A stretch of 64,000 nucleotides of DNA from Syntrophus gentianae (GTDB lineage: Bacteria > Desulfobacterota > Syntrophia > Syntrophales > Syntrophaceae). The translations under genes were made by a program, and so were the position numbers. The stretch spans positions 1 through 64,000 of the forward strand of contig NZ_FOBS01000015.1 in the NCBI RefSeq assembly GCF_900109885.1. Direction: 5' to 3'. Below are positions 1 to 64,000 of this stretch, in pieces. The stretch's first letter is position 1, and every line of letters starts with the position of its first letter. A model generated the notes under the pieces. The model searched no databases, was not told where the DNA came from, and saw nothing but the letters and a program-made list of their open reading frames with translations.

Positions 1-546
1 TCTTCGCGTCCCCAGGAGGCGACGGACATCTTGGCCCGCATTGCCCGTCTCTATCATGAGGTGGAAACTCCCTGCGCCAATATGAAACCGGAAGAGAGAC
101 AGCGCCGTCGGCAGGAACATGCCGCACCGATCCTTGCAGGAATCTTTGCCAAGCTTGAAGAGCTGAAGCAACAGACGATTCCGTCAGAACCCCTCCGCAA
201 GGCGGTGGACTACGCCCTGAATCAACGCCAGGCTCTGTGCCGTTATCTGGAAGATGGACGGCTTCGACCGGACAACAACTTGGCGGAGAATGCCATGCGT
301 CCCGTGGCCCTGGGCCGCAAGAACTGGCTTTTCGTTGGCAGTGAACGAGGTGGCCGGGCGGCAGCCCTGTTCATGAGTCTCATCCAGTCCTGTAAAACCT
401 GTGACGTCAATCCCTGGGAGTACTTTGGTGACATACTCCGCCGGATCATGAGCCATCCGGTCAGTCGCTTGAGGGAATTGCTCCCTGATCAATGGAAGCC
501 TTTGCCCAAGGAAGAACAGGGTTTGCTCCTACCGGCTAGGGGCTGA
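1..546 (+). mobile_element. IS66-family transposase, C-terminal part (runs off the left edge)
   Basis: The frame is open from the first base, so the N-terminal part lies outside the window and only about 181 residues remain. The visible part matches the C-terminal half of IS66 TnpC transposases: a GRLRPDNNLAENAMRPVALG block, where DNN and the downstream E fit the catalytic region of the family, then the GRKNWLFVGSERGG block and a C-terminal NPWEYFGDILRRI segment. The ordinary stop is at 544-546. No terminal inverted repeat could be assigned with confidence in the following 250 bases. The element sits at the left border of a polysaccharide gene cluster of lower GC, which suits a region shaped by transfer. 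Whether the copy is intact cannot be judged from this side. Confidence 0.88.
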
Positions 547-792
547 GATGCCCTGACCAGCCATCGCCTGCGCTTCCAATATCGCGGCCCAAATCCTTAC
601 TTTATCCCTTTTTCAATGAACTGCGCAGTGTCTCTTACTGACTGCTGGATCAATATCCCATCTGGATACAAGTTCCAAGATGACTTTGTCGTACGCTTAC
701 GTTACAGGAAAAGTTCAAAGGGATGCTTGTCGGGTTATCCAAAAAACTCTTTCCCTCGATCTGTTTCTATTAATTATCCTACATTACTCAAC

Positions 793-1941
793 TCAGAACA
801 TCAGTTGAATTAGTTTTGTATACGCAGTGTCAATCGAGAGCTCGTACTTTAGGCGCGCATAGCCAGCCTGTCCATGTTTGCGGGCTAGCTCCGGCATCTT
901 GATGTAGTCTGTAAGTGCCTGTCGTATGGATTTACTATCGCTATTAACGTAAAAGCCAGTCTCGCGGTCGACTACATAATGTGCGGTTCCATTATCCCGA
1001 TTGCAAACAACCGCAAGTCCATAAGCCATTGCTTCCATTTGGGAAATTGATGCTGGCTCTGCATAACTAGGCAACACAAAAACGTCATGCTGGAAATAAA
1101 GATCCTGGACCTCGGAATAGGCGAGGTTCTGAAGTAGACGCACATGATTGTCGAGTTGCAGTTCGCGAATGCGATGTTCTAGTTTTTGAACCATTGCCTC
1201 ATGTTCAGGAAGAGCTGTCTCTCCTACCATTGTAAGTGTGCATGACCGCCCTTGGGCAACTTGGGCAAACGCTTCGAGTAACATGTCGAGATTCTTGCGT
1301 TTGTTATATTTTCCTATTGCAAGGAAACGCACTGGGGACCTATAAATCCGATCCTCAGTGGCTTCAACCGGATACTTAAAAAACGGAATAAATGAGATCA
1401 GATGGTGTGTCACACCCCCTGACGGACACTGGGCGACGTTCCTCTCCACAGTTGTAAACCAACGCAGTCGCAGCAGTTTAAATGCGAGCGTCCAGAAGAT
1501 CCGTAGTTTGAGGGAAACATGCGGTCTATACTTGGGACCTTGTGTATAAACCACCAAACGGACCCGATGCAGGAAGAGCCAGGGCAAGGACATCAAGATA
1601 TATGGTTCCAAAAAGCCTCGCAAGATGGCAACATCCGGCTGAATTTCGCGAAGATGCCTCCAGACTTCAAAAAGAGACGGAATGGCAAACCTTGATCTAA
1701 TGGCCGGATCACCTTCAGGATTGCACTTTTTATTCAACCACTCCCCCAAACGCGTGGGCGACAAGACGCGAGGTGTGATATGAGTGTGATCTTCTGAATG
1801 GGAACTGCCCATCACGACAAAGGCAACAGAATGTCCCTCTCGGAGTAACTTACGAACCAAGTCCACTTGATTGCTGTGGAATCGTGGAGCCAGGAAAAGG
1901 ACTCTTTGCTTTTTGATCCCATTGTCACGATAGGTAGGCAT
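793..1941 (-). CDS. Glycosyltransferase family 4 (GT-B fold)
   Basis: This is a predicted cytosolic retaining glycosyltransferase that adds a sugar to a lipid-linked polysaccharide intermediate. Donor and acceptor cannot be read from the sequence. The C-terminal half carries the GT4 pattern: RFLAIGKYNKRKNLDMLLEA, the donor-site opening of a second Rossmann domain, followed by the E-x7-E type motif EPASISQMEAMAYGLAVVC near residues 300-320. Start choice is uncertain. I use the ATG at 1941, which gives MPTYRDNG; a GTG at 1995 with GGAG only 2 nt away would add 18 residues. It is the last gene of the minus-strand cluster, and the spacer before it contains two long perfect palindromes. Its base composition is AT-rich compared with the housekeeping genes further right. 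Confidence 0.85.
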   Translation of the reverse strand: MPTYRDNGIKKQRVLFLAPRFHSNQVDLVRKLLREGHSVAFVVMGSSHSEDHTHITPRVLSPTRLGEWLNKKCNPEGDPAIRSRFAIPSLFEVWRHLREIQPDVAILRGFLEPYILMSLPWLFLHRVRLVVYTQGPKYRPHVSLKLRIFWTLAFKLLRLRWFTTVERNVAQCPSGGVTHHLISFIPFFKYPVEATEDRIYRSPVRFLAIGKYNKRKNLDMLLEAFAQVAQGRSCTLTMVGETALPEHEAMVQKLEHRIRELQLDNHVRLLQNLAYSEVQDLYFQHDVFVLPSYAEPASISQMEAMAYGLAVVCNRDNGTAHYVVDRETGFYVNSDSKSIRQALTDYIKMPELARKHGQAGYARLKYELSIDTAYTKLIQLMF

Positions 1942-2074
1942 GTTTAATTGCCCGAGTGAAAATATACATTCAAAACCATAATGAAAACTCTGCACAACTC
2001 CAAAAATAGGTTTTGAAATGTCTGGTCAGAAAACCAGCATTAAATTGCAATAAATATCCGATAATACATGATTA

Positions 2075-2141
2075 TTTACATAATTTCTCCTGAGTAAACC
2101 CCCGGCTATACTAGGGGTTTACTCAGGAGAAATTATGTAAA
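2075..2141. repeat. 28-bp perfect inverted repeat (long palindrome 1)
   Basis: Bases 2075-2102 are the exact reverse complement of 2114-2141, leaving an 11-base loop. Each arm contains TTTACATAATT or its complement, plus a CTCAGGAGAAA block. It lies between the stop of one glycosyltransferase gene and the start of the next. A 28-bp perfect stem is far longer than an ordinary intrinsic terminator and is not followed by a T-run on the minus strand, so a recombination or mobile-element origin is more likely. Confidence 0.9.
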
Positions 2142-2154
2142 CCTTTCGTTACGT

Positions 2155-2207
2155 AATTTGCATTCCTCATTTTTTATGCTACGCATAAAAAATGAGGAAT
2201 GCAAATT
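2155..2207. repeat. 25-bp perfect inverted repeat (long palindrome 2)
   Basis: Bases 2155-2179 pair perfectly with 2183-2207 around a 3-base loop (TAC). It begins 13 bases after palindrome 1. The arms contain ATTTGCATTCCTCATTTTTT and its complement, unrelated in detail to the arms of palindrome 1. The A/T tract inside the stem could let it act as a bidirectional terminator. Confidence 0.9.
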
Positions 2208-2231
2208 CTTTTCATGCAAGCTTGAATGGAA

Positions 2232-3398
2232 TCAATTCCTGGCCCTCATACATACCTCATTGTAGAACTGGTACAGTGATTTAATCATCATGTCTATATG
2301 GAATCTGGCCTGCACTGATTCTCGTGCATTGGCGCCAAGCTCATAACGCATATGCGGCTCGTCAACAAGGCGTGCCAGTTCCTTTGCAAGATAATCAGGA
2401 CATTTTGGTTCGATAAGGAGCCCAGTTTCATTGTTGGATATCATATCCGGAATTCCTCCTACTCGAGTCGCAACTATGGGTAGGCCTGAGGCCATGGCTT
2501 CGAGGATCGTGATCGGCATTCCCTCGGAATGGGAAGGTAATACAAAGATGTCTGCCTGACCCATTCGAGCAATTTTGGCATCGTCATATTCAGGCGCATG
2601 AAAACATACCGTTCCGTCCAAGCCCAACAATTGAGCATACGCCTGTAGGTCATCCGATTCTCCTGCCTTCATGCTTTCCCCAACCAGATCCAACGTGAAG
2701 CTGCTCTTGACATAGTCACGCATTTGTTGAACAGCCGATAACAAATCGCGAATCCCCTTCGCTTCACCAATGTGTCCCAGATAGAGGATCTTCACCACTA
2801 CGTCAGATTGTGACTCCATCTCTCTCTGTATGACTATGTATGGGGAGGTATCAATTGCATTTGGAATAAAAGATACCTTTATGTCGGGAAGAATGGGCTG
2901 AATCTGCAACCACTCTGTTGACAGGACAATGATCCCTTGGCATTGACGCATTATAAAGAAGACGAAGCGACACCACATTGGACTGTGGCTGGGTATTAAG
3001 GCATCTACACCGCAATGCAACTGCAACAATACAGGTATTCTCAAGATTCTGGCAATAAGTATCAAGACAGCATGCTTTGCATACGAAAATCCATGGGCTG
3101 TTCCAATATGCACAATATCAGGACGAATGGAAAAAATTAGCTTTAAAAAATTATAAACCATTTCAATACTGTGGAATATAATTGATCTAGAAACTCTTCC
3201 ACGCTTGGAGAACTCAAATTTACCGCTAGAAGTCTCGAAAAAGAATAATTGAACTTTTTCTGAAAGTCGGGAAGCAAGCAGCGTCTCATAGTAAGTAGAT
3301 ATGCCCCCTGTGGGTTTTCCGACATGTCCGGTAATTAAAACTCTTAGTGATTTATCACGACGATTTCGATTCATGGCACTGAGGGTGTTCTTCGTCAC
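2232..3398 (-). CDS. Glycosyltransferase family 4
   Basis: A 388-residue GT4 glycosyltransferase for surface polysaccharide assembly; the sugar is unknown. The N-terminal domain has the glycine-rich acceptor-side loop GHVGKPTGGISTYYE near residues 24-38. The C-terminal domain has KILYLGHIGEAKGIRDLL near residues 205-222 and the donor-binding E-x7-E motif EGMPITILEAMASGLPIVAT near residues 298-317. The frame opens with a GTG at 3398; an ATG at 3374 (MNRNRRDKSLRVL) is equally possible because neither has a clear Shine-Dalgarno sequence. It is AT-rich like its neighbours and lies 61 bases from the next cluster gene. Confidence 0.85.
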   Translation of the reverse strand: MTKNTLSAMNRNRRDKSLRVLITGHVGKPTGGISTYYETLLASRLSEKVQLFFFETSSGKFEFSKRGRVSRSIIFHSIEMVYNFLKLIFSIRPDIVHIGTAHGFSYAKHAVLILIARILRIPVLLQLHCGVDALIPSHSPMWCRFVFFIMRQCQGIIVLSTEWLQIQPILPDIKVSFIPNAIDTSPYIVIQREMESQSDVVVKILYLGHIGEAKGIRDLLSAVQQMRDYVKSSFTLDLVGESMKAGESDDLQAYAQLLGLDGTVCFHAPEYDDAKIARMGQADIFVLPSHSEGMPITILEAMASGLPIVATRVGGIPDMISNNETGLLIEPKCPDYLAKELARLVDEPHMRYELGANARESVQARFHIDMMIKSLYQFYNEVCMRARN

Positions 3399-3459
3399 GC
3401 AAGGTGACGCAACTAAAGTTCCAAAATCATGGTTTCTGGCAAAACCCTGTTAATGTGAT

Positions 3460-4068
3460 TCAGTTCTGGCAAATTTGGTATAAAATTTCTTGATCTTTCT
3501 GAAGTCGTTCTCGCGTAAACCTTTCCTTTTCTGGATAGATGGACTTCTCGTGCAATAAGATCGTCTCAACATCCCATCTGAACTTTACCACGCGCACAGG
3601 ATTTCCAACAGCAATCGCATATGGCGGTATACTTCTGGATACTACTGCACCGGCTCCAACAACCGCCCCGCGTCCGATGGTAACACCCGTCAAAATCAGC
3701 ACACGCGAACCTATCCATACGTCATCTTCGATGATAACATCTTGATCGTCTTCAGGTATTTTCTTATGAACATCAAACATGAACGATCCGACTTCCGATA
3801 TGTTGTGATTTCCCGCCACGATACAGACTTCTGGACCGAACATGACTTTATTACCGATCACGATTTTTGATTCAGCCGCTAGCAAAATGGGTTTCGTCCC
3901 AAGTGTTACGTCATTCCCTATGGAAATATTTCGAAAAGAGTAGTCTCCCCAAGGGTCAAAAAGAATGTTTTTCCCATGTGTTGCAAAAAGCGGCATATAG
4001 ATATACATTGCAACCCGATCAATAATTCTACGTAGATAAAGGTGGGTTAAGGGTAATAAGCGTTTCAT
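3460..4068 (-). CDS. Left-handed beta-helix (hexapeptide) acyltransferase
   Basis: This 202-residue protein is built from hexapeptide repeats (for example IVIGNKVMFGPEVCIVAG and VIIEDDVWIGSRVLILTG), with the usual C-terminal trimer elements VVGAGAVVSRSIPPYAIAVG. Such proteins are cytosolic trimers that O- or N-acetylate sugars using acetyl-CoA. The likely catalytic histidine lies in AGNHNISEVG near residue 92. Its ATG at 4068 overlaps the stop of the upstream glycosyltransferase by 4 bases (ATGA), so the two are translationally coupled. That suggests it acetylates the residue added by that transferase, which is an inference from position only. Confidence 0.85.
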   Translation of the reverse strand: MKRLLPLTHLYLRRIIDRVAMYIYMPLFATHGKNILFDPWGDYSFRNISIGNDVTLGTKPILLAAESKIVIGNKVMFGPEVCIVAGNHNISEVGSFMFDVHKKIPEDDQDVIIEDDVWIGSRVLILTGVTIGRGAVVGAGAVVSRSIPPYAIAVGNPVRVVKFRWDVETILLHEKSIYPEKERFTRERLQKDQEILYQICQN

Positions 4069-5267
4069 CTTTCCGATTCTATCGTTTTTGTTGCCGATTG
4101 AGGAGTATCGCTATACCAGTGCGGAATGATTTTGTGTTCTCTTCTCATAGCCGACTCAAGAACATGTTGGTAGTGGGCGACAAAGCGGTCCGAATTGAAA
4201 AGAAGCTCTGCACGCTCCCGCGACTTGCGCCCCAAAAGATACCGTTCCTCAGGACTAAGCGTCAAAAACCGCAGCATAGCCCGGCACATATCGTCCGGGT
4301 TCTGCGGGTCAAACAGGAACCCGTTTTCTCCGTCATGTACGAGGTTTTCTGCGTCGCAAACATTGCTCATCAAAACCGGCCTGCCACAAGCCATCGCTTC
4401 ACAGACGACATTAGGGAGGCCTTCAAAAAAAGAAGGAAGAATTATGGCATCGCCCTGACGATACAAGCCCACGACGTCGGAAGTGGGCTTGTGAAAAATA
4501 AAATAATCTTGAATTCGATAGAGTTCAATACGTTGTCTTGCTTCCTCAAGCGGTCTCATATCCACCCTTCCATTCTCACCAACAGCGAATCCGCCATACC
4601 ACTCAATAACAAAATTGAGCTCTGGAATTGCCTTTAAAACTCTTTGAGCAGCTTCCACAAGGCCGAGCAGGTTTTTTAAGAATTGGTGGCTGGCCAGGAC
4701 AACAAAACGCAATCGCCCATCCTCGGAATGGTATGGATGTTCAAGAGGAGAGAAGTAGCTAAGATCTAAGGAATTATAGATTGTAACAACTTTGTTTGTC
4801 AATCTAGGAACAGCTTTTTCTATCATCAATCGATTTGTATGGGAATTCGTCGTTACATAGTCTGCCAGGCAATGCATGAGTCTGCGAAGGCGTCCAAACC
4901 CAGTTGTACTGCCCGGAATGGCCGAGCGTTCTGACACGACAAGCCCCCAACGCCGGTAAGGCAGCGCTGCTATTTCTGCATAGAGAGAAGGACCATCCAT
5001 AAAGGCAAGCAGCACATCAAATCTTTTCGCTCTAATGCTCTTTCGCAATGTGACTGCTCGTGTATAGCGATCTGTATACCTGATGGTCTCGATATCAATT
5101 CCGGCTTCTGAAAGCACCTGTTGAAAGAAATTATCAGCATAATATGTCAGCACTTCAACATCAATATTTAACTTTTTCAATTGCCGAGCCAAAAAAGTCA
5201 ACTGTCGTTGAGCCCCTCCCGATCCCAGACAATCAATGAGACATAAAACACGCATCATACAGCCCAT
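4065..5267 (-). CDS. Glycosyltransferase family 4
   Basis: A 400-residue GT4 glycosyltransferase. The N-terminus reads MRVLCLIDCLGSGGAQRQLT, the typical first strand and GSGGAQR acceptor loop of the family. The donor half includes EGLPNVVCEAMACGRPVLMS near residues 295-314, the E-x7-E motif. Three in-frame start codons are close together (5267, 5258, 5255); the ATG at 5255, or the one before it, gives the usual family N-terminus and none has a good ribosome site. The 3' end overlaps the hexapeptide acyltransferase by 4 bases. Substrate is not readable. Confidence 0.85.
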   Translation of the reverse strand: MGCMMRVLCLIDCLGSGGAQRQLTFLARQLKKLNIDVEVLTYYADNFFQQVLSEAGIDIETIRYTDRYTRAVTLRKSIRAKRFDVLLAFMDGPSLYAEIAALPYRRWGLVVSERSAIPGSTTGFGRLRRLMHCLADYVTTNSHTNRLMIEKAVPRLTNKVVTIYNSLDLSYFSPLEHPYHSEDGRLRFVVLASHQFLKNLLGLVEAAQRVLKAIPELNFVIEWYGGFAVGENGRVDMRPLEEARQRIELYRIQDYFIFHKPTSDVVGLYRQGDAIILPSFFEGLPNVVCEAMACGRPVLMSNVCDAENLVHDGENGFLFDPQNPDDMCRAMLRFLTLSPEERYLLGRKSRERAELLFNSDRFVAHYQHVLESAMRREHKIIPHWYSDTPQSATKTIESER

Positions 5268-5313
5268 TTCAGGTGGCTACGTTTGCACATGTTCATGTAC
5301 AGGATATGCATTT

Positions 5314-5991
5314 TTACAACGCCCTCAAAACTTTAGCCGGATTTCCAGCAGCAATGATACGTGGAGGCATGGCCTTTGTGACTATGCTACCCGCACTAAT
5401 TACCGAACCAGCCCCAAGAGTGACTCCCTTTAAAATAAGGCAGTTCATTCCAATGAAAACGTTGTCTTCAATGACTACAGGAACCGTCCTGCCATCCTGT
5501 GGGTGAAGGCGGCGCAATGCCGAGTCAATCGGGTGAAAGTCAGTATCGATAATAGTACTATTAGCTCCAATGACAACATTATCCGCGATTCTGATGCTAT
5601 CTGCTGCGCAAATCGCCCCTCCTGTCATAGCGAAGTTATTTCCGACTTCAAGAACTGCACCGATCCGCAGTGTAGACACAAAGACAGGGTGATTCACTCC
5701 CAGAGGGTTTGAACGCAGAGACGAACGAAGGCTAAGACCTGCACCAAAGCTTATTTTACTCTTATGGTGTTTTTGGATGATTGGTACTCCATAAAAACTC
5801 CAACCCTGCCTCCAAGGAATCCCATTCACTGCCATAAGAATTCTCATCCAGGGGTAAATGATCCAGCACTCCAACTTGTTTCTGACTTTCCAAGGAGTTT
5901 GAAAACCATTCAATATTGTATTCATTGTCTGTATTAATCCCAATCCAGGGACACCAGCCAATCCTGCAATGGACACCAGCTCCATTGACAT
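5314..5991 (-). CDS. Hexapeptide-repeat acyltransferase
   Basis: The 225-residue product has hexapeptide repeats through its second half, such as IRIADNVVIGANSTIIDTDF and VVIEDNVFIGMNCLILKG, and ends with VISAGSIVTKAMPPRIIAAG, the standard end of the beta-helix family. Catalytic His is probably in TDFHPID near residue 150. About 70 N-terminal residues are not repeat-like. A later start at MNTILNGF (residue 23) is possible. It stands immediately upstream of the glycosyltransferase at 4065-5267, with 46 bases between them, and is the second sugar O-acyltransferase of the cluster. About 155 bases of featureless DNA separate it from the next gene upstream. Confidence 0.8.
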   Translation of the reverse strand: MSMELVSIAGLAGVPGLGLIQTMNTILNGFQTPWKVRNKLECWIIYPWMRILMAVNGIPWRQGWSFYGVPIIQKHHKSKISFGAGLSLRSSLRSNPLGVNHPVFVSTLRIGAVLEVGNNFAMTGGAICAADSIRIADNVVIGANSTIIDTDFHPIDSALRRLHPQDGRTVPVVIEDNVFIGMNCLILKGVTLGAGSVISAGSIVTKAMPPRIIAAGNPAKVLRAL

Positions 5992-6148
5992 CTTGCGTAA
6001 TAATGAGCCATTTTAATAATCTAATCGCCCCTTAAACAGGGCCTTTTCGCTTTTTCTTCGCAATCGATCAACCCCCAAAATCACTGTGCTCGATGAAAAT
6101 TGTACCTCTGACACATATAAAAGGATGCATCCACCGGATAAACCCTGC

Positions 6149-6667
6149 CTAATTTGAGAACTCATCTATCTTCTCCAGCCATTCCTCTCTCCAGAATAAA
6201 TGGCAGCAGCGGTCGCACCGGCCAAATACTGGTGTGCCGCGGCAGATTACCCCTTCTAAAAGCACGATCCCTTTGCACTTTTTAACCTGGTAATCCCGCT
6301 CGTCCAGAAATCTCTCCACGGATTGAAGCACCCGGTGCGTAGTCCCGCAATATTGCCACATATACTCCAGAAAGGCGCACCCCTTGAGCTCTTTCCAGCG
6401 ATCCAGGGTTGCTTCGATTTCCTTGGCAGGGCGAATACGAATCAAGTCCCCAGCTTTTATACCTAAAGCATCATATTTATTTACCCTTTTAGCTTTACCC
6501 TTGCTGAAAATGGTAAAAATTTTCTTCAGCTTCTTCCTTAAATAATAGTTCCATGGTTTAGCAAGCGCTCTTTTAAGATGATTTATTAAAGATTGTGGAC
6601 CGACCGCTGCTTTCCCCACAGCAATTTCGGCCAGGCAAGGAATCTGACATTCATTCAATTTTTGCAT
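6149..6667 (-). CDS. Conserved protein of polysaccharide clusters, function unknown
   Basis: I do not recognise a named family, but the C-terminal half has a distinctive pattern: GDLIRIRPAKEIEATLDRWK, then a Y-x-W-x-Y-C-G-T-T-x-R-V block, then I-x-L-E-G-V-I-C-R-G, and finally two cysteines followed by HLFWREEWLEKI. From memory this pattern recurs in small proteins of lipid-linked and polysaccharide clusters beside acyltransferases. The cysteine set (YCGT, CKG, VICRG, RCDRCC) may bind metal. I use the ATG at 6667, which leaves a 61-base gap; the frame stays open to 6781, where it would overlap the next gene by 53 bases. It follows two FemAB/GNAT-like genes and probably works with them. Confidence 0.6.
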   Translation of the reverse strand: MQKLNECQIPCLAEIAVGKAAVGPQSLINHLKRALAKPWNYYLRKKLKKIFTIFSKGKAKRVNKYDALGIKAGDLIRIRPAKEIEATLDRWKELKGCAFLEYMWQYCGTTHRVLQSVERFLDERDYQVKKCKGIVLLEGVICRGTPVFGRCDRCCHLFWREEWLEKIDEFSN

Positions 6668-6728
6668 AGCACCAACATTGTTTTGGGATGACAGGCTATA
6701 GATGGAGAATCGAGCAACGGTTAATCCT

Positions 6729-7703
6729 TCACGTTTGACATATATCTTGAAGACCAAGAAGTTTTTCTTTGGCCTCTGCAAGACAGCTCGGCCATTCCTG
6801 ATCCTTTAAGGGCCGTAATCCCTGGCAGTAGAATCGGAGCATTCCCTCTGCCTTGGCGAAAAAGCGACTGCTGGGATTTCGTTTCAGGAGTTTCAAAAGA
6901 ATAGCGTGGGTGATTTTGTTTGCTTGATTTTGTATCAATTGATGGAAAACCACTCTTTGCCGCAATGGTTTAGCAGAATATCCCATTCGAAATTTGAATT
7001 CGTCCACACTGGGCGGTGCATCAAGTGATTGCAGAGTATAGAAGATGGATTGAACTCCCGGACGATTATTGATGGTCTGGGTAACGACAAAAGTTAAGGC
7101 GTTATTGACGCGGATGTTCAAGAAGTCCCGGTGACATTGTTGCGATATGAACTCACAGCAATCTCCGTATTGAAAGGTAAGAAGCGATGCGACCAGGCGA
7201 CCATTTACCAACGCTCCCCAGGCTTCAAAACCAGGAAGATCCACGGCGGCCATGTAACGCCGGTACCAAGTCTTCCGGTTTGATTCAACCTGCCTTTGCT
7301 GGCGGTTGACCGTATCCTGCTCCAGAGTCCAACCCTCCTCAGCCAGGCGCTGCAAAGATATGGCTTCTACGGAACAATTCTTTAATCCCGTGCGTATGTT
7401 CTGCCGCGATCTTCGATCCAAGCCCTCCAAAGCATAGCCGTGTTTGTCGATCACGGCATGATAACTGATGCAACCCAGGGAATTGTCGATCGGTGTAGAA
7501 TATCGAAGGGCAATGGCTTGATTTTGACGTAAGAGGGTTGACAGCTCCTCCTCGCCCGGCTGAATGACGCTGTGGTAGGGAAAGGCCTGATAGACCCTCG
7601 GGCTTGCTTCAAACCAGTGGCTGGAAGAAGTATTAATGACTTTATACCCCTGACGACTCAACCATTCTCCAAAAATTTCAGCATTCAATTGATTTGAACT
7701 CAT
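6729..7703 (-). CDS. FemAB/GNAT-fold acyl- or aminoacyltransferase-like protein (paralogue 1)
   Basis: This 324-residue protein resembles GNAT/FemAB-like transferases found in exopolysaccharide loci. Visible elements are a central RRSRQNIRTGLKNCSVE segment, an acceptor-side GFEAWGALVNGRLVASLLTF strand-turn, and a conserved NNALTFVVTQTINN helix. The neighbouring gene at 7721-8704 is a clear paralogue: the same order of WYDV/WFEA-Y-x-SFPYH, RSRxNxRxGL, Y-R-Y-x-A and NNAL blocks can be traced through both. The family transfers acyl or aminoacyl groups to sugars or peptides in the cytosol, but the substrate cannot be read here. The genes are 17 bases apart and share an operon. Confidence 0.6.
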   Translation of the reverse strand: MSSNQLNAEIFGEWLSRQGYKVINTSSSHWFEASPRVYQAFPYHSVIQPGEEELSTLLRQNQAIALRYSTPIDNSLGCISYHAVIDKHGYALEGLDRRSRQNIRTGLKNCSVEAISLQRLAEEGWTLEQDTVNRQQRQVESNRKTWYRRYMAAVDLPGFEAWGALVNGRLVASLLTFQYGDCCEFISQQCHRDFLNIRVNNALTFVVTQTINNRPGVQSIFYTLQSLDAPPSVDEFKFRMGYSAKPLRQRVVFHQLIQNQANKITHAILLKLLKRNPSSRFFAKAEGMLRFYCQGLRPLKDQEWPSCLAEAKEKLLGLQDICQT

Positions 7704-7720
7704 AACGTTTTCATTACGCT

Positions 7721-8704
7721 TTAAGGACTATTAAAAGATTGTTGACGATACAACCGAATCATAGCAGAGGTCTTTCGTATCGTATAACTTTTGGGAAATA
7801 ACTTCCCGAGTATTTTCAGGCAAGGCTCATTGATGTTAGAAAAGATATAATGAAGATTACGAGAAAATATCAGGCGTTGCTTAACAGGCTCAAGTTGCCA
7901 TCCCATTGTTGATTTGTAATGATCCAGACTGTCAGATTGCTCTAAAGAACCAAGACCATAACAAATACCTTTACGTTTTTTTTCTTGAAAAAAATGCTGA
8001 GCTGCGCAAAAGACAAGAGCGTTGTTTGAACGCTTATTCTGCAAGCCGGTAGAGGAATGATTAACAACCCATTCAACCCAGTCGCCGCATTCTATTGCAA
8101 CTAGAAAAGCCGACAGCTGTCCCTGAACAAACGCCCCAAAGGCAGAAACCCCGTTGGTGGCCTTAGCGGCCAAGCAATATTTTCGCCAATAATTAGGGTC
8201 AGTATATTGACTTTCTCTACCTTGACGCCGAGCCGTATCTTCATTAAGTGGTAGACCTTTATCGATAAGATATTCAAAATCAACCTGCTCGACTTTGTTG
8301 TTTTCCAAACCACGGCGAGTAAGGTTTCTTGCTTTTGAGCGCAGATGGGACAAGTCATAATCAGGGCTGGTATTAATTGCAATATTACTAATATAACCAA
8401 ATTTGTTTAACATCGTAGGATAGCGAATGGCCCGCAGTTTATGAATTCGGACAAGAGATTCCAGCTCTTCTTCAGTTGGTTCAATCAATTTGTAATAAGG
8501 AAATGAGAGAAGCACGTGCGGCTGCACATCGTACCACATAGCTAAAGGGCTACTGATTATTTTATGGCCGAGTCGTTCAAAAAATTCTGCCATTGGAAGA
8601 GACGAATCATTGATCTCTCCAATCTCATTGATATTTTTACTATTTATCTTTTGAATGTCTAGACACTCAAGTGATTGCATCGCTATCCTTTTATCCTTCG
8701 TCAT
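7721..8704 (-). CDS. FemAB/GNAT-fold acyl- or aminoacyltransferase-like protein (paralogue 2)
   Basis: A 327-residue paralogue of the preceding gene product. It shares the LAMWYDVQPHVLLSFPYYKL block near residues 54-73, LRSKARNLTRRGLENNKVEQ near 120-139, FGAFVQGQLSAFLVAIECGD near 190-209 and NKRSNNALVFCAAQHFF near 222-238. The tandem arrangement suggests local duplication followed by divergence to two related acceptor positions. Start ATG at 8704; an internal M9 is possible. The following 149 bases up to the next gene show nothing I can assign. Confidence 0.6.
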   Translation of the reverse strand: MTKDKRIAMQSLECLDIQKINSKNINEIGEINDSSLPMAEFFERLGHKIISSPLAMWYDVQPHVLLSFPYYKLIEPTEEELESLVRIHKLRAIRYPTMLNKFGYISNIAINTSPDYDLSHLRSKARNLTRRGLENNKVEQVDFEYLIDKGLPLNEDTARRQGRESQYTDPNYWRKYCLAAKATNGVSAFGAFVQGQLSAFLVAIECGDWVEWVVNHSSTGLQNKRSNNALVFCAAQHFFQEKKRKGICYGLGSLEQSDSLDHYKSTMGWQLEPVKQRLIFSRNLHYIFSNINEPCLKILGKLFPKSYTIRKTSAMIRLYRQQSFNSP

Positions 8705-8853
8705 TTATGAAAAATTGACAGATAGGTTTGACAAATCTTCACTTGCGCACCTATCCGTAATTTTAAGGTAACCGCCCACTGAGACGTTGTTTGAAATATA
8801 TTTACCCTCCCCGTTGATCTTCCTTCTTGATAAATTCAACGCTTAAAAAAACT

Positions 8854-10083
8854 CTATTGTTTAGATGCGATGGCTTTCAGCAGTAAATCTTCGAACTTTT
8901 TAGCAGCTACCTGGGGTGAGTGGTGCGTTTCAGCCCACATTCGCCCATTCTGCCCCAAGCTCTCCCGCAGACACTTATCTTGCTCAAGTCTAAGTATGGC
9001 CTGAACGAGATCTATTGAACTGTCAGGTCGAACGCATAATCCTACATCAGCCTCCTTTACCAAGTTCCAGAGGTCACTGCCTTCATCCACACTGACCACT
9101 ATCGGTCTGCCGCTTGCTAAAATTGAAAGAGTTTTGGAAGGCACAGAATTTGTGGCTAGTCCTTGCCGTAAGGTGACCAAAGATATATCAGCACACGCCA
9201 AAACTTCAGATAGTCGCTCACGCGGCTGAAACGGCATGAACTTCACATTAGTCAGTTGCCTTTTTTTTGATTCAGCCATCAAAGGTTTGCGACCCACACC
9301 ATCTCCAATGAATAAGAAGAGGAATTTATCATGGTGTGCAAGCTGTTCAGCGGCGGCCAAAACCTGCTCCAAGTTTTGTGACAAACCGATATTCCCAGCA
9401 TAGAGAACGATGAATCGATCCACTAAATTATTTTCCTGGGCAAATGCGTTCACGCGGGAGGCAGGACGGATCAAATCTGTGTCGACCCAGTTGTAAACCA
9501 AAGCCATTTTTTCATCAGATACGCCAAGCGCGCGTAAACCAGGTCTGAACGAATCTGAAATGATTTGAATAATTGCTGAATGCAGCAAGCAATACCGCTC
9601 CAGTCTGGCTACAGCATTGATCACAAATTTTTTTTTGAATACACCCAGTTTAATGCCAACATCCGGGTACAAATCCTGTACGGAATAAACGATCGGTTTA
9701 TGCTTTAGTACTCCCAGTAAAGCAAAGGGAAGCAATACTGTAAGAAAAGAATTAGCCGCGAGGACAACGTCATATTTCAGGTTCAGGCCAGACAAAGCAG
9801 TTCCTACCTGAAAGCAGAGAAATTGGAAAAAACGTTGAACAAGCTTGGCCCGGTTTACAGAAGGTAGCTTCACCCGCACCACATTTACACCGTCCTCAAC
9901 TGAACTCCAGACCCATTTGCTGCGAAATTCCTTTTGCACCTGCCCAGTTGGATAATGTGGCACCGCTGTAATAACAGTAACTTGATGCCCCAATCTCACC
10001 AGACCTTTACAGAGCATCGTAAATAAAGGTGCCGCGGGACCAAGATCTGGCTCATACATCGTGCCGATTAAAAGAATGCGCAT
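8854..10083 (-). CDS. Glycosyltransferase, WcaI/GT4-like
   Basis: A glycosyltransferase of about 409 residues, of the type called WcaI-like in exopolysaccharide clusters. The N-terminus MRILLIGTMYEPDLGPAAPL has the characteristic Y-x-P-D-x-G-P acceptor loop. The donor side has IVLYAGNIGLSQNLEQVL near residues 220-237 and a NSVPSKTLSILASGRPIVVS block near 325-344. Unlike the other three transferases here, the E-x7-E position is shifted to this P-S-K-T/A-S-G-R-P form, which is normal for the subgroup. I chose the ATG at 10083 because the frame's extra 13 residues upstream do not look conserved. It is followed by the FemAB-like pair and preceded by a hairpin at 10123-10156. Confidence 0.8.
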   Translation of the reverse strand: MRILLIGTMYEPDLGPAAPLFTMLCKGLVRLGHQVTVITAVPHYPTGQVQKEFRSKWVWSSVEDGVNVVRVKLPSVNRAKLVQRFFQFLCFQVGTALSGLNLKYDVVLAANSFLTVLLPFALLGVLKHKPIVYSVQDLYPDVGIKLGVFKKKFVINAVARLERYCLLHSAIIQIISDSFRPGLRALGVSDEKMALVYNWVDTDLIRPASRVNAFAQENNLVDRFIVLYAGNIGLSQNLEQVLAAAEQLAHHDKFLFLFIGDGVGRKPLMAESKKRQLTNVKFMPFQPRERLSEVLACADISLVTLRQGLATNSVPSKTLSILASGRPIVVSVDEGSDLWNLVKEADVGLCVRPDSSIDLVQAILRLEQDKCLRESLGQNGRMWAETHHSPQVAAKKFEDLLLKAIASKQ

Positions 10084-10122
10084 AGACTTAGTGCTTCTCG
10101 AAAAACTTTGTTTAACTTCCAA

Positions 10123-10156
10123 ATTGGTTTTTAGCTCTCATGGTTGAAAAACCAAT
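10123..10156 (-). terminator. Hairpin between GNAT and WcaI-like genes
   Basis: Bases 10123-10132 (ATTGGTTTTT) pair perfectly with 10147-10156, leaving a 14-base loop. It is AT-rich with a T-tract inside the stem, and lies between two minus-strand genes. It could be a weak terminator for the upstream GNAT gene. Confidence 0.4.
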
Positions 10157-10305
10157 AAAGTTGCGTTAAATATTTTAAAATACTTGACAAGTATGATTAT
10201 TCATAAAAGTTTCCCAGTCATATTAACACATTTGAAGGAGACTCAGAATGTCATTTAAGGAAGATGATTCTTATCCCACTGCAATCTTGTTGCAGACAGG
10301 GTCTT

Positions 10306-11055
10306 TTATATCACCTCTTCGATCTTCTTATAGAAAAAGAAACGAGATGCCCGAAATTTCTTTATTTCTTTGTACTTAAGCGTCCTGTGCATCCGCATGG
10401 CAGGAAGATTGTCGTTATAGTAATAGCTATATAATTTCCGGTATCCTTCTGATTTCAATTTTGATTGGAGAGAAATCTGAAGTGGAACGGCGAGATTTTT
10501 GCCTCGGTAAGAAGGATCGATGAACACATCATAGATATATGCCTCCCTATCCTTACAATGGATCCCCAGCATATCAAGGTCAGGATTATTGATAGCGACT
10601 CCGGCCCCATATTGCATCACGCACCAAAGATCGCCAACCACAACAAAATCTTTGATAAGCGCAAAAATACGCAGCCCTCTTTTTATACTGTGCTTCAGTT
10701 TGAAGCCACGACTTTTCACCGCAAAAGACAATTTTCCCTTGATGATTTCATCCGGAATGAGTTCAACAAAGTGAAAGTCACTTGGGAGGATGTTTTTTGG
10801 CGGAGTAAGTGTGGCAAGATCTATCTCCACTTGTGTTAATAGTCTGTGACGAAACATTTGCCGGTGGAATAAATCTTTCAGCTTCCCATCCAATATTGCC
10901 TCATACACTAATTGGAATGCCAACAAGGAAAGCTTTACAAAACGTTCAAATTGGTCTTTAAGGAGCATGGACGAAAAGAGAGCTTTAATTTTTCGAAAAT
11001 TGGTGTTTCTTAATCTCTTCGCTACTGATGGGATGATTGGCAGCCCCTGGACCAT
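10306..11055 (-). CDS. GNAT-family N-acetyltransferase
   Basis: The second half has the GNAT acetyl-CoA signature: strand EAYIYDVFIDPSYRGKNLAV, with R-G-K-N-L-A as the pyrophosphate-binding Q/R-x-x-G-x-A variant, then SLQSKLKSEGYRKLYSYYYN and N-x-x-x-x-R-M-H-R-T-L-K-Y-K-E. The N-terminal 100 residues have no clear domain. I place the start at the ATG at 11055, which has GGGAGG nine bases upstream; the frame extends to a GTG at 11115. Its place between gmd and the WcaI-like gene suggests it acylates an amino sugar or a peptide of the exported polymer, but the substrate is unknown. Confidence 0.7.
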   Translation of the reverse strand: MVQGLPIIPSVAKRLRNTNFRKIKALFSSMLLKDQFERFVKLSLLAFQLVYEAILDGKLKDLFHRQMFRHRLLTQVEIDLATLTPPKNILPSDFHFVELIPDEIIKGKLSFAVKSRGFKLKHSIKRGLRIFALIKDFVVVGDLWCVMQYGAGVAINNPDLDMLGIHCKDREAYIYDVFIDPSYRGKNLAVPLQISLQSKLKSEGYRKLYSYYYNDNLPAMRMHRTLKYKEIKKFRASRFFFYKKIEEVI

Positions 11056-11238
11056 ACAGGCATCCTCCCATCCTGGACAAACTGCAAGAGAACAACATTG
11101 TTGAGACCTTTGCACATCTCCTATTTTTACCCGGTTTAATCAAATAAAATGTCAGGTTGTGCAAATGTCTCAGATCAGAAAATTATGATTGCAACGTACT
11201 TGTCTTTCATGGATCTTTTCCCTCTTCATTACCCTGAT

Positions 11239-12318
11239 TCACTCGTTATGACAATACACCGTATAGCCGTGCTTCTTGACCAGTTCATCCCGCTCAGTGA
11301 TTTTGAAATCTTCCTGAACCATTTCGGTGACGAGCTCCTGGAATGTAATCTTCGGTGTCCATCCGAGCCTTTGGCGGGCTTTTGCCGGATCACCAAGAAG
11401 GGTTTCCACCTCCGTGGGCCGGAAATAGCGGGGGTCGACACTGATTATGGGCCTCTCGCCCCAGTAGCCAACCTCATCAAGACCTTTGCCCTCCCAGCGT
11501 ATTTTAATTTCCAGCTCATGAGCTGCTGCATTAATGAAATCACGGACACTATACTGGACTCCCGTAGCAATGACAAAATCGTCCGGGAGAGGCTGTTGGA
11601 GCATGAGCCACTGCATCTCCACGTAGTCACGGGCATGGCCCCAGTCTCTTTTTGAATCCAGATTGCCAAGATAGAGGGTGTCCTGCAGACCCAGTTTGAT
11701 CCGCGACAAGGCTCTAGTGATCTTCCGAGTGACAAAGGTCTCTCCCCGCACGGGGGATTCATGATTGAACAGAATTCCGTTACAGGCATAGATCCCATAG
11801 GCTTCACGGTAATTCACCGTAATCCAGTAGGCGTAAAGCTTGGCAACCGCATAGGGGCTGCGGGGATAAAAGGGCGTTGTTTCCCTTTGAGGAGTTTCCT
11901 GGACCTTGCCGAAAAGCTCGGAGGTGGATGCCTGATAGAATCGTGTTGTCTTTTCCATGCCCAGGATGCGGATGGCCTCAAGAAGGCGTAACGTTCCCAC
12001 GGCATCGGAGTTGGCCGTGTATTCCGGTTCTTCAAAGGACACGGCAACATGGGACTGGGCGGCAAGATTGTAGATTTCGGCCGGTTGCACCAGTTGGATG
12101 ATCCGAATCAGGCTGGAGGAATCTGTCAGATCACCGTGATGAAGAATGAAATTGCGATCCGATACATGGGGGTCCTGGTAAAGGTGATCGATCCGGTCAG
12201 TATTGAACAGCGAGGTGCGCCGTTTGATACCGTGAACCTCGTAACCTTTGTTCAGCAGAAACTCGGCCAGATAAGAACCATCCTGCCCCGTGATGCCTGT
12301 AATGAGAGCCTTCTTCAT
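11239..12318 (-). CDS. gmd: GDP-mannose 4,6-dehydratase
   Basis: This cytosolic short-chain dehydrogenase/reductase converts GDP-D-mannose to GDP-4-keto-6-deoxy-D-mannose, using NADP as internal hydride carrier. The 359 residues match the family length. The nucleotide loop GITGQDG is at residues 8-14, the family-typical STSELFGKV follows (Ser/Thr and Glu of the active site), and the catalytic pair sits in YAVAKLYAY. The [14 protein letters not shown] block near residue 220 is also diagnostic. It is 33 bases downstream of fcl and shares the operon manC-fcl-gmd. Together these make GDP-L-fucose, or other GDP-6-deoxyhexoses, from mannose-1-phosphate for the polysaccharide. Confidence 0.96.
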
Positions 12319-12351
12319 AATTTTTACATCCTCTGATTTGTGAGTTAAACT

Positions 12352-13344
12352 CTAACACTTGATCCGGTTGTTTACATAATCTGTGTAGGTTTCAGCTAGA
12401 CCATCCTCCAAGGTCACATTCGCTTGCCATCCAAGTGAATGAAGGCGGGAAGTGTCCATCAGCTTGCGTGGAGTGCCATCTGGCTTACTCACGTCAAATT
12501 CGATTTTTCCTGAATAGCTGACTACTTTACAGATGGTTTCAGCCAATTCCCGGATGGTGATATCGCTGCCATAACCGACATTGATGTGACTTTGCATAGG
12601 CTGGGTTTGGGCGTCGTAGGCAGCTTTGTCCAGATGCATCACATACACACTTGCCGCAGCCATATCATCCACGTAGAGGAATTCGCGGCGCGGCGTGCCA
12701 GTTCCCCAGATGGTGACGAATGCCTGCTTGTTGATCTTGGCTTCATGAAAACGTCGAATCAGGGCGGGGACGACGTGGCTATTTTCCGGATGATAGTTAT
12801 CACCAGGACCGTAGAGGTTGGTGGGCATCACACTCCGGAAATCGACGCAATGGCTTTCACCATATTGGCGGTTGTAGCTTTCGCAGAGTTTAATTCCTGA
12901 AATTTTGGCAATGGCGTAGGGTTCGTTAGTCGGCTCGAGTGGCCCGGTGAGTAGTGCATCTTCTCGCATGGGTTGCATCGCGAACTTGGGATAAATGCAA
13001 CTTGATCCAAGGAACAGCAGTTTTTTTACACCTGCCCGCCAGGCTTCATGGATTACATTGACCTCTATCATCATATTTTGATAGATGAATTCGGCTGGAT
13101 AGGTGCTGTTTGCATAAATTCCACCCACCCGGGCAGCTGCCAAATAGACCTGATCGGGTTTTTCCGTTTCAAAAAAACAGCGAACAGCAGCCTGCTCGGT
13201 AAGGTCCAGCTCTTTATGAGTTTTCAGGATCAATGAACGAGTACTAAGGCCTTGCGCCAGCAATGTGCGGACAATGGCGGAACCAACCATGCCACTGTGA
13301 CCGGCAACATAGATTCTTGGTTGTGAGGAGATTGTGTTTTTGAT
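12352..13344 (-). CDS. fcl: GDP-L-fucose synthase, probable non-canonical start
   Basis: The protein is the bifunctional 3,5-epimerase/4-reductase that turns the Gmd product into GDP-L-fucose. It has the [13 protein letters not shown] block and the catalytic YAIAKISG motif, plus the [11 protein letters not shown] segment typical of Fcl/WcaG. The only canonical start in the frame is an ATG at 13290, but this would begin inside the Rossmann loop. The frame continues upstream as [15 protein letters not shown], exactly the conserved N-terminus of the family. Between that segment and the in-frame TAG ending manC (13360-13362) there is no ATG, GTG or TTG. The best candidate is an ATC at 13342-13344 with AAAAGG nine bases upstream, giving about 330 residues. 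An alternative is a sequence error at the true start. Confidence 0.88.
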
Positions 13345-13359
13345 CTCTTTTAACCTTTT

Positions 13360-14808
13360 CTACTTCCGACCGTATCGGTCTTCCAGGCGGATGATGTCGT
13401 CTTCTCCCAGATACATCCCTGACTGGATCTCAATGATTTCCAGAGGAACCTGTCCGGGGTTTTCGACACGGTGCTTTTCCATTACCGGGATAAAGGTCGA
13501 TTGATTTTCCGTGAGCAGAATCGTCTCTTCGCCCAAGGTGATTCTGGCAACGCCTCGTACAACGATCCAGTGTTCCGAGCGATGATGGTGCATTTGCAGG
13601 CTGAGAATTGCCCCAGGGTTTACTAAAATACGTTTTACCTGGAAGCCCTCGCCCTGATCCAGGGAATCATACCAGCCCCAGGGGCGTAAAACCTTTCGAT
13701 GGGAGGTTCCTTCCTGGCGACTCTTCGTTCTCAGGGCGCCAACAATCTTTTTAACGTTCTGGACTTTATCCTTATTCGCAATAAGGACAGCATCAGGGGT
13801 TTCAACGATGACCATCCGGTCGATGCCCACACAGGAGACCAGGCGGGATGTGGCAAAGATGAGGGAGTTTTGTGAATCTTCGAGGAGAACGTCCCCGGAA
13901 GCTGCATTGCCTTGGTCATCCTTCTCTCCGATTTGCCAGACAGCGTCCCAGGCGCCGACATCGGACCACCCCGCATCCAGAGTGACCATGATGCATCGGA
14001 TCGCCGAATCTGATAAGACACTGATCTTTTCCATGATGGCGTAATCAATGGAATCTGTGGGACAGGCGGAAAAAGTCTCGCTGTCCAGACGGAGAAAATC
14101 CGAGTCGCGGTATCCCCGTTCAAAGGCGGTGCGACAAAAGGCCAGCATAACCGGCTGAAGCTGTTCCATCGCTCGAAGCCATGTCTCAGCCCGCAAGAGG
14201 AACATACCGCTGTTCCAGCAATAGTCGCCAGTGGCAAGATAAGCTTCGGCTGTTGTCGAATCCGGTTTTTCTACAAAACGGAGAATCGGAAAAACAGAAT
14301 CGGCAAGAGGTGTTTGGTGATCCGCCTGAATGTATCCATAGCCGGTTTCCGGACGGACTGGAATGATACCAAAAGTCACAATCGCACCGGATAGGGCAGG
14401 GGCGATGCCTCGCTCGATGGCTCGGTGAAAGGCTTCCTTATCCTCGACAACATGATCTGCGGGCATGACTAGCAAGAGCAGGTTTCCTCCGCTCTCTGTG
14501 GCACTAAGTGCGGCAACCGTCAGAGCCGGAGCAGTGTTGCGCCCGCAAGGTTCAAGGATTATAGATGTCCCGTTACTACCTGTTTCCTTGATCTGTTCCG
14601 CTACAAGGAAACGGTTGTCTTCATTGCAAACCACGATAGGGTTTTGGACAAGCTCTACCTCCGTGCAGGCAAAACCATCCAGTCGACGGATCGTTGCCTG
14701 CAACAGTGTTTCCTTTCCCACTAGCGTAATCAGCTGTTTGGGGTATTTATCCCGAGACAGAGGCCAGAGACGGCTGCCCGCTCCGCCACAAAGGATTGTG
14801 GGAACCAA
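13360..14808 (-). CDS. manC: Mannose-1-phosphate guanylyltransferase / mannose-6-phosphate isomerase (type II)
   Basis: A 482-residue bifunctional enzyme. The N-terminal nucleotidyltransferase domain starts with GGAGSRLWPLSRDKYPKQL, the pyrophosphorylase signature, and has FVEKPD near residue 170, making GDP-mannose from mannose-1-P and GTP. The C-terminal cupin domain (about residues 370-482) has the metal-binding QMHHHRSEHWIVVRG block of type II phosphomannose isomerases. The frame begins with TTG at 14808, directly before VPTILCGG; no ATG or GTG lies before the upstream stop. It feeds gmd and fcl in the same operon. A second, shorter guanylyltransferase is encoded at 62758-63831. Confidence 0.93.
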   Translation of the reverse strand: MVPTILCGGAGSRLWPLSRDKYPKQLITLVGKETLLQATIRRLDGFACTEVELVQNPIVVCNEDNRFLVAEQIKETGSNGTSIILEPCGRNTAPALTVAALSATESGGNLLLLVMPADHVVEDKEAFHRAIERGIAPALSGAIVTFGIIPVRPETGYGYIQADHQTPLADSVFPILRFVEKPDSTTAEAYLATGDYCWNSGMFLLRAETWLRAMEQLQPVMLAFCRTAFERGYRDSDFLRLDSETFSACPTDSIDYAIMEKISVLSDSAIRCIMVTLDAGWSDVGAWDAVWQIGEKDDQGNAASGDVLLEDSQNSLIFATSRLVSCVGIDRMVIVETPDAVLIANKDKVQNVKKIVGALRTKSRQEGTSHRKVLRPWGWYDSLDQGEGFQVKRILVNPGAILSLQMHHHRSEHWIVVRGVARITLGEETILLTENQSTFIPVMEKHRVENPGQVPLEIIEIQSGMYLGEDDIIRLEDRYGRK

Positions 14809-14925
14809 TAAGTGTTTGTTATGTGTGAAAATAGCGGATCCTTTGCTTTTAACTTAGCGAAATCTTTGCACAATTGCTATTTACTTTATTTAAGGAAAGT
14901 ATGTGCTTCCGAATATTCAACATAT

Positions 14926-15187
14926 TGAAATGTTTGCATAACTGCGAATTTCCAATCTGAGGAAAATTCTTCATCTGAAATGTTCAGTATATTTAGCGAG
15001 TTGCGTTTACCTATTTTGGGCATTCAAATAGAATTCTAAGTTATGCAAACATTTCATATTCGGACTATTGCGCTTTTCTATTTTGGGGATCGAAAGAAAT
15101 TTCAAGTTATGCAAACATTAACAAGAAAAAAATGAAAAAATAACGGCCAAAATGAGGGCAAAAGAAAAAAACTGAATTATGCAAACC
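14926..15187. repeat. Four copies of a TTATGCAAAC motif, one inverted
   Basis: The motif AGTTATGCAAACATTTCA occurs at 15039-15056 and its exact 18-base reverse complement at 14926-14943. Further direct copies are AGTTATGCAAACATTA at 15105-15120 and AATTATGCAAACCTCTCGG starting at 15177. The three direct copies are spaced roughly 66-71 bases apart. A related form, AATTATGTAAACCTTTCG, occurs beside palindrome 1 at 2131-2148. The regular spacing suggests protein-binding sites or remnants of a mobile element, not coding constraint. Confidence 0.7.
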
Positions 15188-15259
15188 TCTCGGAATGTCT
15201 TATATTAGACGCAGCTCCGCTTCCTCGGTTACAAAACCGTCTTTACTTCTGAAATGAAC

Positions 15260-15313
15260 TACCTCGCAGCAAGCTACGAGGTATCTAAACAGCAAGGAAC
15301 GAAGCAAGCTTCG
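15260..15313. repeat. Pair of small hairpins, each containing AGCAAGCT
   Basis: TACCTCG at 15260-15266 pairs with CGAGGTA at 15277-15283, and CGAAGC at 15300-15305 pairs with GCTTCG at 15308-15313. Both carry an internal GCAAGCT core. The first loop reads CAGCAAGCTA. Such twin hairpins look like the end of a small dispersed element; no gene of such an element remains. Confidence 0.5.
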
Positions 15314-15733
15314 GGGAATTCACCCTGAGAGATTAAAAAACATGGGGGAGGTGCCAGCCGCTTCCTCTAGTTCGGTAAATGTAACGGTGATCCCAGTTGA
15401 AAGTGTCTGGAAAATATCCTTTACGCCTGTTCTCTATGAAACGAACACCTTATATAAAATCCCATTTATCGGGACAATAGGGAGAAACCCTGATTTGTCC
15501 CTTCTAAAAACCCTGAATTGTTCCATGTCCAAGCTAAGGAAAAGGGTCTTCCATAAGAGGCTTGGATGAAGACAAAAATTGCAGGAAAGACATTGAAAAG
15601 TTAGGGATATATAAAATACTTGGGATGAATTGTAAACTTTTCTGATTACGCAATTAATACCAGATTAATCCCAGGTAAAACCTGTTGCGGTGGGCAAAGT
15701 CCTGTAAGGCTTGGAATAAAGATGGGAGGTCCG

Positions 15734-16831
15734 TCAGTTCGATGGTTGACCTTTGAGCGCGGCAATCTCTGCCATCAGCGCCACTCTGCTTTCATTGCTC
15801 TCTTTGAGCATTTTCAGCAGCTGAAGGACCCTTTCATCCTGCTGCTCTTTCCGGTCGAAAAGGACGCCCAGGCGGGTATTGATGTCCGCTACGAGGCTTT
15901 CGAGCAGTTGGAGCCGGCTTTCGATGGACGTAAACTGCTGCTCCATTCCTGATGTTCGTATTTGCCCATACTCGGGCATTAGGGGCAGATCGGCCTCTCG
16001 TTCCGCGTCCTGCTCCGGGAAGATGCCGCCGATTTTCCGTTCCGCAATCACGTCTTCAATGACAATTTTATCGATGGCGCGGAGTTCGTCGGCATATCCG
16101 TAGACCAGAGCGGCGTCGCACAGGATGTTGATGAGCCGGGGAATTCCCCGGGCGTAACGATGGATGGCGTCGATGGCCTCTTCCGTAAAGAGTTCCGGAT
16201 TTTCCGACCCGGCAATGGAGAGGCGGTGGCGGATGTAATGGGCTGTTTCATCGCGGTCGAGGCCGCTCAAATGGCAGTATACCGTAACGCGCTGAACGAA
16301 CTGTTCCAGCCTTTTCTGCTGCAGTTTGTATTTCAACTCCGGCTGGCCGACGAGGATCATCTGAATCAGATGGTGCTTTTCCGATTCCAGATTCGAGAGC
16401 ATGCGGATCTCTTCCACGGTGTTGTCCGGAAGATTCTGGGCTTCATCGATAATCAGGGTTACCCTCTTTTTGCGAGCGAACTGCTTCAGAAGAAATGAGT
16501 GAATGAGATCGAGAAGTTCTGCCTTATCCCGGGAGTCGGTAGGCAGCTCGAATTCCTGGCAGACCATCTTGAGGAACTGGGTCGGTGAAACCAGGGTCTG
16601 GTTGATCACGCCCACCTGGATGTTCTGTTTGATCTTGTTCAGCAGAAGGTTGATCAAGGTCGTTTTCCCGGAGCCGATTTCTCCCGTAATGACGACGAAT
16701 CCTTTGCTTTCCACAATAGCGTATTCCAGGTGGGTATAAGCGTCTTCGTGGACTTTGCTCATGAACAGATAGGAGGGGTCCGGAGTCAGGTTAAAGGGAT
16801 TTTCCTTCAGGCCATAGAATGATTCGTACAT
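15734..16831 (-). CDS. XrtA/PEP-CTERM-locus AAA ATPase (ExeA/GspA-like)
   Basis: A 365-residue ATPase of the kind that accompanies exosortase/PEP-CTERM polysaccharide loci and resembles the GspA/ExeA secretion ATPase. The N-terminus MYESFYGLKENPFNLTPDPS is highly characteristic. Walker A is GEIGSGKTT (near residues 51-59), Walker B is VTLIIDEAQNLP (near 125-136), and sensor-like SNLES follows. After about residue 270 comes a low-complexity hydrophilic stretch and a predicted coiled coil rich in LLESLVADIN and LLKMLKESNES heptads, which probably mediates oligomerisation. It is the last gene of the export operon, 12 bases after the tyrosine-kinase-like gene, and has a weak ribosome site, AAGGA, about 10 bases before the ATG. 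Confidence 0.9.
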   Translation of the reverse strand: MYESFYGLKENPFNLTPDPSYLFMSKVHEDAYTHLEYAIVESKGFVVITGEIGSGKTTLINLLLNKIKQNIQVGVINQTLVSPTQFLKMVCQEFELPTDSRDKAELLDLIHSFLLKQFARKKRVTLIIDEAQNLPDNTVEEIRMLSNLESEKHHLIQMILVGQPELKYKLQQKRLEQFVQRVTVYCHLSGLDRDETAHYIRHRLSIAGSENPELFTEEAIDAIHRYARGIPRLINILCDAALVYGYADELRAIDKIVIEDVIAERKIGGIFPEQDAEREADLPLMPEYGQIRTSGMEQQFTSIESRLQLLESLVADINTRLGVLFDRKEQQDERVLQLLKMLKESNESRVALMAEIAALKGQPSN

Positions 16832-16843
16832 GGGAGTTATTCC

Positions 16844-17668
16844 TTAATCTCTGAGTTTGTTCAGAAGGGTGCCGATGACCGGTTTATCCTTGAGCAGCTC
16901 AAAGGTCCGTTTCAGGTCGTTCTTGGTCGTTTTTTCCGCTTCCACCACAATCAGGATTCCATCGATGAATCGGGAGAGGACTAGCGGGTCGGCGTACTCC
17001 AGAAGAGAGCAGCTGTCAAATATGATAAAAAGATCAGAATAACGCTCTTTCAGTTCCTTAACCAGAGATTCCATCCGTGGCGATCCCAGAAGTTCGGATG
17101 AATTGGTCAGCGCCTTTCCGCCGGGCAGAATAACCAGTTTTTCGATACCGGGAGAGACCAGAAGATCGCTGAGGGGCATGTCTTTTTTAAGGTAGTCGGA
17201 AAGGCCTTCACTGATTTCAAAGCCAAAGAAATTGTGGATGGAAGGTTTGCGGAGGTCGGCGTCCACGAGAAGCGCGGTTCTATCAATTTCCTGGGAGATG
17301 CTGATGGCCAGATTAATGGCCGTCAACGTCTTTCCTTCGCCGGCGTTGGCGCTGGTTATCAGCAGGGTGTTCTTCCCCTCTTTAGCCATCCTGTTCAAAA
17401 TCTTGGTTCGGAGAATTTTGACTCGATTTGCCGCTGCACTGCCTTTACAATCGGGGATGATATGATTCTGTTTGAGGTGCTGGAAGTCAGCAGGGAGTTT
17501 ACGTGTCTGAAGATAAACGGGAGCTAGGGTTCCCTCTCGTTTATCTTTTCGATGCTGGGTCAAACTCTCCTCGAAGTCTTTGGAGGTTTTAGAGACAAAC
17601 ATTAAATTATCGAAGATATCGTCTCTGGTTTCCTTGGCCTTTTCAAGTGCTTTCTGTATTTTGCTCAC
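16844..17668 (-). CDS. BY-kinase/CpsD-CapB-type tyrosine autokinase domain protein
   Basis: A 274-residue cytoplasmic P-loop protein of the bacterial tyrosine-kinase family that pairs with a Wzz-type chain-length protein. It shows Walker A SANAGEGKTLTAINLA (near residues 103-118), Walker A' LLVDADLRKPS (near 135-145) and Walker B LFIIFDSCSLL (near 210-220). The C-terminus ends GTLLNKLRD and lacks the tyrosine cluster of classical BY-kinases, as is common in the PEP-CTERM-associated type. The start is GTG at 17668 with AGGGA upstream. Its partner is the chain-length gene 84 bases upstream. It would regulate polymer length or export by phosphorylation or ATP-dependent assembly. Confidence 0.88.
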   Translation of the reverse strand: MSKIQKALEKAKETRDDIFDNLMFVSKTSKDFEESLTQHRKDKREGTLAPVYLQTRKLPADFQHLKQNHIIPDCKGSAAANRVKILRTKILNRMAKEGKNTLLITSANAGEGKTLTAINLAISISQEIDRTALLVDADLRKPSIHNFFGFEISEGLSDYLKKDMPLSDLLVSPGIEKLVILPGGKALTNSSELLGSPRMESLVKELKERYSDLFIIFDSCSLLEYADPLVLSRFIDGILIVVEAEKTTKNDLKRTFELLKDKPVIGTLLNKLRD

Positions 17669-17751
17669 AGCATTTCCCTTTTAAGTTTATGCGTCCATGT
17701 ATGGATTCTGTCGTAAGGATTATTGAATTTCGCCTGGTTACAAGGCCGTTT

Positions 17752-19416
17752 TCAAAACATCAGCAATATTTTCCGCTGCACGCGAATCCAGAGACTGTCC
17801 AGCGGGTAGAGAAATACATGGGTAAGAATAAGCAGAACAACGGCGGTGCCGAGGGAAGCTGCAAGGAGAGTCAGCGTTTTTTTGTCCAGCTGCCAACTTC
17901 TTTTCTCCACCACATTGCTCATAAAAGGAATGACGGACAGTACAGGAACTCCGGCCAACGAATGTAAATCCGTTTCGGTCTTGATGGATTTATCCAAGGA
18001 CTCCTGAGTGACGATGAGGACGATGCTGCCAAAAAGAGACAGAATTAGTCCGGCAAGGAGAATCCTGGGCCGGTTTGGTTTGTCCGCTTTCTCCGGAAAA
18101 GCGGCCGATTCAATAATGGTGAAGCGCTCAGCCTTCTGCGACTCCTCCATCCCTTGGGCTACCCTGGATTCCAGAAGTTTATTCATAATGTCGTTGTATT
18201 TGTTTTTAGCGTTTTCATAATCGCTGAGGAGACCCTTGTAATCCGCTTCAATCATTGGCGCCCGATTCAGCTTGCCCTGGTATGCGCCCATTTGGCTGCG
18301 AATCTGGGCGCCCTGCTGCTGAAGGGAACGGATGTCCATCGCCGCCGTTTCAATCTGGGTTTTCAGAGAGGTGTAGGCAGGATTGATGTTTGTCTTCCCG
18401 AGGGACGGTTTCCTCTTGTCTCCGGTTTTCTTACCTTCGGCCATCTGCTTCTCCAGTTCCCGGATTTCCCGTTTCAGGCGGATGATGTCCGGATGTTTAT
18501 CGCTCAGGGTCGTCTGGCGGTTGATCAATTCGCTGCGAAGGGTCTCCAGCCGGACCGTGGGATTCTGCTCCACCTCTCCCTTTTCCTTATTGGTAATGAA
18601 CTGATCCACCGTTGTCAGCTGGCTCTCCAGATAGATCTTTCTTTCCTGGGCGGTTCGGATCTGGGCGTTGACTTGATCGAGATCACGGCGGAGCTGGTCG
18701 AGGGCCTGGATGTTGGCCGCACCATGTTCCGGCAGTTCACCCATATGGGCGCTTTTCAAGGCGCTGATCTGGTTGGCGTAGCCATCCATCTGTTTCTTCA
18801 GTTCATTGAGCTGCGAATTAAGGAATTCCGTTATCCCTGCGGCCCTTTCTCCCCGTTTCTTGAAATTTTCTTCCAGGTAAAGCGAGGCCAGGACACTGGC
18901 GACCTTCTGCACCGTGGCCGGGTCCTTGCCGCTATAAGAAAGAGTGAAGGCGATTGTCGTTTCTGCTTTTGCCGTGCCGGATTGGATCCTTTTTTTACCA
19001 AAACTGCCAGTGCTGATCGTCTCCAGATTGATGTCATTGCGCATGTTGCCGATGATTTCTTCTATGGCGAAGGTTTTCCGCATTTCTGGATAGAGATTGA
19101 ACTGGTTGATGATTTCGAGGAGTTTGGCGCGGCTCATAATCTGTTGGGAGATGGTTGTCAGCCGTTCTTCCACGTAGCTTGTGACCGAGGTTCGAACATA
19201 CTCCTGCGGAATCTGTTGTGCTTCGATCAGGATGGTGGACTTGGATACATAAACAGGGGGAAGTACAAAAGCAGTAATGACTATCAGCGATAGCAATGAA
19301 AAAAAAGTGACAAGGAACGTTTTGCCGCGCCGTCTCATCAATTGGCTGATCAAATTCTTGAGTTCCTGGTAATCCATCTGTTTTTGCATCTGTATATCGA
19401 CTCGCCCTTGTACCAT
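17752..19416 (-). CDS. Polysaccharide chain-length determinant (Wzz/GNVR, PEP-CTERM type)
   Basis: A 554-residue inner-membrane polysaccharide copolymerase. One transmembrane helix lies near residues 35-55 (TFLVTFFSLLSLIVITAFVL) and another near 455-475 (ILLAGLILSLFGSIVLIV); a further hydrophobic segment sits near 510-535. Between them is a long periplasmic coiled coil, with QLNELKKQMDGYANQI and RLKREIRELEKQMAE segments, and the P-x2-E-A-D-Y-x-G-L region typical of the GNVR domain. The family controls chain length and works with the adjacent kinase-like ATPase and the Wza-like protein. The N-terminal 13 residues before MDYQELKN may not be translated, since several Met codons are available. 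Confidence 0.9.
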   Translation of the reverse strand: MVQGRVDIQMQKQMDYQELKNLISQLMRRRGKTFLVTFFSLLSLIVITAFVLPPVYVSKSTILIEAQQIPQEYVRTSVTSYVEERLTTISQQIMSRAKLLEIINQFNLYPEMRKTFAIEEIIGNMRNDINLETISTGSFGKKRIQSGTAKAETTIAFTLSYSGKDPATVQKVASVLASLYLEENFKKRGERAAGITEFLNSQLNELKKQMDGYANQISALKSAHMGELPEHGAANIQALDQLRRDLDQVNAQIRTAQERKIYLESQLTTVDQFITNKEKGEVEQNPTVRLETLRSELINRQTTLSDKHPDIIRLKREIRELEKQMAEGKKTGDKRKPSLGKTNINPAYTSLKTQIETAAMDIRSLQQQGAQIRSQMGAYQGKLNRAPMIEADYKGLLSDYENAKNKYNDIMNKLLESRVAQGMEESQKAERFTIIESAAFPEKADKPNRPRILLAGLILSLFGSIVLIVTQESLDKSIKTETDLHSLAGVPVLSVIPFMSNVVEKRSWQLDKKTLTLLAASLGTAVVLLILTHVFLYPLDSLWIRVQRKILLMF

Positions 19417-19450
19417 AATTTAAAATAAGCTCCGGCTTGAAATTATTTAA

Positions 19451-19570
19451 ATTCCATATCAAAGCACTCTCTGGGTTCGCTTTGTTATTGGCTCCTCGGC
19501 GTACGATTTAGTAAGCCTGTATCTCATCTGCCTAGCTGCCTTGATATCATCTGTTATCTAGAATTGGAAT
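19451..19570. repeat. Dispersed palindromic repeat, copy A (degenerate)
   Basis: About 120 bases align along their whole length with 60841-60964, sharing the core GGCTCCTCGRCGTACG and a later TGCCTTG-YTATCATCT block. Its ends, ATTCCATATCAAA and ATCTAGAATTGGAAT, are an eroded form of the inverted ends of copy B. It lies between two minus-strand genes of the export operon. Confidence 0.75.
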
Positions 19571-19594
19571 CTTATCTATGATGATGGAATCATT

Positions 19595-20788
19595 TTACCA
19601 GGTATAGGGAAAATTGAAAGTCAGAAGAATCCAGAACCGGTTGCGCTCGATGGTCTCGTACCGGTCCAGGGTCTTGTCGTAATCGTTGGCATAGGTATAC
19701 CCGACATCCAGCCTGTGATCCTTGGTGAAGGTGTAATACAGGCTCGGTGAAACCGAGTAGTACCGTGAATCTTCCTCGTTTGCACGATTGTCTGAATTAT
19801 CCGATTTGGTGAAGTAAAGCGTTCCGCTGACATTCGCGCCGAATTTATCGGTGAATTTCCTGCTTGCGCTGGCAGAGAAGCGGTCCACATTGACCGGTTC
19901 CCCATCGCTGTTGTAATAGAGGTCTCTGGTATAGCCGACAGTGGCGGAAGCTGTTTCCCAGGACTTGGTCGCAGAGATGTTGGCCGTCCAGTTCCAGTTG
20001 GTATCCGTTGAGTCTTGAAGGTGATATTTCGACAGGTGATACTGAGTATCGGAGTATCGAGCGCCCACCATGGCATTTACAACCAAAGTTTCCCAAAAAC
20101 GGTGACTCATTCCCAGGGAGAGGCCGTAGTTGTCCACAGTGCTGGTATCCGAGTCGTAGCGGCCATAGTAGGGCGAAACCGACAGGATAAAGCGGCGGTC
20201 AAGAAAGGCGTGACTGTATGTCAAGCTTACGGAATCGTTGGTGGTGTCTTCGTCATACTGATTCGTGTAATCGGTTGCGGAATGGGAGTAATTCAAAGCC
20301 AGGTCCGAGACCTCGTTCAGGCTGTAGGAAAGACCTGCGCCACCCGAATACCGATGAACGGTGGATTTTTTCGTGACGATTCCGCTTTCATCAAGATACG
20401 TATCCTGGGTTGTATCCCGGTTGTAGCCGGCGTTGGCCCGAATCGCGAACTTTTCCGTGAGTTTATGGGAGGCATTCACTCCGTAATACTGGTTGACGGT
20501 ATCTTCATCGCTATAATCCGCATACCTCAGCACATTCACCTTTGCCGTGGCGCCAAGATACGTACGTTCCGTTTTGTAGTCCAGCCTGAGGCCCGGACTG
20601 ACGGTGAAGATAAAGTCATCCCGCTTTATATTGTTGTGGTCGAAATCGATGTTGTCATCGTACTCAGTTCGAAGCCCCACCGACGGTGTGAGGGTGATTT
20701 CCGCCGCCTGGGAGAGCGAAAGAAAAAGCGGGCATAAGAGCAAGAATAAGGAAAATACAAAGTACGGCAGCCTCTTTTTTTCGTTCAT
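19595..20788 (-). CDS. Outer-membrane beta-barrel protein of the export locus
   Basis: A 397-residue protein with a signal peptide (MNEKKRLPYFVFSLFLLLCP, cleavage probably after SLSQAA). The mature part is a succession of amphipathic strands with alternating aromatic residues, such as YSHSATDYTNQYDED and YYSVSPSLYYTFTKDH, and ends in FNFPYTW, an aromatic C-terminus suited to BAM recognition. This composition and its position beside the Wza-like and chain-length genes fit the PEP-CTERM-locus outer-membrane proteins described by TIGR-type models. It presumably forms or stabilises the outer-membrane part of the polymer export path. The ATG has AAGGA 9 bases upstream. Confidence 0.85.
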   Translation of the reverse strand: MNEKKRLPYFVFSLFLLLCPLFLSLSQAAEITLTPSVGLRTEYDDNIDFDHNNIKRDDFIFTVSPGLRLDYKTERTYLGATAKVNVLRYADYSDEDTVNQYYGVNASHKLTEKFAIRANAGYNRDTTQDTYLDESGIVTKKSTVHRYSGGAGLSYSLNEVSDLALNYSHSATDYTNQYDEDTTNDSVSLTYSHAFLDRRFILSVSPYYGRYDSDTSTVDNYGLSLGMSHRFWETLVVNAMVGARYSDTQYHLSKYHLQDSTDTNWNWTANISATKSWETASATVGYTRDLYYNSDGEPVNVDRFSASASRKFTDKFGANVSGTLYFTKSDNSDNRANEEDSRYYSVSPSLYYTFTKDHRLDVGYTYANDYDKTLDRYETIERNRFWILLTFNFPYTW

Positions 20789-20832
20789 GAAGACCGTCCT
20801 TTCATAAGAATTATCATCGGAAATCTCTTGAA

Positions 20833-21399
20833 TCAGGGCACCACGACCACATCGCCGCGTTTGAGGAAAATGTTCTGCTGAAGATTCTCCCCCTTCTTGA
20901 CCTCATGGTAATCAAAGGGGATCTTGATGTCCTTTCCTCCCTCTTTCCGCAGGATGAGGATTCTGCTGCCTGCGGCAAAAGGGTTGAGGTCGCCGGCCAT
21001 GGCCAGAATCTGCATGACATCGGTTTCCTGGGTGATGGGAAACTGGCCGGGCTTGTTGACCTTGCCCACGACGGAGGCCGTCATGCTGGGGGTTCGCAGC
21101 AGGATGACCGTTACGTTGGCGTCAGGGACATAAACGGAGATTTTTTTTGTGACAATGTCGCGAAGCTCCGCCACGGTGAGATCGGCAACCTTCACTTCCT
21201 GAATCAGGGGAAACGTAATGACGCCATCGGGCGGCACGACAAGCTCCCGCTTCAGACTCTCGTCCTTCCACACGGATATTTCCAGCGCGTCGCCGGGGCC
21301 GATTCGATAGGAACTGCTCTGGGCAAAGGCATCTTTAAGCGTCAAAACGAGCAGGAGACTCAAAAGAAAAGAGATGACGAATTTGCCGTTTTTTTTCAT
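20833..21399 (-). CDS. Polysaccharide export protein, Wza/KpsD type
   Basis: A 188-residue periplasmic/outer-membrane polysaccharide export protein. After a signal peptide (KFVISFLLSLLLVLTLKDAF, cleavage near AFA) comes the export domain YRIGPGDALEISVWKDESL, then the SLBB-like part VGKVNKPGQFPITQETDVMQ. It lacks the long C-terminal part of Wza, as usual for the short PEP-CTERM-locus form. I chose the ATG at 21399 because AGGAGG lies 6 bases upstream; the frame runs open to 21438 but those residues are not signal-like. There is no lipobox cysteine in the signal region. Confidence 0.9.
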   Translation of the reverse strand: MKKNGKFVISFLLSLLLVLTLKDAFAQSSSYRIGPGDALEISVWKDESLKRELVVPPDGVITFPLIQEVKVADLTVAELRDIVTKKISVYVPDANVTVILLRTPSMTASVVGKVNKPGQFPITQETDVMQILAMAGDLNPFAAGSRILILRKEGGKDIKIPFDYHEVKKGENLQQNIFLKRGDVVVVP

Positions 21400-21535
21400 C
21401 GTATCCTCCTGAAGAAAATCGATCTTATAAGGATCCACGGACTCAGCTCGACACCATAATCGAACTTCCGAAGATCAGCCATCAGGAAAACCCTGATTTA
21501 CACCCTCTAAAACCCTTATTTTTTGCCCAAAACGC

Positions 21536-23434
21536 TCAGCGGGGATTCGCCCCCAGCTTCGACAAGGCATTCCTGGCATCCCTGTCTCCGGGGAAAGGCT
21601 CCGGACTTGCCGCAGCGACATTCAGATAAGAGCGGGCCTCGGAAACGTTTCCCAGGGAAAGACAGATCATGCCCATGTGGTAGCTGATCGCGGGATTGCG
21701 GAGCGTGGCGGCATCCAGTCCCGCCAGCAGCTCTTTCGCCTGGGCATAACGGCCCTGCCGGTAAGCAATCCAGGCGGCCGTGTCCGCGAAGTGATAATTC
21801 TTCCCATAGGTTTTCATTAAGGGTGAAAGAAGCTTTTCAGCCCGGTTCAGGTTTGCCGGCGTCGGCGCGTATTCAGCCAGGTGGAAAGCCAGATTGTTGA
21901 TGAGCAGGGGCGAATTGGGGTAACGGGCGATCATTTCTTCATGAATGGCCCGCGCCTTGGCGATTTCCCCCTTGTTTTCCAGGATGCGGGTCATGCCGAT
22001 GGCCGCCCCGGCGTTGTTCGGGTAGAAACCGCGGATCTTCTCGTAATAGGCCAGCGCCTGATCCGGCCTCTTCCGGGATTCCTCCAGCAGGGCCAGGCCG
22101 AAGAGGGCGCTTTCGGACTTGGGCTGCTTGGAGAGAATGGTCTTGTAGGTGTCTTCAGCCAGGTTGTCTTCCTTGTTCAGGTGGTGAACCCGGGCCAGCC
22201 GCAGGAGGACCGGGATGGAATTGGGCGACGACTTGAGTACGGCGCGATATTCCGCGATGGCGGTGACGTAATCCTTCTTGTCCGCCAGGATGTCGCCCTT
22301 CATGGCATGGGCTGCTTCATCCTGCGGGTTTTCCTTGATGACCTCATCCACGAGCTTCGTGGCTTTCTCCTTGTTCCCCGAGGGATAGAGGATGCCGGCC
22401 AGCAGGAGTTTGGCTTTCAGACTGCCGGGATCGCTTCCGGCCTTGTTCAGATACTGTTCGAGAAGGGCAATGGACTGTTTCGAGTTGTTCAAGGTCAGAT
22501 AATACCGGGCCAGGATGTCATAGGGCGCCAGTTCCTTGGGAAAATCCTGAATGGCCTTCTGGAGGACGGTAACCATGGAATCATACTTCTTCCCTGCCGC
22601 GTAAAACTGGGCGAGTTGGATCCGGGGATCCAGCTTGTTGGGATGACTCTTGACCATCTCCAGCAGGATGGCTTCGGCCGCCGAAGGTCGCCCCGTCCGC
22701 TGGTAGAAACTCGCCAGGAGAAGCTTCGGTCCATCGGCTGCAGGATCGAGGGCTGCCAGTGCCTTGTATTCGGTCTCCGCTTCCGGCAATGCCTTCTGCC
22801 TTTCCAGCATCGCAATCAACATCAGCCGGCCTTTTCTGCTCTGCGGATTCTGGGCAATCAGGTTTTTCAAAATCCCCTGGGCATCGGCGGGAAGGTTCTG
22901 CCGGTTCTTCAGTTCCGCCAGCATCAGGTAGGGCTCTTCCTTTTTCGGATTCCGGGCGATCAGGCCTTTGAGAATCGATTCGGCTTCGTCCGCCTTCTGA
23001 TCAGCCAGAAGGCAGAGGGACTTGAGCAGCAGGGCCTCCTCATGATCCGGGACTTTCGCCAGGACGAGATCGGCTTTCTCGAGGGCCTCCTTCTTCTTTC
23101 CCGCCGCGAAGAGAAGGCTTCCCAGGGTGACCTGCGCCTCCCAGAGCTGGGGATTCAGTTCCACGGCTTTGTTCAGCGAGTCATAGGCCGGTTTCCAGCG
23201 CTTCAGCCGGAAATTGGAGAGGCCGATCATCTGGTGGGCCTGGGCGAAGCGGGGATCGATCTTGACGGCGTTCTGGTAATTGATGATCGCCTTGGCATAA
23301 TCCCCCTTTTTGTAGAGCTCCTCCCCGTTCTTGAAGAACTTGGCCTTCCGTTCTTCAGGGCTGCCGCAGGCCGACAGGCAAACGGCAAGAAAAATCATCA
23401 TGAGAACAGCTGCGCCGATTCTTTTCGCTTTCAT
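21536..23434 (-). CDS. TPR-repeat lipoprotein, PEP-CTERM system type (PrsT-like)
   Basis: A 632-residue lipoprotein with lipobox LSAC (Cys near residue 23) followed by tandem tetratricopeptide repeats over almost the whole length, e.g. KGDYAKAIINYQNAVKIDPR and KDYVTAIAEYRAVLKSSPNS. The spacing and the position in the cluster match the TPR lipoproteins of PEP-CTERM polysaccharide loci. It is probably anchored to the outer membrane on the periplasmic side and scaffolds the export complex. GGAG lies 9 bases before the ATG. It appears to be the first gene of the minus-strand export operon. The 103 bases upstream, towards lon, show no obvious promoter that I can defend. Confidence 0.9.
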   Translation of the reverse strand: MKAKRIGAAVLMMIFLAVCLSACGSPEERKAKFFKNGEELYKKGDYAKAIINYQNAVKIDPRFAQAHQMIGLSNFRLKRWKPAYDSLNKAVELNPQLWEAQVTLGSLLFAAGKKKEALEKADLVLAKVPDHEEALLLKSLCLLADQKADEAESILKGLIARNPKKEEPYLMLAELKNRQNLPADAQGILKNLIAQNPQSRKGRLMLIAMLERQKALPEAETEYKALAALDPAADGPKLLLASFYQRTGRPSAAEAILLEMVKSHPNKLDPRIQLAQFYAAGKKYDSMVTVLQKAIQDFPKELAPYDILARYYLTLNNSKQSIALLEQYLNKAGSDPGSLKAKLLLAGILYPSGNKEKATKLVDEVIKENPQDEAAHAMKGDILADKKDYVTAIAEYRAVLKSSPNSIPVLLRLARVHHLNKEDNLAEDTYKTILSKQPKSESALFGLALLEESRKRPDQALAYYEKIRGFYPNNAGAAIGMTRILENKGEIAKARAIHEEMIARYPNSPLLINNLAFHLAEYAPTPANLNRAEKLLSPLMKTYGKNYHFADTAAWIAYRQGRYAQAKELLAGLDAATLRNPAISYHMGMICLSLGNVSEARSYLNVAAASPEPFPGDRDARNALSKLGANPR

Positions 23435-23537
23435 ACGTTCTTTCTCCAGGAAATGATTTTTAAAGCCGCCTGAAAATCCTTTTTGAAAAACAACATGGAA
23501 TTACCTGATCCTGCCTGAAAATGCAATCTCTGAGCCG

Positions 23538-25898
23538 TCATCTCTTGACGAGAGCAAGATTCAAAACTTCCAGCATTTCATTGACAAAGTTGAACGTCAT
23601 TTCTTTGCGCACCTTCGGAGGAATCTCCTCCAGGTCTTTCCGGTTCCATTTGGGAAGAATAATTCTTTTGATCCCCGCCCGGTGAGCGGCCAGGACTTTT
23701 TCCTTGATCCCCCCCACGGGCAGAACAAGCCCTCTCAAGGTGATCTCGCCCGTCATGGCCAGGTCATTTTTTACCGCTGAATTCGTCAGCAGGGAGACCA
23801 GCGCCGTGAACATCGTCACCCCGGCGGAAGGGCCGTCCTTGGGGATGGCGCCGGCGGGGACGTGAATGTGGATATCGGTGTTCTCAAAGAAATCAACGGG
23901 AATGCCCAGCTGTTCCGCGTTGGAGCGGATGAAGCTGAGCGCGGCGCTGGCGGATTCCTTCATGACTTCTCCCAATTGGCCGGTCAGGGTCAGCCCTTTT
24001 CTGCCCTTCATGGCCGTGGCCTCCACGAACATCAGTTCGCCTCCCGCAGGTGTCCAGGCCAGACCCATGGCAATGCCGGGCTTTGAGATACGTTCCCTGG
24101 CTTCGGAGATCATGCGGACCGGCCCCAGATACCGAGGAACCTCCCGGGCGTTTATGACCGCCGATGAGATTTCTCCCTCGGCAATCCGGCTGGCGACGGA
24201 GCGGCAGACCGAAGCGATTTCCCTTTCCAGGTTGCGGACGCCCGCCTCGCGGGTATAACCTGCAATGATCGCCTTGGTCGCGCCGTCGGTAAACTTGATC
24301 TGTTCCGGGGTCAGGCCGTGAGCTTCCCGCTGTTTGGGGATCAGGTAGCGTTGGGCGATCCGCAGCTTTTCATCCTGGGTGTAGCCGGGCAGTTCGATGA
24401 CTTCGAGGCGATCCCTCAGGGCGGGCGGAATCGTATCGAGGATATTTGCCGTCGTGATGAACATCACAGGGGAGAGATCGAAGGTGACATCGAGATAATG
24501 ATCCACGAAGGTAGAATTCTGCTCCGGATCAAGCACTTCCAGGAGGGCGGACGAAGGGTCTCCCCGGAAGTCGCTGCCAACCTTGTCGATTTCGTCGAGA
24601 ACAAAAATGGGATTGCTGGATTCGGCACGGCGGATGCCCTGAATGATCCGTCCCGGCAATGCGCCGACATAGGTCCGGCGGTGACCGCGGATTTCCGCTT
24701 CGTCGCGAACGCCCCCCAGGGAGATCCGGAAAAATTTCCGCCCCAGTGCCCGGGCAATCGAATGAGCCAGGGAAGTCTTACCTGTTCCCGGAGGGCCGAC
24801 AAAGCAGAGAATCGGCCCCTGGGTGTCCGGCTTCAGCTTGCGGACGGCCAGATATTCTATAATGCGCCTTTTTGCCTTATCCAGACCGAAATGGTCCTCG
24901 TCAAGGATCCGGCGGGCCTGCTTGATGTCCTGATTGTCCTGGGTCATTTCATTCCAGGGGAGGGAGGTGATCCAGTCCAGATAGGTCGCAGCCACGGAAT
25001 ATTCCGCTGAAGAGGGATGCATGCGCGTCATTCTGTCCAGTTCCCGGAGGGCTTCCTTCCTGGCCTCTTCGGTAAGCTCTTTGGCATCGATCTTCTTCCG
25101 GTAGTCTTCGACTTCAACCCGGTTTTCATCGGACTCGCCCAGTTCGGTGCGGATGGCCTTCAACTGCTGCCGCAGGTAATACTCCCGCTGGCTTTTATCG
25201 ATATCCTCCTGCACCTGTGACTGAATCTTGCTGCCCAGTTCCAGGATTTCCATCTGGTGGTTGACGATCTGCGTGATTTCCTTCAGGCGCTGCCGAACAT
25301 CCAGGGTTTCGAGAATTTTCTGCTTTTCCTCGACCGAGGCGTTGACGATGGAAGCGATGATGTCGGCCATGGTCCCCGGCTCCTGAACGGACCTGGCCAT
25401 GGTTGCAAATTCCTGGGGCAGAAAAGGGGAAAGCTTGACAACGCGCTCAAAAAGGGCGGCAAGATTGGCCATGAGGGCTTCTATTTCGAGATCCTTGATG
25501 AAGAGATCCTCTTCAATCTTTTCAATCCGTGCCTGGAGATGGGGGGCTCCTTCGATAAATTCTATAATCTGGAAGCGGCAGAGGCCTTGAACCATCAGTT
25601 GGGCCCTTTCCCCGGCCTGCCTGGCCATTTTCTTGATGGATACGCAGGTGCCGATGCGATGGAGATCTTCCGGCCGGCACAGCGGCCCTTCAGAGGTCAG
25701 CGCTTTCCTGGTTAAAACCAGTCCCATCAAGCGGTCCCTGGACATGGCTTCGTCGACCACCGAGATCAGGCGATCGCCCACAATTTCTATGGGAAACATC
25801 ATCTTCGGGAAGGCCACGGTATGGTAAATAGGCATGATCGGGAGGATTTCCGGCAGCTTGACGAAATTGAGTTCATCGATGATCTTACTTTCCGGCAT
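23538..25898 (-). CDS. lon: ATP-dependent protease Lon
   Basis: A 786-residue cytosolic AAA+ serine protease that degrades misfolded and regulatory proteins. The N-terminal LonN domain begins [20 protein letters not shown]. Walker A is GPPGTGKTS (near residue 357) and Walker B is FVLDEIDKV. The protease domain shows the Ser-Lys dyad: Ser in PKDGPSAG (near 683) and Lys in [10 protein letters not shown] (near 726). Length is normal for the family. It is transcribed away from the hsp20 gene, in the same direction and 43 bases downstream of it, so the two may form a small proteostasis operon. Confidence 0.97.
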
Positions 25899-25941
25899 GG
25901 CAGTCTCCGTGGGTTGGCGGCTTAATCCATTTTATTCTTGA

Positions 25942-26391
25942 TTATCGGCGATGCTGAAGCAGAATCCTGTGGACTTTGCCTGAAGGAAGCTTGCTCATGC
26001 GGATTTCCAAAAGTCCATCGGCATAAACCGCTTCCGCGGTGTTGGTGTCGATGGGAGAGGGCAGGATCAGGCGCCGTTCAAAATAGCCGGAGGGAATTTC
26101 TGCAAGATGATAACGGGCGTTTCCGATTCCGGAGCTGGTGGACCGCTTCCCATAGACCTTCACGGTTCGGCTGCTGATCTCCAGATGAAGATCCTCGCGT
26201 TTCACTCCCGCCATTTCCGCAAAAAGAACAATCCGGTCGGGCGAATCGTAAATATCTATCTGGGGCCGCCAGGCCTGCCGAGAGAATGCGTAACCCGAAG
26301 TGACCGTGGGAAACATATCAGAGAGCATTCTGTCATAGTCAAGGCCTGTTTCTTTGTGTTCATCATCCAGATGAATTTTGATGTAATTCAT
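25942..26391 (-). CDS. Small heat-shock protein Hsp20/alpha-crystallin
   Basis: A 149-residue chaperone. The alpha-crystallin domain runs from about WRPQIDIYDSPDRIVLFAEM to DGLLEIRMSKLP, with the family motif A-x-x-x-G-L-L (AVYADGLLEI) near the C-terminus. The frame is open far upstream to 26580, but the start at 26391 is chosen because AAAGGAG lies 6 bases before it and the preceding residues are not conserved. It holds unfolding proteins in the cytosol under stress and lies directly upstream of lon. A TTGACA sequence is present in the leader but no matching -10 or heat-shock promoter is clear. Confidence 0.92.
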   Translation of the reverse strand: MNYIKIHLDDEHKETGLDYDRMLSDMFPTVTSGYAFSRQAWRPQIDIYDSPDRIVLFAEMAGVKREDLHLEISSRTVKVYGKRSTSSGIGNARYHLAEIPSGYFERRLILPSPIDTNTAEAVYADGLLEIRMSKLPSGKVHRILLQHRR

Positions 26392-26576
26392 GCTCATCTC
26401 CTTTAAAGAGGAACCCGAATGAGGTTCGAGGAATGCAGGTCGGACGGACCGGAATCCTTGGCAAAGGAAAGCAAGAGACGTGGAAAAAGTGACAAGGCCT
26501 GTCAACGCCGCAACGGGATTGTAAATAGCACTGATTCGGGCGTTTTGTAAAGTTCCTTTCTTGACACGGTCCTTTC

Positions 26577-27284
26577 TCACAACCCCAGATAAGCCTGGCG
26601 GACCGCTTCGTTGTGGAGGAGCGTTTCCGCCGTCCCCTCCATCAGGATCTCGCCGTTTTCCAGGACATAGCCCCGGTGAGCCACCTGGAGGGCCATGTGG
26701 GCGTTCTGTTCCACGAGAAAGATGGTCGTTTCGTTTTCCGAATTGATCTTGCGGATGATCTGGAAGATGAGGCGGACGACAAGGGGGGCGAGACCCAGGG
26801 AAGGCTCATCGAGGAGGAGGAGCTTGGGCCGGGCCATGAGAGCTCGGGAAATGGCCAGCATCTGCTGCTCGCCGCCGCTCAGCGTCCCGCCGGGCTGATG
26901 GCGGCGCTCGGCGAGGATGGGGAACAGATCGAAGACGTAATCCAGGTCGTTGCGGATTCCCAGCCGGTCCCGGCGCAGAAAGGCGCCCATGTCGAGATTT
27001 TCGGCGACGGTCAAGGAGGGAAAGATATGGCGGCCCTCCGGGACCTGGCAGATTCCCAAAGCTACAATGGCATCGGGGGTCCGGTCATGGATGGGCTTTC
27101 CCTCAAAGAGGACCTCGCCTCGCCGGGGCGGGACCAGTCCGGAAATGGACATGAGGGTCGTGCTCTTCCCTGCGCCGTTGGCGCCGATCAGGGTGATGAT
27201 CTCCCCCGGATGGACCGAGATGCTGATGCCTTTGAGGGCCTGGATGTTTCCGTACCAGGTTTCGACCTGCCGCAGTTCCAGCAT
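26577..27284 (-). CDS. livF: Branched-chain amino-acid type ABC transporter ATPase LivF
   Basis: A 235-residue ABC ATPase. Walker A is GANGAGKST (near 36-44), the ABC signature is LSGGEQQM (near 138-145) and Walker B is LLLLDEPSLGLAP. The sequence MLELRQVETWYGNIQALKGI is typical of LivF. It pairs with LivG at the inner membrane and powers import of leucine, isoleucine, valine or related compounds (such systems also carry amides, urea or aromatic acids). It is the last gene of the operon, binding protein-livH-livM-livG-livF, and lies 3 bases after livG. Confidence 0.93.
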   Translation of the reverse strand: MLELRQVETWYGNIQALKGISISVHPGEIITLIGANGAGKSTTLMSISGLVPPRRGEVLFEGKPIHDRTPDAIVALGICQVPEGRHIFPSLTVAENLDMGAFLRRDRLGIRNDLDYVFDLFPILAERRHQPGGTLSGGEQQMLAISRALMARPKLLLLDEPSLGLAPLVVRLIFQIIRKINSENETTIFLVEQNAHMALQVAHRGYVLENGEILMEGTAETLLHNEAVRQAYLGL

Positions 27285-27287
27285 GGT

Positions 27288-28085
27288 TCAGATATCCTCC
27301 CCCAGGTAGGCCTTGATGACGTCGGGATTTTCCCGGATTTCCCGGGGCGTGCCTTCGGCGATCTTCTGTCCGTAATCGAGGACCGTGACCCGGTCGCAGA
27401 GGCTCATGACCAGCTTCATGTCATGCTCGATCAGGAGGATCGACAGTTGCTCCTCGTCCCGGATTTTCCGGATCAGGGCCTCAAGTTCCCGCGTTTCCTG
27501 GGGGTTCATCCCCGCGGCCGGTTCGTCCAGGAGGAGGAGAAAGGGCTCCGTCGCCAGGGCGCGGGCGATCTCCAGCCGCCGCTGCGCCCCGTAAGGCAGA
27601 TTCTTGGCCGGCAGATTGACAGCGTCGGCCAGTCCCATCTTCTCCAGGATGGCATAACTGTGGCGGGCAATGTCCTGCTCTTCCTGGCGGGTTTTGGGCC
27701 CGCGGAGCACAGCGCCCAGGATGCCTGCGGAACTCCGGCAATGGCGGCCCAGCATGACGTTTTCCAGGACCGTCATGTTCTGGAAAAGCCGGATGTTCTG
27801 GAACGTCCGGGCCAGCCCCCGTTTCGTGACATCATGGACCTTGAGCCCGTTGATCCTCTCCCTCTTTTTGCCGGGAGGGGAAATAAAGATGTCTCCAGAG
27901 GATGGCCGGTAGAGCCCGGTGATGCAGTTGAAAAAGGTGGTCTTTCCCGCGCCGTTGGGGCCGATCAGGGCGACGATGTCCCCCCGGTTCACCGACAGCG
28001 CCGCGCCGTTGAGGGCCCTCAGGCCGCCGAAATCCATGGTCAGGTTCGTAACCTCCAGAACAGGGAAGGGCGGGACGGGAATCAC
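27288..28085 (-). CDS. livG: Branched-chain amino-acid type ABC transporter ATPase LivG
   Basis: A 265-residue ABC ATPase with Walker A GPNGAGKTTFFNCITG (near 42-57), the LivG-specific FQNIRLFQNMTVLENVMLG block after the Q-loop, and a signature region YGAQRRLEIARAL in place of a canonical LSGGQ, as is normal for LivG. Walker B is LLLLDEPAAGMNP. The start is GTG at 28085, overlapping the livM stop by 4 bases (GTGA). It partners LivF beneath the LivHM channel. Confidence 0.93.
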   Translation of the reverse strand: MIPVPPFPVLEVTNLTMDFGGLRALNGAALSVNRGDIVALIGPNGAGKTTFFNCITGLYRPSSGDIFISPPGKKRERINGLKVHDVTKRGLARTFQNIRLFQNMTVLENVMLGRHCRSSAGILGAVLRGPKTRQEEQDIARHSYAILEKMGLADAVNLPAKNLPYGAQRRLEIARALATEPFLLLLDEPAAGMNPQETRELEALIRKIRDEEQLSILLIEHDMKLVMSLCDRVTVLDYGQKIAEGTPREIRENPDVIKAYLGEDI

Positions 28086-29278
28086 GGCTTATCCCCCTTG
28101 TAGAGATAGGACCGCCGGATCGCGGGAATCATGCCCTGGGGACGGAACACCATCATCAGGACCATGGTGGCGCCGAAAAGGAGCATCCGGTAATTCTGGA
28201 AAGCCCGCAGATATTCCGGAAGAAGCATGAGCACCAAGGCTCCCAGAATCACGCCGGGGATGGAACCCATGCCTCCCAGCACGACGATGGAAAGAATCAT
28301 GGCCGATTCGAGAAAGGTGAAGCTTGCCGGGTTGATGAAGGTGGTCTTGGCGGCCAGAACCACGCCGGCCATGCCCGCCCAGGTGGCCCCCAGGGCGAAG
28401 GCGGTCAACTTGGCCGTGGTCTTGTCGACCCCCATGGCCTCGCAGGCCAGTTCGTCCTCCCGGAGGGCGATCCAGGCCCGGCCGATGCGTGAATCCTGGA
28501 GGCGGTTCACCACGAAAATCGTCAAAATGCACAGGCCAATCATGAGGTAATAAATATAGACCGTAACCTGCTGGAGATTGAGGTCGATCCCGAACAAACC
28601 GGGGCGCGGGATGTTCGAGATGCCGCTGGGGCCAAAGGAAAAGGCATTCCAGTTTTCCAGGACGAGACGGATGATCTCCCCGAATCCCAAAGTGACGATG
28701 GCCAGATAATCCCCGCGCAGCCTGAGGACGGGAAACCCCAGGAGAATGCCGAACAGAGCGGCAAGCAGGGCGCCGATGGGCAGCGTAGCCCAGAAGCCCA
28801 GCCCGAAATGGACATGCAGGAGGGCGTAAGTGTAAGCGCCCACGGCACAGAAGGCGATGTAGCCCAGGTTGAGGAGCCCTGCGAGCCCCACGACGATGTT
28901 CAACCCGAGTCCGAGGACGATGTAGAGCAGGGCCGTCGTCAGGATGTTGGTCTGATAGCTGGGGAAAAGGAAGGGGAAGGCGAGGGCGAAGAGGCCGCCG
29001 GCAGCCAGAAGGGACCGCTTGATCCGGAGATCGTCCAGGACCCTGCGGGAAAAGGAGCGCAGCGAGGAGTCCTCCCCTTCGTCAGGCTTCCGGGCCGACG
29101 CCTGACGGGCCAGAAAGTATTGCCAGAGAAGGGACAGCACGAAACTGCCGATTCCCACGTAGAGCATGTTCTTCCACCGCCATTCCACGATGTGCTCGAT
29201 CGTGTTCACCCGGATGACGAGAAGGGGAAAGGTAAGAAAGAGAAACCAGAAGGCGGTGAGCGCTGCTTTTTTGATCAT
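28082..29278 (-). CDS. livM: Branched-chain amino-acid type ABC transporter permease LivM
   Basis: An inner-membrane permease of about 398 residues with roughly ten hydrophobic segments. The conserved LivM core runs from LLYIVLGLGLNIVVGLAGLL to the EAA-like GIMPxx end (RPQGMIPAIR), with RLRGDYLAIVTLGFGEIIRL near residues 185-204. A poorly conserved N-terminal extension of about 110 residues includes one extra helix and a charged loop (ARKPDEGEDSS). The ATG at 29278 has AAGG 8 bases upstream; a GTG at 29287 is also in frame. It forms the channel with LivH. Confidence 0.92.
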   Translation of the reverse strand: MIKKAALTAFWFLFLTFPLLVIRVNTIEHIVEWRWKNMLYVGIGSFVLSLLWQYFLARQASARKPDEGEDSSLRSFSRRVLDDLRIKRSLLAAGGLFALAFPFLFPSYQTNILTTALLYIVLGLGLNIVVGLAGLLNLGYIAFCAVGAYTYALLHVHFGLGFWATLPIGALLAALFGILLGFPVLRLRGDYLAIVTLGFGEIIRLVLENWNAFSFGPSGISNIPRPGLFGIDLNLQQVTVYIYYLMIGLCILTIFVVNRLQDSRIGRAWIALREDELACEAMGVDKTTAKLTAFALGATWAGMAGVVLAAKTTFINPASFTFLESAMILSIVVLGGMGSIPGVILGALVLMLLPEYLRAFQNYRMLLFGATMVLMMVFRPQGMIPAIRRSYLYKGDKP

Positions 29279-29288
29279 GGCCTGCACC

Positions 29289-30191
29289 TTACACCTTGCG
29301 GATAGGAGAGCGCCCTAAAAGTCCCGAGGGACGGAAGATCAGAACGAGGACCAGCAGCAGGAATGCGAAGACGTCTTCGTAATCGCTGGAGACGTACCCG
29401 GTGGCGAAACTCTCCGTCCAGCCGAGGACGAGCCCGCCGAGGACGGCGCCCGGGATGCTGCCGATGCCGCCCAGCACGGCTGCGGTAAAGGCCTTGATCC
29501 CGGCGAGAAAGCCGATGTAGAAGTTGATCCGGCCGGTATGGGAGGCAATGAGGACGCCCCCGATCGCAGCCAGGGCGGAACCCAGGATGAAGGTGGTGGA
29601 AATCACCTGGTTCACGTTGACGCCGGTGAGCATGGCCATCGTCCGGTCCTGGGCGGTGGCGCGCATGGCCTTTCCCATCCGGGTGAACTTGATCAGCACG
29701 GTGAGAAGAACCATGACGATAGCCGTGGTGGCGATGATGAACAGCTCCGTCGAGCCGATGATATGGGCGTAGGGGGCCAGAAATTCAAACTGCGGCAAAA
29801 GGTTGGGGAAGGGGAGAAAATCGGAGGTCTGGGCGAGAAGGACGTAATTCTGAAGAAAGATGGACATCCCGATGGCGCTGATCAGGGGCGAAAGGCGCGG
29901 CGCCTGGCGCAGAGGCTTGTAGGCGATCTTCTCCACGGTAAACCCGTAAGCGGCAGCATAAACCACGGCGAAGATCGCGGCAAGAATCAGAACGGACACG
30001 CCCGAGAAGCCGTTGAGGGTCAGCACGCTGGCGACAATCAGGGCCGTGAAGGCTCCGATCATGTAAATCTCGCCATGGGCGAAATTGATCAGCTCGATGA
30101 TTCCGTACACCATGGTGTAGCCGAGGGCGATCAGGGCGTAGATGCTGCCCCGGGTCAGGCCCCCGACCAGAAGCTCCAGAAAGTAATCCAT
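29289..30191 (-). CDS. livH: Branched-chain amino-acid type ABC transporter permease LivH
   Basis: A 300-residue inner-membrane permease, with the family-typical N-terminus LVGGLTRGSIYALIALGYTM and NFAHGEIYMIGAFTAL near residues 36-51. Seven to eight hydrophobic helices are visible. The region RMGKAMRATAQDRTMAMLTG near 170-189 is the cytoplasmic coupling loop that contacts the ATPases. It is followed directly by livM, with the TAA and the next ribosome site nearly touching, and lies 8 bases downstream of the binding-protein gene. Confidence 0.93.
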   Translation of the reverse strand: MDYFLELLVGGLTRGSIYALIALGYTMVYGIIELINFAHGEIYMIGAFTALIVASVLTLNGFSGVSVLILAAIFAVVYAAAYGFTVEKIAYKPLRQAPRLSPLISAIGMSIFLQNYVLLAQTSDFLPFPNLLPQFEFLAPYAHIIGSTELFIIATTAIVMVLLTVLIKFTRMGKAMRATAQDRTMAMLTGVNVNQVISTTFILGSALAAIGGVLIASHTGRINFYIGFLAGIKAFTAAVLGGIGSIPGAVLGGLVLGWTESFATGYVSSDYEDVFAFLLLVLVLIFRPSGLLGRSPIRKV

Positions 30192-30199
30192 TCGTACCT

Positions 30200-31381
30200 T
30201 TATTTGACCTCGGAGAATACCCCGTTTTTAACCTGGTACATGGCGAACCCCACGCCCACGGCCTCTCCCTTTTCGTCAAAATGAATCTTTCCCAGGGGGG
30301 TCTCCACCTCCTGGGAGCGCAGGGCCGCTTTGACCTTCTCATAATCCGGAGAGCCCGCCTTCTCGATGGCGTGAAGCAGCGCCTGGGTTGCGGCATAGGC
30401 GTTCAGGAAGAAGGCGCCTGGGTCGGAGCCGTAGGCCTTCTTATGGGCCTCCGTAGCGGCAATGGTCAGGGGGTTGGCGGAAGTGTCCCGAGGGCCGGTG
30501 GCGTAAACGCCTTCGGCAAAGGAGCCGGCCACCTTGATGAAGGTGATGTCCTTGACGCCGTCATCGGAGAGGAAGGGGGTTTTCATGCCTTTCTTGCGCA
30601 TCTGCATGACGATGGAGGAAGCCTCTGGGTGATAGCCGCCGTAAATGACGGCATCGGCGTTGGCCCCCTTGATCTTCTGGACGACGGCCGAGTAGTCCAC
30701 GGCGCCGGGGGTGACGCCTTCAAAGAGGACGACCTGGGCGGTGCCGGAAGTTTCGACAAACTTCTTGGCGTATTCCGCCAGCCCCTTGCCGTAATCGCCC
30801 TTGTCATGAAGAATGGCGATTCTGCGGGCGTTGAGGCGGTTGATGGCGAAATCCACTTCCATCTTTGCCTGGGCGTCATCGGGGGCGATGGTCCGGAAGA
30901 AATTGGGATACTGACCGCTCTGGGTCAGTTCCGGATTTGTAGCCGAGGGGGAGATGGCGACGATTCCGGCATCCTTGTAAATACCGATGGCAGCCTTTGT
31001 CGCTCCGCTGCAGATGTGCCCGATGACGGCATCAACCTTTGCCGAGACGAGCTTCGCTGCGGTATTGGCCGCCATTTCCGGTTTGCAGACGTCGTCTTCA
31101 ACGATGAGCTCAACCTTTTTCCCCAGGATGCCGCCCTTGGCGTTGATGTCCTTGACCACCAGCTCCGCCGCCTTGACGGTGGGCAGCCCATAAGAGGCCA
31201 GATCACCGCTGTGCGCACCGGCAACGCCGATCCGAATGGTGTTTCCAGCAGCTCCTTTTTCTCCTCCGACCGGCGCCTTTCCCTTCTCCTTGCCGCAGCC
31301 GGCCAGAGTTACAAGGAATAACAGGATCAACAATCCCGAAAATAAAAGTCTCGAAGAAAAACGGTTTGCGAAACGCTTCAT
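30200..31381 (-). CDS. Substrate-binding lipoprotein of the Liv-type ABC transporter
   Basis: A 393-residue extracytoplasmic solute-binding protein of the LivJ/LivK (peripla_BP_6) type. A lipoprotein signal with lipobox LAGC (MKRFANRFSSRLLFSGLLIL then FLVTLAGC) shows anchoring to the membrane. The mature part has IRIGVAGAHSGDLASYGLPT and GHICSGATKAAIGIY, typical of amino-acid binders. The start at 31381 has AGGAGG 6 bases upstream; the frame extends to 31414 without a ribosome site. It is the first gene of the operon. Ligand preference cannot be decided here; branched-chain amino acids are the default for the family. Confidence 0.9.
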   Translation of the reverse strand: MKRFANRFSSRLLFSGLLILLFLVTLAGCGKEKGKAPVGGEKGAAGNTIRIGVAGAHSGDLASYGLPTVKAAELVVKDINAKGGILGKKVELIVEDDVCKPEMAANTAAKLVSAKVDAVIGHICSGATKAAIGIYKDAGIVAISPSATNPELTQSGQYPNFFRTIAPDDAQAKMEVDFAINRLNARRIAILHDKGDYGKGLAEYAKKFVETSGTAQVVLFEGVTPGAVDYSAVVQKIKGANADAVIYGGYHPEASSIVMQMRKKGMKTPFLSDDGVKDITFIKVAGSFAEGVYATGPRDTSANPLTIAATEAHKKAYGSDPGAFFLNAYAATQALLHAIEKAGSPDYEKVKAALRSQEVETPLGKIHFDEKGEAVGVGFAMYQVKNGVFSEVK

Positions 31382-31503
31382 TTTGTCCTCCTGAGAGAGT
31401 GCCGATGAATTCATTATCTCGTTTGAATGACGGGATATTCCGAATTAAAAAATCCAACATTAATACTTAAAAAGTCGGGGGGAGTCAAGACGAAAACGAA
31501 TCG

Positions 31504-32853
31504 TCAGGCGTCGGTGTCCCGGTGCTTTTTCCGGAAGACGATTCGAATGGGGACTTCGGTGAAGCCGAAGGCGTTCCGCAGGGAATTGATCAGGAAGCGT
31601 TCGTAGGAAAAGTGGATTTCTGAGGGCTTGGCGACAAAGAAGGCGAAGGTGGGAGGTTTGACGGCCACCTGGGTGACATAGTTGAAAGGATGCCCTTTTT
31701 TGGCGTACTGTGGCGGCGGATTCTGGGCGACGATCTCCGTCACCTTCCGGTTCAGCTCCCCCGTGCCGATTCGGGCCGTGTACTGCCGGTAGACCTCTTC
31801 CACCAGGGCGAAGATTTTTGTGACCCGCTGACCGCTCAGGGCGGAGACGAAGATCATGGGGGCGAAATCCATGAATTTCAGCCGATCCTGAATATCCTTG
31901 ACGTAGCGGCCCACCGTGCTGTTGTCCTTGGCAATCCGGTCCCATTTGTTCACCACGAGGATGACCGCCCGGCCTTTTTCGAAGGCGAGCCCCGCAATCT
32001 TGGTGTCCTGGTCCGTGATGCCCTCTTCCGCATCGATGAGGAGCAGGGCGATTTCACAGCGGTCCAGGGTCTTCAGGGCTTGGACGACGCTGTATTTTTC
32101 GAGGTTGAGGCTGATACGGCTCTTTTTCCGGATGCCGGCCGTGTCAATGAGCAGATAGTTCCTGCCGTTGAAGGTAAAGGGGGTGTCGATGGCATCCCGG
32201 GTCGTGCCCGGTGTGGGGTTGGCGATGGTTCGTTCATAGCCTAGAATTTTGTTCAGCAGGGAGGATTTGCCCACGTTGGGTTTCCCGATCAGGGCGATCC
32301 GGATTCGCTCGCCCTCTTTTTCCTGTTCGCCTTCTTCGGGAGTTTTCTTTGCCGGAGGGAGATATTCCGCGAGGTCATCCATCAGCTCGTCGATGCCCAG
32401 GCCATGCTGCGCCGAAATGTCGTAGATCCGGGGCACTCCCAGGCGGTAGAATTCGGGCAGGAAGCCTTCATGGCGGGGTCCGTCCACCTTGTTGACGGCG
32501 TAAAAGACGGTCTTTCCCGCTTCTCTCAGCAGCCGGGAGATTTCCATGTCGGCGGGGGTGAGGCCATCCCGTCCATCCATCAGAAAGATGACGAGGTCTG
32601 CCTCCTCGATGGCCAGATGGGTCTGCTCGCGCATCTGAATGAGCAGCGTTTCCGTGGAGGCGGGTTCGAATCCACCCGTGTCGATCAGGGTATACCGGCG
32701 GCCGTACCAGGAACAATCCGCATAATTCCGGTCCCGCGTAGCGCCCGGCACATCGATGACGATCGCCTTGCTTTTCTGTGACAATCGGTTGAACAGCGTG
32801 GATTTTCCCACGTTGGGACGACCGACGATGGCAACGAACTGGTTTCTTTCCAA
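31504..32853 (-). CDS. der: Ribosome-assembly GTPase Der (EngA)
   Basis: A 449-residue double GTPase needed for maturation of the 50S ribosomal subunit. Two G domains are clear: GRPNVGKSTLF near residues 11-21 with DTGGFE, NKVDGP, and GKPNVGKSSLLN near residue 190 with DTAGIRKKS and NKWD. A C-terminal KH-like domain (about 360-440) ends FGFTEVPIRIVFRKK, as in other Der proteins. The gene appears monocistronic: liv genes follow after a 90-base gap and an MCP gene precedes it across a terminator. Confidence 0.97.
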   Translation of the reverse strand: MERNQFVAIVGRPNVGKSTLFNRLSQKSKAIVIDVPGATRDRNYADCSWYGRRYTLIDTGGFEPASTETLLIQMREQTHLAIEEADLVIFLMDGRDGLTPADMEISRLLREAGKTVFYAVNKVDGPRHEGFLPEFYRLGVPRIYDISAQHGLGIDELMDDLAEYLPPAKKTPEEGEQEKEGERIRIALIGKPNVGKSSLLNKILGYERTIANPTPGTTRDAIDTPFTFNGRNYLLIDTAGIRKKSRISLNLEKYSVVQALKTLDRCEIALLLIDAEEGITDQDTKIAGLAFEKGRAVILVVNKWDRIAKDNSTVGRYVKDIQDRLKFMDFAPMIFVSALSGQRVTKIFALVEEVYRQYTARIGTGELNRKVTEIVAQNPPPQYAKKGHPFNYVTQVAVKPPTFAFFVAKPSEIHFSYERFLINSLRNAFGFTEVPIRIVFRKKHRDTDA

Positions 32854-33079
32854 AAAAGTCTCCCTCTATATTGAAAACTGCAGACAGTCATCCCAAGGCC
32901 GCCGTGATTGAGATTATAAACAGGAAGTTCGCAAAGACGAGCTTCCGGCAAAAACGAACCGGACAGGAAGGGAAAACAGCGAATTCGAATGATTCCCTGC
33001 ATTTTTGATCATTTGATAGGGGATATTTGTCACAACTTGCCGGACAGTTCAAGAAAAAAGATCGGCGCCGAAACGAGAA

Positions 33080-33105
33080 AGGGCAGGTCTTTGCTGACCT
33101 GCCCT
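33080..33105 (-). terminator. Intrinsic terminator after the chemoreceptor gene
   Basis: AGGGCAGGTC at 33080-33089 pairs perfectly with 33096-33105 around a 6-base loop. On the minus strand it is followed by TTTCTCGTTTCGG. It lies 56 bases after the MCP stop codon, in the 307-base gap 32854-33160, which otherwise shows no gene. Confidence 0.8.
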
Positions 33106-33160
33106 GATCCGGAAACGTTTATGTGGTGCTCTGATTATCCGTTCTAATTAAAGCCGTCCC

Positions 33161-34789
33161 TCAGTCCATATCCTTGAAATCGTCGTCATCGAGAGGAAGC
33201 ACCTGCTCCGGCTGGACAACCCGGGTTGTTCCGGCGGCGATTTCCGATTTGCCACGCCGGAGTGCCGGTACCGGAAGGGACTTGGTCGCACGAACGATCT
33301 TATCGCCGATCCCCCTGCGGACGGGACTTCCGGCAAAGGAAGCGGCATTTCCATCCTGACTGCCTTCAATGACGCCAACCAGATCCTGGACATAGGATTT
33401 CATCTGCATGGCCTGGGCGTTCAATTCCTCCGAGGCACTGGCCGATTCTTCCGCGGTTGCCGCCGACTGCTGGGTGACCTTGTCCATTTCCGCGATCGCG
33501 ATATTGATCTGGGCGATGCCGTGGGCCTGTTCGTTGGAGGCGCTGGCGATTTCGCTCACCAGATTTTCAATTTTCGTGATGATCTCGACATTCTCTCTGA
33601 AGGCCTCCGTGGTTTCCTCGGTCAGATCGGTGCCGTTCTTTACGGCGTGGATGGTGTTTTCAATGAGGTTATTGGTGTTCTTGGCGGCCTCGGCGGACCG
33701 GAGGGCGAGATTCCTCACCTCTTCGGCGACAACGGCAAAACCGGCACCGGCTTCTCCGGCCCGGGCGGCTTCCACAGCGGCATTCAGGGCGAGCAGGTTG
33801 GTCTGAAATGCAATTTCATCAATGGTCTTGATAATTTTCGATGTTGCCTGGCTGGATTCGTTGATCTCGGCAATGGCCTTGCCCATGTCTTCCATCTGAC
33901 AGCCGACTTTTTCCACAATGTGCTGCGCTTCGTCCACCATGGCCTTGGCCTGCTGGGCATGATCGGCATTCCGCTGGGTCATGGAGGACATCTCCTCCAG
34001 CGAGGAAGAGGTTTCTTCCAGGGAAGCAGCCTGTTCGGACGTCCCTTCCGCAAGGGACTGGCTTGAGGAAGAAACCTGGCTGGATGCGGCTGAGACCTGA
34101 TCGGCGCCATCGGAGAGTCCTGCGACGACCTGGTTGATGGGGCGGGTGATCGTGACCGTAAGGAAAATCCCGAGTCCAACACCGAGAAGCGACCCCAGCC
34201 CGGTAATGATCCAGGCAATCCAGATGGCCTTCTTCGCCGCCGCCGCATTGGCATCGGCGATTGCCTTAGCCTCATCGATTTTCATCTTGGACATTTTGGT
34301 CAGGGCGGTCCTGATTTTAAGACCGCGCGCTGCGTTTTCACCCTGCATATCGGCCAGGGCTTCATCCTTTTTGCCTTCCTTGATCAGCGTCATGCTTCTT
34401 TCCAGCGCCGGGGCCCAGGATGTACGGGTCGCCATGACTTCATCGTATTCCTTTTTCAATTCACCGCCCTTCACCGATTTGCCGAATTCCAGGAGGGCGG
34501 CCTCGTTTTTCTGCAACAGTTCATGGAGTTTGTCCGCGAGGCTGCTGACATCCTTATCGTACATGAATTTCTGCATCATCGCGAATCGGAGGGTTCCTGC
34601 CATCTCCTGCTGCGTAATGGCTGCCGTGCTGATATCACCCAGCGGGGCGGTATTGTGCTTATACATCTCCGTGTTCGCCTTGCTGATGGCAGATATCCGG
34701 GTTGTCCCCAGCAGACCGACCGTAAGGGTGATGAAAGTAACCAGCAAAAAAGCTCCAATTAACTTGACGCTCAACTTCACATTCTTCAT
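33161..34789 (-). CDS. Methyl-accepting chemotaxis protein
   Basis: A 542-residue inner-membrane chemoreceptor. Transmembrane helix 1 is at about residues 8-28 and helix 2 at about 187-210, enclosing a periplasmic four-helix-bundle sensor domain of about 155 residues ([20 protein letters not shown]). A short HAMP-like segment ([18 protein letters not shown]) follows, then a long coiled coil whose hairpin tip [19 protein letters not shown] is the conserved CheA/CheW contact region. No NWETF-type CheR tether is present at the C-terminus. GGAG lies 10 bases before the start. cheW is the next gene upstream (34911-35420), so the pair supplies receptor and adaptor; no cheA is nearby. Confidence 0.94.
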
Positions 34790-34910
34790 GAATCCTTCTC
34801 TCCTTTGACGCGTATTGTAATACCCTGTGAAAGAAACCCTCCAGCTTTACGATCGCAGAGGAATGGCCGTGGGATTCTTTTCGGCGGGGTCAAAATTTTT
34901 TTCATCTGTG

Positions 34911-35420
34911 TCATGAAACAGTCAGCGCCGCCATTTCGTCGGCGCTCAGGACGGCATCGATATCCAGCAGGATTTTAACCGTATTCGCCGATTTGGCCAT
35001 CCCGAGGATATAGTTGGTGTCCATGGATATACCGAAACTCGGCGCAGGTTCAATTTCAGCAGCGTGGATATTCAGGACTTCGGAGACGGAGTCCACGACG
35101 ATGCCGATCGGGATGGTTCGTGTTATCCCCGTTACTTCGACAACAATAATGCAGGTTCGGTCCGTGTAGTCCCGTTCCTCGAGCTGGAAGCGGTTTCTCA
35201 GGTCGATGACCGGGATCACTTTCCCTCGGAGGTTGATGACCCCTTTGACATGCGGCGGGGTTTGGGGGACCATGGTAACAGGCATCATACCGATAATTTC
35301 CTTAACCTTGATGATACTGATGCCGTACTCCTCGTCAGCCAGCGTGAAGGTCAGATACTTGCCCTCGACATCCGTCATTGACGCTTCGATTTCCGCCAAC
35401 ATCGTGCCCTGTTCTGTCAT
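34911..35420 (-). CDS. cheW: Chemotaxis adaptor protein CheW
   Basis: A 169-residue CheW-domain protein that links the histidine kinase CheA to chemoreceptors. The domain runs from YLTFTLADEEYGISIIKVKE to the VKILLDIDAVLS end, with the diagnostic HVKGVINLRGKVIPVIDLRN near residues 57-76. An N-terminal extension of about 15 residues precedes it. GGAG lies 11 bases before the ATG. A 12-base palindrome GGCGTTAACGCC sits about 50 bases upstream (35467-35478). The 290-base gap 35421-35710 otherwise shows nothing I can assign. Confidence 0.93.
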   Translation of the reverse strand: MTEQGTMLAEIEASMTDVEGKYLTFTLADEEYGISIIKVKEIIGMMPVTMVPQTPPHVKGVINLRGKVIPVIDLRNRFQLEERDYTDRTCIIVVEVTGITRTIPIGIVVDSVSEVLNIHAAEIEPAPSFGISMDTNYILGMAKSANTVKILLDIDAVLSADEMAALTVS

Positions 35421-35710
35421 TTACTTTTTTCTCCTCTATCTTGTTTTTTCGCTGTTAAGCCATCGTGGCGTTAACGCCCTGGTTTGAAATCGATAATCAG
35501 ACCGGTTTCCATGAACGCTCCGGTCCGTGATCTTTTTTAATTATGAATTAAATTCAAATGTATTGGCGGGATGACCAGGATAAGGGCATTCCCACTGAAC
35601 AAAACGCCTTGTGTCAGGCATAAAATGTACCATCGGCGTTTTTGGGAAATATGAATGCAGCTCAATATTGGGGTTGCGGAGAAGGGGAAGGGGGTAAGGA
35701 GAAAGGATGA

Positions 35711-36370
35711 TTATTTTTTTATTCCGACGATAATCCGGGAAACCAGGCAAATCAAGAGAACGGACAGCATCAGACTGAAGAAGAGGACCATGCTCTGTCC
35801 CATGTTCAGGAAGTGACAGGAGGGGATCAGATACCAGCCGTCACTGTAGAGGTCTGTAAGATATTTCTGCAGCGGACTTAAAACAGCGCCCGCAGGAACA
35901 ATCGGATAGTCGATTCCGCAGTCTCCCGTGGGAAGAAAGACGTTGGGGAACCATTCATGGAGAGGCAGGTGAAAGGGGAAGGCCGGTGTGGTGCTGCAGC
36001 CTTCAACACCGAAAGGGTCGTCGCTGGAATAGGCCCTGCCGATCCGGATCAGCGTCAGGGAGTACGCGATCCCCTTTGCCGCGCCGTAGACAGCCACCCC
36101 ATAGGCGACAAGCTTCAGGGCGAGAGTCTTTGGATGAACTGTGCCGAAAAGACCGCCGATCACGAGACAGGCCATGGCAAAACGGATGTAGACGCACAAT
36201 TCGCAGGGCCTCATGAAGAGCCACTTCTGAAAGATCGAATAAGCCGCCAGCTCAAGCCCGAGGCCGATCACCGCCAGTAAAATCCACGGGACCCGGCTGT
36301 CCTGGAAGGCCGCAATTTTCTCGATCCATTTCATCATGCCTTCTTGCTCCCCAGAGGCCTGTTTTTTCAT
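35711..36370 (-). CDS. DsbB/DsbI-type disulfide-generating membrane protein
   Basis: A 219-residue inner-membrane protein with four main hydrophobic helices plus a C-terminal one. The first periplasmic pair is in RPCELCVYIR (CxxC) after helix 1, and the second pair is formed by Cys in GVEGCSTTP and GDCGIDYP in the large loop, as in DsbB. It passes electrons from a DsbA-like partner to quinone or, in an anaerobe, to another acceptor such as menaquinone. Compared with DsbB the loop between the two last cysteines and helix 4 is longer, as in the DsbI branch. It lies 5 bases after the DsbA-like gene. Confidence 0.87.
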   Translation of the reverse strand: MKKQASGEQEGMMKWIEKIAAFQDSRVPWILLAVIGLGLELAAYSIFQKWLFMRPCELCVYIRFAMACLVIGGLFGTVHPKTLALKLVAYGVAVYGAAKGIAYSLTLIRIGRAYSSDDPFGVEGCSTTPAFPFHLPLHEWFPNVFLPTGDCGIDYPIVPAGAVLSPLQKYLTDLYSDGWYLIPSCHFLNMGQSMVLFFSLMLSVLLICLVSRIIVGIKK

Positions 36371-36375
36371 AACGG

Positions 36376-37044
36376 CTACTTTGCCATAAGCTCCTTGATT
36401 TTGGCGACCATATCCTCCAGAGATCGAAGGTTTTTCGTAAAGAGCAGATATTTTCCCTTCACGACAAAGGCAGGGATGCCCCGGACCTTGGCAATTTCAT
36501 AGGCGCCGTCCCAATCCTTCAGCCGCGCCTGAGTGGCGGGCTCTTTCAGGAGCCTTTGAAATTCCGCGCTGGAAATCCCGGCAGCATCCAGGCCTGTCTG
36601 CAGAAAGGCATCCGGCCCCTTGTCCCATCTTTCGCGGGCGTCATGATAGGCTTTGTAGTAAGCCAATTTGGCTTTTTTAAAGGAAGCCCTCTCGTCGAAA
36701 AGATTCAACCCGGCCTTCGAGTCTTTCGAAATCAGCGCTGCGAAAAGCTCGCTTGCCTGGACGCCGTATCGGCCCCTGGTTTTAAGATGCCAAGGGGATA
36801 ATCGGATGCCGTCTCCAGCCAGAATCTTATCCAATTTGGGGGTCACGGTCTTGTCGTACTTGTAGCAGAAGATGCAGTCGTAACTGAAAACTTCCATCAC
36901 GGTATTGCCCATGTTGGGAATGGGCTTTGCCAAGGTCACATAGTAAATATTCTCTTGAACGGCCGCGTGCAGGACCGGGGAAAAAAAGGAAAAAGCAAGA
37001 ACAAGAGACAATGCCAGGAATAACGCCACAGATCCCTTTCTCAT
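36376..37044 (-). CDS. DsbA/DsbL-type thiol:disulfide oxidoreductase
   Basis: A 222-residue exported thioredoxin-fold protein. A signal peptide (VALFLALSLVLAFSFFSPVL, cleavage near LHAA) precedes the fold. The active site is FSYDCIFCYKYDK with CIFC, and the cis-proline loop is VRGIPAFVVKG. An all-helical insertion separates the two halves, as in DsbA. It introduces disulfides into periplasmic proteins and is re-oxidised by the adjacent DsbB-like protein. The next gene upstream is era, 48 bases away, so this pair may start its own transcript. Confidence 0.9.
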   Translation of the reverse strand: MRKGSVALFLALSLVLAFSFFSPVLHAAVQENIYYVTLAKPIPNMGNTVMEVFSYDCIFCYKYDKTVTPKLDKILAGDGIRLSPWHLKTRGRYGVQASELFAALISKDSKAGLNLFDERASFKKAKLAYYKAYHDARERWDKGPDAFLQTGLDAAGISSAEFQRLLKEPATQARLKDWDGAYEIAKVRGIPAFVVKGKYLLFTKNLRSLEDMVAKIKELMAK

Positions 37045-37092
37045 TTTTAAATTCTCCTCAACGATCCTTCCTTAAAACGGTTTATGCGGGGA

Positions 37093-37980
37093 TTATTCGC
37101 TGTATCCGAATTCCCGGAGCATTCTGGGGTCTTTCGTCCAGTCTTTCCTCACCCGCACGAAAAGCTCCAGGTAGATCCTGGCGGCAAAGAACGTTTCCAT
37201 CTCCAGCCGCGATTGCGTGCCGATTTCCTTCAGCATGGACCCTTTTTTGCCGATGAGGATCGCTTTCTGCGAATCTTTTTCCACATTGATCGTGGCCGAG
37301 ATGCGGATGAGGTTTTTCGCCTCGTCCTCCTTGAAGGCATCGACGACGACGGCGGCGGAGTAGGGGATCTCCTTGTGGGTCAACAGCAGGATCTTTTCCC
37401 GGACAATTTCCGCGGCGACGAACCGCTCGCTGGAATCCGTCATCATGTCCTCCGGGAAATACCTGGGACCTTCCGGCAGGTATTTCCAGAGTTCGTCCAG
37501 GAGCAGGGGAATCCCGTCGCCCGTCAGGGCGGAAATCGGGATCATCTCGGCAAAGGGGTGCAGGTTGCGGTAGGCGTCCATCTGCGGCAGGAGCTGCTCC
37601 CTGCGGATCAGGTCGATCTTGTTGAGAATCAGAAATTTGGGGACCGAAGTCGCCTTCAGGGACTCAATAATGAGAAGGTCATCCGGCGTCGTCTCCTGCC
37701 CCCCTTCCACGACGAGTAGAAGAACATCGGAATCGGTAAAGGTTTCCCTGGCGGTGCGGACCATGAGCCGGTTAAGCGGGGTTCGGGCCGAATGGATCCC
37801 CGGCGTGTCCACAAAGATGAATTGGGCGTCTTCCCGATTGAATATCCCCACGATCCGGTTCCGGGTGGTCTGCGGTTTGGACGTGATGATGGCCAGCTTT
37901 TCGCCAAGGATGCCGTTGAGAAGCGTCGATTTTCCTACATTGGGCCTGCCGATGATTCCGATGAAGCCGGATTTGAACAT
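37093..37980 (-). CDS. era: Ribosome-assembly GTPase Era
   Basis: A 295-residue GTPase that binds the 3' end of 16S rRNA and aids 30S maturation. G1 is GRPNVGKSTLLN near residues 11-22, switch/G3 is FVDTPGI, and G4 is LNKID. The C-terminal KH domain includes ISATINVEKDSQKAILIGKK and KEIGTQSRLEMETFF, the typical Era KH signature. The start ATG at 37980 has AGGAGG nearby. It is divergent from the PLD-type lipoprotein gene at 38165. Confidence 0.96.
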   Translation of the reverse strand: MFKSGFIGIIGRPNVGKSTLLNGILGEKLAIITSKPQTTRNRIVGIFNREDAQFIFVDTPGIHSARTPLNRLMVRTARETFTDSDVLLLVVEGGQETTPDDLLIIESLKATSVPKFLILNKIDLIRREQLLPQMDAYRNLHPFAEMIPISALTGDGIPLLLDELWKYLPEGPRYFPEDMMTDSSERFVAAEIVREKILLLTHKEIPYSAAVVVDAFKEDEAKNLIRISATINVEKDSQKAILIGKKGSMLKEIGTQSRLEMETFFAARIYLELFVRVRKDWTKDPRMLREFGYSE

Positions 37981-38164
37981 GGTGGAATGTCCTCCTGATT
38001 TATTGGTTCATAACATGGAAGCGACCGGCGCTGCAACCGGAACGAAACGGCAGGAAGAAGATCCGCCGGGGATCAGGCTTGACGAATGGTTCCGGTGGAT
38101 GTACAAAAACTTTTTATTCGACCTGAAGACAGAATCAGGTCATTTTTCTTTGGAGGATTTATAG

Positions 38165-38731
38165 ATGCTGGAAAAGAGGAGGCTATTTGCAGGGTTTCTT
38201 TTGATGGCGGTCTTGCTGATGGGACTTTGCGCCTGTGAACAGCGGGAAAAGCAGCAGGCCGTCGACAAGGCCGGAATCCGGGTTTATTTCAGTCCAAATG
38301 GGGGATGTACCGAGGCGATCGTTCAGGAACTGGATCGAGCGACCTCGGAAATCAAGGTGCAGGCCTATTCCTTTACATCCCGGCCCATCGCCAAAGCCCT
38401 GGTGGATGCCCAGAAACGGGGCGTGAAGGTCGATGTCATCCTGGATAAGTCCAACGCGACGGCCAAATACAGCGCCGCTGATTTTACGGCGCATGCGGGC
38501 ATTCCGACATTCATTGACGATCAGCACGCCATTGCGCACAACAAGATCCTCGTCATCGATCAACAGACGGTGATTACGGGGAGTTTCAACTTTACAAAAG
38601 CCGCCGAGGAGAGGAACGCGGAAAACCTGCTGATCATCCGCGACCGGGCGATCGCGGCGCTGTATCTGAAAAACTGGGAGAATCACAAAGCCCATTCACA
38701 GGTTTACTCGAGAGCATCCAGCCCTTCATGA
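38165..38731 (+). CDS. PLD-superfamily endonuclease-like lipoprotein
   Basis: A 188-residue phospholipase-D-fold protein with a single HKD motif, H-N-K-x4-D in AHNKILVIDQQTVITGSFNF, followed by the conserved GSFNFT-x2-A-x2-R-N-A-E-N block. Single-HKD members of this size are Nuc/EndA-type nucleases that dimerise to form the active site. The N-terminus has a lipoprotein signal, LLMGLCAC, with the lipid-modified Cys near residue 23 or 25, so it should be anchored in the envelope. GGAGG lies 8 bases before the ATG. Its 3' end overlaps the convergent radical-SAM gene by 6 bases. Whether it cleaves DNA, RNA or lipid is not readable. Confidence 0.88.
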   Translation: MLEKRRLFAGFLLMAVLLMGLCACEQREKQQAVDKAGIRVYFSPNGGCTEAIVQELDRATSEIKVQAYSFTSRPIAKALVDAQKRGVKVDVILDKSNATAKYSAADFTAHAGIPTFIDDQHAIAHNKILVIDQQTVITGSFNFTKAAEERNAENLLIIRDRAIAALYLKNWENHKAHSQVYSRASSPS

Positions 38732-39817
38732 GAGAACAGGGTGGAGGCCGGTGCGATGCATTGAGACGGTTCGGCCTCCATTCTGCAGCGTCAGCCACCC
38801 CCGCGGGTAATCCGGTCTGCCGTCGAGACGGATCGCTTCCGGTCGAAATCGTTCGGTGAGAAAATCAAGATTTTCGTTTTTCTGTCCCCGGAAGTCGGAA
38901 AGATCCCGCGGCGAGATAAGAAACGTCACGGTCCGCCCTTCCGGCGAAATTGCGGAAAGCAGGGCCGAGGCCATCTCCCGGAAGATCGCGGCATCGACGA
39001 GAGACCGGAAGGCCGGGTGAAAGGGACCGGCGACGACATTTCCCGGCGCTTCCATTTCAGGCGTGGTCTGCAGGCCGATCCGGATGACCGGGATTCCTGC
39101 CTTTTCCAGGCGGAGCAGGGCATACCGGGACAATTGGACGGCTTCGGAAAGGGACAGCGGCGAATATCGGCCTTCAGCGTAAAGACTCTCCAGGACCGTG
39201 TCCCGGAAGACCAGGGTTGGATGGAGGCGGACCGTATCCGGCTGAAGGGCGATGGTCCGTTCGATGGTAGAAACAAAGGACTGCGGCGTATCGCCCGGAA
39301 GTCCCGCCATGAGATGGAGGCCGACTTCGAACCCTTTCCGGCGCAGCCGTTCTACGGCGGAAAAGACATCTTCCACGGTATGGCCCCGCCGGGACCGGTG
39401 GAGGACCTCCTCCACGAGAGACTGGGCGCCAATTTCCACCGTCTTCACGCCATGGCTGCGCAGGAGATCGAGGCGATTTTCATCGATCTCATCCGGTCTC
39501 GTGGAGATCCGGATGCCGTCGACTTGCCCATTCCGCAGAAAAGGCCGGACCATTTGCAGCAGACGCAGCTGTTTTTCCTCCGCCATTCCGGTGAAGGTTC
39601 CCCCGTAGAAGGCGATTTGAACCGGGCGATCGTCCGGTTTGAAATGGGCGAAATAAAGCACCATGGTCTTTTGCACCGTCTCTTCGGAAATCTCAGCGGT
39701 CGACAGGCCCGTCGCAATTTTTTCGTTGCAGAAGATGCAGCGTTGACGGCATCCCAGATAGGGAAGAAAAATCGGAAGAATCCGGGGCGTGGCCGGGAAA
39801 GGATCAGCCCTTTTCAT
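38726..39817 (-). CDS. Radical SAM protein, Elp3-like/COG1243 type
   Basis: A 363-residue radical SAM enzyme. The iron-sulfur motif is C-R-Q-R-C-I-F-C (CxxxCxxC) near residues 20-27, followed by FYGGTFTGM, the glycine-rich SAM site, and by VEIGAQS and HLMAGLPGDTP. These belong to the Elp3-like branch of radical SAM proteins, but the acetyltransferase domain of true Elp3 is absent, so tRNA wobble modification cannot be assumed. The ATG at 39817 lies inside the end of rnc (14-base overlap). The longer open frame, running back to 39958, lies fully within rnc and looks non-coding. It is the last gene of the operon mtaB-rnc-this gene. Confidence 0.83.
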   Translation of the reverse strand: MKRADPFPATPRILPIFLPYLGCRQRCIFCNEKIATGLSTAEISEETVQKTMVLYFAHFKPDDRPVQIAFYGGTFTGMAEEKQLRLLQMVRPFLRNGQVDGIRISTRPDEIDENRLDLLRSHGVKTVEIGAQSLVEEVLHRSRRGHTVEDVFSAVERLRRKGFEVGLHLMAGLPGDTPQSFVSTIERTIALQPDTVRLHPTLVFRDTVLESLYAEGRYSPLSLSEAVQLSRYALLRLEKAGIPVIRIGLQTTPEMEAPGNVVAGPFHPAFRSLVDAAIFREMASALLSAISPEGRTVTFLISPRDLSDFRGQKNENLDFLTERFRPEAIRLDGRPDYPRGWLTLQNGGRTVSMHRTGLHPVLS

Positions 39818-40526
39818 CTGGCTTCTGTAACAGGGTGTCCAGGGCGGAACGGGCGGCGTTCTGTTCCGCCTCCTTCTTGCTTTTCCCTTTCCCCGTTGCT
39901 TCAAGAACTCCGGGGATTGCCAGGCGGCTCTCGAAGATCTTGTCGTGGTCGGGGCCATATTCCCCGATGAGCGAATAGCGGGGAATCTCTCGAAACCGGT
40001 TCTGGCTGAGTTCCTGAAGGGTTGTCTTGTAATCCCGGTAAGTCAGATTGCGGCTTCCTTCTTCAATGAGGGAGGAAAAAAGCCGGCGGACCACTTCGTA
40101 GGCCCGGTCAAACCCTCCATCCAGATAAACTGCGGCAATAATGGCTTCAAAGGTATTGGCCAGGATGGAGGCTTTAGAGCGGCCCCCGGAACTTTCCTCC
40201 CCTTTTCCCAGGAGCAGGAAGCGGCCGACGTCGAGTTCCCTGGCCAGTTCGGCCAGGGGCTGTTCGTTCACGACGGAGGCCCGGAGCTTGGAGAGCTGCC
40301 CCTCCGTATAGTCCGGGAAAGTTTTCATCAACAGGTCGGTGATGCAGAGTTCGAGAACGGCATCTCCCAGAAATTCCATTCTTTCGTTGTCTCCCGAGGA
40401 GAATCCCGGATTTTCGTTGACATAGGAGCGATGGACCAAGGCCTGGTCCAGTCGGGAAATGTCTCCGAAAGAGTGTGACAGAGACGATTCGAGTTCCTTC
40501 AATGCCAGGAGCCGTTCTTCGGTCAT
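39804..40526 (-). CDS. rnc: Ribonuclease III
   Basis: A 240-residue double-strand-specific endoribonuclease for rRNA processing and mRNA decay. The RNase III signature NERMEFLGDAVLEL is near residues 44-57, and the second catalytic acidic cluster is in ANTFEAIIAAVYLDGG near 128-143. The C-terminal dsRNA-binding domain begins DYKTTLQELSQNRF and ends GKGKSKKEAEQNAARSAL. Start overlaps the stop of mtaB by 4 bases (ATGA), so the two are coupled. Confidence 0.97.
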   Translation of the reverse strand: MTEERLLALKELESSLSHSFGDISRLDQALVHRSYVNENPGFSSGDNERMEFLGDAVLELCITDLLMKTFPDYTEGQLSKLRASVVNEQPLAELARELDVGRFLLLGKGEESSGGRSKASILANTFEAIIAAVYLDGGFDRAYEVVRRLFSSLIEEGSRNLTYRDYKTTLQELSQNRFREIPRYSLIGEYGPDHDKIFESRLAIPGVLEATGKGKSKKEAEQNAARSALDTLLQKPDEKG

Positions 40527-41851
40527 GGTGCTACGATCCTTCCCAGATTTCTTGTGCCTTCAAAGCCTTCAAGGCGGACCGTGACCAGGGAGTTGACCTG
40601 CGCGGCCTTGCTGTTGATCAGGTAGACGGGGAGATAGTTGTCGGAGAATCCCTTCCTCAGGCCGCTCGTGCGGTCAATCCGCTCCTCCACGAGGACCCGG
40701 AGGGTGCGCCCCTGAAAACGCCGGGCGAAGGCTTCCCGTTTGCGGGCTCCGAGGTTGCGCAGGGTCTCGGCACGTTTTTTCTTCTCGTCCGGGGGGACCT
40801 GATCGGCCATGGCCGCCGCGGGGGTGCCGGGCCGCGCCGAATAGGGGAAGACATGAAGGTAAGCGACGGGCATGGACTCGATCAGCGAGACCGTGTTCTC
40901 GAAGGCGGCCTCATTTTCGCCGGGAAAACCGGCAATGACATCAATGCCGATGGCCAGATCGGGGATCGCCTCGACGAGATCGATCAGCAGGGCCTTGAAA
41001 AAACGTGCCGAATAATGCCGCCTCATGTCGGAGAGAATGGCATTGTCGCCGCTTTGAAGGGGGATATGCAGATGGGGGCAGAGCAGGGTGGACTGCCGCA
41101 GCAGCGAAATCAAATCGTCCGAAATCTCGGTGGGCTCGATGGAACTCAGGCGGAGCCGCTCCACGGGCCTTTCCTTTTCCACTTTCTGGAGAAGATCGAA
41201 GAGGGTGGACTTGGGCGAGAGATCCTGTCCGTAAGCGCCGAGGTGAATCCCCGTCAGGACTGCTTCTCTGTATCCCCCTTGGCCCAGGCGTCGGAGCTGG
41301 TCCAGAACCTGGTCCTCCGCGAGGCTCCGGCTTCTTCCCCGGGCGGAGGGGACGATGCAGTAGCTGCACCAGGCGTTGCAGCCGTCCTGAATCTTGAGGA
41401 AGGCCCGGGTATGATCCCGGAAGCGGGCCACCGGCAGGGATGAAAAGCGGCGGGTCTCGGAAATATCCCCGACCCGGACTTCCGGACGGTTTTTCAGCAG
41501 ACCGGTGAGAAGATCGGGGATCGAATCCTTCTCTCCCTGTCCGGCAATCAGGGAGACACCGGGGATCTCGGCGATTTCGGCCGGGGCGGTCTGGGCGTAA
41601 CAGCCGGTGACCACGACGACGGCCTCGGGATTTCTGCGGATCGCCTGCCGGATGACCTGCCGGGATTGATAGTTGGTCCGGGCCGTCACCGTGCAGGTGT
41701 TGACAATGTAGCAATCCGCCTTTTCGGCAAAGGGCACGAGGGTATGACCCTGCCGCGCCAGGGCTTCACCGAGCCCTGCCGATTCGTACTGGTTGACCTT
41801 GCAGCCAAGGGTGACGATCGCCACCTTGACCGACGGGGATTCCGCTTTCAA
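40523..41851 (-). CDS. mtaB: tRNA-t6A37 methylthiotransferase MtaB
   Basis: A 442-residue radical SAM methylthiotransferase that converts t6A37 of ANN-decoding tRNAs to ms2t6A. The N-terminal MTTase domain has the three cluster cysteines in LGCKVNQYES, VNTCTVTA and TGCYAQ. The radical SAM cluster is CNAWCSYCIVP near residue 155. A C-terminal TRAM-like part follows. CKVNQ and IVPSARGRSRS are typical of the MtaB rather than the MiaB branch. I choose the TTG at 41851 because AGGAG lies 6-7 bases upstream and the protein then starts LKAESPSVKVAIVTLGC; the open frame to 41956 has no ribosome site. Confidence 0.92.
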   Translation of the reverse strand: MKAESPSVKVAIVTLGCKVNQYESAGLGEALARQGHTLVPFAEKADCYIVNTCTVTARTNYQSRQVIRQAIRRNPEAVVVVTGCYAQTAPAEIAEIPGVSLIAGQGEKDSIPDLLTGLLKNRPEVRVGDISETRRFSSLPVARFRDHTRAFLKIQDGCNAWCSYCIVPSARGRSRSLAEDQVLDQLRRLGQGGYREAVLTGIHLGAYGQDLSPKSTLFDLLQKVEKERPVERLRLSSIEPTEISDDLISLLRQSTLLCPHLHIPLQSGDNAILSDMRRHYSARFFKALLIDLVEAIPDLAIGIDVIAGFPGENEAAFENTVSLIESMPVAYLHVFPYSARPGTPAAAMADQVPPDEKKKRAETLRNLGARKREAFARRFQGRTLRVLVEERIDRTSGLRKGFSDNYLPVYLINSKAAQVNSLVTVRLEGFEGTRNLGRIVAP

Positions 41852-41980
41852 TATAAACTCCTGAGGGATTTCTATCCGGGGACTCTTATCATCCTGAAGG
41901 CGTTTGTCAAGACGAAAGGAGAACTGGATTTTATGAAAAAAGGGGGTTAAAAACAAGCCATCATGCTTCCGGAGGCTTTC

Positions 41981-42334
41981 ATGGACAACTTTTTAGCTTA
42001 CCTCTCTTCCCATCACGTCGCCCTGATGCTGACCATTGGCGCAGCCGTGCTGATTGCCTATTTCATCTTCAAAAGGCTGATCAAGCTGGCCCTGCTCGCT
42101 TTCCTCATCGTCTTGGCGATCGCCGGATATTTTTATCTTAAAGAGCCCGGCCGGACGTGGAAAAATATGGGGGAACTCTGGCAGAAGACCAGGACCAGGA
42201 CGGAAAAAGTCGTGGAAACCGGCAAGAAAACGTACGAAACGGGGAAGAACGTCTACGAGAAGGGCAAGAAATTTTCCGAAAGCATGGATTCCCTGATGGG
42301 AAAGGACAAAGAGAAATCCCCGGCCAAGGAATAA
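41981..42334 (+). CDS. Small membrane protein, function unknown
   Basis: A 117-residue protein with two adjacent hydrophobic segments near residues 14-30 (VALMLTIGAAVLIAYFI) and 35-53 (LALLAFLIVLAIAGYFYL). A charged, helical C-terminal half follows, containing near-repeats of E-T-G-K-K-x-Y-E and K-G-K-K. I recognise no family. The start is placed at 41981 because GGAGG lies 5 bases upstream; an ATG at 41963 is in frame but poorly placed. It is alone on the plus strand, between the divergent mtaB and convergent ferredoxin genes. Confidence 0.7.
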   Translation: MDNFLAYLSSHHVALMLTIGAAVLIAYFIFKRLIKLALLAFLIVLAIAGYFYLKEPGRTWKNMGELWQKTRTRTEKVVETGKKTYETGKNVYEKGKKFSESMDSLMGKDKEKSPAKE

Positions 42335-42357
42335 ATATATGAAAAGGCAACTTGGCG

Positions 42358-42771
42358 TTAGAAGCCCAGGTTGATCTCCATGGCCCTCGCCGGGCAGGCG
42401 GTGACACAAAGGCCGCAGCCGTTGCAGACTTCCGGATCGAAGGATACCTTCATGGTCTGCGGGTCCATGGAAAGGGCACTGGTGGGGCAGAATGAGGTGC
42501 AGGCGCCGCAGTGCACGCATTTTTCCGTGTTGTGGCTGACGCTTTTGGACAGAGGCTCGACTCGGAGACCCATTTCCCGCAGAAAGTGCACTCCCTGGTC
42601 AAAGTTCTCCTTTTCGCCGCTTAGTTCCAGAACGATGACGCCTTCGCGCCGGGGGAAGATCCTGGCCTTGAGGATATTGAAGATAAGGTCGTACTTTTTG
42701 ACCAGTTGATAGATGATCGGCTGTTCGACAATGCCGGCGGAATAGTGGATGATGACCTTTTTGGAATACAT
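42358..42771 (-). CDS. NIL-domain ferredoxin (4Fe-4S)
   Basis: A 137-residue protein with an N-terminal NIL domain (about residues 1-75, containing the conserved PIIYQLVKKYDLIFNIL) and a C-terminal 2x[4Fe-4S] ferredoxin domain with clusters C-V-H-C-G-A-C-T-S-F-C-P and C-N-G-C-G-L-C-V-T-A-C-P. NIL domains are otherwise found in methionine-uptake ATPases; NIL-ferredoxins of anaerobes have been linked to methionine or homocysteine metabolism. Cytosolic electron carrier or sensor role is inferred. No methionine-related genes are next to it. Confidence 0.9.
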   Translation of the reverse strand: MYSKKVIIHYSAGIVEQPIIYQLVKKYDLIFNILKARIFPRREGVIVLELSGEKENFDQGVHFLREMGLRVEPLSKSVSHNTEKCVHCGACTSFCPTSALSMDPQTMKVSFDPEVCNGCGLCVTACPARAMEINLGF

Positions 42772-42849
42772 GCTTTAAGCCTCTCTCCGAAGTTGATGCG
42801 CGGAGTGTTTATCGACTACTTTCTCCATCCTGTCAAGGCATTCATGGCC

Positions 42850-43323
42850 TTAAATCTCGAGGAGGGAATCCCAATCCATTGTGGAGAAGGTCCCATGCAG
42901 GGAATGATCATCGGAGACCCGGTGGTAGCTCAGGTTGAGGAAGAGCTTTTCGGCGATTTCCTTCACGGGCTCGGGAGGGACGACGTCGTCCTCGCTGCCG
43001 TGAAAGACGGCCGTCGGGATGGAGAGGCGCCGGGCAAGATAGGGGTCAAATGCGCCGAGGCTCAGTGCCGGCGCCAGCAGGATGAGCTTTCGAACCCGCT
43101 CTTCCTCTTCGCAGGCGAAGATCGCGGCCATCAGTCCCCCGAAACTCGATCCCACCAGGATCAGCTCCGTTTTGCCTTCCAGCTGCTCCCTCAGGGTCTG
43201 CATCCTTTTTGAAAGGGTCCCGAAATAATCCGTAATGAGCATGTCGGGGTAATGTTCCCGGAAATAGCGGCCTTTGTCGCCCTGGCTGCTGCTTTCCAGG
43301 CCGTGGATAAAAATGCGCGTCAT
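42850..43323 (-). CDS. Small alpha/beta-hydrolase (YqiA/UPF0227-like esterase)
   Basis: A 157-residue alpha/beta-hydrolase of the short YqiA type. The N-terminus TRIFIHGLESSSQGDKGRYF has the oxyanion-loop HG. The nucleophile is Ser in VGSSFGGLMA near residue 60, the acid is in GSEDDVVPPEP, and the histidine is in DDHSLHGTF near 140. These proteins hydrolyse short acyl esters; the natural substrate is unknown. It is a bit shorter than YqiA of E. coli but the triad is complete. Confidence 0.85.
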   Translation of the reverse strand: MTRIFIHGLESSSQGDKGRYFREHYPDMLITDYFGTLSKRMQTLREQLEGKTELILVGSSFGGLMAAIFACEEEERVRKLILLAPALSLGAFDPYLARRLSIPTAVFHGSEDDVVPPEPVKEIAEKLFLNLSYHRVSDDHSLHGTFSTMDWDSLLEI

Positions 43324-43443
43324 GACAGATACTCCTTTCGCAGGGTTTTCAGAAGAAACTTTTTGAGAGACCTGTTTTCCGGGAGCTCTCAGGCGCCTTT
43401 AACGACAGCATCATCTCGTAATCATTGAAATAGCTTGCCAATG

Positions 43444-43950
43444 TCAAAGGCTGTTCAGCTTTAAACAAATCTTGGTGAGATCTTCATAGATCGCGAGGGC
43501 CATCTCCTTTTTATCCCCCGAATCAGTATGAAATGTATCTTTAAGCTCTCGGAATTTTTTTACAAACTCTTTTATAAGTTCAATTTGTTTGGTCACTATT
43601 TTTAGAGTGGCTTCATCGATGTTTTCAACAGCGGACAAAACATTGCTTTCCCAAAGAGGCATTTTAATTTCAAAGGTTTCCGGCTCACCCAACCAAAACA
43701 GCTGATTTTCATGTTGGATCAATTGATAGCCCGGGGCTTTCAATTTTCCCCGTTTTACCGGTTCGCTCACGTCACGTTTTAACCAACCCATTTTGTCAAA
43801 AATCGCTTTCTTGGCATTTTCAACTTCCAGTTCAAAAGCCTTTTTATAACGCCTTTGAATCACTTGGGCTCTGCAGATCTCATAAACCTTCGACAGGATG
43901 AAAACGACGACAGCGCCCAAAAATGCCGGATTGTCAAACAGGTCATTCAT
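43444..43950 (-). CDS. Hypothetical membrane-anchored protein beside the amylase gene
   Basis: A 168-residue protein with one hydrophobic segment near residues 9-22 (AFLGAVVVFILSKVYEI) followed by charged, mostly helical sequence (KKAFELEVENAKKAIFDKMG; LIKEFVKKFRELKDTF). No family is recognised. The start at 43950 has GGAGG 6 bases upstream and overlaps the amylase stop by 8 bases, so the two genes are coupled. Like the amylase gene it is AT-rich compared with its neighbours, and both probably arrived together. Confidence 0.75.
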   Translation of the reverse strand: MNDLFDNPAFLGAVVVFILSKVYEICRAQVIQRRYKKAFELEVENAKKAIFDKMGWLKRDVSEPVKRGKLKAPGYQLIQHENQLFWLGEPETFEIKMPLWESNVLSAVENIDEATLKIVTKQIELIKEFVKKFRELKDTFHTDSGDKKEMALAIYEDLTKICLKLNSL

Positions 43951-45190
43951 GACGTTCCTCCGTTCTTTTTCGCTTAATAAGTCCGGAGATTGAACAGAGA
44001 AAATCTTCCTGGTCCTTATTCCTTGTCCAATCCATTGCCCTTCTTGCGAGCAGATCCGCGTAAGGATAGCCCTCCGATGGTTTTGGCACAACTTGATTCA
44101 ACATGATCTCAAACCCGTAATAAAATGAGACGGGCAGTTTATATTTTTGACCATATTCAAGCATCACTTCTGCGGTATATTTTAAAATCTCTTTTTTTTG
44201 TTCAAGGTTTTCACGGTTCTCGCAGATCAATCGATTAGAATCGTGACTGTCAAGGAAAAGAACCAACGAATAATCCTTCGGGCACTTGTCAAGATGTCTT
44301 TGCAGCTGTTTTTCAAGAACCTGCTTGGAGATCTTTCCGGTGACATACTGGACCATCTGAGATTGAAATTCAAAATCAAGGACGCCGTTCAAAGTGCCGG
44401 CGTAATCAAGCTGCAGGGCACTCTGGTTGACTCCGAAAAACTTCCTCAGCCACTTTTTTTTGATTTGGATCGTGTCATAATAATTTCTGAAAGTCTGGGT
44501 ATCAAGAAGCGCTTCTCCAAACAATACGCAATGGCTTTTTTTTTCTTTCAACACGCCTGAGAGCTCTTTCAAGAAGCTGTGACTGACGCCTATCGCGTGA
44601 TCGATACGGAACCCATCGAAACCCAGGTCAAGCCAGAAAAGGGCAACTTGAATCATGTAATTCCGTGTTTCCGGATTCCCGAAGTTGAATTTTGGCAAGA
44701 AACCGCAATTGAGGTATTGTTCATAGGTATCCTCTTCTCTCGTTTTTCCCTCATGAAAGACAAACCAACGGCGATAGGGACTGTTTTTGTCATGCTTCGC
44801 ACTTTGAAAGAACTCGTGATTCTCATGGCAATGATTCGGAACAAAATCTCCAACAACTCTCATGCCCCGCTTGTGGCATTCATTGATAAGGATGCCCAGA
44901 TCATCGTTGGTTCCAAATCGGCTGTCCACGGAAAAGTAGTCCGTTATGTGATATCCATGGTATGCATCCTTGTTCCCCGCATTCTGGTAAAAGGGGGATA
45001 GCCATAATGTGTTGACCCCTAATGCGGATAGATAATCAAGCTTTGCCGTAATTCCGTTAATATTTCCCCCGACCGAGTCCGGTGTATCCCACCTCAAGGC
45101 TCCGTCAGGCGTAAACCCTGAAAATCGGTCAATAAGGATGTGATACATAATCGCATTGTTAAACCAGCTCTGCTCTTTATTAAGTATCAA
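43943..45190 (-). CDS. Alpha-amylase family glycoside hydrolase (GH13)
   Basis: A 415-residue (beta/alpha)8 enzyme acting on alpha-glucans or maltooligosaccharides. The four conserved GH13 regions are visible: GDFVPNHC near residues 112-119 (region I), GFDGFRIDHA near 195-204 with the Asp nucleophile (region II), LFGEALLD near 222-229 with the Glu acid/base (region III), and FLDSHDSNRL near 330-339 with the third Asp (region IV). There is no signal peptide, so it is cytosolic. A C-terminal beta-sandwich is short or absent. Its AT-rich composition suggests transfer. The 305-base leader upstream may hold a structured RNA. Confidence 0.9.
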   Translation of the reverse strand: MILNKEQSWFNNAIMYHILIDRFSGFTPDGALRWDTPDSVGGNINGITAKLDYLSALGVNTLWLSPFYQNAGNKDAYHGYHITDYFSVDSRFGTNDDLGILINECHKRGMRVVGDFVPNHCHENHEFFQSAKHDKNSPYRRWFVFHEGKTREEDTYEQYLNCGFLPKFNFGNPETRNYMIQVALFWLDLGFDGFRIDHAIGVSHSFLKELSGVLKEKKSHCVLFGEALLDTQTFRNYYDTIQIKKKWLRKFFGVNQSALQLDYAGTLNGVLDFEFQSQMVQYVTGKISKQVLEKQLQRHLDKCPKDYSLVLFLDSHDSNRLICENRENLEQKKEILKYTAEVMLEYGQKYKLPVSFYYGFEIMLNQVVPKPSEGYPYADLLARRAMDWTRNKDQEDFLCSISGLIKRKRTEERHE

Positions 45191-45495
45191 AATTCCACCT
45201 CCCTTAGAACATGCCCCGGCTTTAAAATGGAAAAAACTTTTCGATTGATAGGGGGTGACAGCATCACCTGTAAGTGCCGAGAGGCGCTGCTCTTCTATTA
45301 AGAATTGAGGCGCACCTCGGGATCAAACCGCGATCCCCGGTCAGGTTCAAAGAGGCCCCGGTCACGGCAGGTGTAAATCTGAATGACTTCTTGAAGTTGG
45401 TTCCTTGATAAGTTCTTGTTTCTTCGTCGATGAAGTATGTTCCCTCTGATCAGGTACGTGGATGCCGCCCGACATTGTACAGGCAGTACTATGAT
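45191..45495 (-). other. 305-base spacer with possible structured leader
   Basis: No gene is visible. The part at 45312-45372 can fold into nested stems closed by CACCT (45313-45317) with AGGTG (45368-45372): GGGATC-x7-GATCCC, a GGTC/GGCC stem with one wobble, and CCG/CGG. The sequence just to its left (minus-strand downstream) also has complementary GAGGCGC/GCGCCTC segments. It does not fit any riboswitch or tRNA consensus that I know. It would be in the 5' leader of the amylase gene. Confidence 0.35.
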
Positions 45496-46590
45496 TCATT
45501 CAAGCTCAAAGGCCACGCCGCGCTCCCCCGCAATGGCCTTCAGGCTGTTGTACACGGGTTCTTCCAGAGGGACGCCCGACGATTTGTGCTTTTCATAGAG
45601 TTCGTATTCTTTCTCGCCGTGGACATAGATCCGTTGCTGCCCCTCGGCTTTTTCAGATTCTTTGAGGCGGTCGATGAGATCGTCCATCTTTTCCTGAAAG
45701 ATGTCCATCTCCACGAAATTTTCGATGTTGAGGGCCATGAAAAAGTGTGCGACCAGCGCCGGCTGGCCTTTGCCGCCGGGGCCTCTGACGTCGACCATGT
45801 CGGCATAGGCGCCTCCCGACAGGACGCCGCAGAGGATGTCCACCAGGAGGGCGATGCCGTATCCTTTGTACCCTCCGTAGAGTTCCCCTTCGCCGCCCAG
45901 GGGGAGGATGCCGCCGCCGAGACGGGCGATCATGTTTTTCAAGACCTCTGTCGCATCCGTCGTCATCAGGCCCTTGGAATCCACCGCCCACCCCTGGGGC
46001 ATGTCCTTATCCAGCCGGTCGTAGACCTCCAGCTTGCCGCGGGGGACCACCGAGGTGGCCATGTCCAGAAAAAAGGGACGATTCCGCTTTGTCGGGGCGG
46101 TCAGGCTGATGGGGTTGGTGCCGATGATCATCTTTCTTCCGAAGGTCGGCACCACCAGGGGCGCCGTGTTGGTCATGGAGAGTCCCAGGAGCCCCGCGTC
46201 CAGCATCATCTGCGTATAATAGCCCGCGATGCCGTAGTGATTCGAATTGCGCGCCACAACGATGCCGACCCCGGTTTTTTGTGCCTTCTCGATCGCCTTC
46301 CTTGTCGAGAAATGCCCCACGAGCTGTCCCAGTCCTGCCCGGCCGTCGATTGTGGCGGTGGAGGGGGCTTCGCGCACAACCTCGGGTTGATTGAGAGGCA
46401 GGATGGTGCCGTTCGCCATGCCGTCGACGTAACGGCGTAAACGCGCCACGCCATGGGAGGGAATGCCGCGCAGATCGGCGAGCACCAGATTATCAGCGCA
46501 GATGAGGGCGTCTTCCCGGCGAATGCCGAAACTCAAGAAAACATTCTGTACGAATTGGGATAATTTCAAATCGTTGACATATCGGGTCAT
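45496..46590 (-). CDS. Malate/L-lactate dehydrogenase family (Ldh2/MdhII-type) oxidoreductase
   Basis: A 364-residue NAD(P)-dependent oxidoreductase of the Ldh_2 fold, unrelated to Rossmann-type lactate dehydrogenases. Diagnostic blocks are DLRGIPSHGVARLRRYVDG near residues 40-58 (catalytic His in SHG), VVARNSNHYGIAGYY near 115-129, and MIIGTNPISLTAPT near 155-168, with DMATSVVPRGKLEVY. Members reduce pyruvate, oxaloacetate, 2-oxoacids, ureidoglycolate or delta-1-piperideine-2-carboxylate, and the substrate cannot be chosen here. The start at 46590 has AAGGA 8 bases upstream; the open frame to 46650 is not conserved-looking. Confidence 0.88.
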   Translation of the reverse strand: MTRYVNDLKLSQFVQNVFLSFGIRREDALICADNLVLADLRGIPSHGVARLRRYVDGMANGTILPLNQPEVVREAPSTATIDGRAGLGQLVGHFSTRKAIEKAQKTGVGIVVARNSNHYGIAGYYTQMMLDAGLLGLSMTNTAPLVVPTFGRKMIIGTNPISLTAPTKRNRPFFLDMATSVVPRGKLEVYDRLDKDMPQGWAVDSKGLMTTDATEVLKNMIARLGGGILPLGGEGELYGGYKGYGIALLVDILCGVLSGGAYADMVDVRGPGGKGQPALVAHFFMALNIENFVEMDIFQEKMDDLIDRLKESEKAEGQQRIYVHGEKEYELYEKHKSSGVPLEEPVYNSLKAIAGERGVAFELE

Positions 46591-46725
46591 AGGATGATCC
46601 TTCTTCAAAAAATTGACCGTTACGCTACCTGAGATTGCGGATATTATCAAGTTGATTTGGGGAAGACCTTAAACAACGCCTTGACAGCAAAAAGAGAATA
46701 TGCTTTTCTGCCCTTACCATAGCGC

Positions 46726-46820
46726 ATAAGGGGAGGTCGTTATTTCGGCCTGAGAGTTCCGCAAGTTCGAGCGGATGACCCTCACAACCTGATCCGGGTA
46801 ATGCCGGCGGAGGGAGTGCA
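46726..46820 (+). promoter_or_regulatory. TPP riboswitch (THI element)
   Basis: The conserved thi-box blocks are all present and in order: GGGGAGG, CGGCCTGAGAG, ACAACCTGATCCGGGTAATG and CCGGCGGAGGGAG. It lies directly upstream of the thiamine operon and binds thiamine pyrophosphate. A strong terminator follows 10 bases later, so control is by premature transcription termination when TPP is abundant. Confidence 0.96.
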
Positions 46821-46829
46821 AGAGACATC

Positions 46830-46869
46830 AAAGCCCTTATGCCCGGAAATTCAGGCATAAGGGCTTTTT
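46830..46869 (+). terminator. Riboswitch-controlled intrinsic terminator
   Basis: AAAGCCCTTATGCC at 46830-46843 pairs perfectly with 46854-46867 and is followed by a TTTTTA run. It stands between the TPP aptamer and thiE, 14 bases before the thiE start, as expected for the OFF state of a transcriptional TPP switch. Confidence 0.93.
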
Positions 46870-46882
46870 ATTTGAGGTGAGA

Positions 46883-47545
46883 ATGTCCACAGTCAATACG
46901 CGCTCTCTGAAGGATCGCAGTCTATATCTCGTGCTGACGGAGGAATACGGCAACGGAAGGTCCCTGAGAGAAATCGCCGCAGAGGCGGTTGCCGGGGGAA
47001 TCGATCTCCTCCAGATGCGGGAGAAATCCAAATCGCGGGAGGAGCTTCTCCGGCTGGGGGGTGACCTGGCCGCCCTCTGCCGCAGGAACGGGGTGACTTT
47101 CATCGTCAATGACGATCCCCTCCTTGCTGCGGAGCTGGATGCCGATGGGGTCCATCTGGGGCAGGAGGACCTTCAGCGCTGTCCGGTCGATAGGGCGAGG
47201 GAGATTCTGGGGCGGGACCGCATTATCGGCATCTCGACGCATTCTGTGGAACAGTTTCGCCGGGCCAGCGGCCTGGATGCCGATTACCTTGCCTTCGGAC
47301 CCATCTTTCCGACCCGGACCAAGGACTATTCCATCGGGACGGCGGAGATCCGGGAAGTCCTGCGCCTGGCCACGAAACCCGTCGTCTTTATTGGAGGGGT
47401 CAATCCGGCCAATTTCGAGATCCTGCGAAAGGAGGGGGTCACCTTCGTGGCGCTGATCCGCGACATCATGCAGGCGCAGGACATTGCCGCCCGGGCGGGC
47501 TGGTACAAGGAGCAATTGAAAAAGGCAGGAGGAACGCGCAGATGA
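46883..47545 (+). CDS. thiE: Thiamine-phosphate synthase
   Basis: A 220-residue TIM-barrel enzyme joining hydroxymethylpyrimidine-PP and thiazole-phosphate to thiamine phosphate. Conserved blocks: GGIDLLQMREKSKSREELLR, the pyrophosphate site FIVNDDPLLAAELDADGVHL and GQEDL, then AFGPIFPTRTKDYSIG and FIGGVNPANF near the phosphate loop. The ATG at 46883 has GAGGTGA just upstream; a GTG six bases earlier is in frame. It is the first gene of the operon and overlaps thiS by 4 bases. Confidence 0.95.
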   Translation: MSTVNTRSLKDRSLYLVLTEEYGNGRSLREIAAEAVAGGIDLLQMREKSKSREELLRLGGDLAALCRRNGVTFIVNDDPLLAAELDADGVHLGQEDLQRCPVDRAREILGRDRIIGISTHSVEQFRRASGLDADYLAFGPIFPTRTKDYSIGTAEIREVLRLATKPVVFIGGVNPANFEILRKEGVTFVALIRDIMQAQDIAARAGWYKEQLKKAGGTRR

Positions 47546-47745
47546 GGGTGAGGATCAACGGCAGGGAGGAAAACCTGCCGGACGGGCTTGTGAGCCTGCA
47601 GGAACTCGTGGAAAACCGGGGGCTGGTCCCGGAGCGGGTCGTCGTCGAGGTGAACCTCCAGGTCATTTCCCGCGAGGACTGGCCGACGGTGCGCCTCCAG
47701 GAGGAAGATTCGATTGAAATCGTCAGTTTTGTCGGAGGGGGATAA
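47542..47745 (+). CDS. thiS: Thiamine biosynthesis sulfur-carrier protein
   Basis: A 67-residue ubiquitin-fold protein ending in VSFVGGG, the Gly-Gly tail that is adenylated by ThiF and thiocarboxylated before donating sulfur to thiazole formation. [20 protein letters not shown] is a normal ThiS N-terminus. The terminal Gly is followed directly by TAA, with no extension to be trimmed. Confidence 0.93.
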
Positions 47746-47746
47746 A

Positions 47747-48541
47747 ATGGAAGATCTGCTGGAAATCGGGGGCAAAAAGATCGCCTGCCGGCTTTTTGTG
47801 GGAACGGGCAAGTATGCCGGAAACGCCCAGATGCGGGAGGCCCTGCTGGCCGCGGAGGCCGACGTGGTCACTGTAGCCCTGAGGAGGGTCGACAGCGGCG
47901 CGAAAGCGGAGAACATCCTGGATTACATCCCGCCGTCCTGCACCGTGATGATCAACACCTCCGGCGCGCGCAATGCCGAGGAGGCGATCCGGATCGCGCG
48001 GCTCGCCAAGGCTGCCGGGGCGGGAAACTGGATCAAGATTGAGGTCATTGCCGACAGCAAGTATCTTCTCCCCGACAACCTGGAAACCCTGAAGGCGACG
48101 GAAACCCTGGTGAAGGAAGGCTTTGTGGTCTTTCCCTACATGAGCCCCGATCTGTCCATGGCCCGGCGGCTGGCCGACTGCGGTGCGGCGGCCGTGATGC
48201 CCCTGGGTTCGCCGATCGGTACCAACCGGGGGGTGAGGACTCGGGAACTGGTGGAGATTCTGATCCGGGAAATTCAGGTGCCGATCATTGTGGATGCCGG
48301 GTTGGGGAAACCCTCCGATGCCTGTTTGTGCATGGAGATGGGGTGCAGCGCCGTGATGGTCAATACCGCCATTGCCGTTTCCCCGAATCCCGTGGATCTT
48401 GCCCGGGCCTTCAGTCTGGCGGTAAAGGCGGGCAGGCTGGCCTACCGGAGCGGCATGCCCGAAAGGGCCGTCGAGGCGAGGGCTTCGTCCCCGCTGACGG
48501 GATTTTTAAGGGAGACCGACGACGAAAAGGTCCGTCCATGA
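47747..48541 (+). CDS. thiG: Thiazole synthase
   Basis: A 264-residue TIM-barrel that builds the thiazole phosphate from deoxyxylulose-5-phosphate, ThiS thiocarboxylate and dehydroglycine. Typical blocks: [47 protein letters not shown] (Schiff-base Lys in the IKIEV strand), [11 protein letters not shown] and GLGKPSDA. The ATG at 47747 is one base after the thiS stop and has GGAGGGG upstream. Its stop overlaps the thiH start (ATGA). Confidence 0.96.
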
Positions 48542-49653
48542 GCTTCTACGACCTCTATTGCCAGTACCGGGACCGGGAATGGGAAGGCGATTTTGCCGCC
48601 GTTTCGGAGGTGGACGTCGAAGGGGTCCTGCGGCGGGAACATCTGACCTTTCCCGATTTTCTCGTCCTCCTCTCTCCGGCCGCCGAAGGATTTCTGGAGC
48701 CAATGGCGCAGAAGGCCCGGGCACTGACGCTGCGTTATTTCGGCCGAACCATCCAGCTCTATGCGCCGCTTTACGTCTCCGATTACTGTGAGAATTCCTG
48801 CCTCTACTGCAGTTTCAGTGCGAAAAACCGGCGGGAACGGAGAAAACTCAGCCTCCCGGAGGTCAATGGCGAGGCGGCCTTTATTGCCGCGACGGGTTTG
48901 CAGCACATCCTTCTGCTGACGGGGGAGTCGAAAAAGAAAAGTCCCGTCGGTTATCTCCGGGATTGCGCGGGGGTGCTCAAAAGGCATTTCTCTTCGATCG
49001 CTATTGAAGTCTATCCCCTTTCGGAAGAGGATTATGCAAGCCTGGTGGCCCAAGGCGTGGATGGACTGACCCTCTATCAGGAAACCTACGATGAGAATCT
49101 CTACCGGGTGCTCCATCCCGCGGGACCGAAAGGGAATTTCCGCTACCGCCTGGAGGCCCCGGAACGGGGTGCCGCGGCCCGGATGAGACAGGTGAATATC
49201 GGGGCCCTCCTCGGCCTGGCGGATTGGCGAAGAGAGGTCCTGATGGTCGGGCTCCATGCCCGGTATCTCCAGGATCGCTTCCCCGATGTGGAAATCGGGG
49301 CCTCCGTGCCGAGATTGAGGCCCTTCGTGGGCGCCTTCCAGGGTTCTTGCGAGGTCAACGATCAAAACATCGTGCAGATTATTCTGGCCCTGCGACTCTT
49401 TCTGCCCCGGCTGGGCATCGCCCTTTCCACCCGCGAAGATTCCCGTTTACGCGATTGCCTGATTCCCCTGGGCATTACCCGGATGTCGGCCGGTTCAGCC
49501 ACCAGCGTCGGCGGTTATACGACTCCGGCGGGAGCGGAAGAAGCCCTGCCTCAATTCGAGATCGCCGACTCCCGGAGCGTTCCGGAGATCATGGCCCGAC
49601 TCCGGGAAAGGGGGTACGATCCGGTGTTGAAAGACTGGATACCGGGAATATGA
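48538..49653 (+). CDS. thiH: 2-iminoacetate synthase (radical SAM)
   Basis: A 371-residue radical SAM enzyme that cleaves tyrosine to give dehydroglycine for ThiG. The iron-sulfur motif is [10 protein letters not shown] (CxxxCxxC) near residues 84-91, and the C-terminal BATS domain contains [20 protein letters not shown] and [13 protein letters not shown]. ThiH instead of the oxygen-dependent ThiO fits an anaerobe. The start overlaps thiG and the stop overlaps thiF, each by 4 bases. Confidence 0.95.
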
Positions 49654-50273
49654 GCACGGCCAAGACCTTCCACGAGCAGCTCATCGAAAAGATCGGCAGA
49701 CGGAACTTCGAGCGGCTGCAAAGCATCCGGGTCGGAATCGCAGGGGCAGGGGGTCTGGGATCGAACTGTGCGGCCCATCTGGTCCGGGCCGGGTTCCGCA
49801 ACCTGAAGCTGGTCGATTTCGATGTCGTCGAGGCGGGAAACCTGGACCGCCAGTTTTACTTTGCCGACCAGGTAGGGCAGTACAAGGTCGAAGCCCTCCG
49901 CCGGAACCTCCTGCGGATCACCCCCGATCTGGACCTGGAGATTGAAGTCCAGAAAATAGAGAAAGATTCGGTAAACACGTTGTTTTCCCAATGCGCCGTT
50001 GTCGCCGAGTGCCTGGATCGCGCCGAGGATAAGAGCATGCTGGTTTCCGAACTGCTGCCCCGGAAAAAATTCGTGGTGGCGGTTTCCGGCCTGGGCGGTT
50101 ACGGATCGAGCGATGCCATCCGGGTGCATCCCGTCAGGGAAAATCTCGTTCTGGTCGGGGATCTGCAATCCGATATCGCCTTACGGCCCGCCCTTGCCCC
50201 AAGGGTCGCCATCGTCGCCGCCAAACAGGCCGATGTCATCCTGGAACATGTGTTGTCCCAATCCACCACGTAA
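49650..50273 (+). CDS. thiF: ThiS adenylyltransferase ThiF (short form)
   Basis: A 207-residue E1-like enzyme that adenylates the ThiS C-terminus. The ATP-binding loop is VGIAGAGGLGSNCAAHLVRA near residues 29-48, followed by LVDFDVVEAGNLDRQFYF and the Arg-containing DRAEDKSML. The two zinc-binding CxxC pairs of E. coli ThiF are absent, which is normal for the short ThiF type found in anaerobic thiESGHF operons. The open frame extends upstream inside thiH, but the ATGA overlap at 49650 is the natural start. It is the last gene of the operon. Confidence 0.93.
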   Translation: MSTAKTFHEQLIEKIGRRNFERLQSIRVGIAGAGGLGSNCAAHLVRAGFRNLKLVDFDVVEAGNLDRQFYFADQVGQYKVEALRRNLLRITPDLDLEIEVQKIEKDSVNTLFSQCAVVAECLDRAEDKSMLVSELLPRKKFVVAVSGLGGYGSSDAIRVHPVRENLVLVGDLQSDIALRPALAPRVAIVAAKQADVILEHVLSQSTT

Positions 50274-50609
50274 GAAATCCCTTCCCGATCCGGTAATTTC
50301 AATAGATACATCTTTTTTTATCACAGAAAATTTGCCGCCGCTGTCCGTAAAGTCCACGAACCGGCGAGATTCGCGATCGTCTCAGGGGTGAATATTTTTT
50401 TCTCAGGGAGTTCATCCGGTTTGGGTAATAAGTACCCAGATCTTCTTCGGGGGTATTTGGGCATAAAATCATAACAGTCTGGAATTATGAAGAATTGATC
50501 GAGATTTCATGGCGGGATGTACGGGATGGTATAGAAGTTGGATTTGCTATGCATTAAAGGCAAAACCAACCGTTAACGGCCAGAAAAAACGAGAGTAAAG
50601 AGGACTGAT
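50274..50609. other. 336-base spacer after the thiamine operon
   Basis: No gene or clear terminator is visible. It contains a short imperfect hairpin around GGGTAATAAGTACCC (50424-50438) and an AT-rich stretch before the next gene. A TTGG-x7-TGC string near 50538-50551 superficially resembles a sigma-54 site but its spacing is one base short. Confidence 0.4.
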
Positions 50610-51581
50610 ATGAAGAAAATACTGTTAGCGACAATCATCCTGGGACTGCTGATGTCTTTCCAGGGCTGCTTTATCGGCGTCGACCCGAACTCGGACGGTT
50701 ATTATGGGGGTGAAACAGGCTACGAACCACCGCCCATCGGATTTGAGCAACCTCCGGAGGTGATCGCGATGCCCTATGCAAGCGATGTCTATGTCGTTCC
50801 GGATGTAAGTGTAGACTTGTTCTTCTGGGATGGCTGGTGGTGGCGCCCTTGGAATAATCAGTGGTATCGGTCACATAATTATAACGGGGGCTGGACTCGT
50901 TACAACAGCGTGCCGAGTTTTTATCATGATGTAGATCCGGGCTGGAGAGGAAATTATCGAAATCACAGTTGGCAGGGCAATCGGTGGAACTATGAAAGAA
51001 TTCCTAATCAGCGACTCCAACAGAACTGGAAAAACTGGCACAATAATAAATATTGGGAAAAAGAAAAGAGTTGGGGCGTGCAAGGTTTGAGACCCGGACA
51101 GCCGCGTCCCGGAGATCAACCGAGATACGATGTCAAACAGCATCGTTCCGACGATCAACCGAGATATGATGTGAAACAGCCACGCCCCGGAGATCAACAG
51201 AGATATGATGTCAAGCAGAAACGTCCCGGAGATCAACCGAGATACGATGTCAAGCAGCCGCGTCCCGGAGATCAACCGAGATACGATGTCAAGCAGCCGG
51301 GTCCCGGAGATCCACCGAGATATGATGTCAAACAGAAACGTCCGGAAGATCCACCGAAATATGATGTCAGAAAGACACGTCCGGAAGATCCACCCAAACG
51401 TGATGTCAAAAAGCCGCGGCCTGAAGATCAGCCCAAGCAGAATGTAAAGAAGCAAAATACTAACGATAAAGAGCCCAGAGGGATCAAGTCGGATTCCCAG
51501 AATAAGCAGCAAATAAAGGATAAAAAAGAAAAGGAAAAACGCGAAAAGAAGGAACAAGAAAACAAGGATATTTTGAGATAA
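50610..51581 (+). CDS. Exported protein with WxxW-rich head and nine 13-residue tail repeats
   Basis: A 323-residue protein of unknown function. The signal sequence LLATIILGLLMSFQGCF has a weak lipobox (FQGC), so lipidation is possible. Residues 60-150 are rich in Trp, Tyr, Arg and Asn, with WDGWWWRPWNNQWYR, resembling YXWGXW-type envelope proteins. From about residue 163 there are nine tandem 13-residue repeats of consensus Q-x-R-P-G-D-Q-P-R-Y-D-V-K, whose later units drift to E-D-P-P-K. The tail then becomes almost purely Lys/Glu/Gln, very basic overall. GAGG lies 7 bases before the ATG. Such a tail may bind anionic polymer or peptidoglycan, which is inference. Confidence 0.85.
   Translation: MKKILLATIILGLLMSFQGCFIGVDPNSDGYYGGETGYEPPPIGFEQPPEVIAMPYASDVYVVPDVSVDLFFWDGWWWRPWNNQWYRSHNYNGGWTRYNSVPSFYHDVDPGWRGNYRNHSWQGNRWNYERIPNQRLQQNWKNWHNNKYWEKEKSWGVQGLRPGQPRPGDQPRYDVKQHRSDDQPRYDVKQPRPGDQQRYDVKQKRPGDQPRYDVKQPRPGDQPRYDVKQPGPGDPPRYDVKQKRPEDPPKYDVRKTRPEDPPKRDVKKPRPEDQPKQNVKKQNTNDKEPRGIKSDSQNKQQIKDKKEKEKREKKEQENKDILR
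51122..51445 (+). repeat. 39-bp tandem coding repeat
   Basis: Roughly nine 39-base units encode the 13-residue repeats in the gene above. The core GATCAACCGAGATAYGATGT recurs nearly unchanged through 51113-51290, then diverges to CCACCGAAA forms. This suggests recent internal duplications at the 5' part and older ones at the 3' part. Confidence 0.85.
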
Positions 51582-51623
51582 AGGGGGCTGGATGCAGCAC
51601 GCTGCCACACCCCGGCCCCTTTA
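51578..51623. terminator. Bidirectional terminator hairpin
   Basis: ATAAAGGGGGCTGG at the very end of the repeat-protein gene pairs with CCCGGCCCCTTTAT at 51610-51623. The A/T borders allow function on both strands between two convergent genes. Confidence 0.7.
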
Positions 51624-51640
51624 TGAGTGAACTGGTCGCG

Positions 51641-51671
51641 GACTGAAGGGGTTTCTCCTATCCCCTCAGTC
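51641..51671. terminator. Second hairpin between convergent genes
   Basis: GACTGAAGGGG at 51641-51651 pairs with CCCCTCAGTC at 51662-51671, with one bulged base. It follows the first hairpin and lies 20 bases after the rhodanese stop on the minus strand. Confidence 0.55.
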
Positions 51672-51690
51672 CTCGACCCAATAATAAGGA

Positions 51691-52614
51691 TCACGGTTCA
51701 ATCTTTGCGTTCGGGTCTTTTGACCATTCCTGCATGGAGCCGTCGTAATTTTTTACATTTTTGTATCCGAGCGCTTCATGCAGGATGAACCACCAGGCAC
51801 TGGCTACCCGTCCCGTATCACAGTAGACGGTGATTTCCCGGGACAGATCGCTGCCCACAACGCCGGAGGCCATATTCTTCAATTGCGCCTCGTCTTTGAA
51901 AGTATAGCAGCATGTTTCAAGATGTTCGCCCGGCGGATACTTATCGAAGACCTGTGCTGTCGGGAGGTTGACCGCCCCTGCGATTCGGCCCGCCTTTGAG
52001 ACGAAGGGAAGCTTGTTCTTGCCGCTGAAAAAATCCGGCTCCCGGACATCGACAATCAAGGCTTTTCCCAGGTGAGCCATGACATAGTCTTTACTCGCGA
52101 AAACATTCCTGTTGAACGTTCCCTTGTAAGGCTTTGCCTTTGGTTTCACGGCCTCCGTTGACACCGTCCGTTTTTCCCTCAAAATCCACTTGTTGTGCCC
52201 CCCATCGAGGACACCGACTGTCTTGACTCCGGCGTATTTCAGCGTCCAGGCAACCCGGGTCGCGTTGACCCGGTCGGGACCCGATTCCGTTGCCCCGGCG
52301 ACAACAACGATCGAGTCAGGGCTGATGCCTGCAGAACTCAAGAGATCGACGAGTTCATCATCCTCGGGAAGCTGGTTGTCGATGTCCCCCCTTTTGACCG
52401 CCCACGTCCCGTAGAACAGGCTGATCGCGCCGGGAATGTGAGCGGTCCGGTAGTCTTCAACTTTCCGGATGTCCACGATGATCACTTTGGGATTATTCAG
52501 ATTCTCCTGCAGCCAATCGGTCGACACAATCGGTGAGAACTCCTCGGCAAGCGCCGCCAGGGGCATTAAAAGGAAAAGGATCAACAGAAGAGAAAAACAT
52601 TTAATCTTTTTCAT
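51691..52614 (-). CDS. Exported two-domain rhodanese-like sulfurtransferase
   Basis: A 307-residue protein with a clear signal peptide (MKKIKCFSLLLILFLLMPLA, cleavage near ALA) and two rhodanese domains. The C-terminal domain has the active-site loop VYCDTGRVASAWW with the catalytic Cys, near residue 265. The N-terminal domain has no Cys at the equivalent position (VVAGATESGPDRVNA), so it is structural, as in thiosulfate sulfurtransferases of the SseA type. It starts at 52614 with AAAGGAGG 5 bases upstream. It lies 37 bases downstream of the multiheme selenocytochrome gene. The export signal and the pairing suggest a periplasmic sulfur or selenium transfer role connected to the cytochrome, which is inference. 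Confidence 0.88.
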   Translation of the reverse strand: MKKIKCFSLLLILFLLMPLAALAEEFSPIVSTDWLQENLNNPKVIIVDIRKVEDYRTAHIPGAISLFYGTWAVKRGDIDNQLPEDDELVDLLSSAGISPDSIVVVAGATESGPDRVNATRVAWTLKYAGVKTVGVLDGGHNKWILREKRTVSTEAVKPKAKPYKGTFNRNVFASKDYVMAHLGKALIVDVREPDFFSGKNKLPFVSKAGRIAGAVNLPTAQVFDKYPPGEHLETCCYTFKDEAQLKNMASGVVGSDLSREITVYCDTGRVASAWWFILHEALGYKNVKNYDGSMQEWSKDPNAKIEP

Positions 52615-52651
52615 CAGGGCCTCCTTTCTGCGTTCCATCCATAAATAAAGT

Positions 52652-53893
52652 TTATCGGTTGATGGGTTTGGGGGTGAAAATCAATTCCTCGTTTGCCTTG
52701 GCTCCTCCTTTCAGGAGCGTTTCCTTTGTCAGGAAGCCGGTCCGGTCCTTATGGCAGGAATCGCAGGACCGGGTCCGGTCCGTGCGCTTCCTGATGTTGT
52801 GCGCCGGGGTATTCCAGTAATTCGGAAGGGCGTCGTAATGCTCCATGCGAATACCCGCCTTCACAAAGGAGTCCCGGACGGTGGGGACGATGCGGAGCGT
52901 CGTCACCTCTTTGCTGTTCCGGGGATTCTTCCCGAGGAAAAAGCCCGGTTCGGATTTGGCCCCGGTCCCTTCGTGACAATTGGTGCAGTTCCGATACTGG
53001 CCGCCGGCATGGCAGCCGTAGCAGCTCACCTTGCCGCGGTGAACGGTGTGGGCCGTTTTCGTCAGCGGCTTCTCCGAATGGATCGTCTGATGGCAACCCG
53101 TACAAGTCGGCCGATCTTTCACCTCCTGTTTCGTCAGATACATCGTCCCGTCGCCATGGAGCTCCTGCTTCTTGTGGCAGTCGAGGCACATCATCCCCTT
53201 CTGATAATGGACATCCGTCGTGCCGCCGTATTCCCCCGTATATTCCGGGTAGACGCGCCCTCCATGGCAGAAGGCGCAGGTCTTTCCTTCGTCCTTCTTG
53301 ACGAATTTATGCCCCTGGATGAGGCCCAGGCTTACTCCCGAAACAGACGGCGATTTCACGTGGCACCCGCCGCAGGAGGCGTGGCAGCTCCGGCAGGATT
53401 TTTCGAAGACATCCTTGTCGAAGGTTTTCAGCTCCGCCTGAGAAAACCTTCCCATGACCCCCTGCCTCTGGCCGATCGTCGTATAATGGAGGGATTTCCC
53501 ATACGTGGCGGCAATCTTCCCGTGGCATCGGCCGCAGGTTTCGAGCCTGTCCGATGGTCGGCACACGAGGCCCTTATGGGCGGATTCTTTTGTTGCACTC
53601 TCCTTGTCGCCCTTGTGGCAGGAACTGCATCCCTGGGAAAAATGGGGGTCTTTGGCTAGAAGTGCGGGGTCGACGAGATATCCCTTGTAATAATCTTCCG
53701 CCTTCACGGGCGGAGGCGCCCCCGCTCATCCCTCGCCTTCACCGCCGAGGGTGGGCGCCTTGACAAGGGTCTTCATCTTCTCGCCATCCGTATGGCAGGA
53801 AAGGCATTGATTGACAAAGCTTGCTCCCACCCATGCCGGCAGGAGGAAAAGGGAAAGGAAAAGCACTGAGAGGAAAAGACGATTCGTTTTCAT
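52652..53893 (-). CDS. Eleven-heme c-type cytochrome with in-frame UGA (selenocysteine)
   Basis: Read through an in-frame TGA, the gene gives 413 residues. A signal peptide (RLFLSVLFLSLFLLPAWVGA) is followed at once by a heme site C-L-S-C-H at residues 30-34. The TGA is codon 56 (53726-53728), in the context GEGEG-U-AGAPPP. Ten further CXXCH motifs follow: CSSCH, CGRCH, CRSCH, CGGCH, CAFCH, CLDCH, CTGCH, CYGCH, CTNCH and CDSCH. The ATG at 53893 has GGAGG 5 bases upstream. If translation began after the TGA (GTG at 53707), the protein would have no export signal, although c-type heme attachment happens only in the periplasm. A hairpin suited to a SECIS follows the TGA. It shares an operon with the exported rhodanese. 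Confidence 0.86.
53697..53714 (-). promoter_or_regulatory. Candidate SECIS hairpin of the cytochrome gene
   Basis: On the minus strand TCCGCC and GGCGGA form a perfect 6-bp stem with loop CGTGAA. The loop begins 18 bases after the UGA and has G at its second position. The size, distance and loop G match the bacterial SECIS consensus recognised by SelB. Confidence 0.65.
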
Positions 53894-54108
53894 GGCTTCC
53901 TCCAAATTCTGTGGTCAAGACCACTCAATCAAAAGGAGTTGAAAAGGATGCCGTCTGTTTCGGATGAAGAATTTTCTTCAGACTGTATGCCCGCTGCCGG
54001 GGGTGCGCAGCGACTTTCATGAATTTTATTGAATTTTAACAGTAATCCATACTTCAATCAATCTTTTTCATTACAGGGTGGGAAAATGGCAGGCGTTTGT
54101 GAAAAGGG

Positions 54109-54489
54109 CTAATCCTTGCCTCGCTCGGCTTTTGTGCACCGCCGGATCAGCCAACCGTAGATCGCCCCGTTGATCAGGAGAACCGCGATGCCCAGGGCCG
54201 CTTGCAGTTCGGGTGTCAGCCGGTCCGGGTAGACAATGGGAACCAGGTAGTGTTCGATGAAGCTCTGGTGATAAGCGGTTTCCCCGCCCACCTGGCGAAG
54301 CTTCCATTCCAGGGTCGTCAGAGGGCAGAGCCAGCCCTGGAATTCGATCAGCGCCCCCCAGATCGCGGCAGGCAGGTGGAGAAACAGAATCCACCGCCGG
54401 CGGATGGCCAGCAGCCCGCCGAAAACGACAAACAGAATGAATCCGAAATGGATGGTCACCACTCCGTCAGCAAGGATTCGATAGATCAT
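54109..54489 (-). CDS. DUF2784 family membrane protein
   Basis: A 126-residue membrane protein with four hydrophobic segments. The diagnostic blocks of DUF2784 are all visible: ADGVVTIHFGFILFVVFGGL near residues 7-26, WILFLHLPAAIWGALIEFQG near 33-52 and CPLTTLEWKLR near 55-65. The function is unknown. It is 6 bases downstream of the aminotransferase gene, so they share a transcript, but the family occurs in many contexts. Confidence 0.88.
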   Translation of the reverse strand: MIYRILADGVVTIHFGFILFVVFGGLLAIRRRWILFLHLPAAIWGALIEFQGWLCPLTTLEWKLRQVGGETAYHQSFIEHYLVPIVYPDRLTPELQAALGIAVLLINGAIYGWLIRRCTKAERGKD

Positions 54490-54495
54490 CTTCCC

Positions 54496-55692
54496 TTAAA
54501 GACTGGTTTGAATGGCCCTTTCGAGGATGGCCAGCCCTTCTTCCATCTCCTCCCGACGGATGTTGAGGGCCGGGAATATCCGGATGATGTTGCCCTGGGT
54601 CAGCCGGACGAAAAGCCGTTGGGTGAGGCAGGCATCGCAGATTCGTGCAGCTGTTGCTTCGTTCCGAAATTCCAGGGCCAGCAGCAGACCCCGACCGCGG
54701 GCATCAACAATATCCTCCGGCCAGGTCTGCCGCCACTTTTCCATCCGGGTCAAGGCGAGGGCGCCCATCTCCAGGACATTGGCGGAGATGTTGGCGTCCA
54801 AAAGATGGGAAATGACGGCGGCGGCCACGGCGCAGCCCAGGGGATTGCCGCAGTAGGTGCCACCGTGATCGCCGTATTCGAGCCGGGCAGCGATTTCTTC
54901 CGTCAGGGCGAAGGCCCCGAAGGGAAATCCGCCGGCAATGCCTTTGGCCATTGTGAGGAAATCCACCTCCACCTTCAGCGGGTCGATGGCGAACATCGGG
55001 CCGGTGCGGCAGAAGCCCGTGGTGACTTCATCGACAATGAGCAGGGTCCCGTTGGTCCGGCACAGGCGACCCGCCTCTTCCAGGTAGGAATCCGGGGGAA
55101 GCCGAACTCCGGCTTCACTCTGGATGGGTTCCAGCAGGACCGCCGCCACCTGGTCGTCCAGAACCGCCTCCAGGGCGGCGATATCGCCATAGGGGACGAA
55201 CCGGGTACCGGGGAGGCCGGGACTGGATGGTTCCCGTCGGGAGGCCAGGGCCGTGGCCGCTGCCGTGCTGGCCAATCGCCCGTGGAATCCCGCCAGGGCG
55301 GAGACGATGTCCGGTCTTCCCGTTACCTTGCGCGCCAGTTTGAGGGCCGCATCATTGGATTCCGCCCCGCTGTTGGAAAAGAAGATCCGGGTCAGATTTT
55401 TCGGCAGGATCGAAGTCATCAGGGAGAGGAGCCGGGCGCGCACCGGGGAATAAGTGACCCCGGAATTGGGGCCCTGAAGAATTTTTGCGCTCTGTTCCAG
55501 GAGGGCCCGGGAAATGACCGGATGGGCATGACCCAGGCAGGTCACGCCCCAGCCTGCCGTGAAATCGAGATAACGGTTGCCCTCTTCGTCCCACACGGCA
55601 ACCCCTTCCCCCCGCTCGATGGAAAGGGGGATTTTTTTGTAAAAGACCGGCATATGCCGGTCTTCAATCTGCATGGTTTTTTCCGTGGTCAT
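54496..55692 (-). CDS. Class III aminotransferase (acetylornithine-aminotransferase-like)
   Basis: A 398-residue PLP enzyme of the ornithine/acetylornithine group. The PLP lysine is in FLTMAKGIAGGFPFGAF near residue 244, and the Asp binding the pyridine nitrogen is in LLIVDEVTTGFCRTG near 217-231. SNSGAESNDAALKLARK near 106-122 binds the PLP phosphate. The sequence resembles ArgD and 4-aminobutyrate aminotransferases, and no arginine genes are close, so I do not assign argD. Start ATG at 55692 has a GGAG 5 bases upstream. Confidence 0.88.
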   Translation of the reverse strand: MTTEKTMQIEDRHMPVFYKKIPLSIERGEGVAVWDEEGNRYLDFTAGWGVTCLGHAHPVISRALLEQSAKILQGPNSGVTYSPVRARLLSLMTSILPKNLTRIFFSNSGAESNDAALKLARKVTGRPDIVSALAGFHGRLASTAAATALASRREPSSPGLPGTRFVPYGDIAALEAVLDDQVAAVLLEPIQSEAGVRLPPDSYLEEAGRLCRTNGTLLIVDEVTTGFCRTGPMFAIDPLKVEVDFLTMAKGIAGGFPFGAFALTEEIAARLEYGDHGGTYCGNPLGCAVAAAVISHLLDANISANVLEMGALALTRMEKWRQTWPEDIVDARGRGLLLALEFRNEATAARICDACLTQRLFVRLTQGNIIRIFPALNIRREEMEEGLAILERAIQTSL

Positions 55693-55780
55693 GGAGGGCT
55701 CCTCATAATTTTTTATTCAATCATAAATGAATATCAATGTGAAAACGACATCTTTATTCTGCGAAATTACCGGGATAAAC

Positions 55781-55816
55781 AAAGAAAGCAGGGAAGGAAA
55801 TTACCCTGCTTTCTTT
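55781..55816 (-). terminator. Intrinsic terminator after the lipoprotein gene
   Basis: AAAGAAAGCAGGG at 55781-55793 pairs perfectly with CCCTGCTTTCTTT at 55804-55816, with a 10-base loop. On the minus strand it starts 34 bases after the lipoprotein stop and ends in CTTTCTTTGTTTA. It separates this gene from the aminotransferase. Confidence 0.88.
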
Positions 55817-55849
55817 ATCACATTGCGTCTTGTCCCCTTTTAGAGCAGC

Positions 55850-56608
55850 TCATGGGGCTGCCGTCAGGTTGGCCGGTGGTCCAACAGAGGCTGCTGCTGG
55901 TGGGCTGCTCAATTTGTTCCTGAGAGAGGGAATAGCCTCTTTCATCACCTCTTTGAAAAGACTATCGTACATGAAATCTGGCTGCATAGCATACATAATG
56001 GAAGTAACATTTTGATTTCTTTTGAATGACTGCTGCCAAAAGACTTCATTTGTTTTTGTATCAACCAGCTCAAGTTGTAGCTCTAAAGAGTTTTCGACAT
56101 AGCTTGCAGGAAAACCAATGAACCACAGCAATGGTCCATAAACAGACAAGCCGTAAGTGATTATTTTGCCATCGTAATTTGTCGAGATGATCTTTCCTTT
56201 CAATGTTAATTCGGCATCACTCGGACGGTGAGTAAAAAATACCTCCTTAAACATACTCGTATTATTCAGTTCTTCAGCTGCAGCTTTAGCAAAATCTTCA
56301 TTCGGCCTAAAGGTCCAAAGTCCGCTATTGATATGCATCTGAACACCCTCAGGGGTATTTAAATCCTGCCAGCCAAAGGGCATCAGGGGTATCAAATATA
56401 ATCCCACACAATTACTGTTTGAATTTTCTCTTTGGTCCGCAAAGGGTGGCACGGCAACGGATTTATTGAGAACAGGAGTGTCCTTGACATAGGGGTCCGC
56501 CTTATAGGTCCAGGCACGCTGGCTGGCACAACCGCTAAGTAAAAACAAAGCAACAATCATCGTGAAAAGCAAGCAACGAACTACGTCTCTTTTTTCGCAC
56601 TGCATCAT
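55850..56608 (-). CDS. Envelope lipoprotein, function unknown
   Basis: A 252-residue lipoprotein with lipobox LSGCASQRAW (Cys near residue 27). The mature protein has NKSVAVPPFADQRENSN, then a FAKAAAEELNNTSMFKEVFF segment and DAELTLKGKIISTNYDGKII. This order, an exported FxDxR-type strand, a helix and a xLxGxI strand, resembles CsgG/LptE-like periplasmic lipoproteins of the outer membrane, but I cannot name the family. A Pro/Ala-rich tail closes the protein. It is single on its transcript, ended by the terminator at 55781-55816. Confidence 0.8.
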   Translation of the reverse strand: MMQCEKRDVVRCLLFTMIVALFLLSGCASQRAWTYKADPYVKDTPVLNKSVAVPPFADQRENSNSNCVGLYLIPLMPFGWQDLNTPEGVQMHINSGLWTFRPNEDFAKAAAEELNNTSMFKEVFFTHRPSDAELTLKGKIISTNYDGKIITYGLSVYGPLLWFIGFPASYVENSLELQLELVDTKTNEVFWQQSFKRNQNVTSIMYAMQPDFMYDSLFKEVMKEAIPSLRNKLSSPPAAASVGPPANLTAAP

Positions 56609-56847
56609 TGAACTACCCCTTTCTGTAAAAGATTATTGCATATTGAAAATGCAAAAGGGCATATACCACAACTGTCAGAGATTAGAAAGGAGCCGGTTAT
56701 AGGTGATGACATGAGAAAAGTGTAAGCCCTCTGTCAACGGAAAATCATCAGTAATCCCCGTCAGGCAAGGCGTTTCGCACATGGATTTTTGAAATCTTTC
56801 GTGATAGCGTCACGACATTTTAGTGGAAGGAGAAAAGGCAGACCCCT

Positions 56848-59800
56848 TTGCGAAAGATTTCCCGGTTTCTGAAACGATACCCCGTCCGCTGGCCGCTGCT
56901 GTTTCTGGTGGTTGCCCTTCTCCTGGGCGTTCTTGTCTATGAAACCTTCTTCCTGAAGGTAGAAACGGACATTCTGAAATCGCTTCCCACCCACGACCCC
57001 GTTCTTGCGGATGCCCGGGCGGTGATCCGCCATCTGCCCTTTCAGGATCGCGTGGTGATCGACGTCACCTCTTCCGGGGAGAATCGCGAAGTTCTCGTTG
57101 AAGGCGCAGCCTTTATAGAAAAACGGCTCAAGGAAAGCGGTCTCTTCAAGGAGGTGGGGCTGGGGCCGATGTCGTCCCTGTTCCCCGAACTCTCCGGTTA
57201 TGTGGTGGATTCCCTTCCCGTCCTATTTGACCAAGAGACCCTGCGGAAAGAGGTCCTGCCCCTGTTGGAACCAGGCCGGATTCGGGAAACCCTGACGGAA
57301 AGCATGGAACGGCTTCAAGGGCTGGAGGGAATCGGACAGGCCGTGCTGATCGCCCGGGATCCCCTGGGCCTCCGGAATCTCATCCTGGCGAAACTGGCCC
57401 ATCTCGCCCCATCGACAAAGGCGGACCTCTATCATGGCCAGTTGATCGCCCCCGATGGGCGGCATGTGCTCCTGCTCGCCCAACTGGCCGGGTCGGCAAC
57501 CTCTACGGAGTTCACCCGCGCCATCCCGCCTCTTCTGGAGCGAATTCAGGGGGATCTCAATGCCCGCTTTGCCTCCTCGGGAACGGCCTTTACCCTGACG
57601 CCGGTCGGGGCATATCGCGCCGCCCTGGATAACGAATCCATCGCCAAAGGGGATACCCGGAAAGCCATCTGGCTCACGGTTTTCGGGATATCCCTGCTGC
57701 TTGTTCTGTCGTTTCCCCGACCATTGATCGGTCTTCTGGCCCTGGTGCCTTCAACGGTTGGGGCAGTTGGATCCCTGCTGGTCTGTTCCTTTTTCTTCGA
57801 TTCCCTGTCCCTGTTGGCGGTCGGGTTCGGGGGGGCCATCCTGGCTTTCACCGTCGATCTGGGGATCGCCTATCTCCTTTTTCTCGACCGTCCCTGTGAG
57901 ACTTACGGGAAAAGAGCCGCCCGGGAAGTCCGATCGGCGGAGATCCTGGCCGTGCTGACGACGGTCGGCGGATTTCTGCTCCTACTGCTCAGTGACTTTC
58001 AGATTCTGGCCCAGATTGGTCTCTTCTCCGCAGTGGGGGTGTTTATCGCCCTGCTGTTCGTTGCCTTCATTTTCCCCCGTCTTTTTCCCGTCATGCCGCC
58101 GGCTGGCAGGGGAGGTCACCCGGGACTGATCCGGGCAGTGGATGGGGCGGCCCTTTCCGGCGGCATGTGGAAGGCAGGCCTGGCCCTGATCTTTGCCGGG
58201 GCGATGGCTTTTCTGGCCCGGCCGGAATACCGGATCGATCTGCAGGCCATGAATTCCATGACCTCGGAAACCCATAAGGCGGAAAAGGCCGTCCAGGCGA
58301 CCTGGGGCGACATGTCCCGGAAGGTCTATCTCCTCCTGGAAGGGAAAACCGGGGAAGATCTCCAGAAACAAAGCGACCGTCTGTCCGATGTGCTGGCGGA
58401 AGAGGTGAGGGCGGGACGCCTGTCTTCCGCATTTCTGCCGTCGACCCTCTTCCCCGGGGAGATCTTGAGAAGCCGGAACCTTGAAGCCTGGCGGACTTTC
58501 TGGAGCCGGGAGCGCGTTGACGCCCTTCGTGCCGAACTGGGCCGGGCAGGGCAGGAACTGGGCTTTGCCTCCGATGCCTTCGCGCCCTTTCTGAAGCGGC
58601 TGAACGAAGCGCCCGCCGGACCGGGACCGATTCCGGACAAATATTACCCTCTCCTGGGGTTCGTCCCGGTTTCGGAAAATGGAAGTCGGTGGGTGCAGGT
58701 TTCCCCGGCGACACCGGGCCCCGGCTATGATGCAGCGTTCTTGGCAGAACAGTGCCGGAAAGCGGCAAATGTCCGGATCTTCGATGCGGGCCTTTTCAAT
58801 GACCGGCTGGGTGCGATTTTGGCCTCGCTCTTTCAGGAAATCGCCTGGATTGCCGGCATCGGCATCGTCCTCGTCGTTTTCTTCTTCTTTCTGGACTGGC
58901 GGCTTTCGCTGATGGTCCTCGCGCCGGTGGCCTTTGCCCTGGTCAGCACACTGGGAACGCTGAAGCTGATCGGTCATCCCCTGGACATCCCCGGGATCAT
59001 GCTGTGGGTCGTCATCCTGGGGATGGGGATTGATTACGGCATTTATTATGTCTGCTCCTATCAGCGTTACCGCGATGAACGCCATCCCTTCATGAGCCTC
59101 ATCCGCCTGGCGATTTTCCTCTCCGCGGCGACGACCCTGGTGGGGTTCGGGGTCCTGGCCCTGGCCGATCATGTCGTTCTCAAAAGCATCGGGCTGGTTT
59201 CCCTTCTGGGGATCGGCTATTCCCTGATCGGCACCTTTACGATCCTGCCTCCCCTGACCCGGCGGTTCATCGTTCCGCCCCGCCGTGATCGGGAAACCGT
59301 GGCGGCGGGATCGCGGCGTCACCTGCAGCGGACCGTCCGGCGATATCGCTTTCTGGAGACCTATGCCCGCATGTTCGCCCGGTTCAAGATCCTCTGCGAT
59401 CCCATGTTCCCCCGGCTGGCCGGTCTGGTCTCCTCCCCGGAGCGGATTGTGGATATCGGAACGGGTTACGGCGTCCCCGCAGCCTGGCTGCTGGAGCTCT
59501 ATCCCGAGGCGAGGGTCTACGGCCTCGACCCGGATGAAGAGCGGGTACGCGTCGCTTCCTGGGCCATCGGCGACCGGGGGACTGCGGAAACCGGCCGCGC
59601 CCCGGATCTTCCCCATCTTCCGGAACCGCCGGATACGGCGCTGATGCTGGACATGATCCACCTCCTTTCCGATGGGGATCTCAAGCTCACCCTCCAGCGG
59701 CTCTTTGCGTCCCTCAAGCCTGGTGGACGGCTGATTGTCCGCGTGACGGTCCCCTCGGAAAAGGCCCCGCCCTGGGAAAGGATGATCGAAGACCGCATCC

Positions 59801-59952
59801 GCCTGCGCTTTCAAGGCCTCAAACCCTGGTATCGATCTATTGAAGAGATGAGAAGGCATCTGGCGGAGGCCGGCTTTGCCGTCCTGCTTCAGGAACCCAC
59901 GGCGCCGGGGCGGGAGGGGATCTGGTTTGTCGCCGAAAAGGAATCCGGATGA
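56848..59952 (+). CDS. MMPL/RND-type exporter fused to a C-terminal SAM methyltransferase
   Basis: A 1034-residue fusion. Residues 1 to about 815 are an RND exporter of the MMPL type in two halves. Each half has a long periplasmic domain after the first helix, and then clusters of about five helices; GGAILAFTVDLGIAYLLFLD and GMGIDYGIYYVCSYQRYRDE are the paired conserved transmembrane motifs. Residues from about 845 form a class I methyltransferase: motif I RIVDIGTGYGVPAAWLLELY, then YGLDPDEERV and LKPGGRLIVRVT. MMPL exporters of this kind move lipids or polyene-like products. The fused methyltransferase suggests modification of the cargo during export. Start is TTG at 56848. It overlaps the acyltransferase gene by 4 bases. 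Confidence 0.88.
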   Translation: MRKISRFLKRYPVRWPLLFLVVALLLGVLVYETFFLKVETDILKSLPTHDPVLADARAVIRHLPFQDRVVIDVTSSGENREVLVEGAAFIEKRLKESGLFKEVGLGPMSSLFPELSGYVVDSLPVLFDQETLRKEVLPLLEPGRIRETLTESMERLQGLEGIGQAVLIARDPLGLRNLILAKLAHLAPSTKADLYHGQLIAPDGRHVLLLAQLAGSATSTEFTRAIPPLLERIQGDLNARFASSGTAFTLTPVGAYRAALDNESIAKGDTRKAIWLTVFGISLLLVLSFPRPLIGLLALVPSTVGAVGSLLVCSFFFDSLSLLAVGFGGAILAFTVDLGIAYLLFLDRPCETYGKRAAREVRSAEILAVLTTVGGFLLLLLSDFQILAQIGLFSAVGVFIALLFVAFIFPRLFPVMPPAGRGGHPGLIRAVDGAALSGGMWKAGLALIFAGAMAFLARPEYRIDLQAMNSMTSETHKAEKAVQATWGDMSRKVYLLLEGKTGEDLQKQSDRLSDVLAEEVRAGRLSSAFLPSTLFPGEILRSRNLEAWRTFWSRERVDALRAELGRAGQELGFASDAFAPFLKRLNEAPAGPGPIPDKYYPLLGFVPVSENGSRWVQVSPATPGPGYDAAFLAEQCRKAANVRIFDAGLFNDRLGAILASLFQEIAWIAGIGIVLVVFFFFLDWRLSLMVLAPVAFALVSTLGTLKLIGHPLDIPGIMLWVVILGMGIDYGIYYVCSYQRYRDERHPFMSLIRLAIFLSAATTLVGFGVLALADHVVLKSIGLVSLLGIGYSLIGTFTILPPLTRRFIVPPRRDRETVAAGSRRHLQRTVRRYRFLETYARMFARFKILCDPMFPRLAGLVSSPERIVDIGTGYGVPAAWLLELYPEARVYGLDPDEERVRVASWAIGDRGTAETGRAPDLPHLPEPPDTALMLDMIHLLSDGDLKLTLQRLFASLKPGGRLIVRVTVPSEKAPPWERMIEDRIRLRFQGLKPWYRSIEEMRRHLAEAGFAVLLQEPTAPGREGIWFVAEKESG

Positions 59953-60836
59953 AGACACTCTTCTATCGCATGCTGATTTTCCTGTCCCGAGGCATGGGAC
60001 TGTGGTTCTTCCGCTTCTTCTCCTGGTGGGTCGCCACGGGATTCTTCCTCTTCTCGCCCGGCCGGGTGGCGGTCAGTGTCCGCTTCTACCGCGCCCTCTG
60101 TCCTGACCGGGGGAAATTTTCCGCGTTGAAACAGGCCTGGCGGCAATATCATTCCTTTACCTCGGTCTTCCTCGACCGGATTCTTCTAATGGAGGAAGGG
60201 CGGCTGACCCATACCAGCGAAGGCCTGGAGTTCCTGAACGAAGCGATGGAGAGAAAGACCGGGGGGATTCTCCTCATGTCCCATTTCGGGAACTGGGAAG
60301 TGGCCGCCCGCCTGCTGCACCGCAAGGGAATGAGACTGCTTCTCTATCTGGGGAAAAAGCACAAGGAGCAGATTGAGTCCGCTCAGAAGAAAAGCCTTGA
60401 AGAGCAGGGAGTCCGGGTCGTTGCGGTGGATGAGGAGGGCGGCTCCCCTCTGGATATCGTGGAAGGAATCAGATTTTTGAAAGAGGGAGGGCTGGTGTCG
60501 CTGACGGGAGACCGCCTCTGGGGGAGGGAGCAGAGGACCGTATCCGTATCCTTTCTAGGACATGAGGCTGTACTTCCCGAAGCGCCCTATCTGCTGGCGC
60601 TGCTGTCCGGCGCACCCCTGTTCATCTTTCTGGCTTTCCGAATCGGGGAAGGGCGATATGCCTTTTTCCTTTCCCCTCCGATTTACGTGAAAGCAACAAG
60701 CCGCCGGGAGCGGGAGCCGGCGATCCGTGAAGCGGCGCAAGCCTACGCCCGGCTGCTGGAAGCGGCCGTCCGGCGGCATCCACAGGAATGGTATCACTTT
60801 GAACCTTTCCTGGGAACGAGACTCAGTGACGGGTAG
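59949..60836 (+). CDS. LpxL/HtrB-like lysophospholipid acyltransferase
   Basis: A 295-residue membrane-associated acyltransferase. The family motif H-x4-D/E is in LMSHFGNWEVAARLL near residues 100-114, and a second block is GGLVSLTGDRLWGREQRTVS. It resembles late acyltransferases of lipid A synthesis and LPLAT proteins of aryl-polyene-type clusters. A hydrophobic N-terminal anchor (GMGLWFFRFFSWWVATGFFL) holds it at the inner membrane. The overlap with the MMPL-methyltransferase gene (ATGA) implies that it makes the lipid or acylated product moved by the exporter, which is inference. Confidence 0.85.
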   Translation: MKTLFYRMLIFLSRGMGLWFFRFFSWWVATGFFLFSPGRVAVSVRFYRALCPDRGKFSALKQAWRQYHSFTSVFLDRILLMEEGRLTHTSEGLEFLNEAMERKTGGILLMSHFGNWEVAARLLHRKGMRLLLYLGKKHKEQIESAQKKSLEEQGVRVVAVDEEGGSPLDIVEGIRFLKEGGLVSLTGDRLWGREQRTVSVSFLGHEAVLPEAPYLLALLSGAPLFIFLAFRIGEGRYAFFLSPPIYVKATSRREREPAIREAAQAYARLLEAAVRRHPQEWYHFEPFLGTRLSDG

Positions 60837-60840
60837 GTTA

Positions 60841-60964
60841 TTCCGATTCCAGATCAAAACGCTAGCTTCGTTGTCTGCGTTATCGGCTCCTCGACGTACG
60901 TCTGTGTACGCCTGCGTCGCCTCTGCCTTGCCGCCTTGCTATCATCTTTGATCTGGAATCGGAA
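60841..60964. repeat. Dispersed palindromic repeat, copy B (intact ends)
   Basis: A 124-base element with perfect 18-base terminal inverted repeats: TTCCGATTCCAGATCAAA at 60841-60858 and its exact complement at 60947-60964. The interior has several GTACG and GCGTC/GACGC-type short inversions. It fits exactly between two convergent genes, starting 4 bases after one stop and ending just before the other. Copy A is at 19451-19570. The structure is like a small non-autonomous (MITE-type) or REP-like element. Confidence 0.85.
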
Positions 60965-61666
60965 TTATTTGTAGTTCCGTTCTCCGAAGATCCCCCGGCC
61001 GATGCGGACGATTGTGGACCCCTCTTCAATGGCGACTTCATAATCATCCGTCATGCCCATGGAAAGCTCCTTCATGGCAACCCGGTCGATCCCTTCTGCT
61101 GCAATCCGATCCCGCAAGGTCCGCAGGGCAGCGAAGAAGGGCCGGGCGTCTTCGGGATTGTCGAACCAGGGCGGCATGGTCATCAAACCCATAATGGCGA
61201 GATTTTCCAGAGGGGTGATTTTGCGGATCAGGTCGATCGTCTCCTCGGGGGGAACGCCGCTTTTCGTCAGTTCTCCGCCGCTGTTGACTTCGATCAGGAT
61301 CGGCAGCACACGGCCGGCCGCCTTGGCGCGGCGGTCCAGTTCCACCGCCAGTTCGAGACGGTCCACGGATTCGACCATGTCGAAGAGTCGAATGGCGTAT
61401 TTGGCCTTGTTGGTCTGGAGATGGCCGATCATGTGCCACTGCGGCGGATGGCCGATGGATTCGACCTTGAGCCTGCTCTCCTGGATGTAGTTTTCTCCGC
61501 AGAGGTCAATCCCGGCTTCAAGGGCCTGCCGGATGCGGCCTTCCTCCACCGTTTTGGTGACGGCCATCAGGCGGATTTCCGAAAGCGGACGGCCGGAGCG
61601 GGCCGCCGCCGCGGCGATGCGCTCTCGGATGGACTGGATCTTGCTCTTTATCTCTTCATCGGCCAT
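60965..61666 (-). CDS. YggS/PROSC-family PLP homeostasis protein
   Basis: A 233-residue TIM-barrel PLP-binding protein of the YggS family, which buffers pyridoxal phosphate and affects amino-acid pools rather than catalysing a known reaction. PLP lysine is in IRLMAVTKTVE near residue 36, and the phosphate site is in STIVRIGRGIFGER at the C-terminus. HMIGHLQTNKAKY and MGLMTMPP are also diagnostic. The start at 61666 has AGGAG 7 bases upstream and overlaps maf by 11 bases. Confidence 0.94.
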   Translation of the reverse strand: MADEEIKSKIQSIRERIAAAAARSGRPLSEIRLMAVTKTVEEGRIRQALEAGIDLCGENYIQESRLKVESIGHPPQWHMIGHLQTNKAKYAIRLFDMVESVDRLELAVELDRRAKAAGRVLPILIEVNSGGELTKSGVPPEETIDLIRKITPLENLAIMGLMTMPPWFDNPEDARPFFAALRTLRDRIAAEGIDRVAMKELSMGMTDDYEVAIEEGSTIVRIGRGIFGERNYK

Positions 61667-62267
61667 GAGAATCTCCTGAAAAGGTGAGGGTTCCAAGGTC
61701 CTTCAAGGTCTCCACGACTTCACTGAGGGGCAGGCCCATGACATTGGTGTAAGAGCCCCGGATCTCCCGGATGAAAAAGGCCCCCATGCCCTGAACGGCA
61801 TAGCCGCCGGCCTTGTCATAGGGCTCCTCGGAGCTGACATACCATAAAATTTCATCTTCGGGAATTTCCTTGAAGAGGACGGAGGCTTGCACGACCTGGG
61901 AAATCCGCAGGTCCCTTTGCTTTGAAACCAGCGAAAAGCCGGTGTAAACGGTGTGCTCCCGGCCGCTCAACGTTTCCAGCATTTCCCGCGCTTCTTCCTG
62001 CGTTTTCGGCTTGCCCAGCACCCGGCCGTCAATCACCACGACGGTATCCGCCCCGAGCACCAGGGCCTCGGGGAAGAGATCGGCGATGCAATCGGCCTTT
62101 TCCCGGGAGAGGCGCAGAACGTGATCCGGCGGGGCTTCCCCTTCTATCTGGGTTTCATCCATATGGCTGGGAACGACTTCAAAGGCAAGACCCAGGAGTC
62201 GGAGGAGTTCGGCCCGCCGCGGCGATGCGGAGGCCAGGATCAGTTTTTGCGTCAGGCGAATACACAT
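61656..62267 (-). CDS. maf: Maf-family nucleoside-triphosphate pyrophosphatase
   Basis: A 203-residue cytosolic house-cleaning enzyme that hydrolyses non-canonical or modified NTPs to NMPs. Conserved blocks: LILASASPRRAELLRLLG near residues 9-26, LGADTVVVIDGRVLGKPKT, HTVYTGF and the C-terminal YDKAGGYAVQGMGAFFI. The ATG at 62267 gives the usual start MCIRLTQKLILASASPRR; the open frame extends further upstream without a conserved sequence. No clear ribosome site is visible. Confidence 0.94.
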   Translation of the reverse strand: MCIRLTQKLILASASPRRAELLRLLGLAFEVVPSHMDETQIEGEAPPDHVLRLSREKADCIADLFPEALVLGADTVVVIDGRVLGKPKTQEEAREMLETLSGREHTVYTGFSLVSKQRDLRISQVVQASVLFKEIPEDEILWYVSSEEPYDKAGGYAVQGMGAFFIREIRGSYTNVMGLPLSEVVETLKDLGTLTFSGDSHGR

Positions 62268-62411
62268 GAAAAAAGCGGCTTCCTTTCCAAGTTCGATCTG
62301 GAAGCTTATAAGAAATCGGAGAGGGGATGTCAAGCCGGCCGCTGGAAGATTCCGGAAATCTTTGCTAGGCTGGCGCAATAAATCGGCAACTGAATCCAGG
62401 AAAGGTGAAGA

Positions 62412-62735
62412 ATGAAGAAAAATTTGACATTACGGCGTATTTTGTTGCTCGCAACCGGGCTGATTTCAGCCGGGCTGGTTTTGACCGCCCCGCTTCCGGC
62501 GAATGCCGATTACCGGGTTGTCCGGTTGAACATCCCCGGCTGCATGTCCTGAGGCGGCTACAAGAGGGTAGGTTCTATCCTCAGGTCCGTCAAGGGGGTC
62601 ACTTCCGTGGAACGGTATGGCGATCAGGAAGTGACCGTGGCTTATGACGATGACAGGGCCAGTCTGCAGCAAATGATGGAACTCCTGAAACAGGGGAAAT
62701 ATCCCGTCAGCGGCAAGCCGGTTATTGTTGAATAA
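62412..62735 (+). CDS. Exported HMA-domain selenoprotein (CXXU metal-binding motif)
   Basis: Read through TGA at 62550-62552, the frame gives 107 residues ending at TAA 62733-62735. Residues 1-32 are a signal peptide (LLLATGLISAGLVLTAPLPA, cleavage after ANA). The rest is one heavy-metal-associated domain with the MerP/CopZ order of strands: YRVVRLNIPGCMS-U-GGYKR, then SILRSVKGVTSVERYGDQEV. The second cysteine of the usual CXXC metal motif is Sec (C44, U47). A ribosome site AAAGGTGA lies just before the ATG. After the TGA, 39 bases fold as a classical bacterial SECIS. Both sides of the TGA keep domain-level homology, which excludes chance. Ordinary gene calling misses this gene because the pieces are short. 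Confidence 0.9.
62553..62591 (+). promoter_or_regulatory. Bacterial SECIS element of the HMA selenoprotein gene
   Basis: Immediately after the UGA, GGCGG (62553-62557) pairs with CCGTC (62587-62591), and GAGGGTA (62564-62570) pairs with TATCCTC (62576-62582). The apical loop is GGTTC, beginning 19 bases after the UGA. Size, two-stem shape and a GGU-containing loop closely match the fdhF SECIS of E. coli that SelB binds. Confidence 0.88.
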
Positions 62736-62757
62736 CAGAACCTTGCGTTGGAAACGG

Positions 62758-63831
62758 CTATTCCAGATAAGACTTCATCTTCCTTTCCTCCAGGATATCC
62801 ACGACTTCTTTGACTTTCTGAGATTCTCCCCTGCGGCAGATCAAGAGGGCGTCCTCCGTTTCCACGACGATCAGGTCCTGGACGCCCACCAGGGCGACCA
62901 GTTTCCCGGGGCTGTAGACGAGGGAATCGCCTGTCTCCACGGCAATAACCTGCCCGCAGCAGGCGTTTCCCGAATCGTCTTTATCCGAGACTTCCCAGAG
63001 GGCGTCCCAACTGCCTACATCCGACCAGCCGAAATCGCCGGGAATCAGCAGGACCTTGTCCGCTTTCTCCATCACACCGTAATCGATGGAGATGGAAGGG
63101 GCTTCCCCGTAGATCTCTTTCAGAACGGTTTCATAGTGCTGCGTCCCCAGGACCCCTTCGATTTTAAGCAGTCCTCTGTGCAGATCCGGGAGGTGCGTCG
63201 CGATGGCCCGAAGAATGGTAGAGGCCTTCCAGACAAACATGCCGCTGTTCCAGTAAAAGTTTCCCTGCTCCAGGAACAGCCTGGCCTTTTCGAGAGGCGG
63301 TTTCTCCCGGATCGACCAGACATCATAGAGGAGTTTTCCCCCAATCGATTCGACCGGGTTTCCCCGTTCCAGGTAACCGTATCCGGTTTCCGGAACAGTC
63401 GGACGGATGCCGAGGGTTACCAGCGCGTCATGACGTTCAGCCGCTTCCGCGGCGGCCGCCAGGGTATCCAGGAACGCATTGCCGTCGGATATCAGGTGAT
63501 CGGACGGCAGAACCGCCATGACGGCGTCTCCGACACGCCGGCGGATGTGGATCGCGGCGAGGCCGATGCAGGGGGCGGTATTGCGGCCGACGGGTTCCAC
63601 AAGAATGTTGTCCGGGGGAATATCCGGAAGCTGTCTCCGCAATTCCTCCGCATGGTCAGCGCCCGTAATGATCAGGGTGCGATCCGGGGGAATCAGGGGA
63701 GCAATGCGCTTCACCGTTTCCTGGATGATCGTCTGCTTCCCAGTTATATCCAAAAGATGCTTCGGCTTGTGTCTGCGGCTTCGCGGCCAGAACCTCGACC
63801 CTTTGCCTCCAGCCATGATGACGGCGTACAT
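62758..63831 (-). CDS. Mannose-1-phosphate guanylyltransferase (single-domain)
   Basis: A 357-residue nucleotidyltransferase making GDP-mannose. Signature GGKGSRFWPRSRRHKPKHLL near residues 9-28, VEPVGRNTAPCIGLAAI near 78-94, and WNSGMFVWKAS with DYGVMEKADKV near 255. Unlike the manC product at 13360-14808 it has no C-terminal isomerase domain. The start at 63831 has AAGGAG 8 bases upstream; the open frame to 63984 is not conserved-looking. It is convergent with the HMA selenoprotein gene (22-base gap). The last 169 bases of the window show no further gene. Confidence 0.93.
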   Translation of the reverse strand: MYAVIMAGGKGSRFWPRSRRHKPKHLLDITGKQTIIQETVKRIAPLIPPDRTLIITGADHAEELRRQLPDIPPDNILVEPVGRNTAPCIGLAAIHIRRRVGDAVMAVLPSDHLISDGNAFLDTLAAAAEAAERHDALVTLGIRPTVPETGYGYLERGNPVESIGGKLLYDVWSIREKPPLEKARLFLEQGNFYWNSGMFVWKASTILRAIATHLPDLHRGLLKIEGVLGTQHYETVLKEIYGEAPSISIDYGVMEKADKVLLIPGDFGWSDVGSWDALWEVSDKDDSGNACCGQVIAVETGDSLVYSPGKLVALVGVQDLIVVETEDALLICRRGESQKVKEVVDILEERKMKSYLE

Positions 63832-64000
63832 GAGGGTTTCTCCTTGAGATGAGACATTGATCTTAGGGATAAAGTATAGGAGATGATCCTCTCGTGTCAA
63901 TGGCATATTGATGACAAATCCCGGTATGGCCAACCGGAAAGAGAGGCATCGCCGCTGCTGCTTGATCGTTCGCAGACAATGCAATGCCGGAATTCGGAAT

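Follow-up and report, generated by a model that had tools for sequence, protein, structure and literature searches.

A candidate family of eleven-heme cytochrome selenoproteins in Desulfobacterota, usually encoded beside an exported rhodanese

A cytochrome gene in Syntrophus gentianae carries an in-frame TGA, which raises the question of whether this codon is read as selenocysteine (Sec) and, if it is, what a Sec residue might do in a multiheme cytochrome. The gene lies in a stretch of 64,000 nucleotides, called the window here (contig NZ_FOBS01000015.1, positions 1 to 64,000). The frame 53893-52652 on the minus strand holds 11 CXXCH motifs, one before the TGA and ten after it, so that codon 56 is located between heme 1 and heme 2, with the Sec 22 residues past heme 1. 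From its translation, the window protein has both an export signal and several CXXCH motifs, the marks of a multiheme c-type cytochrome. Without read-through, the longest downstream open reading frame would begin inside the gene, with GTG (53707) as its start codon, and would lack a signal peptide. An earlier note on this DNA had described the gene as one cut short by start calling, and we agree: a conventional method would pick this GTG and would report a product lacking both export signal and heme 1. The features of the locus are collected in Table 1.

Table 1. Features of the cytochrome and rhodanese locus, in window positions.
Feature	Position	Strand	Remarks
Undecaheme c-type cytochrome selenoprotein (putative), CDS	52652..53893	-	413 aa, TGA at codon 56 very probably read as Sec
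In-frame TGA, Sec codon 56	53726..53728	-	Family motif GEGUAGAPPPVxAEE; aligned TGA in homologues
Predicted signal peptide, about residues 1-24	53822..53893	-	5' of the TGA; judged by eye from the translation
Heme 1 motif CLSCH (residues 30-34)	53792..53806	-	Sole CXXCH before the TGA; invariant among 104 homologues
Shine-Dalgarno GGAGGA of the full-length frame	53898..53903	-	Read from the sequence
SECIS-like hairpin TCCGCC/GGCGGA, loop CGTGAA	53697..53714	-	12-29 nt past the TGA; codon choice and compensatory changes
Exported tandem rhodanese, active-site loop CDTGRV	51691..52614	-	307 aa; 37 bp downstream of the cytochrome; conserved partner

Homologues were gathered from matches with at least 330 aligned residues and identical sequences were kept once, which left partial and frameshifted copies (e.g. 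L070, L072, L149, L166) outside the set and gave 104 distinct sequences. The earlier note had named position 56 as the place where homologues ought to show Sec or Cys, and the aligned codon was found to be TGA in 100 of the 104, with Ala, Pro, Trp and Tyr in one each and Cys in none. Bacterial selenoproteins usually have Cys-containing homologues, which are not required. The heme motifs and nine further histidines were near-invariant across the same set (lowest 101/104). Around the Sec the sequences fall into three clades, with GEGUAGAPPPV in the main clade, GEGUGGxxAPLEP in clade 2 and VAGUGVSAPQVRG in clade 3. A FastTree phylogeny with midpoint rooting gave Sec as the inferred ancestral state with four separate changes; these losses are scattered over the tree, with low support at some of the nodes there.

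The family is common. An order-wide search matched 65 of 155 genomes at E 1e-15, and 62 of the 65 held the internal TGA; the three without the TGA form carried Ala (G132), Trp (G016) or fragments (G149). In a sample drawn from the whole phylum, the family profile matched 48 of 395 genomes at E 1e-25. Carriers include records named Syntrophus, Smithella, Pelobacter and Geobacter. The frame is N-terminally extended with extra hemes in Smithella-type loci, reaching 17 CXXCH in L116; such extended Sec cytochromes were seen in L053, L059, L061, L062, L066, L071 and L116, where they are located after NrfD and 4Fe-4S genes.

A hairpin downstream of the TGA had been proposed as a SECIS element, and the family gives this proposal support from codon choice and covariation. 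In the main clade (59 sequences), 5.5 of the 6 pairs are formed on average, against 3.2 in random synonymous recodings with family codon use, and the 6 pairs of the window hairpin were attained in 1.2% of synonymous recodings. This recoding test took the 59 main-clade and 5 divergent sequences, with clade 3 left out. The Pro codon at hairpin nucleotides 10-12 is CCT in 53 of 58 sequences, compared with 204 of 1244 Pro codons in a pool over the family genes that includes this same codon. For clade 2, an alignment of 23 sequences, which left out clade 3 and L150, had 95.0% of its 161 cells paired and both sides changed in 13 cells versus 3.2 in shuffles. Its covariation score of 0.350 against 0.152 in shuffles was attained by 0/500 of them, and sliding the partner abolishes the signal, with the caveat that kin sequences can beat shuffles without any structure. 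The count of pairs with double-sided changes (4) was matched by 60/500 shuffles, and the count of additional pair types by 48/500. Some of the double changes in clade 2 swap amino acids, APLEP versus EPLAP, so that the encoded residues change in step with the pairing of the RNA. A loop GU is present in 59/59 main-clade sequences and is not independent evidence, because it coincides with a Val codon.

For the window alone, folding gives an ambiguous picture. Folded alone, its 48 nt prefer a competing hairpin directly after the TGA, with a z of -0.40 that is no better than shuffles, so the single-sequence fold fails as proof of a SECIS. Omitting the 6 nt next to the TGA, which a paused ribosome might mask, turns the prediction into the SECIS-like hairpin (-10.9 kcal/mol). 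In two homologues that have exchanged the Sec codon, L098 (Ala form) and L099 (Trp form), the hairpin sequence is retained past the former Sec codon, as if the loss were recent.

Machinery for Sec insertion was found in nearly all carriers. The window's genome has a tRNA-Sec at 77.4 bits and a SelB at 382 bits. tRNA-Sec was detected at E 1e-12 in 49 of the 62 TGA-form genomes of the order; a SelB search covering the remaining 13, plus G132, found SelB over the cut-off in 12 of the 13. One or the other is thus present in 61/62, and the exception (G060, 68% complete) has neither. An enrichment of tRNA-Sec in carriers would have been a proof of Sec, and it fails, the whole order being rich in Sec machinery (49/62 carriers vs 122/155 genomes of the order). 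The machinery therefore supports the Sec reading without singling out the cytochrome gene. Three genomes with a non-Sec form were tested as well: tRNA-Sec is present in two, G016 (Trp) and the genome of L073 (Pro), and in the Ala-form genome G132 (74% complete) tRNA-Sec was not over the cut-off and SelB was not found. Since two of the three have tRNA-Sec, loss of the Sec is not explained by loss of the machinery.

Because the TGA is aligned in nearly every homologue, the hairpin is under constraint, and tRNA-Sec and SelB are present, the window protein is very probably a selenoprotein, and would belong to a new selenoprotein family of Desulfobacterota; on this comparison of sequences, the claim that the TGA encodes Sec comes close to shown. 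Two other accounts of the codon are far less probable. The UGA might be read as Trp by suppression, as the TGG at this site in one homologue (L099) could suggest, or it might act as a regulated stop, giving a short peptide with one heme. Both are hard to reconcile with the covarying hairpin, with the Sec machinery of the carriers, and with Ala, Pro and Tyr as the other replacements; the peptide ahead of the TGA, moreover, has about 30 residues beyond the signal. We consider this pair of readings very improbable. A few loci do contain fragments or an extra stop (e.g. L132), as a pseudogene or a sequencing error would, and this account has next to no probability: it is ruled out by the recurrence of the same TGA together with near-invariant heme motifs.

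What the Sec may do is suggested in part by the neighbouring genes. Neighbours were counted for 105 distinct cytochromes, 97 of which had at least 1.2 kb of downstream sequence. In 75 of the 97 loci the start of a rhodanese gene lies no more than 1 kb downstream, and in 78 no more than 6 kb; among the 22 loci without a rhodanese inside 1 kb, some offer only about 1.5 kb of sequence. Examples with the rhodanese partner occur in all three clades. Further neighbours were grouped as sequence clusters, whose numbers do not imply orthology of their members. Fifteen loci have a 7-heme protein of roughly 600 aa, 12 have a second rhodanese, and 17 have a 9-heme protein whose membrane part is cytochrome-b561-like. 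A ResB protein is counted 15 times and NrfD and 4Fe-4S proteins 10 times each, the last two upstream in Smithella-type loci. Clade 2 members often adjoin a cytochrome b561 (PF01292). In one clade 2 locus, a 5-heme paralogue without Sec adjoins the Sec cytochrome (L102:4165-4764, minus strand). One other place in the window's genome was inspected, a weak-match locus on C7. A protein encoded there matches the 9-heme/cytochrome-b family in part, and in its vicinity a second rhodanese and a relative of the 7-heme protein were not found.

Other parts of the window hold features of separate interest. A TPP riboswitch (46719-46831, plus strand), the only Rfam match at gathering score, lies just upstream of genes that read as thiE/thiG/thiH-like thiamine synthesis genes (46877-49653). 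On the plus strand at 50610-51581 is a protein with a tandem repeat of the type PGDQPRYDVKQ, for which Pfam and NCBIfam returned no match. At 56848-59952, also on the plus strand, a frame of 1034 aa reads as an RND/MMPL-type exporter-like protein with a methyltransferase-like C-terminal part.

The earlier note had also mentioned Sec-containing cytochromes next to rhodanese genes in Geobacter-type electron conduits. Such a pairing exists: passages of two papers describe the Geobacter Sec cytochrome ExtKL clustered with the rhodanese ExtH, and an extI mutant impaired in selenite and tellurite reduction (PMC5877670, PMC6148476). The literature passage nearest in kind to the window protein likewise concerns GSU2937/2936, that is ExtKL (PMC1914089). 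ExtKL (NF040886) resembles the window protein in being an exported multiheme c-type cytochrome of the same phylum with one Sec and a rhodanese in its cluster (ExtH in Geobacter extHIJKL). It differs in having five hemes and a Sec past the last of them, in NKAGHxIPDGUPTPNR, whereas the window family has 11 hemes, and its Sec falls after the first and before the second of them, in GEGUAGAPPP.

The searches place the window protein outside the ExtKL family. NF040886 gave no match in the window's genome at E 0.001 and exceeded its cut-off in 0/155 genomes of the order, while as a positive control it matched 40 of the 395 phylum genomes at E 1e-30, 39 of them over the cut-off. A search of two genomes alone had also returned no ExtKL match, which by itself shows nothing. 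Of 12 ExtKL loci that were fetched, ten had the Sec after the last heme, in IPDGUPTPNR, and in two another frame was picked. A comparison of the ExtKL and window family profiles aligned 25 columns, around one heme motif only. With no model match, another Sec position and motif, and no profile similarity past that heme motif, identity with ExtKL is rejected. G421 is the sole genome of the 395 with both families; about 4.9 would be expected from 40 and 48 carriers, uncorrected for phylogeny.

Two PDB entries (9wt8/9wt9) are named "multiheme cytochrome c selenoprotein (MccSep)" and carry U325A. From the residue number U325 this protein is probably ExtKL, and the literature search found no paper on MccSep. 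A 2026 inventory of prokaryotic selenoproteins gives ExtKL, GSU2204 and octaheme tetrathionate reductase as heme-type families, and the window family does not appear in its passages and the portion of its section 7 that we consulted (PMC13188914). The octaheme tetrathionate reductase (TIGR04315), like the window family, is a multiheme cytochrome, and the same passages report a Sec form of it; TIGR04315 was absent among the matches listed for the window cytochrome P0001 (E up to 1) and for three other homologues (E up to 0.01).

Searches of Pfam, NCBIfam and the PDB returned heme-repeat matches only, and for the window protein and the three other homologues no NCBIfam model covering the cytochrome family was found. 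Foldseek found no PDB structure with an E of 0.001 or lower, phmmer against the PDB with a clade 2 member gave nothing significant, and no match was found in the plasmids searched. The superfamily of the octaheme sulfite reductase MccA and NrfA shows weak local matches around HYQKGMMCxDCH. MccA was the best VIA-align row and the only PDB match there (Z 2.3 over 200 residues), which is too weak for a claim of kinship, and the window protein differs from MccA/NrfA in its eleven hemes, its Sec and its rhodanese partner.

Polysulfide and thiosulfate reductases of the Psr/Phs type combine an NrfD-type membrane subunit and a 4Fe-4S subunit with a molybdopterin catalytic subunit. The Smithella-type clusters resemble them in their NrfD-type and 4Fe-4S subunits. 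They differ in that the annotated conserved clusters include no molybdopterin catalytic subunit and have the Sec cytochrome as the large partner instead. Multiheme cytochromes with Sec are already known, and the window family, as far as sequence can tell, is set apart from them by how many hemes it has, where its Sec lies and the sequence around it; no prior description of it was found in open-licence papers.

The predicted structure agrees with the earlier note that the Sec sits in a flexible linker between heme 1 and heme 2, as the linker has a pLDDT of about 40 where the average is 74, and there is no Cys next to the Sec, as was also claimed. Near-invariant histidines outside the CXXCH motifs number nine in the 104 homologues (84, 106, 136, 195, 229, 246, 282, 285 and 365). 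Nine conserved histidines for 11 hemes may leave up to two hemes without a conserved distal His.

We put these observations together as follows. The UGA would be decoded by SelB and tRNA-Sec at the hairpin just downstream. The neighbouring exported rhodanese would then give sulfane sulfur, as a persulfide, to the Sec selenolate, and a flexible Gly/Pro-rich arm would present the resulting Se-S group to the chain of hemes. There it would be reduced to sulfide by electrons drawn from the quinone pool, with NrfD/FeS or cytochrome-b type membrane partners, depending on the clade, as their entry point; alternatively, the flow would run the other way. The rhodanese neighbour points to sulfane sulfur, the NrfD/FeS or cytochrome b neighbours point to the quinone pool, the low pLDDT of the Gly/Pro-rich linker is suggestive of a mobile arm, and the lack of Cys forms suggests selenium-specific chemistry. 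This lack also cuts the other way: a Sec that merely relayed sulfur would be expected to have Cys variants, and none was seen in the 104. Two further points weigh against the proposal: 22 of the 97 loci have no rhodanese inside 1 kb, and the one other place inspected in the window's genome offered only the partial cytochrome-b-type match as a candidate quinone partner.

Read-through as Sec, export, the 11 hemes and the rhodanese partner are supported by comparison of homologues. The best explanation taken whole, a new family of periplasmic 11-heme Sec cytochromes passing electrons between quinones and rhodanese-borne sulfur, has in our estimate a probability of about 0.55. Sulfur chemistry with the rhodanese is by itself more likely than not, and the persulfide-arm step is a tentative element that may well be wrong. 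The most specific form of the proposal would be an undescribed respiratory sulfur reductase (or oxidase) with a heme wire, a catalytic Sec persulfide on a swinging arm, dedicated loading by the rhodanese, lineage-specific quinone modules and a function closed to Cys; this form we regard as possible and rather unlikely.

The main rival to electron transfer with rhodanese-borne sulfur has the Sec bound to a heme iron, as a ligand with a structural or redox-tuning role in a selenolate-ligated c-heme for which Cys is not equivalent, with the rhodanese serving sulfur supply or maturation elsewhere. The earlier note had offered a heme ligand or a covalent link as roles for the Sec; evidence for a covalent link was not found, and the shortfall of conserved histidines relative to hemes makes a heme ligand possible. 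So do the distance of 22 residues from heme 1 and the lack of Cys replacements. Ligands, however, usually sit in ordered structure, whereas the Sec linker is predicted at low confidence, as if disordered, and the missing positions may be taken by His, Met or Lys residues that are not conserved. On balance we think this role unlikely. Less likely still, and third in rank, is a reductase of selenite, tellurite or another oxyanion that would be the functional counterpart of the ExtHIJKL cluster. ExtKL, likewise a multiheme cytochrome with Sec, has ExtH as its rhodanese partner, and the extI phenotype in the passages cited above (PMC5877670, PMC6148476) concerns just such oxyanions. The rarity of genomes with both families (1/395, about 4.9 expected) also looks as if the two were alternatives, although phylogeny may explain it. 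Against this rival, the sequence relation to ExtKL is limited to one heme motif, and no porin was seen among the annotated conserved neighbour clusters. Electron transfer between quinones and rhodanese-borne sulfur stays our preferred reading.

Searches for selenoproteins rely on Sec/Cys pairs and on models of known families, and a family without a Cys form escapes both. Standard start calling truncates such genes, and the export signal and heme 1 are lost with the missing part. The window family would be a second, apparently unrelated instance of a rhodanese partnered by a Sec-containing multiheme cytochrome, and this suggests that selenium may be used recurrently in periplasmic sulfur electron transfer.

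Follow-up and report, generated by a model that had tools for sequence, protein, structure and literature searches.

A gene at positions 62412 to 62735 on the forward strand of the window (the whole stretch of 64,000 nucleotides of Syntrophus gentianae DNA analysed here) has the look of a broken gene, but its in-frame UGA at codon 47 (UGA47) is almost certainly a selenocysteine (Sec) codon. Judging from the sequence and its relatives, we have very little doubt that the gene, a solitary one, truly encodes a selenoprotein. The best overall explanation, which we consider highly probable, is an exported protein of the HMA fold with a displaced Sec site that may capture soft metals. The gene adds to the syntrophic anaerobes a widespread and vertically kept selenoprotein subfamily that went unnamed in earlier Syntrophus lists. 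The HMA fold would here host Sec away from the known metal-binding CxxC, and Sec persists where the partner Cys has been lost. Because Sec would occupy a non-CxxC site and is kept without Cys, the benefit that selenium brings to a small fold of metal carriers becomes directly testable.

Gene structure and genomic context

The frame opens with the ATG at 62412, upstream of which lies a purine-rich ribosome site (AAGGTGA; Shine-Dalgarno-like run AGGAAAGGTGA, 62398 to 62408, forward strand), and it closes with a TAA stop. The standard code yields an ORF of only 46 amino acids from this start. When the TGA at 62550 to 62552 (forward strand) is read as Sec47, the product has 107 residues, beginning with MKKN, ending with PVIVE and carrying NIPGCMSUGGYKRVGSIL around the Sec; the Cys of the C-x-x-U motif is Cys44 (62541 to 62543, forward strand). 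Residues 1 to 32 (62412 to 62507, forward strand) resemble a signal peptide, with KK...RR, a hydrophobic core and P-A-N-A followed by D, and form a low-pLDDT tail in the structure model. The preliminary description had proposed an overlooked selenoprotein whose frame retains a signal-peptide-like N-terminus, an HMA fold and a ribosome site, and which normal annotation would miss. The single in-frame TGA, the hairpin described below, the homologues and the structure model all agree with this proposal, and the standard reading indeed ends at 46 residues.

The gene is flanked by a divergent neighbour (61656 to 62378, reverse strand), which we take from its sequence to be Maf-like, and a convergent one (62758 to 63984, reverse strand), presumably similar to mannose-1-phosphate guanylyltransferase. 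Synteny is conserved on both sides, and we assume no functional link with the Maf-like gene. Some 20 genomes keep the selenoprotein gene as a lone gene, with maf/yggS diverging on one side and mannose-1-phosphate guanylyltransferase converging on the other (all three being family names that we assigned by our own reading of the sequences). This conserved solitary placement points to vertical inheritance of a single-gene unit; among divergent members of the family, the flanking genes vary. No mer, cop or other metal gene adjoins the gene in the genomes compared, the neighbours appearing to be unrelated, and the neighbourhood comparison found no redox partner gene conserved beside it. A scan for promoters and terminators returned nothing clearly exceeding chance.

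Elsewhere, the window contains a TPP riboswitch (RF00059, 61.1 bits; 46719-46831) upstream of a thiamine-synthesis-like gene, and a 1034-aa ORF (56848-59952) that combines an MMPL/RND-type exporter-like region with a C-terminal methyltransferase-like domain and is followed by an acyltransferase-like gene (59949-60836). Adjacent DsbB-like and DsbA-like genes lie at 35711-37044, which makes it probable that this genome encodes a periplasmic disulfide system.

Recoding of the UGA codon and conservation of the family

The genome from which the window derives encodes tRNA-Sec (77.4 bits), selA, selB and selD, the last itself with one in-frame TGA; the preliminary description had named a lack of selB or selC as evidence against recoding, and the machinery is in place. 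Across the class, selA was found in 137 of 155 genomes, including 91 of the 92 high-quality ones, and the single high-quality genome without it (G028) also lacks the HMA selenoprotein gene.

A bacterial SECIS element is a stem-loop located just 3' of the UGA, with a G within the first two loop positions and the loop 16-37 nt away. Such a hairpin, AGGGUA-GGUUC-UAUCCU, occupies 62565 to 62581 (forward strand) after a 12-nt spacer; its GGUUC loop (62571-62575), closed by the AGGGUA/UAUCCU stem, lies 18 nt 3' of the UGA. The 6-5-6 hairpin recurs among homologues at a fixed spacer of 12 nt (15 nt in the CxU branch), with the loop 18 or 21 nt from the UGA, G in position 2 and a covarying stem, in agreement with this rule. 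The helix is perfect, with all six pairs formed, in 108 of 115 distinct Sec-type sequences, and G occupies the second loop position in all 114 scored loops; among in-phase control sites elsewhere in these genes, only 0.5% show a perfect helix. Among the 2,220 TGAs of the window, 5 have such a helix at the same spacing together with the loop G. In a 30-row alignment, the six-pair helix is 98.9% paired, compared with 27-55% for slid controls.

The pair next to the loop links the third positions of two codons and covaries (A-T in 87 sequences, G-C in 10, C-G in 15 and other combinations in 2; n=114), and the Arg codon of the 5' stem is AGG in 107 of 114 sequences, compared with 60 of 338 among other Arg codons of the same genes. 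The synonymous covariation and the AGG bias indicate, therefore, that constraint acts on the RNA and not on the protein alone. The preliminary description had drawn a two-stem SECIS with a GGUUC loop; the apical stem-loop stands, but the lower stem is disrupted in the majority of sequences, and the predicted SECIS is thus one conserved apical stem-loop. By comparison among homologues, UGA47 is retained as a codon with coding function, and this short apical hairpin 18 nt downstream serves its SelB-dependent recoding.

Homologues were found in 95 of 149 relatives (genome search; three congeneric genomes, the rest listed under the same order), and all but four of the matches listed contain exactly one in-frame TGA. 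Within the class, a profile search detected homologues in 107 of 155 genomes, and almost all of these homologues have exactly one in-frame TGA, at the shared site. Because of these counts, the observation lies far beyond chance. A contig scan with a single protein query retrieved 1 relative only, the remaining relatives coming from the genome searches. Among 395 genomes sampled across the phylum, TGA-containing relatives of the same kind also occur in 6 outside the class (G309, G437, G275, G302, G449 and G424). The homologue in a genome of the same genus (G003) is 61% identical to the window protein. Eight residues are invariant in 30 aligned members, namely the Cys, the Sec, R52, L57, D79, D80, L92 and P103. 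Past the SECIS, pN/pS comes to about 0.27 among the three sequences from Syntrophus; across 235 pairs, the downstream median is 0.26. In line with the expectation of the preliminary description, the site is thus occupied by Sec in homologues, or by Cys in a small number of nested paralogues, with the protein conserved beyond it and the hairpin kept.

Among the 115 Sec-type sequences, 94 have CxxU, 16 have CxU and 5 have Sec without Cys, so that Sec is the constant residue. Cys replaces Sec in four paralogues, L135 and L136 (CADC), L137 (CAC) and L195 (CDC). In the tree, which is based on 77 columns only and whose deep forks are weak, the CADC and CAC forms fall within Sec clades with high support: L135 and L136 group with Sec sequences of the same family (96/85), and L137 groups with CxU sequences (100/92). 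In family f6, four proteins (L123, L132, L133 and L139) are fusions of a CxU HMA selenoprotein with a C-terminal thioredoxin-like domain. In the one tested, L132, both domains exceed the Pfam cut-offs (Thioredoxin_9, 35.3 bits; HMA, 29.5 bits). The fused domains mostly lack a CxxC, reading WSPDS, WSPGS or WSKES, with one WCPDS. Three Sec-only HMA proteins, L126, L129 and L130, read PGVVUGST, with no Cys partner; a ChaN-type haem-uptake gene divergently adjoins the L126 and L129 genes (for the L126 copy, PF04187, 170 bits).

Position of the motif in the HMA fold and candidate roles

Residues 34-107 (62511 to 62732, forward strand) very probably adopt an HMA (MerP-like) fold. The structure model, made from a two-sequence alignment, is of the ferredoxin-like beta-alpha-beta-beta-alpha-beta type, with strands at residues 34-40, 63-69, 73-79 and 100-105 and helices at 45-58 and 85-94. 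Its pLDDT is about 92 over residues 50-100, and its Z scores to HMA structures are 10-11.8. HMA7 (3dxs, Z 11.8) and MerP (1osd, Z 11.7, 71 residues, 2.0 Å) are the best solved matches, in keeping with the HMA domain named in the preliminary description. Profile comparison also matches two MerP chains (E ~1.4e-7 and ~1.8e-7). Against the HMA model PF00403, the window protein scores 14.2 bits, compared with a gathering cut-off of 24.8; among its relatives, L132, L125 and L129 reach 29.5, 36.2 and 31.1 bits, respectively.

Register comparison shows that the window protein lacks the canonical metal motif, GMxCxxC. The chain from the 'PG' of beta-1 to the 'G-V' after alpha-1 has the same length as in canonical HMA domains, in which the Gly that follows alpha-1 is preceded by the first Cys at 16 residues and by the second at 13. 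For the Sec, the distance to the same Gly is 15 residues in most proteins with CxxU and 16 in most of those with CxU or with Sec alone, and Cys44 comes immediately after the Gly of the beta-1 'PG'. From the equal chain length and these distances, the ungapped register places the Cys at the Met of GMTCxxC and the Sec at or beside the position of the first Cys; HMMER and hhalign superpose the two motifs only via compensating two-residue gaps. In the ungapped register, the C-x-x-U of the predicted protein is two residues N-terminal of the canonical CxxC, so that Sec would lie away from the second metal Cys, and the earlier placement of Sec 'exactly' there fails in this register.

The protein would be exported to the periplasm. 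There, Sec, predicted at the N-terminus of helix alpha-1 and usually paired with a Cys three residues upstream, might form a selenolate/thiolate pair that captures Hg(II), Cu(I), Cd(II) or reactive metalloid species. The fold and the ligands suggest soft-metal capture as the main role, a suggestion that we regard as evenly balanced; counting against it are the lack of adjoining mer, cop or other metal genes, the missing GMxCxxC and the 5 of 115 Sec forms without a Cys partner.

It is possible, and we put this tentatively, that the protein is instead a selenol-thiol redox enzyme built on an HMA scaffold, with CxxU at the helix N-terminus as in thioredoxin-fold selenoproteins and metal binding incidental; in a variant of this reading, the single Sec would be a peroxidatic or reductase nucleophile in the periplasm. 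Such an enzyme would account for the greater constancy of Sec compared with Cys, the displacement of the motif from the metal-binding CxxC and the fusion of one branch to a Thioredoxin_9 domain, and known selenoproteins are mostly redox proteins (PMC13188914). However, the scarcity of CxxC in the fused domains, the fold, which is that of metal carriers, and the lack of a conserved adjoining redox partner gene argue against it. We consider it unlikely that the family represents a selenoenzyme type on the HMA fold, in which the displaced Sec site and the optional Cys would serve periplasmic redox or metalloid chemistry and not metal carriage; such a type would span the CxxU, CxU and Sec-only forms and, in one branch, include a thioredoxin-like partner domain.

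Two further alternatives concern the codon itself, and both are exceedingly improbable. An open frame under a changed code would not alone prove Sec, and UGA might be read as a standard amino acid via a suppressor or an altered code; but tRNA-Sec, SelA, SelB and SelD are present, selD carries one TGA, and the UGA is linked to a covarying SECIS hairpin. The 46-residue ORF of the standard code could suggest a pseudogene, or a true short peptide followed by a coincidental frame, a reading already refuted, on the sequences compared, by conservation of the downstream protein in more than 100 genomes (pN/pS ~0.26), covariation of the hairpin at synonymous sites and the open frame of the Cys forms.

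The mercury methylation gene hgcA exceeds the NCBIfam cut-off in 75 of the 155 class genomes, about half, including the genome of the window (G000:C28:37044-38036), so that a mercury link is worth testing, though hgcA and the selenoprotein gene are not tightly coupled. We rejected tight coupling with HgcA, given that genomes of family f6 have the selenoprotein gene without HgcA and that G001 and several genomes of family f17 show the reverse.

Comparison with known HMA proteins and selenoproteins

By sequence, MerP (TIGR02052; PDB 1osd and 1afi) is the best named match, at 29.9 bits compared with an equivalog cut-off of 92.55, and all 30 members match this model no better than E 1.2e-12. The two proteins have in common an exported HMA fold, a VPG ahead of the loop and a beta-3 segment of FDD type; the window protein differs in lacking GMTCxxC and mer neighbours and in carrying Sec. 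A 'Mercuric transport protein MerP' selenoprotein, with two sequences and the motif not stated, is listed in the GOS selenoproteome table (PMC2398784) and is alike in being a MerP-type selenoprotein by name, the comparison being with the table description only. The 19 selenoproteins listed for Syntrophus aciditrophicus in 2006 (PMC1794560) include no HMA or MerP-like protein, although the genome of the same genus mentioned above (G003) carries the gene.

Selenoproteins of the HMA fold that carry UxxU at the canonical site have been described before (NF041115, UxxU_metal_bind, 'putative mercuric reductase'; PMC13188914). Like them, the window protein is a small HMA protein that looks exported and places Sec in the loop preceding helix alpha-1; an NF041115-like example in the phylum, L102 of genome G180, reads '...IEGMIUPAUPVVVKRAL...'. 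On the same contig (G180:C122), this UxxU HMA protein (GMIUPAU) is followed shortly downstream, at position ~1850, by another UGA-rich HMA-like frame, 'KRGGFVUMGUPDAIV'. NF041115 proteins have two Sec at the canonical CxxC positions, whereas the window protein has one Sec in a motif displaced by two residues. It scores 20.5 bits against the NF041115 model, compared with a cut-off of 95, and the five members above the cut-off in the phylum sample carry Cys. A branch with 100/99 support in the tree sets the canonical HMA rows apart from the CxxU/CxU family.

The preliminary description had left it unsettled whether an HMA/MerP-type selenoprotein was known; the UxxU type is, and the CxxU/CxU type has no entry in the 2026 review table of 119 selenoprotein families (PMC13188914) or in NCBIfam, where the window protein stays below the cut-off of every model. 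Literature searches found no HMA CxxU selenoprotein, and some member may have an earlier mention, in the 2007 work on the Olavius symbionts. The review treats another Sec position or motif as defining a distinct subfamily (PMC13188914); by this rule, and given the displaced CxxU/CxU motif, the family described here would therefore be a subfamily distinct from the UxxU HMA selenoproteins.
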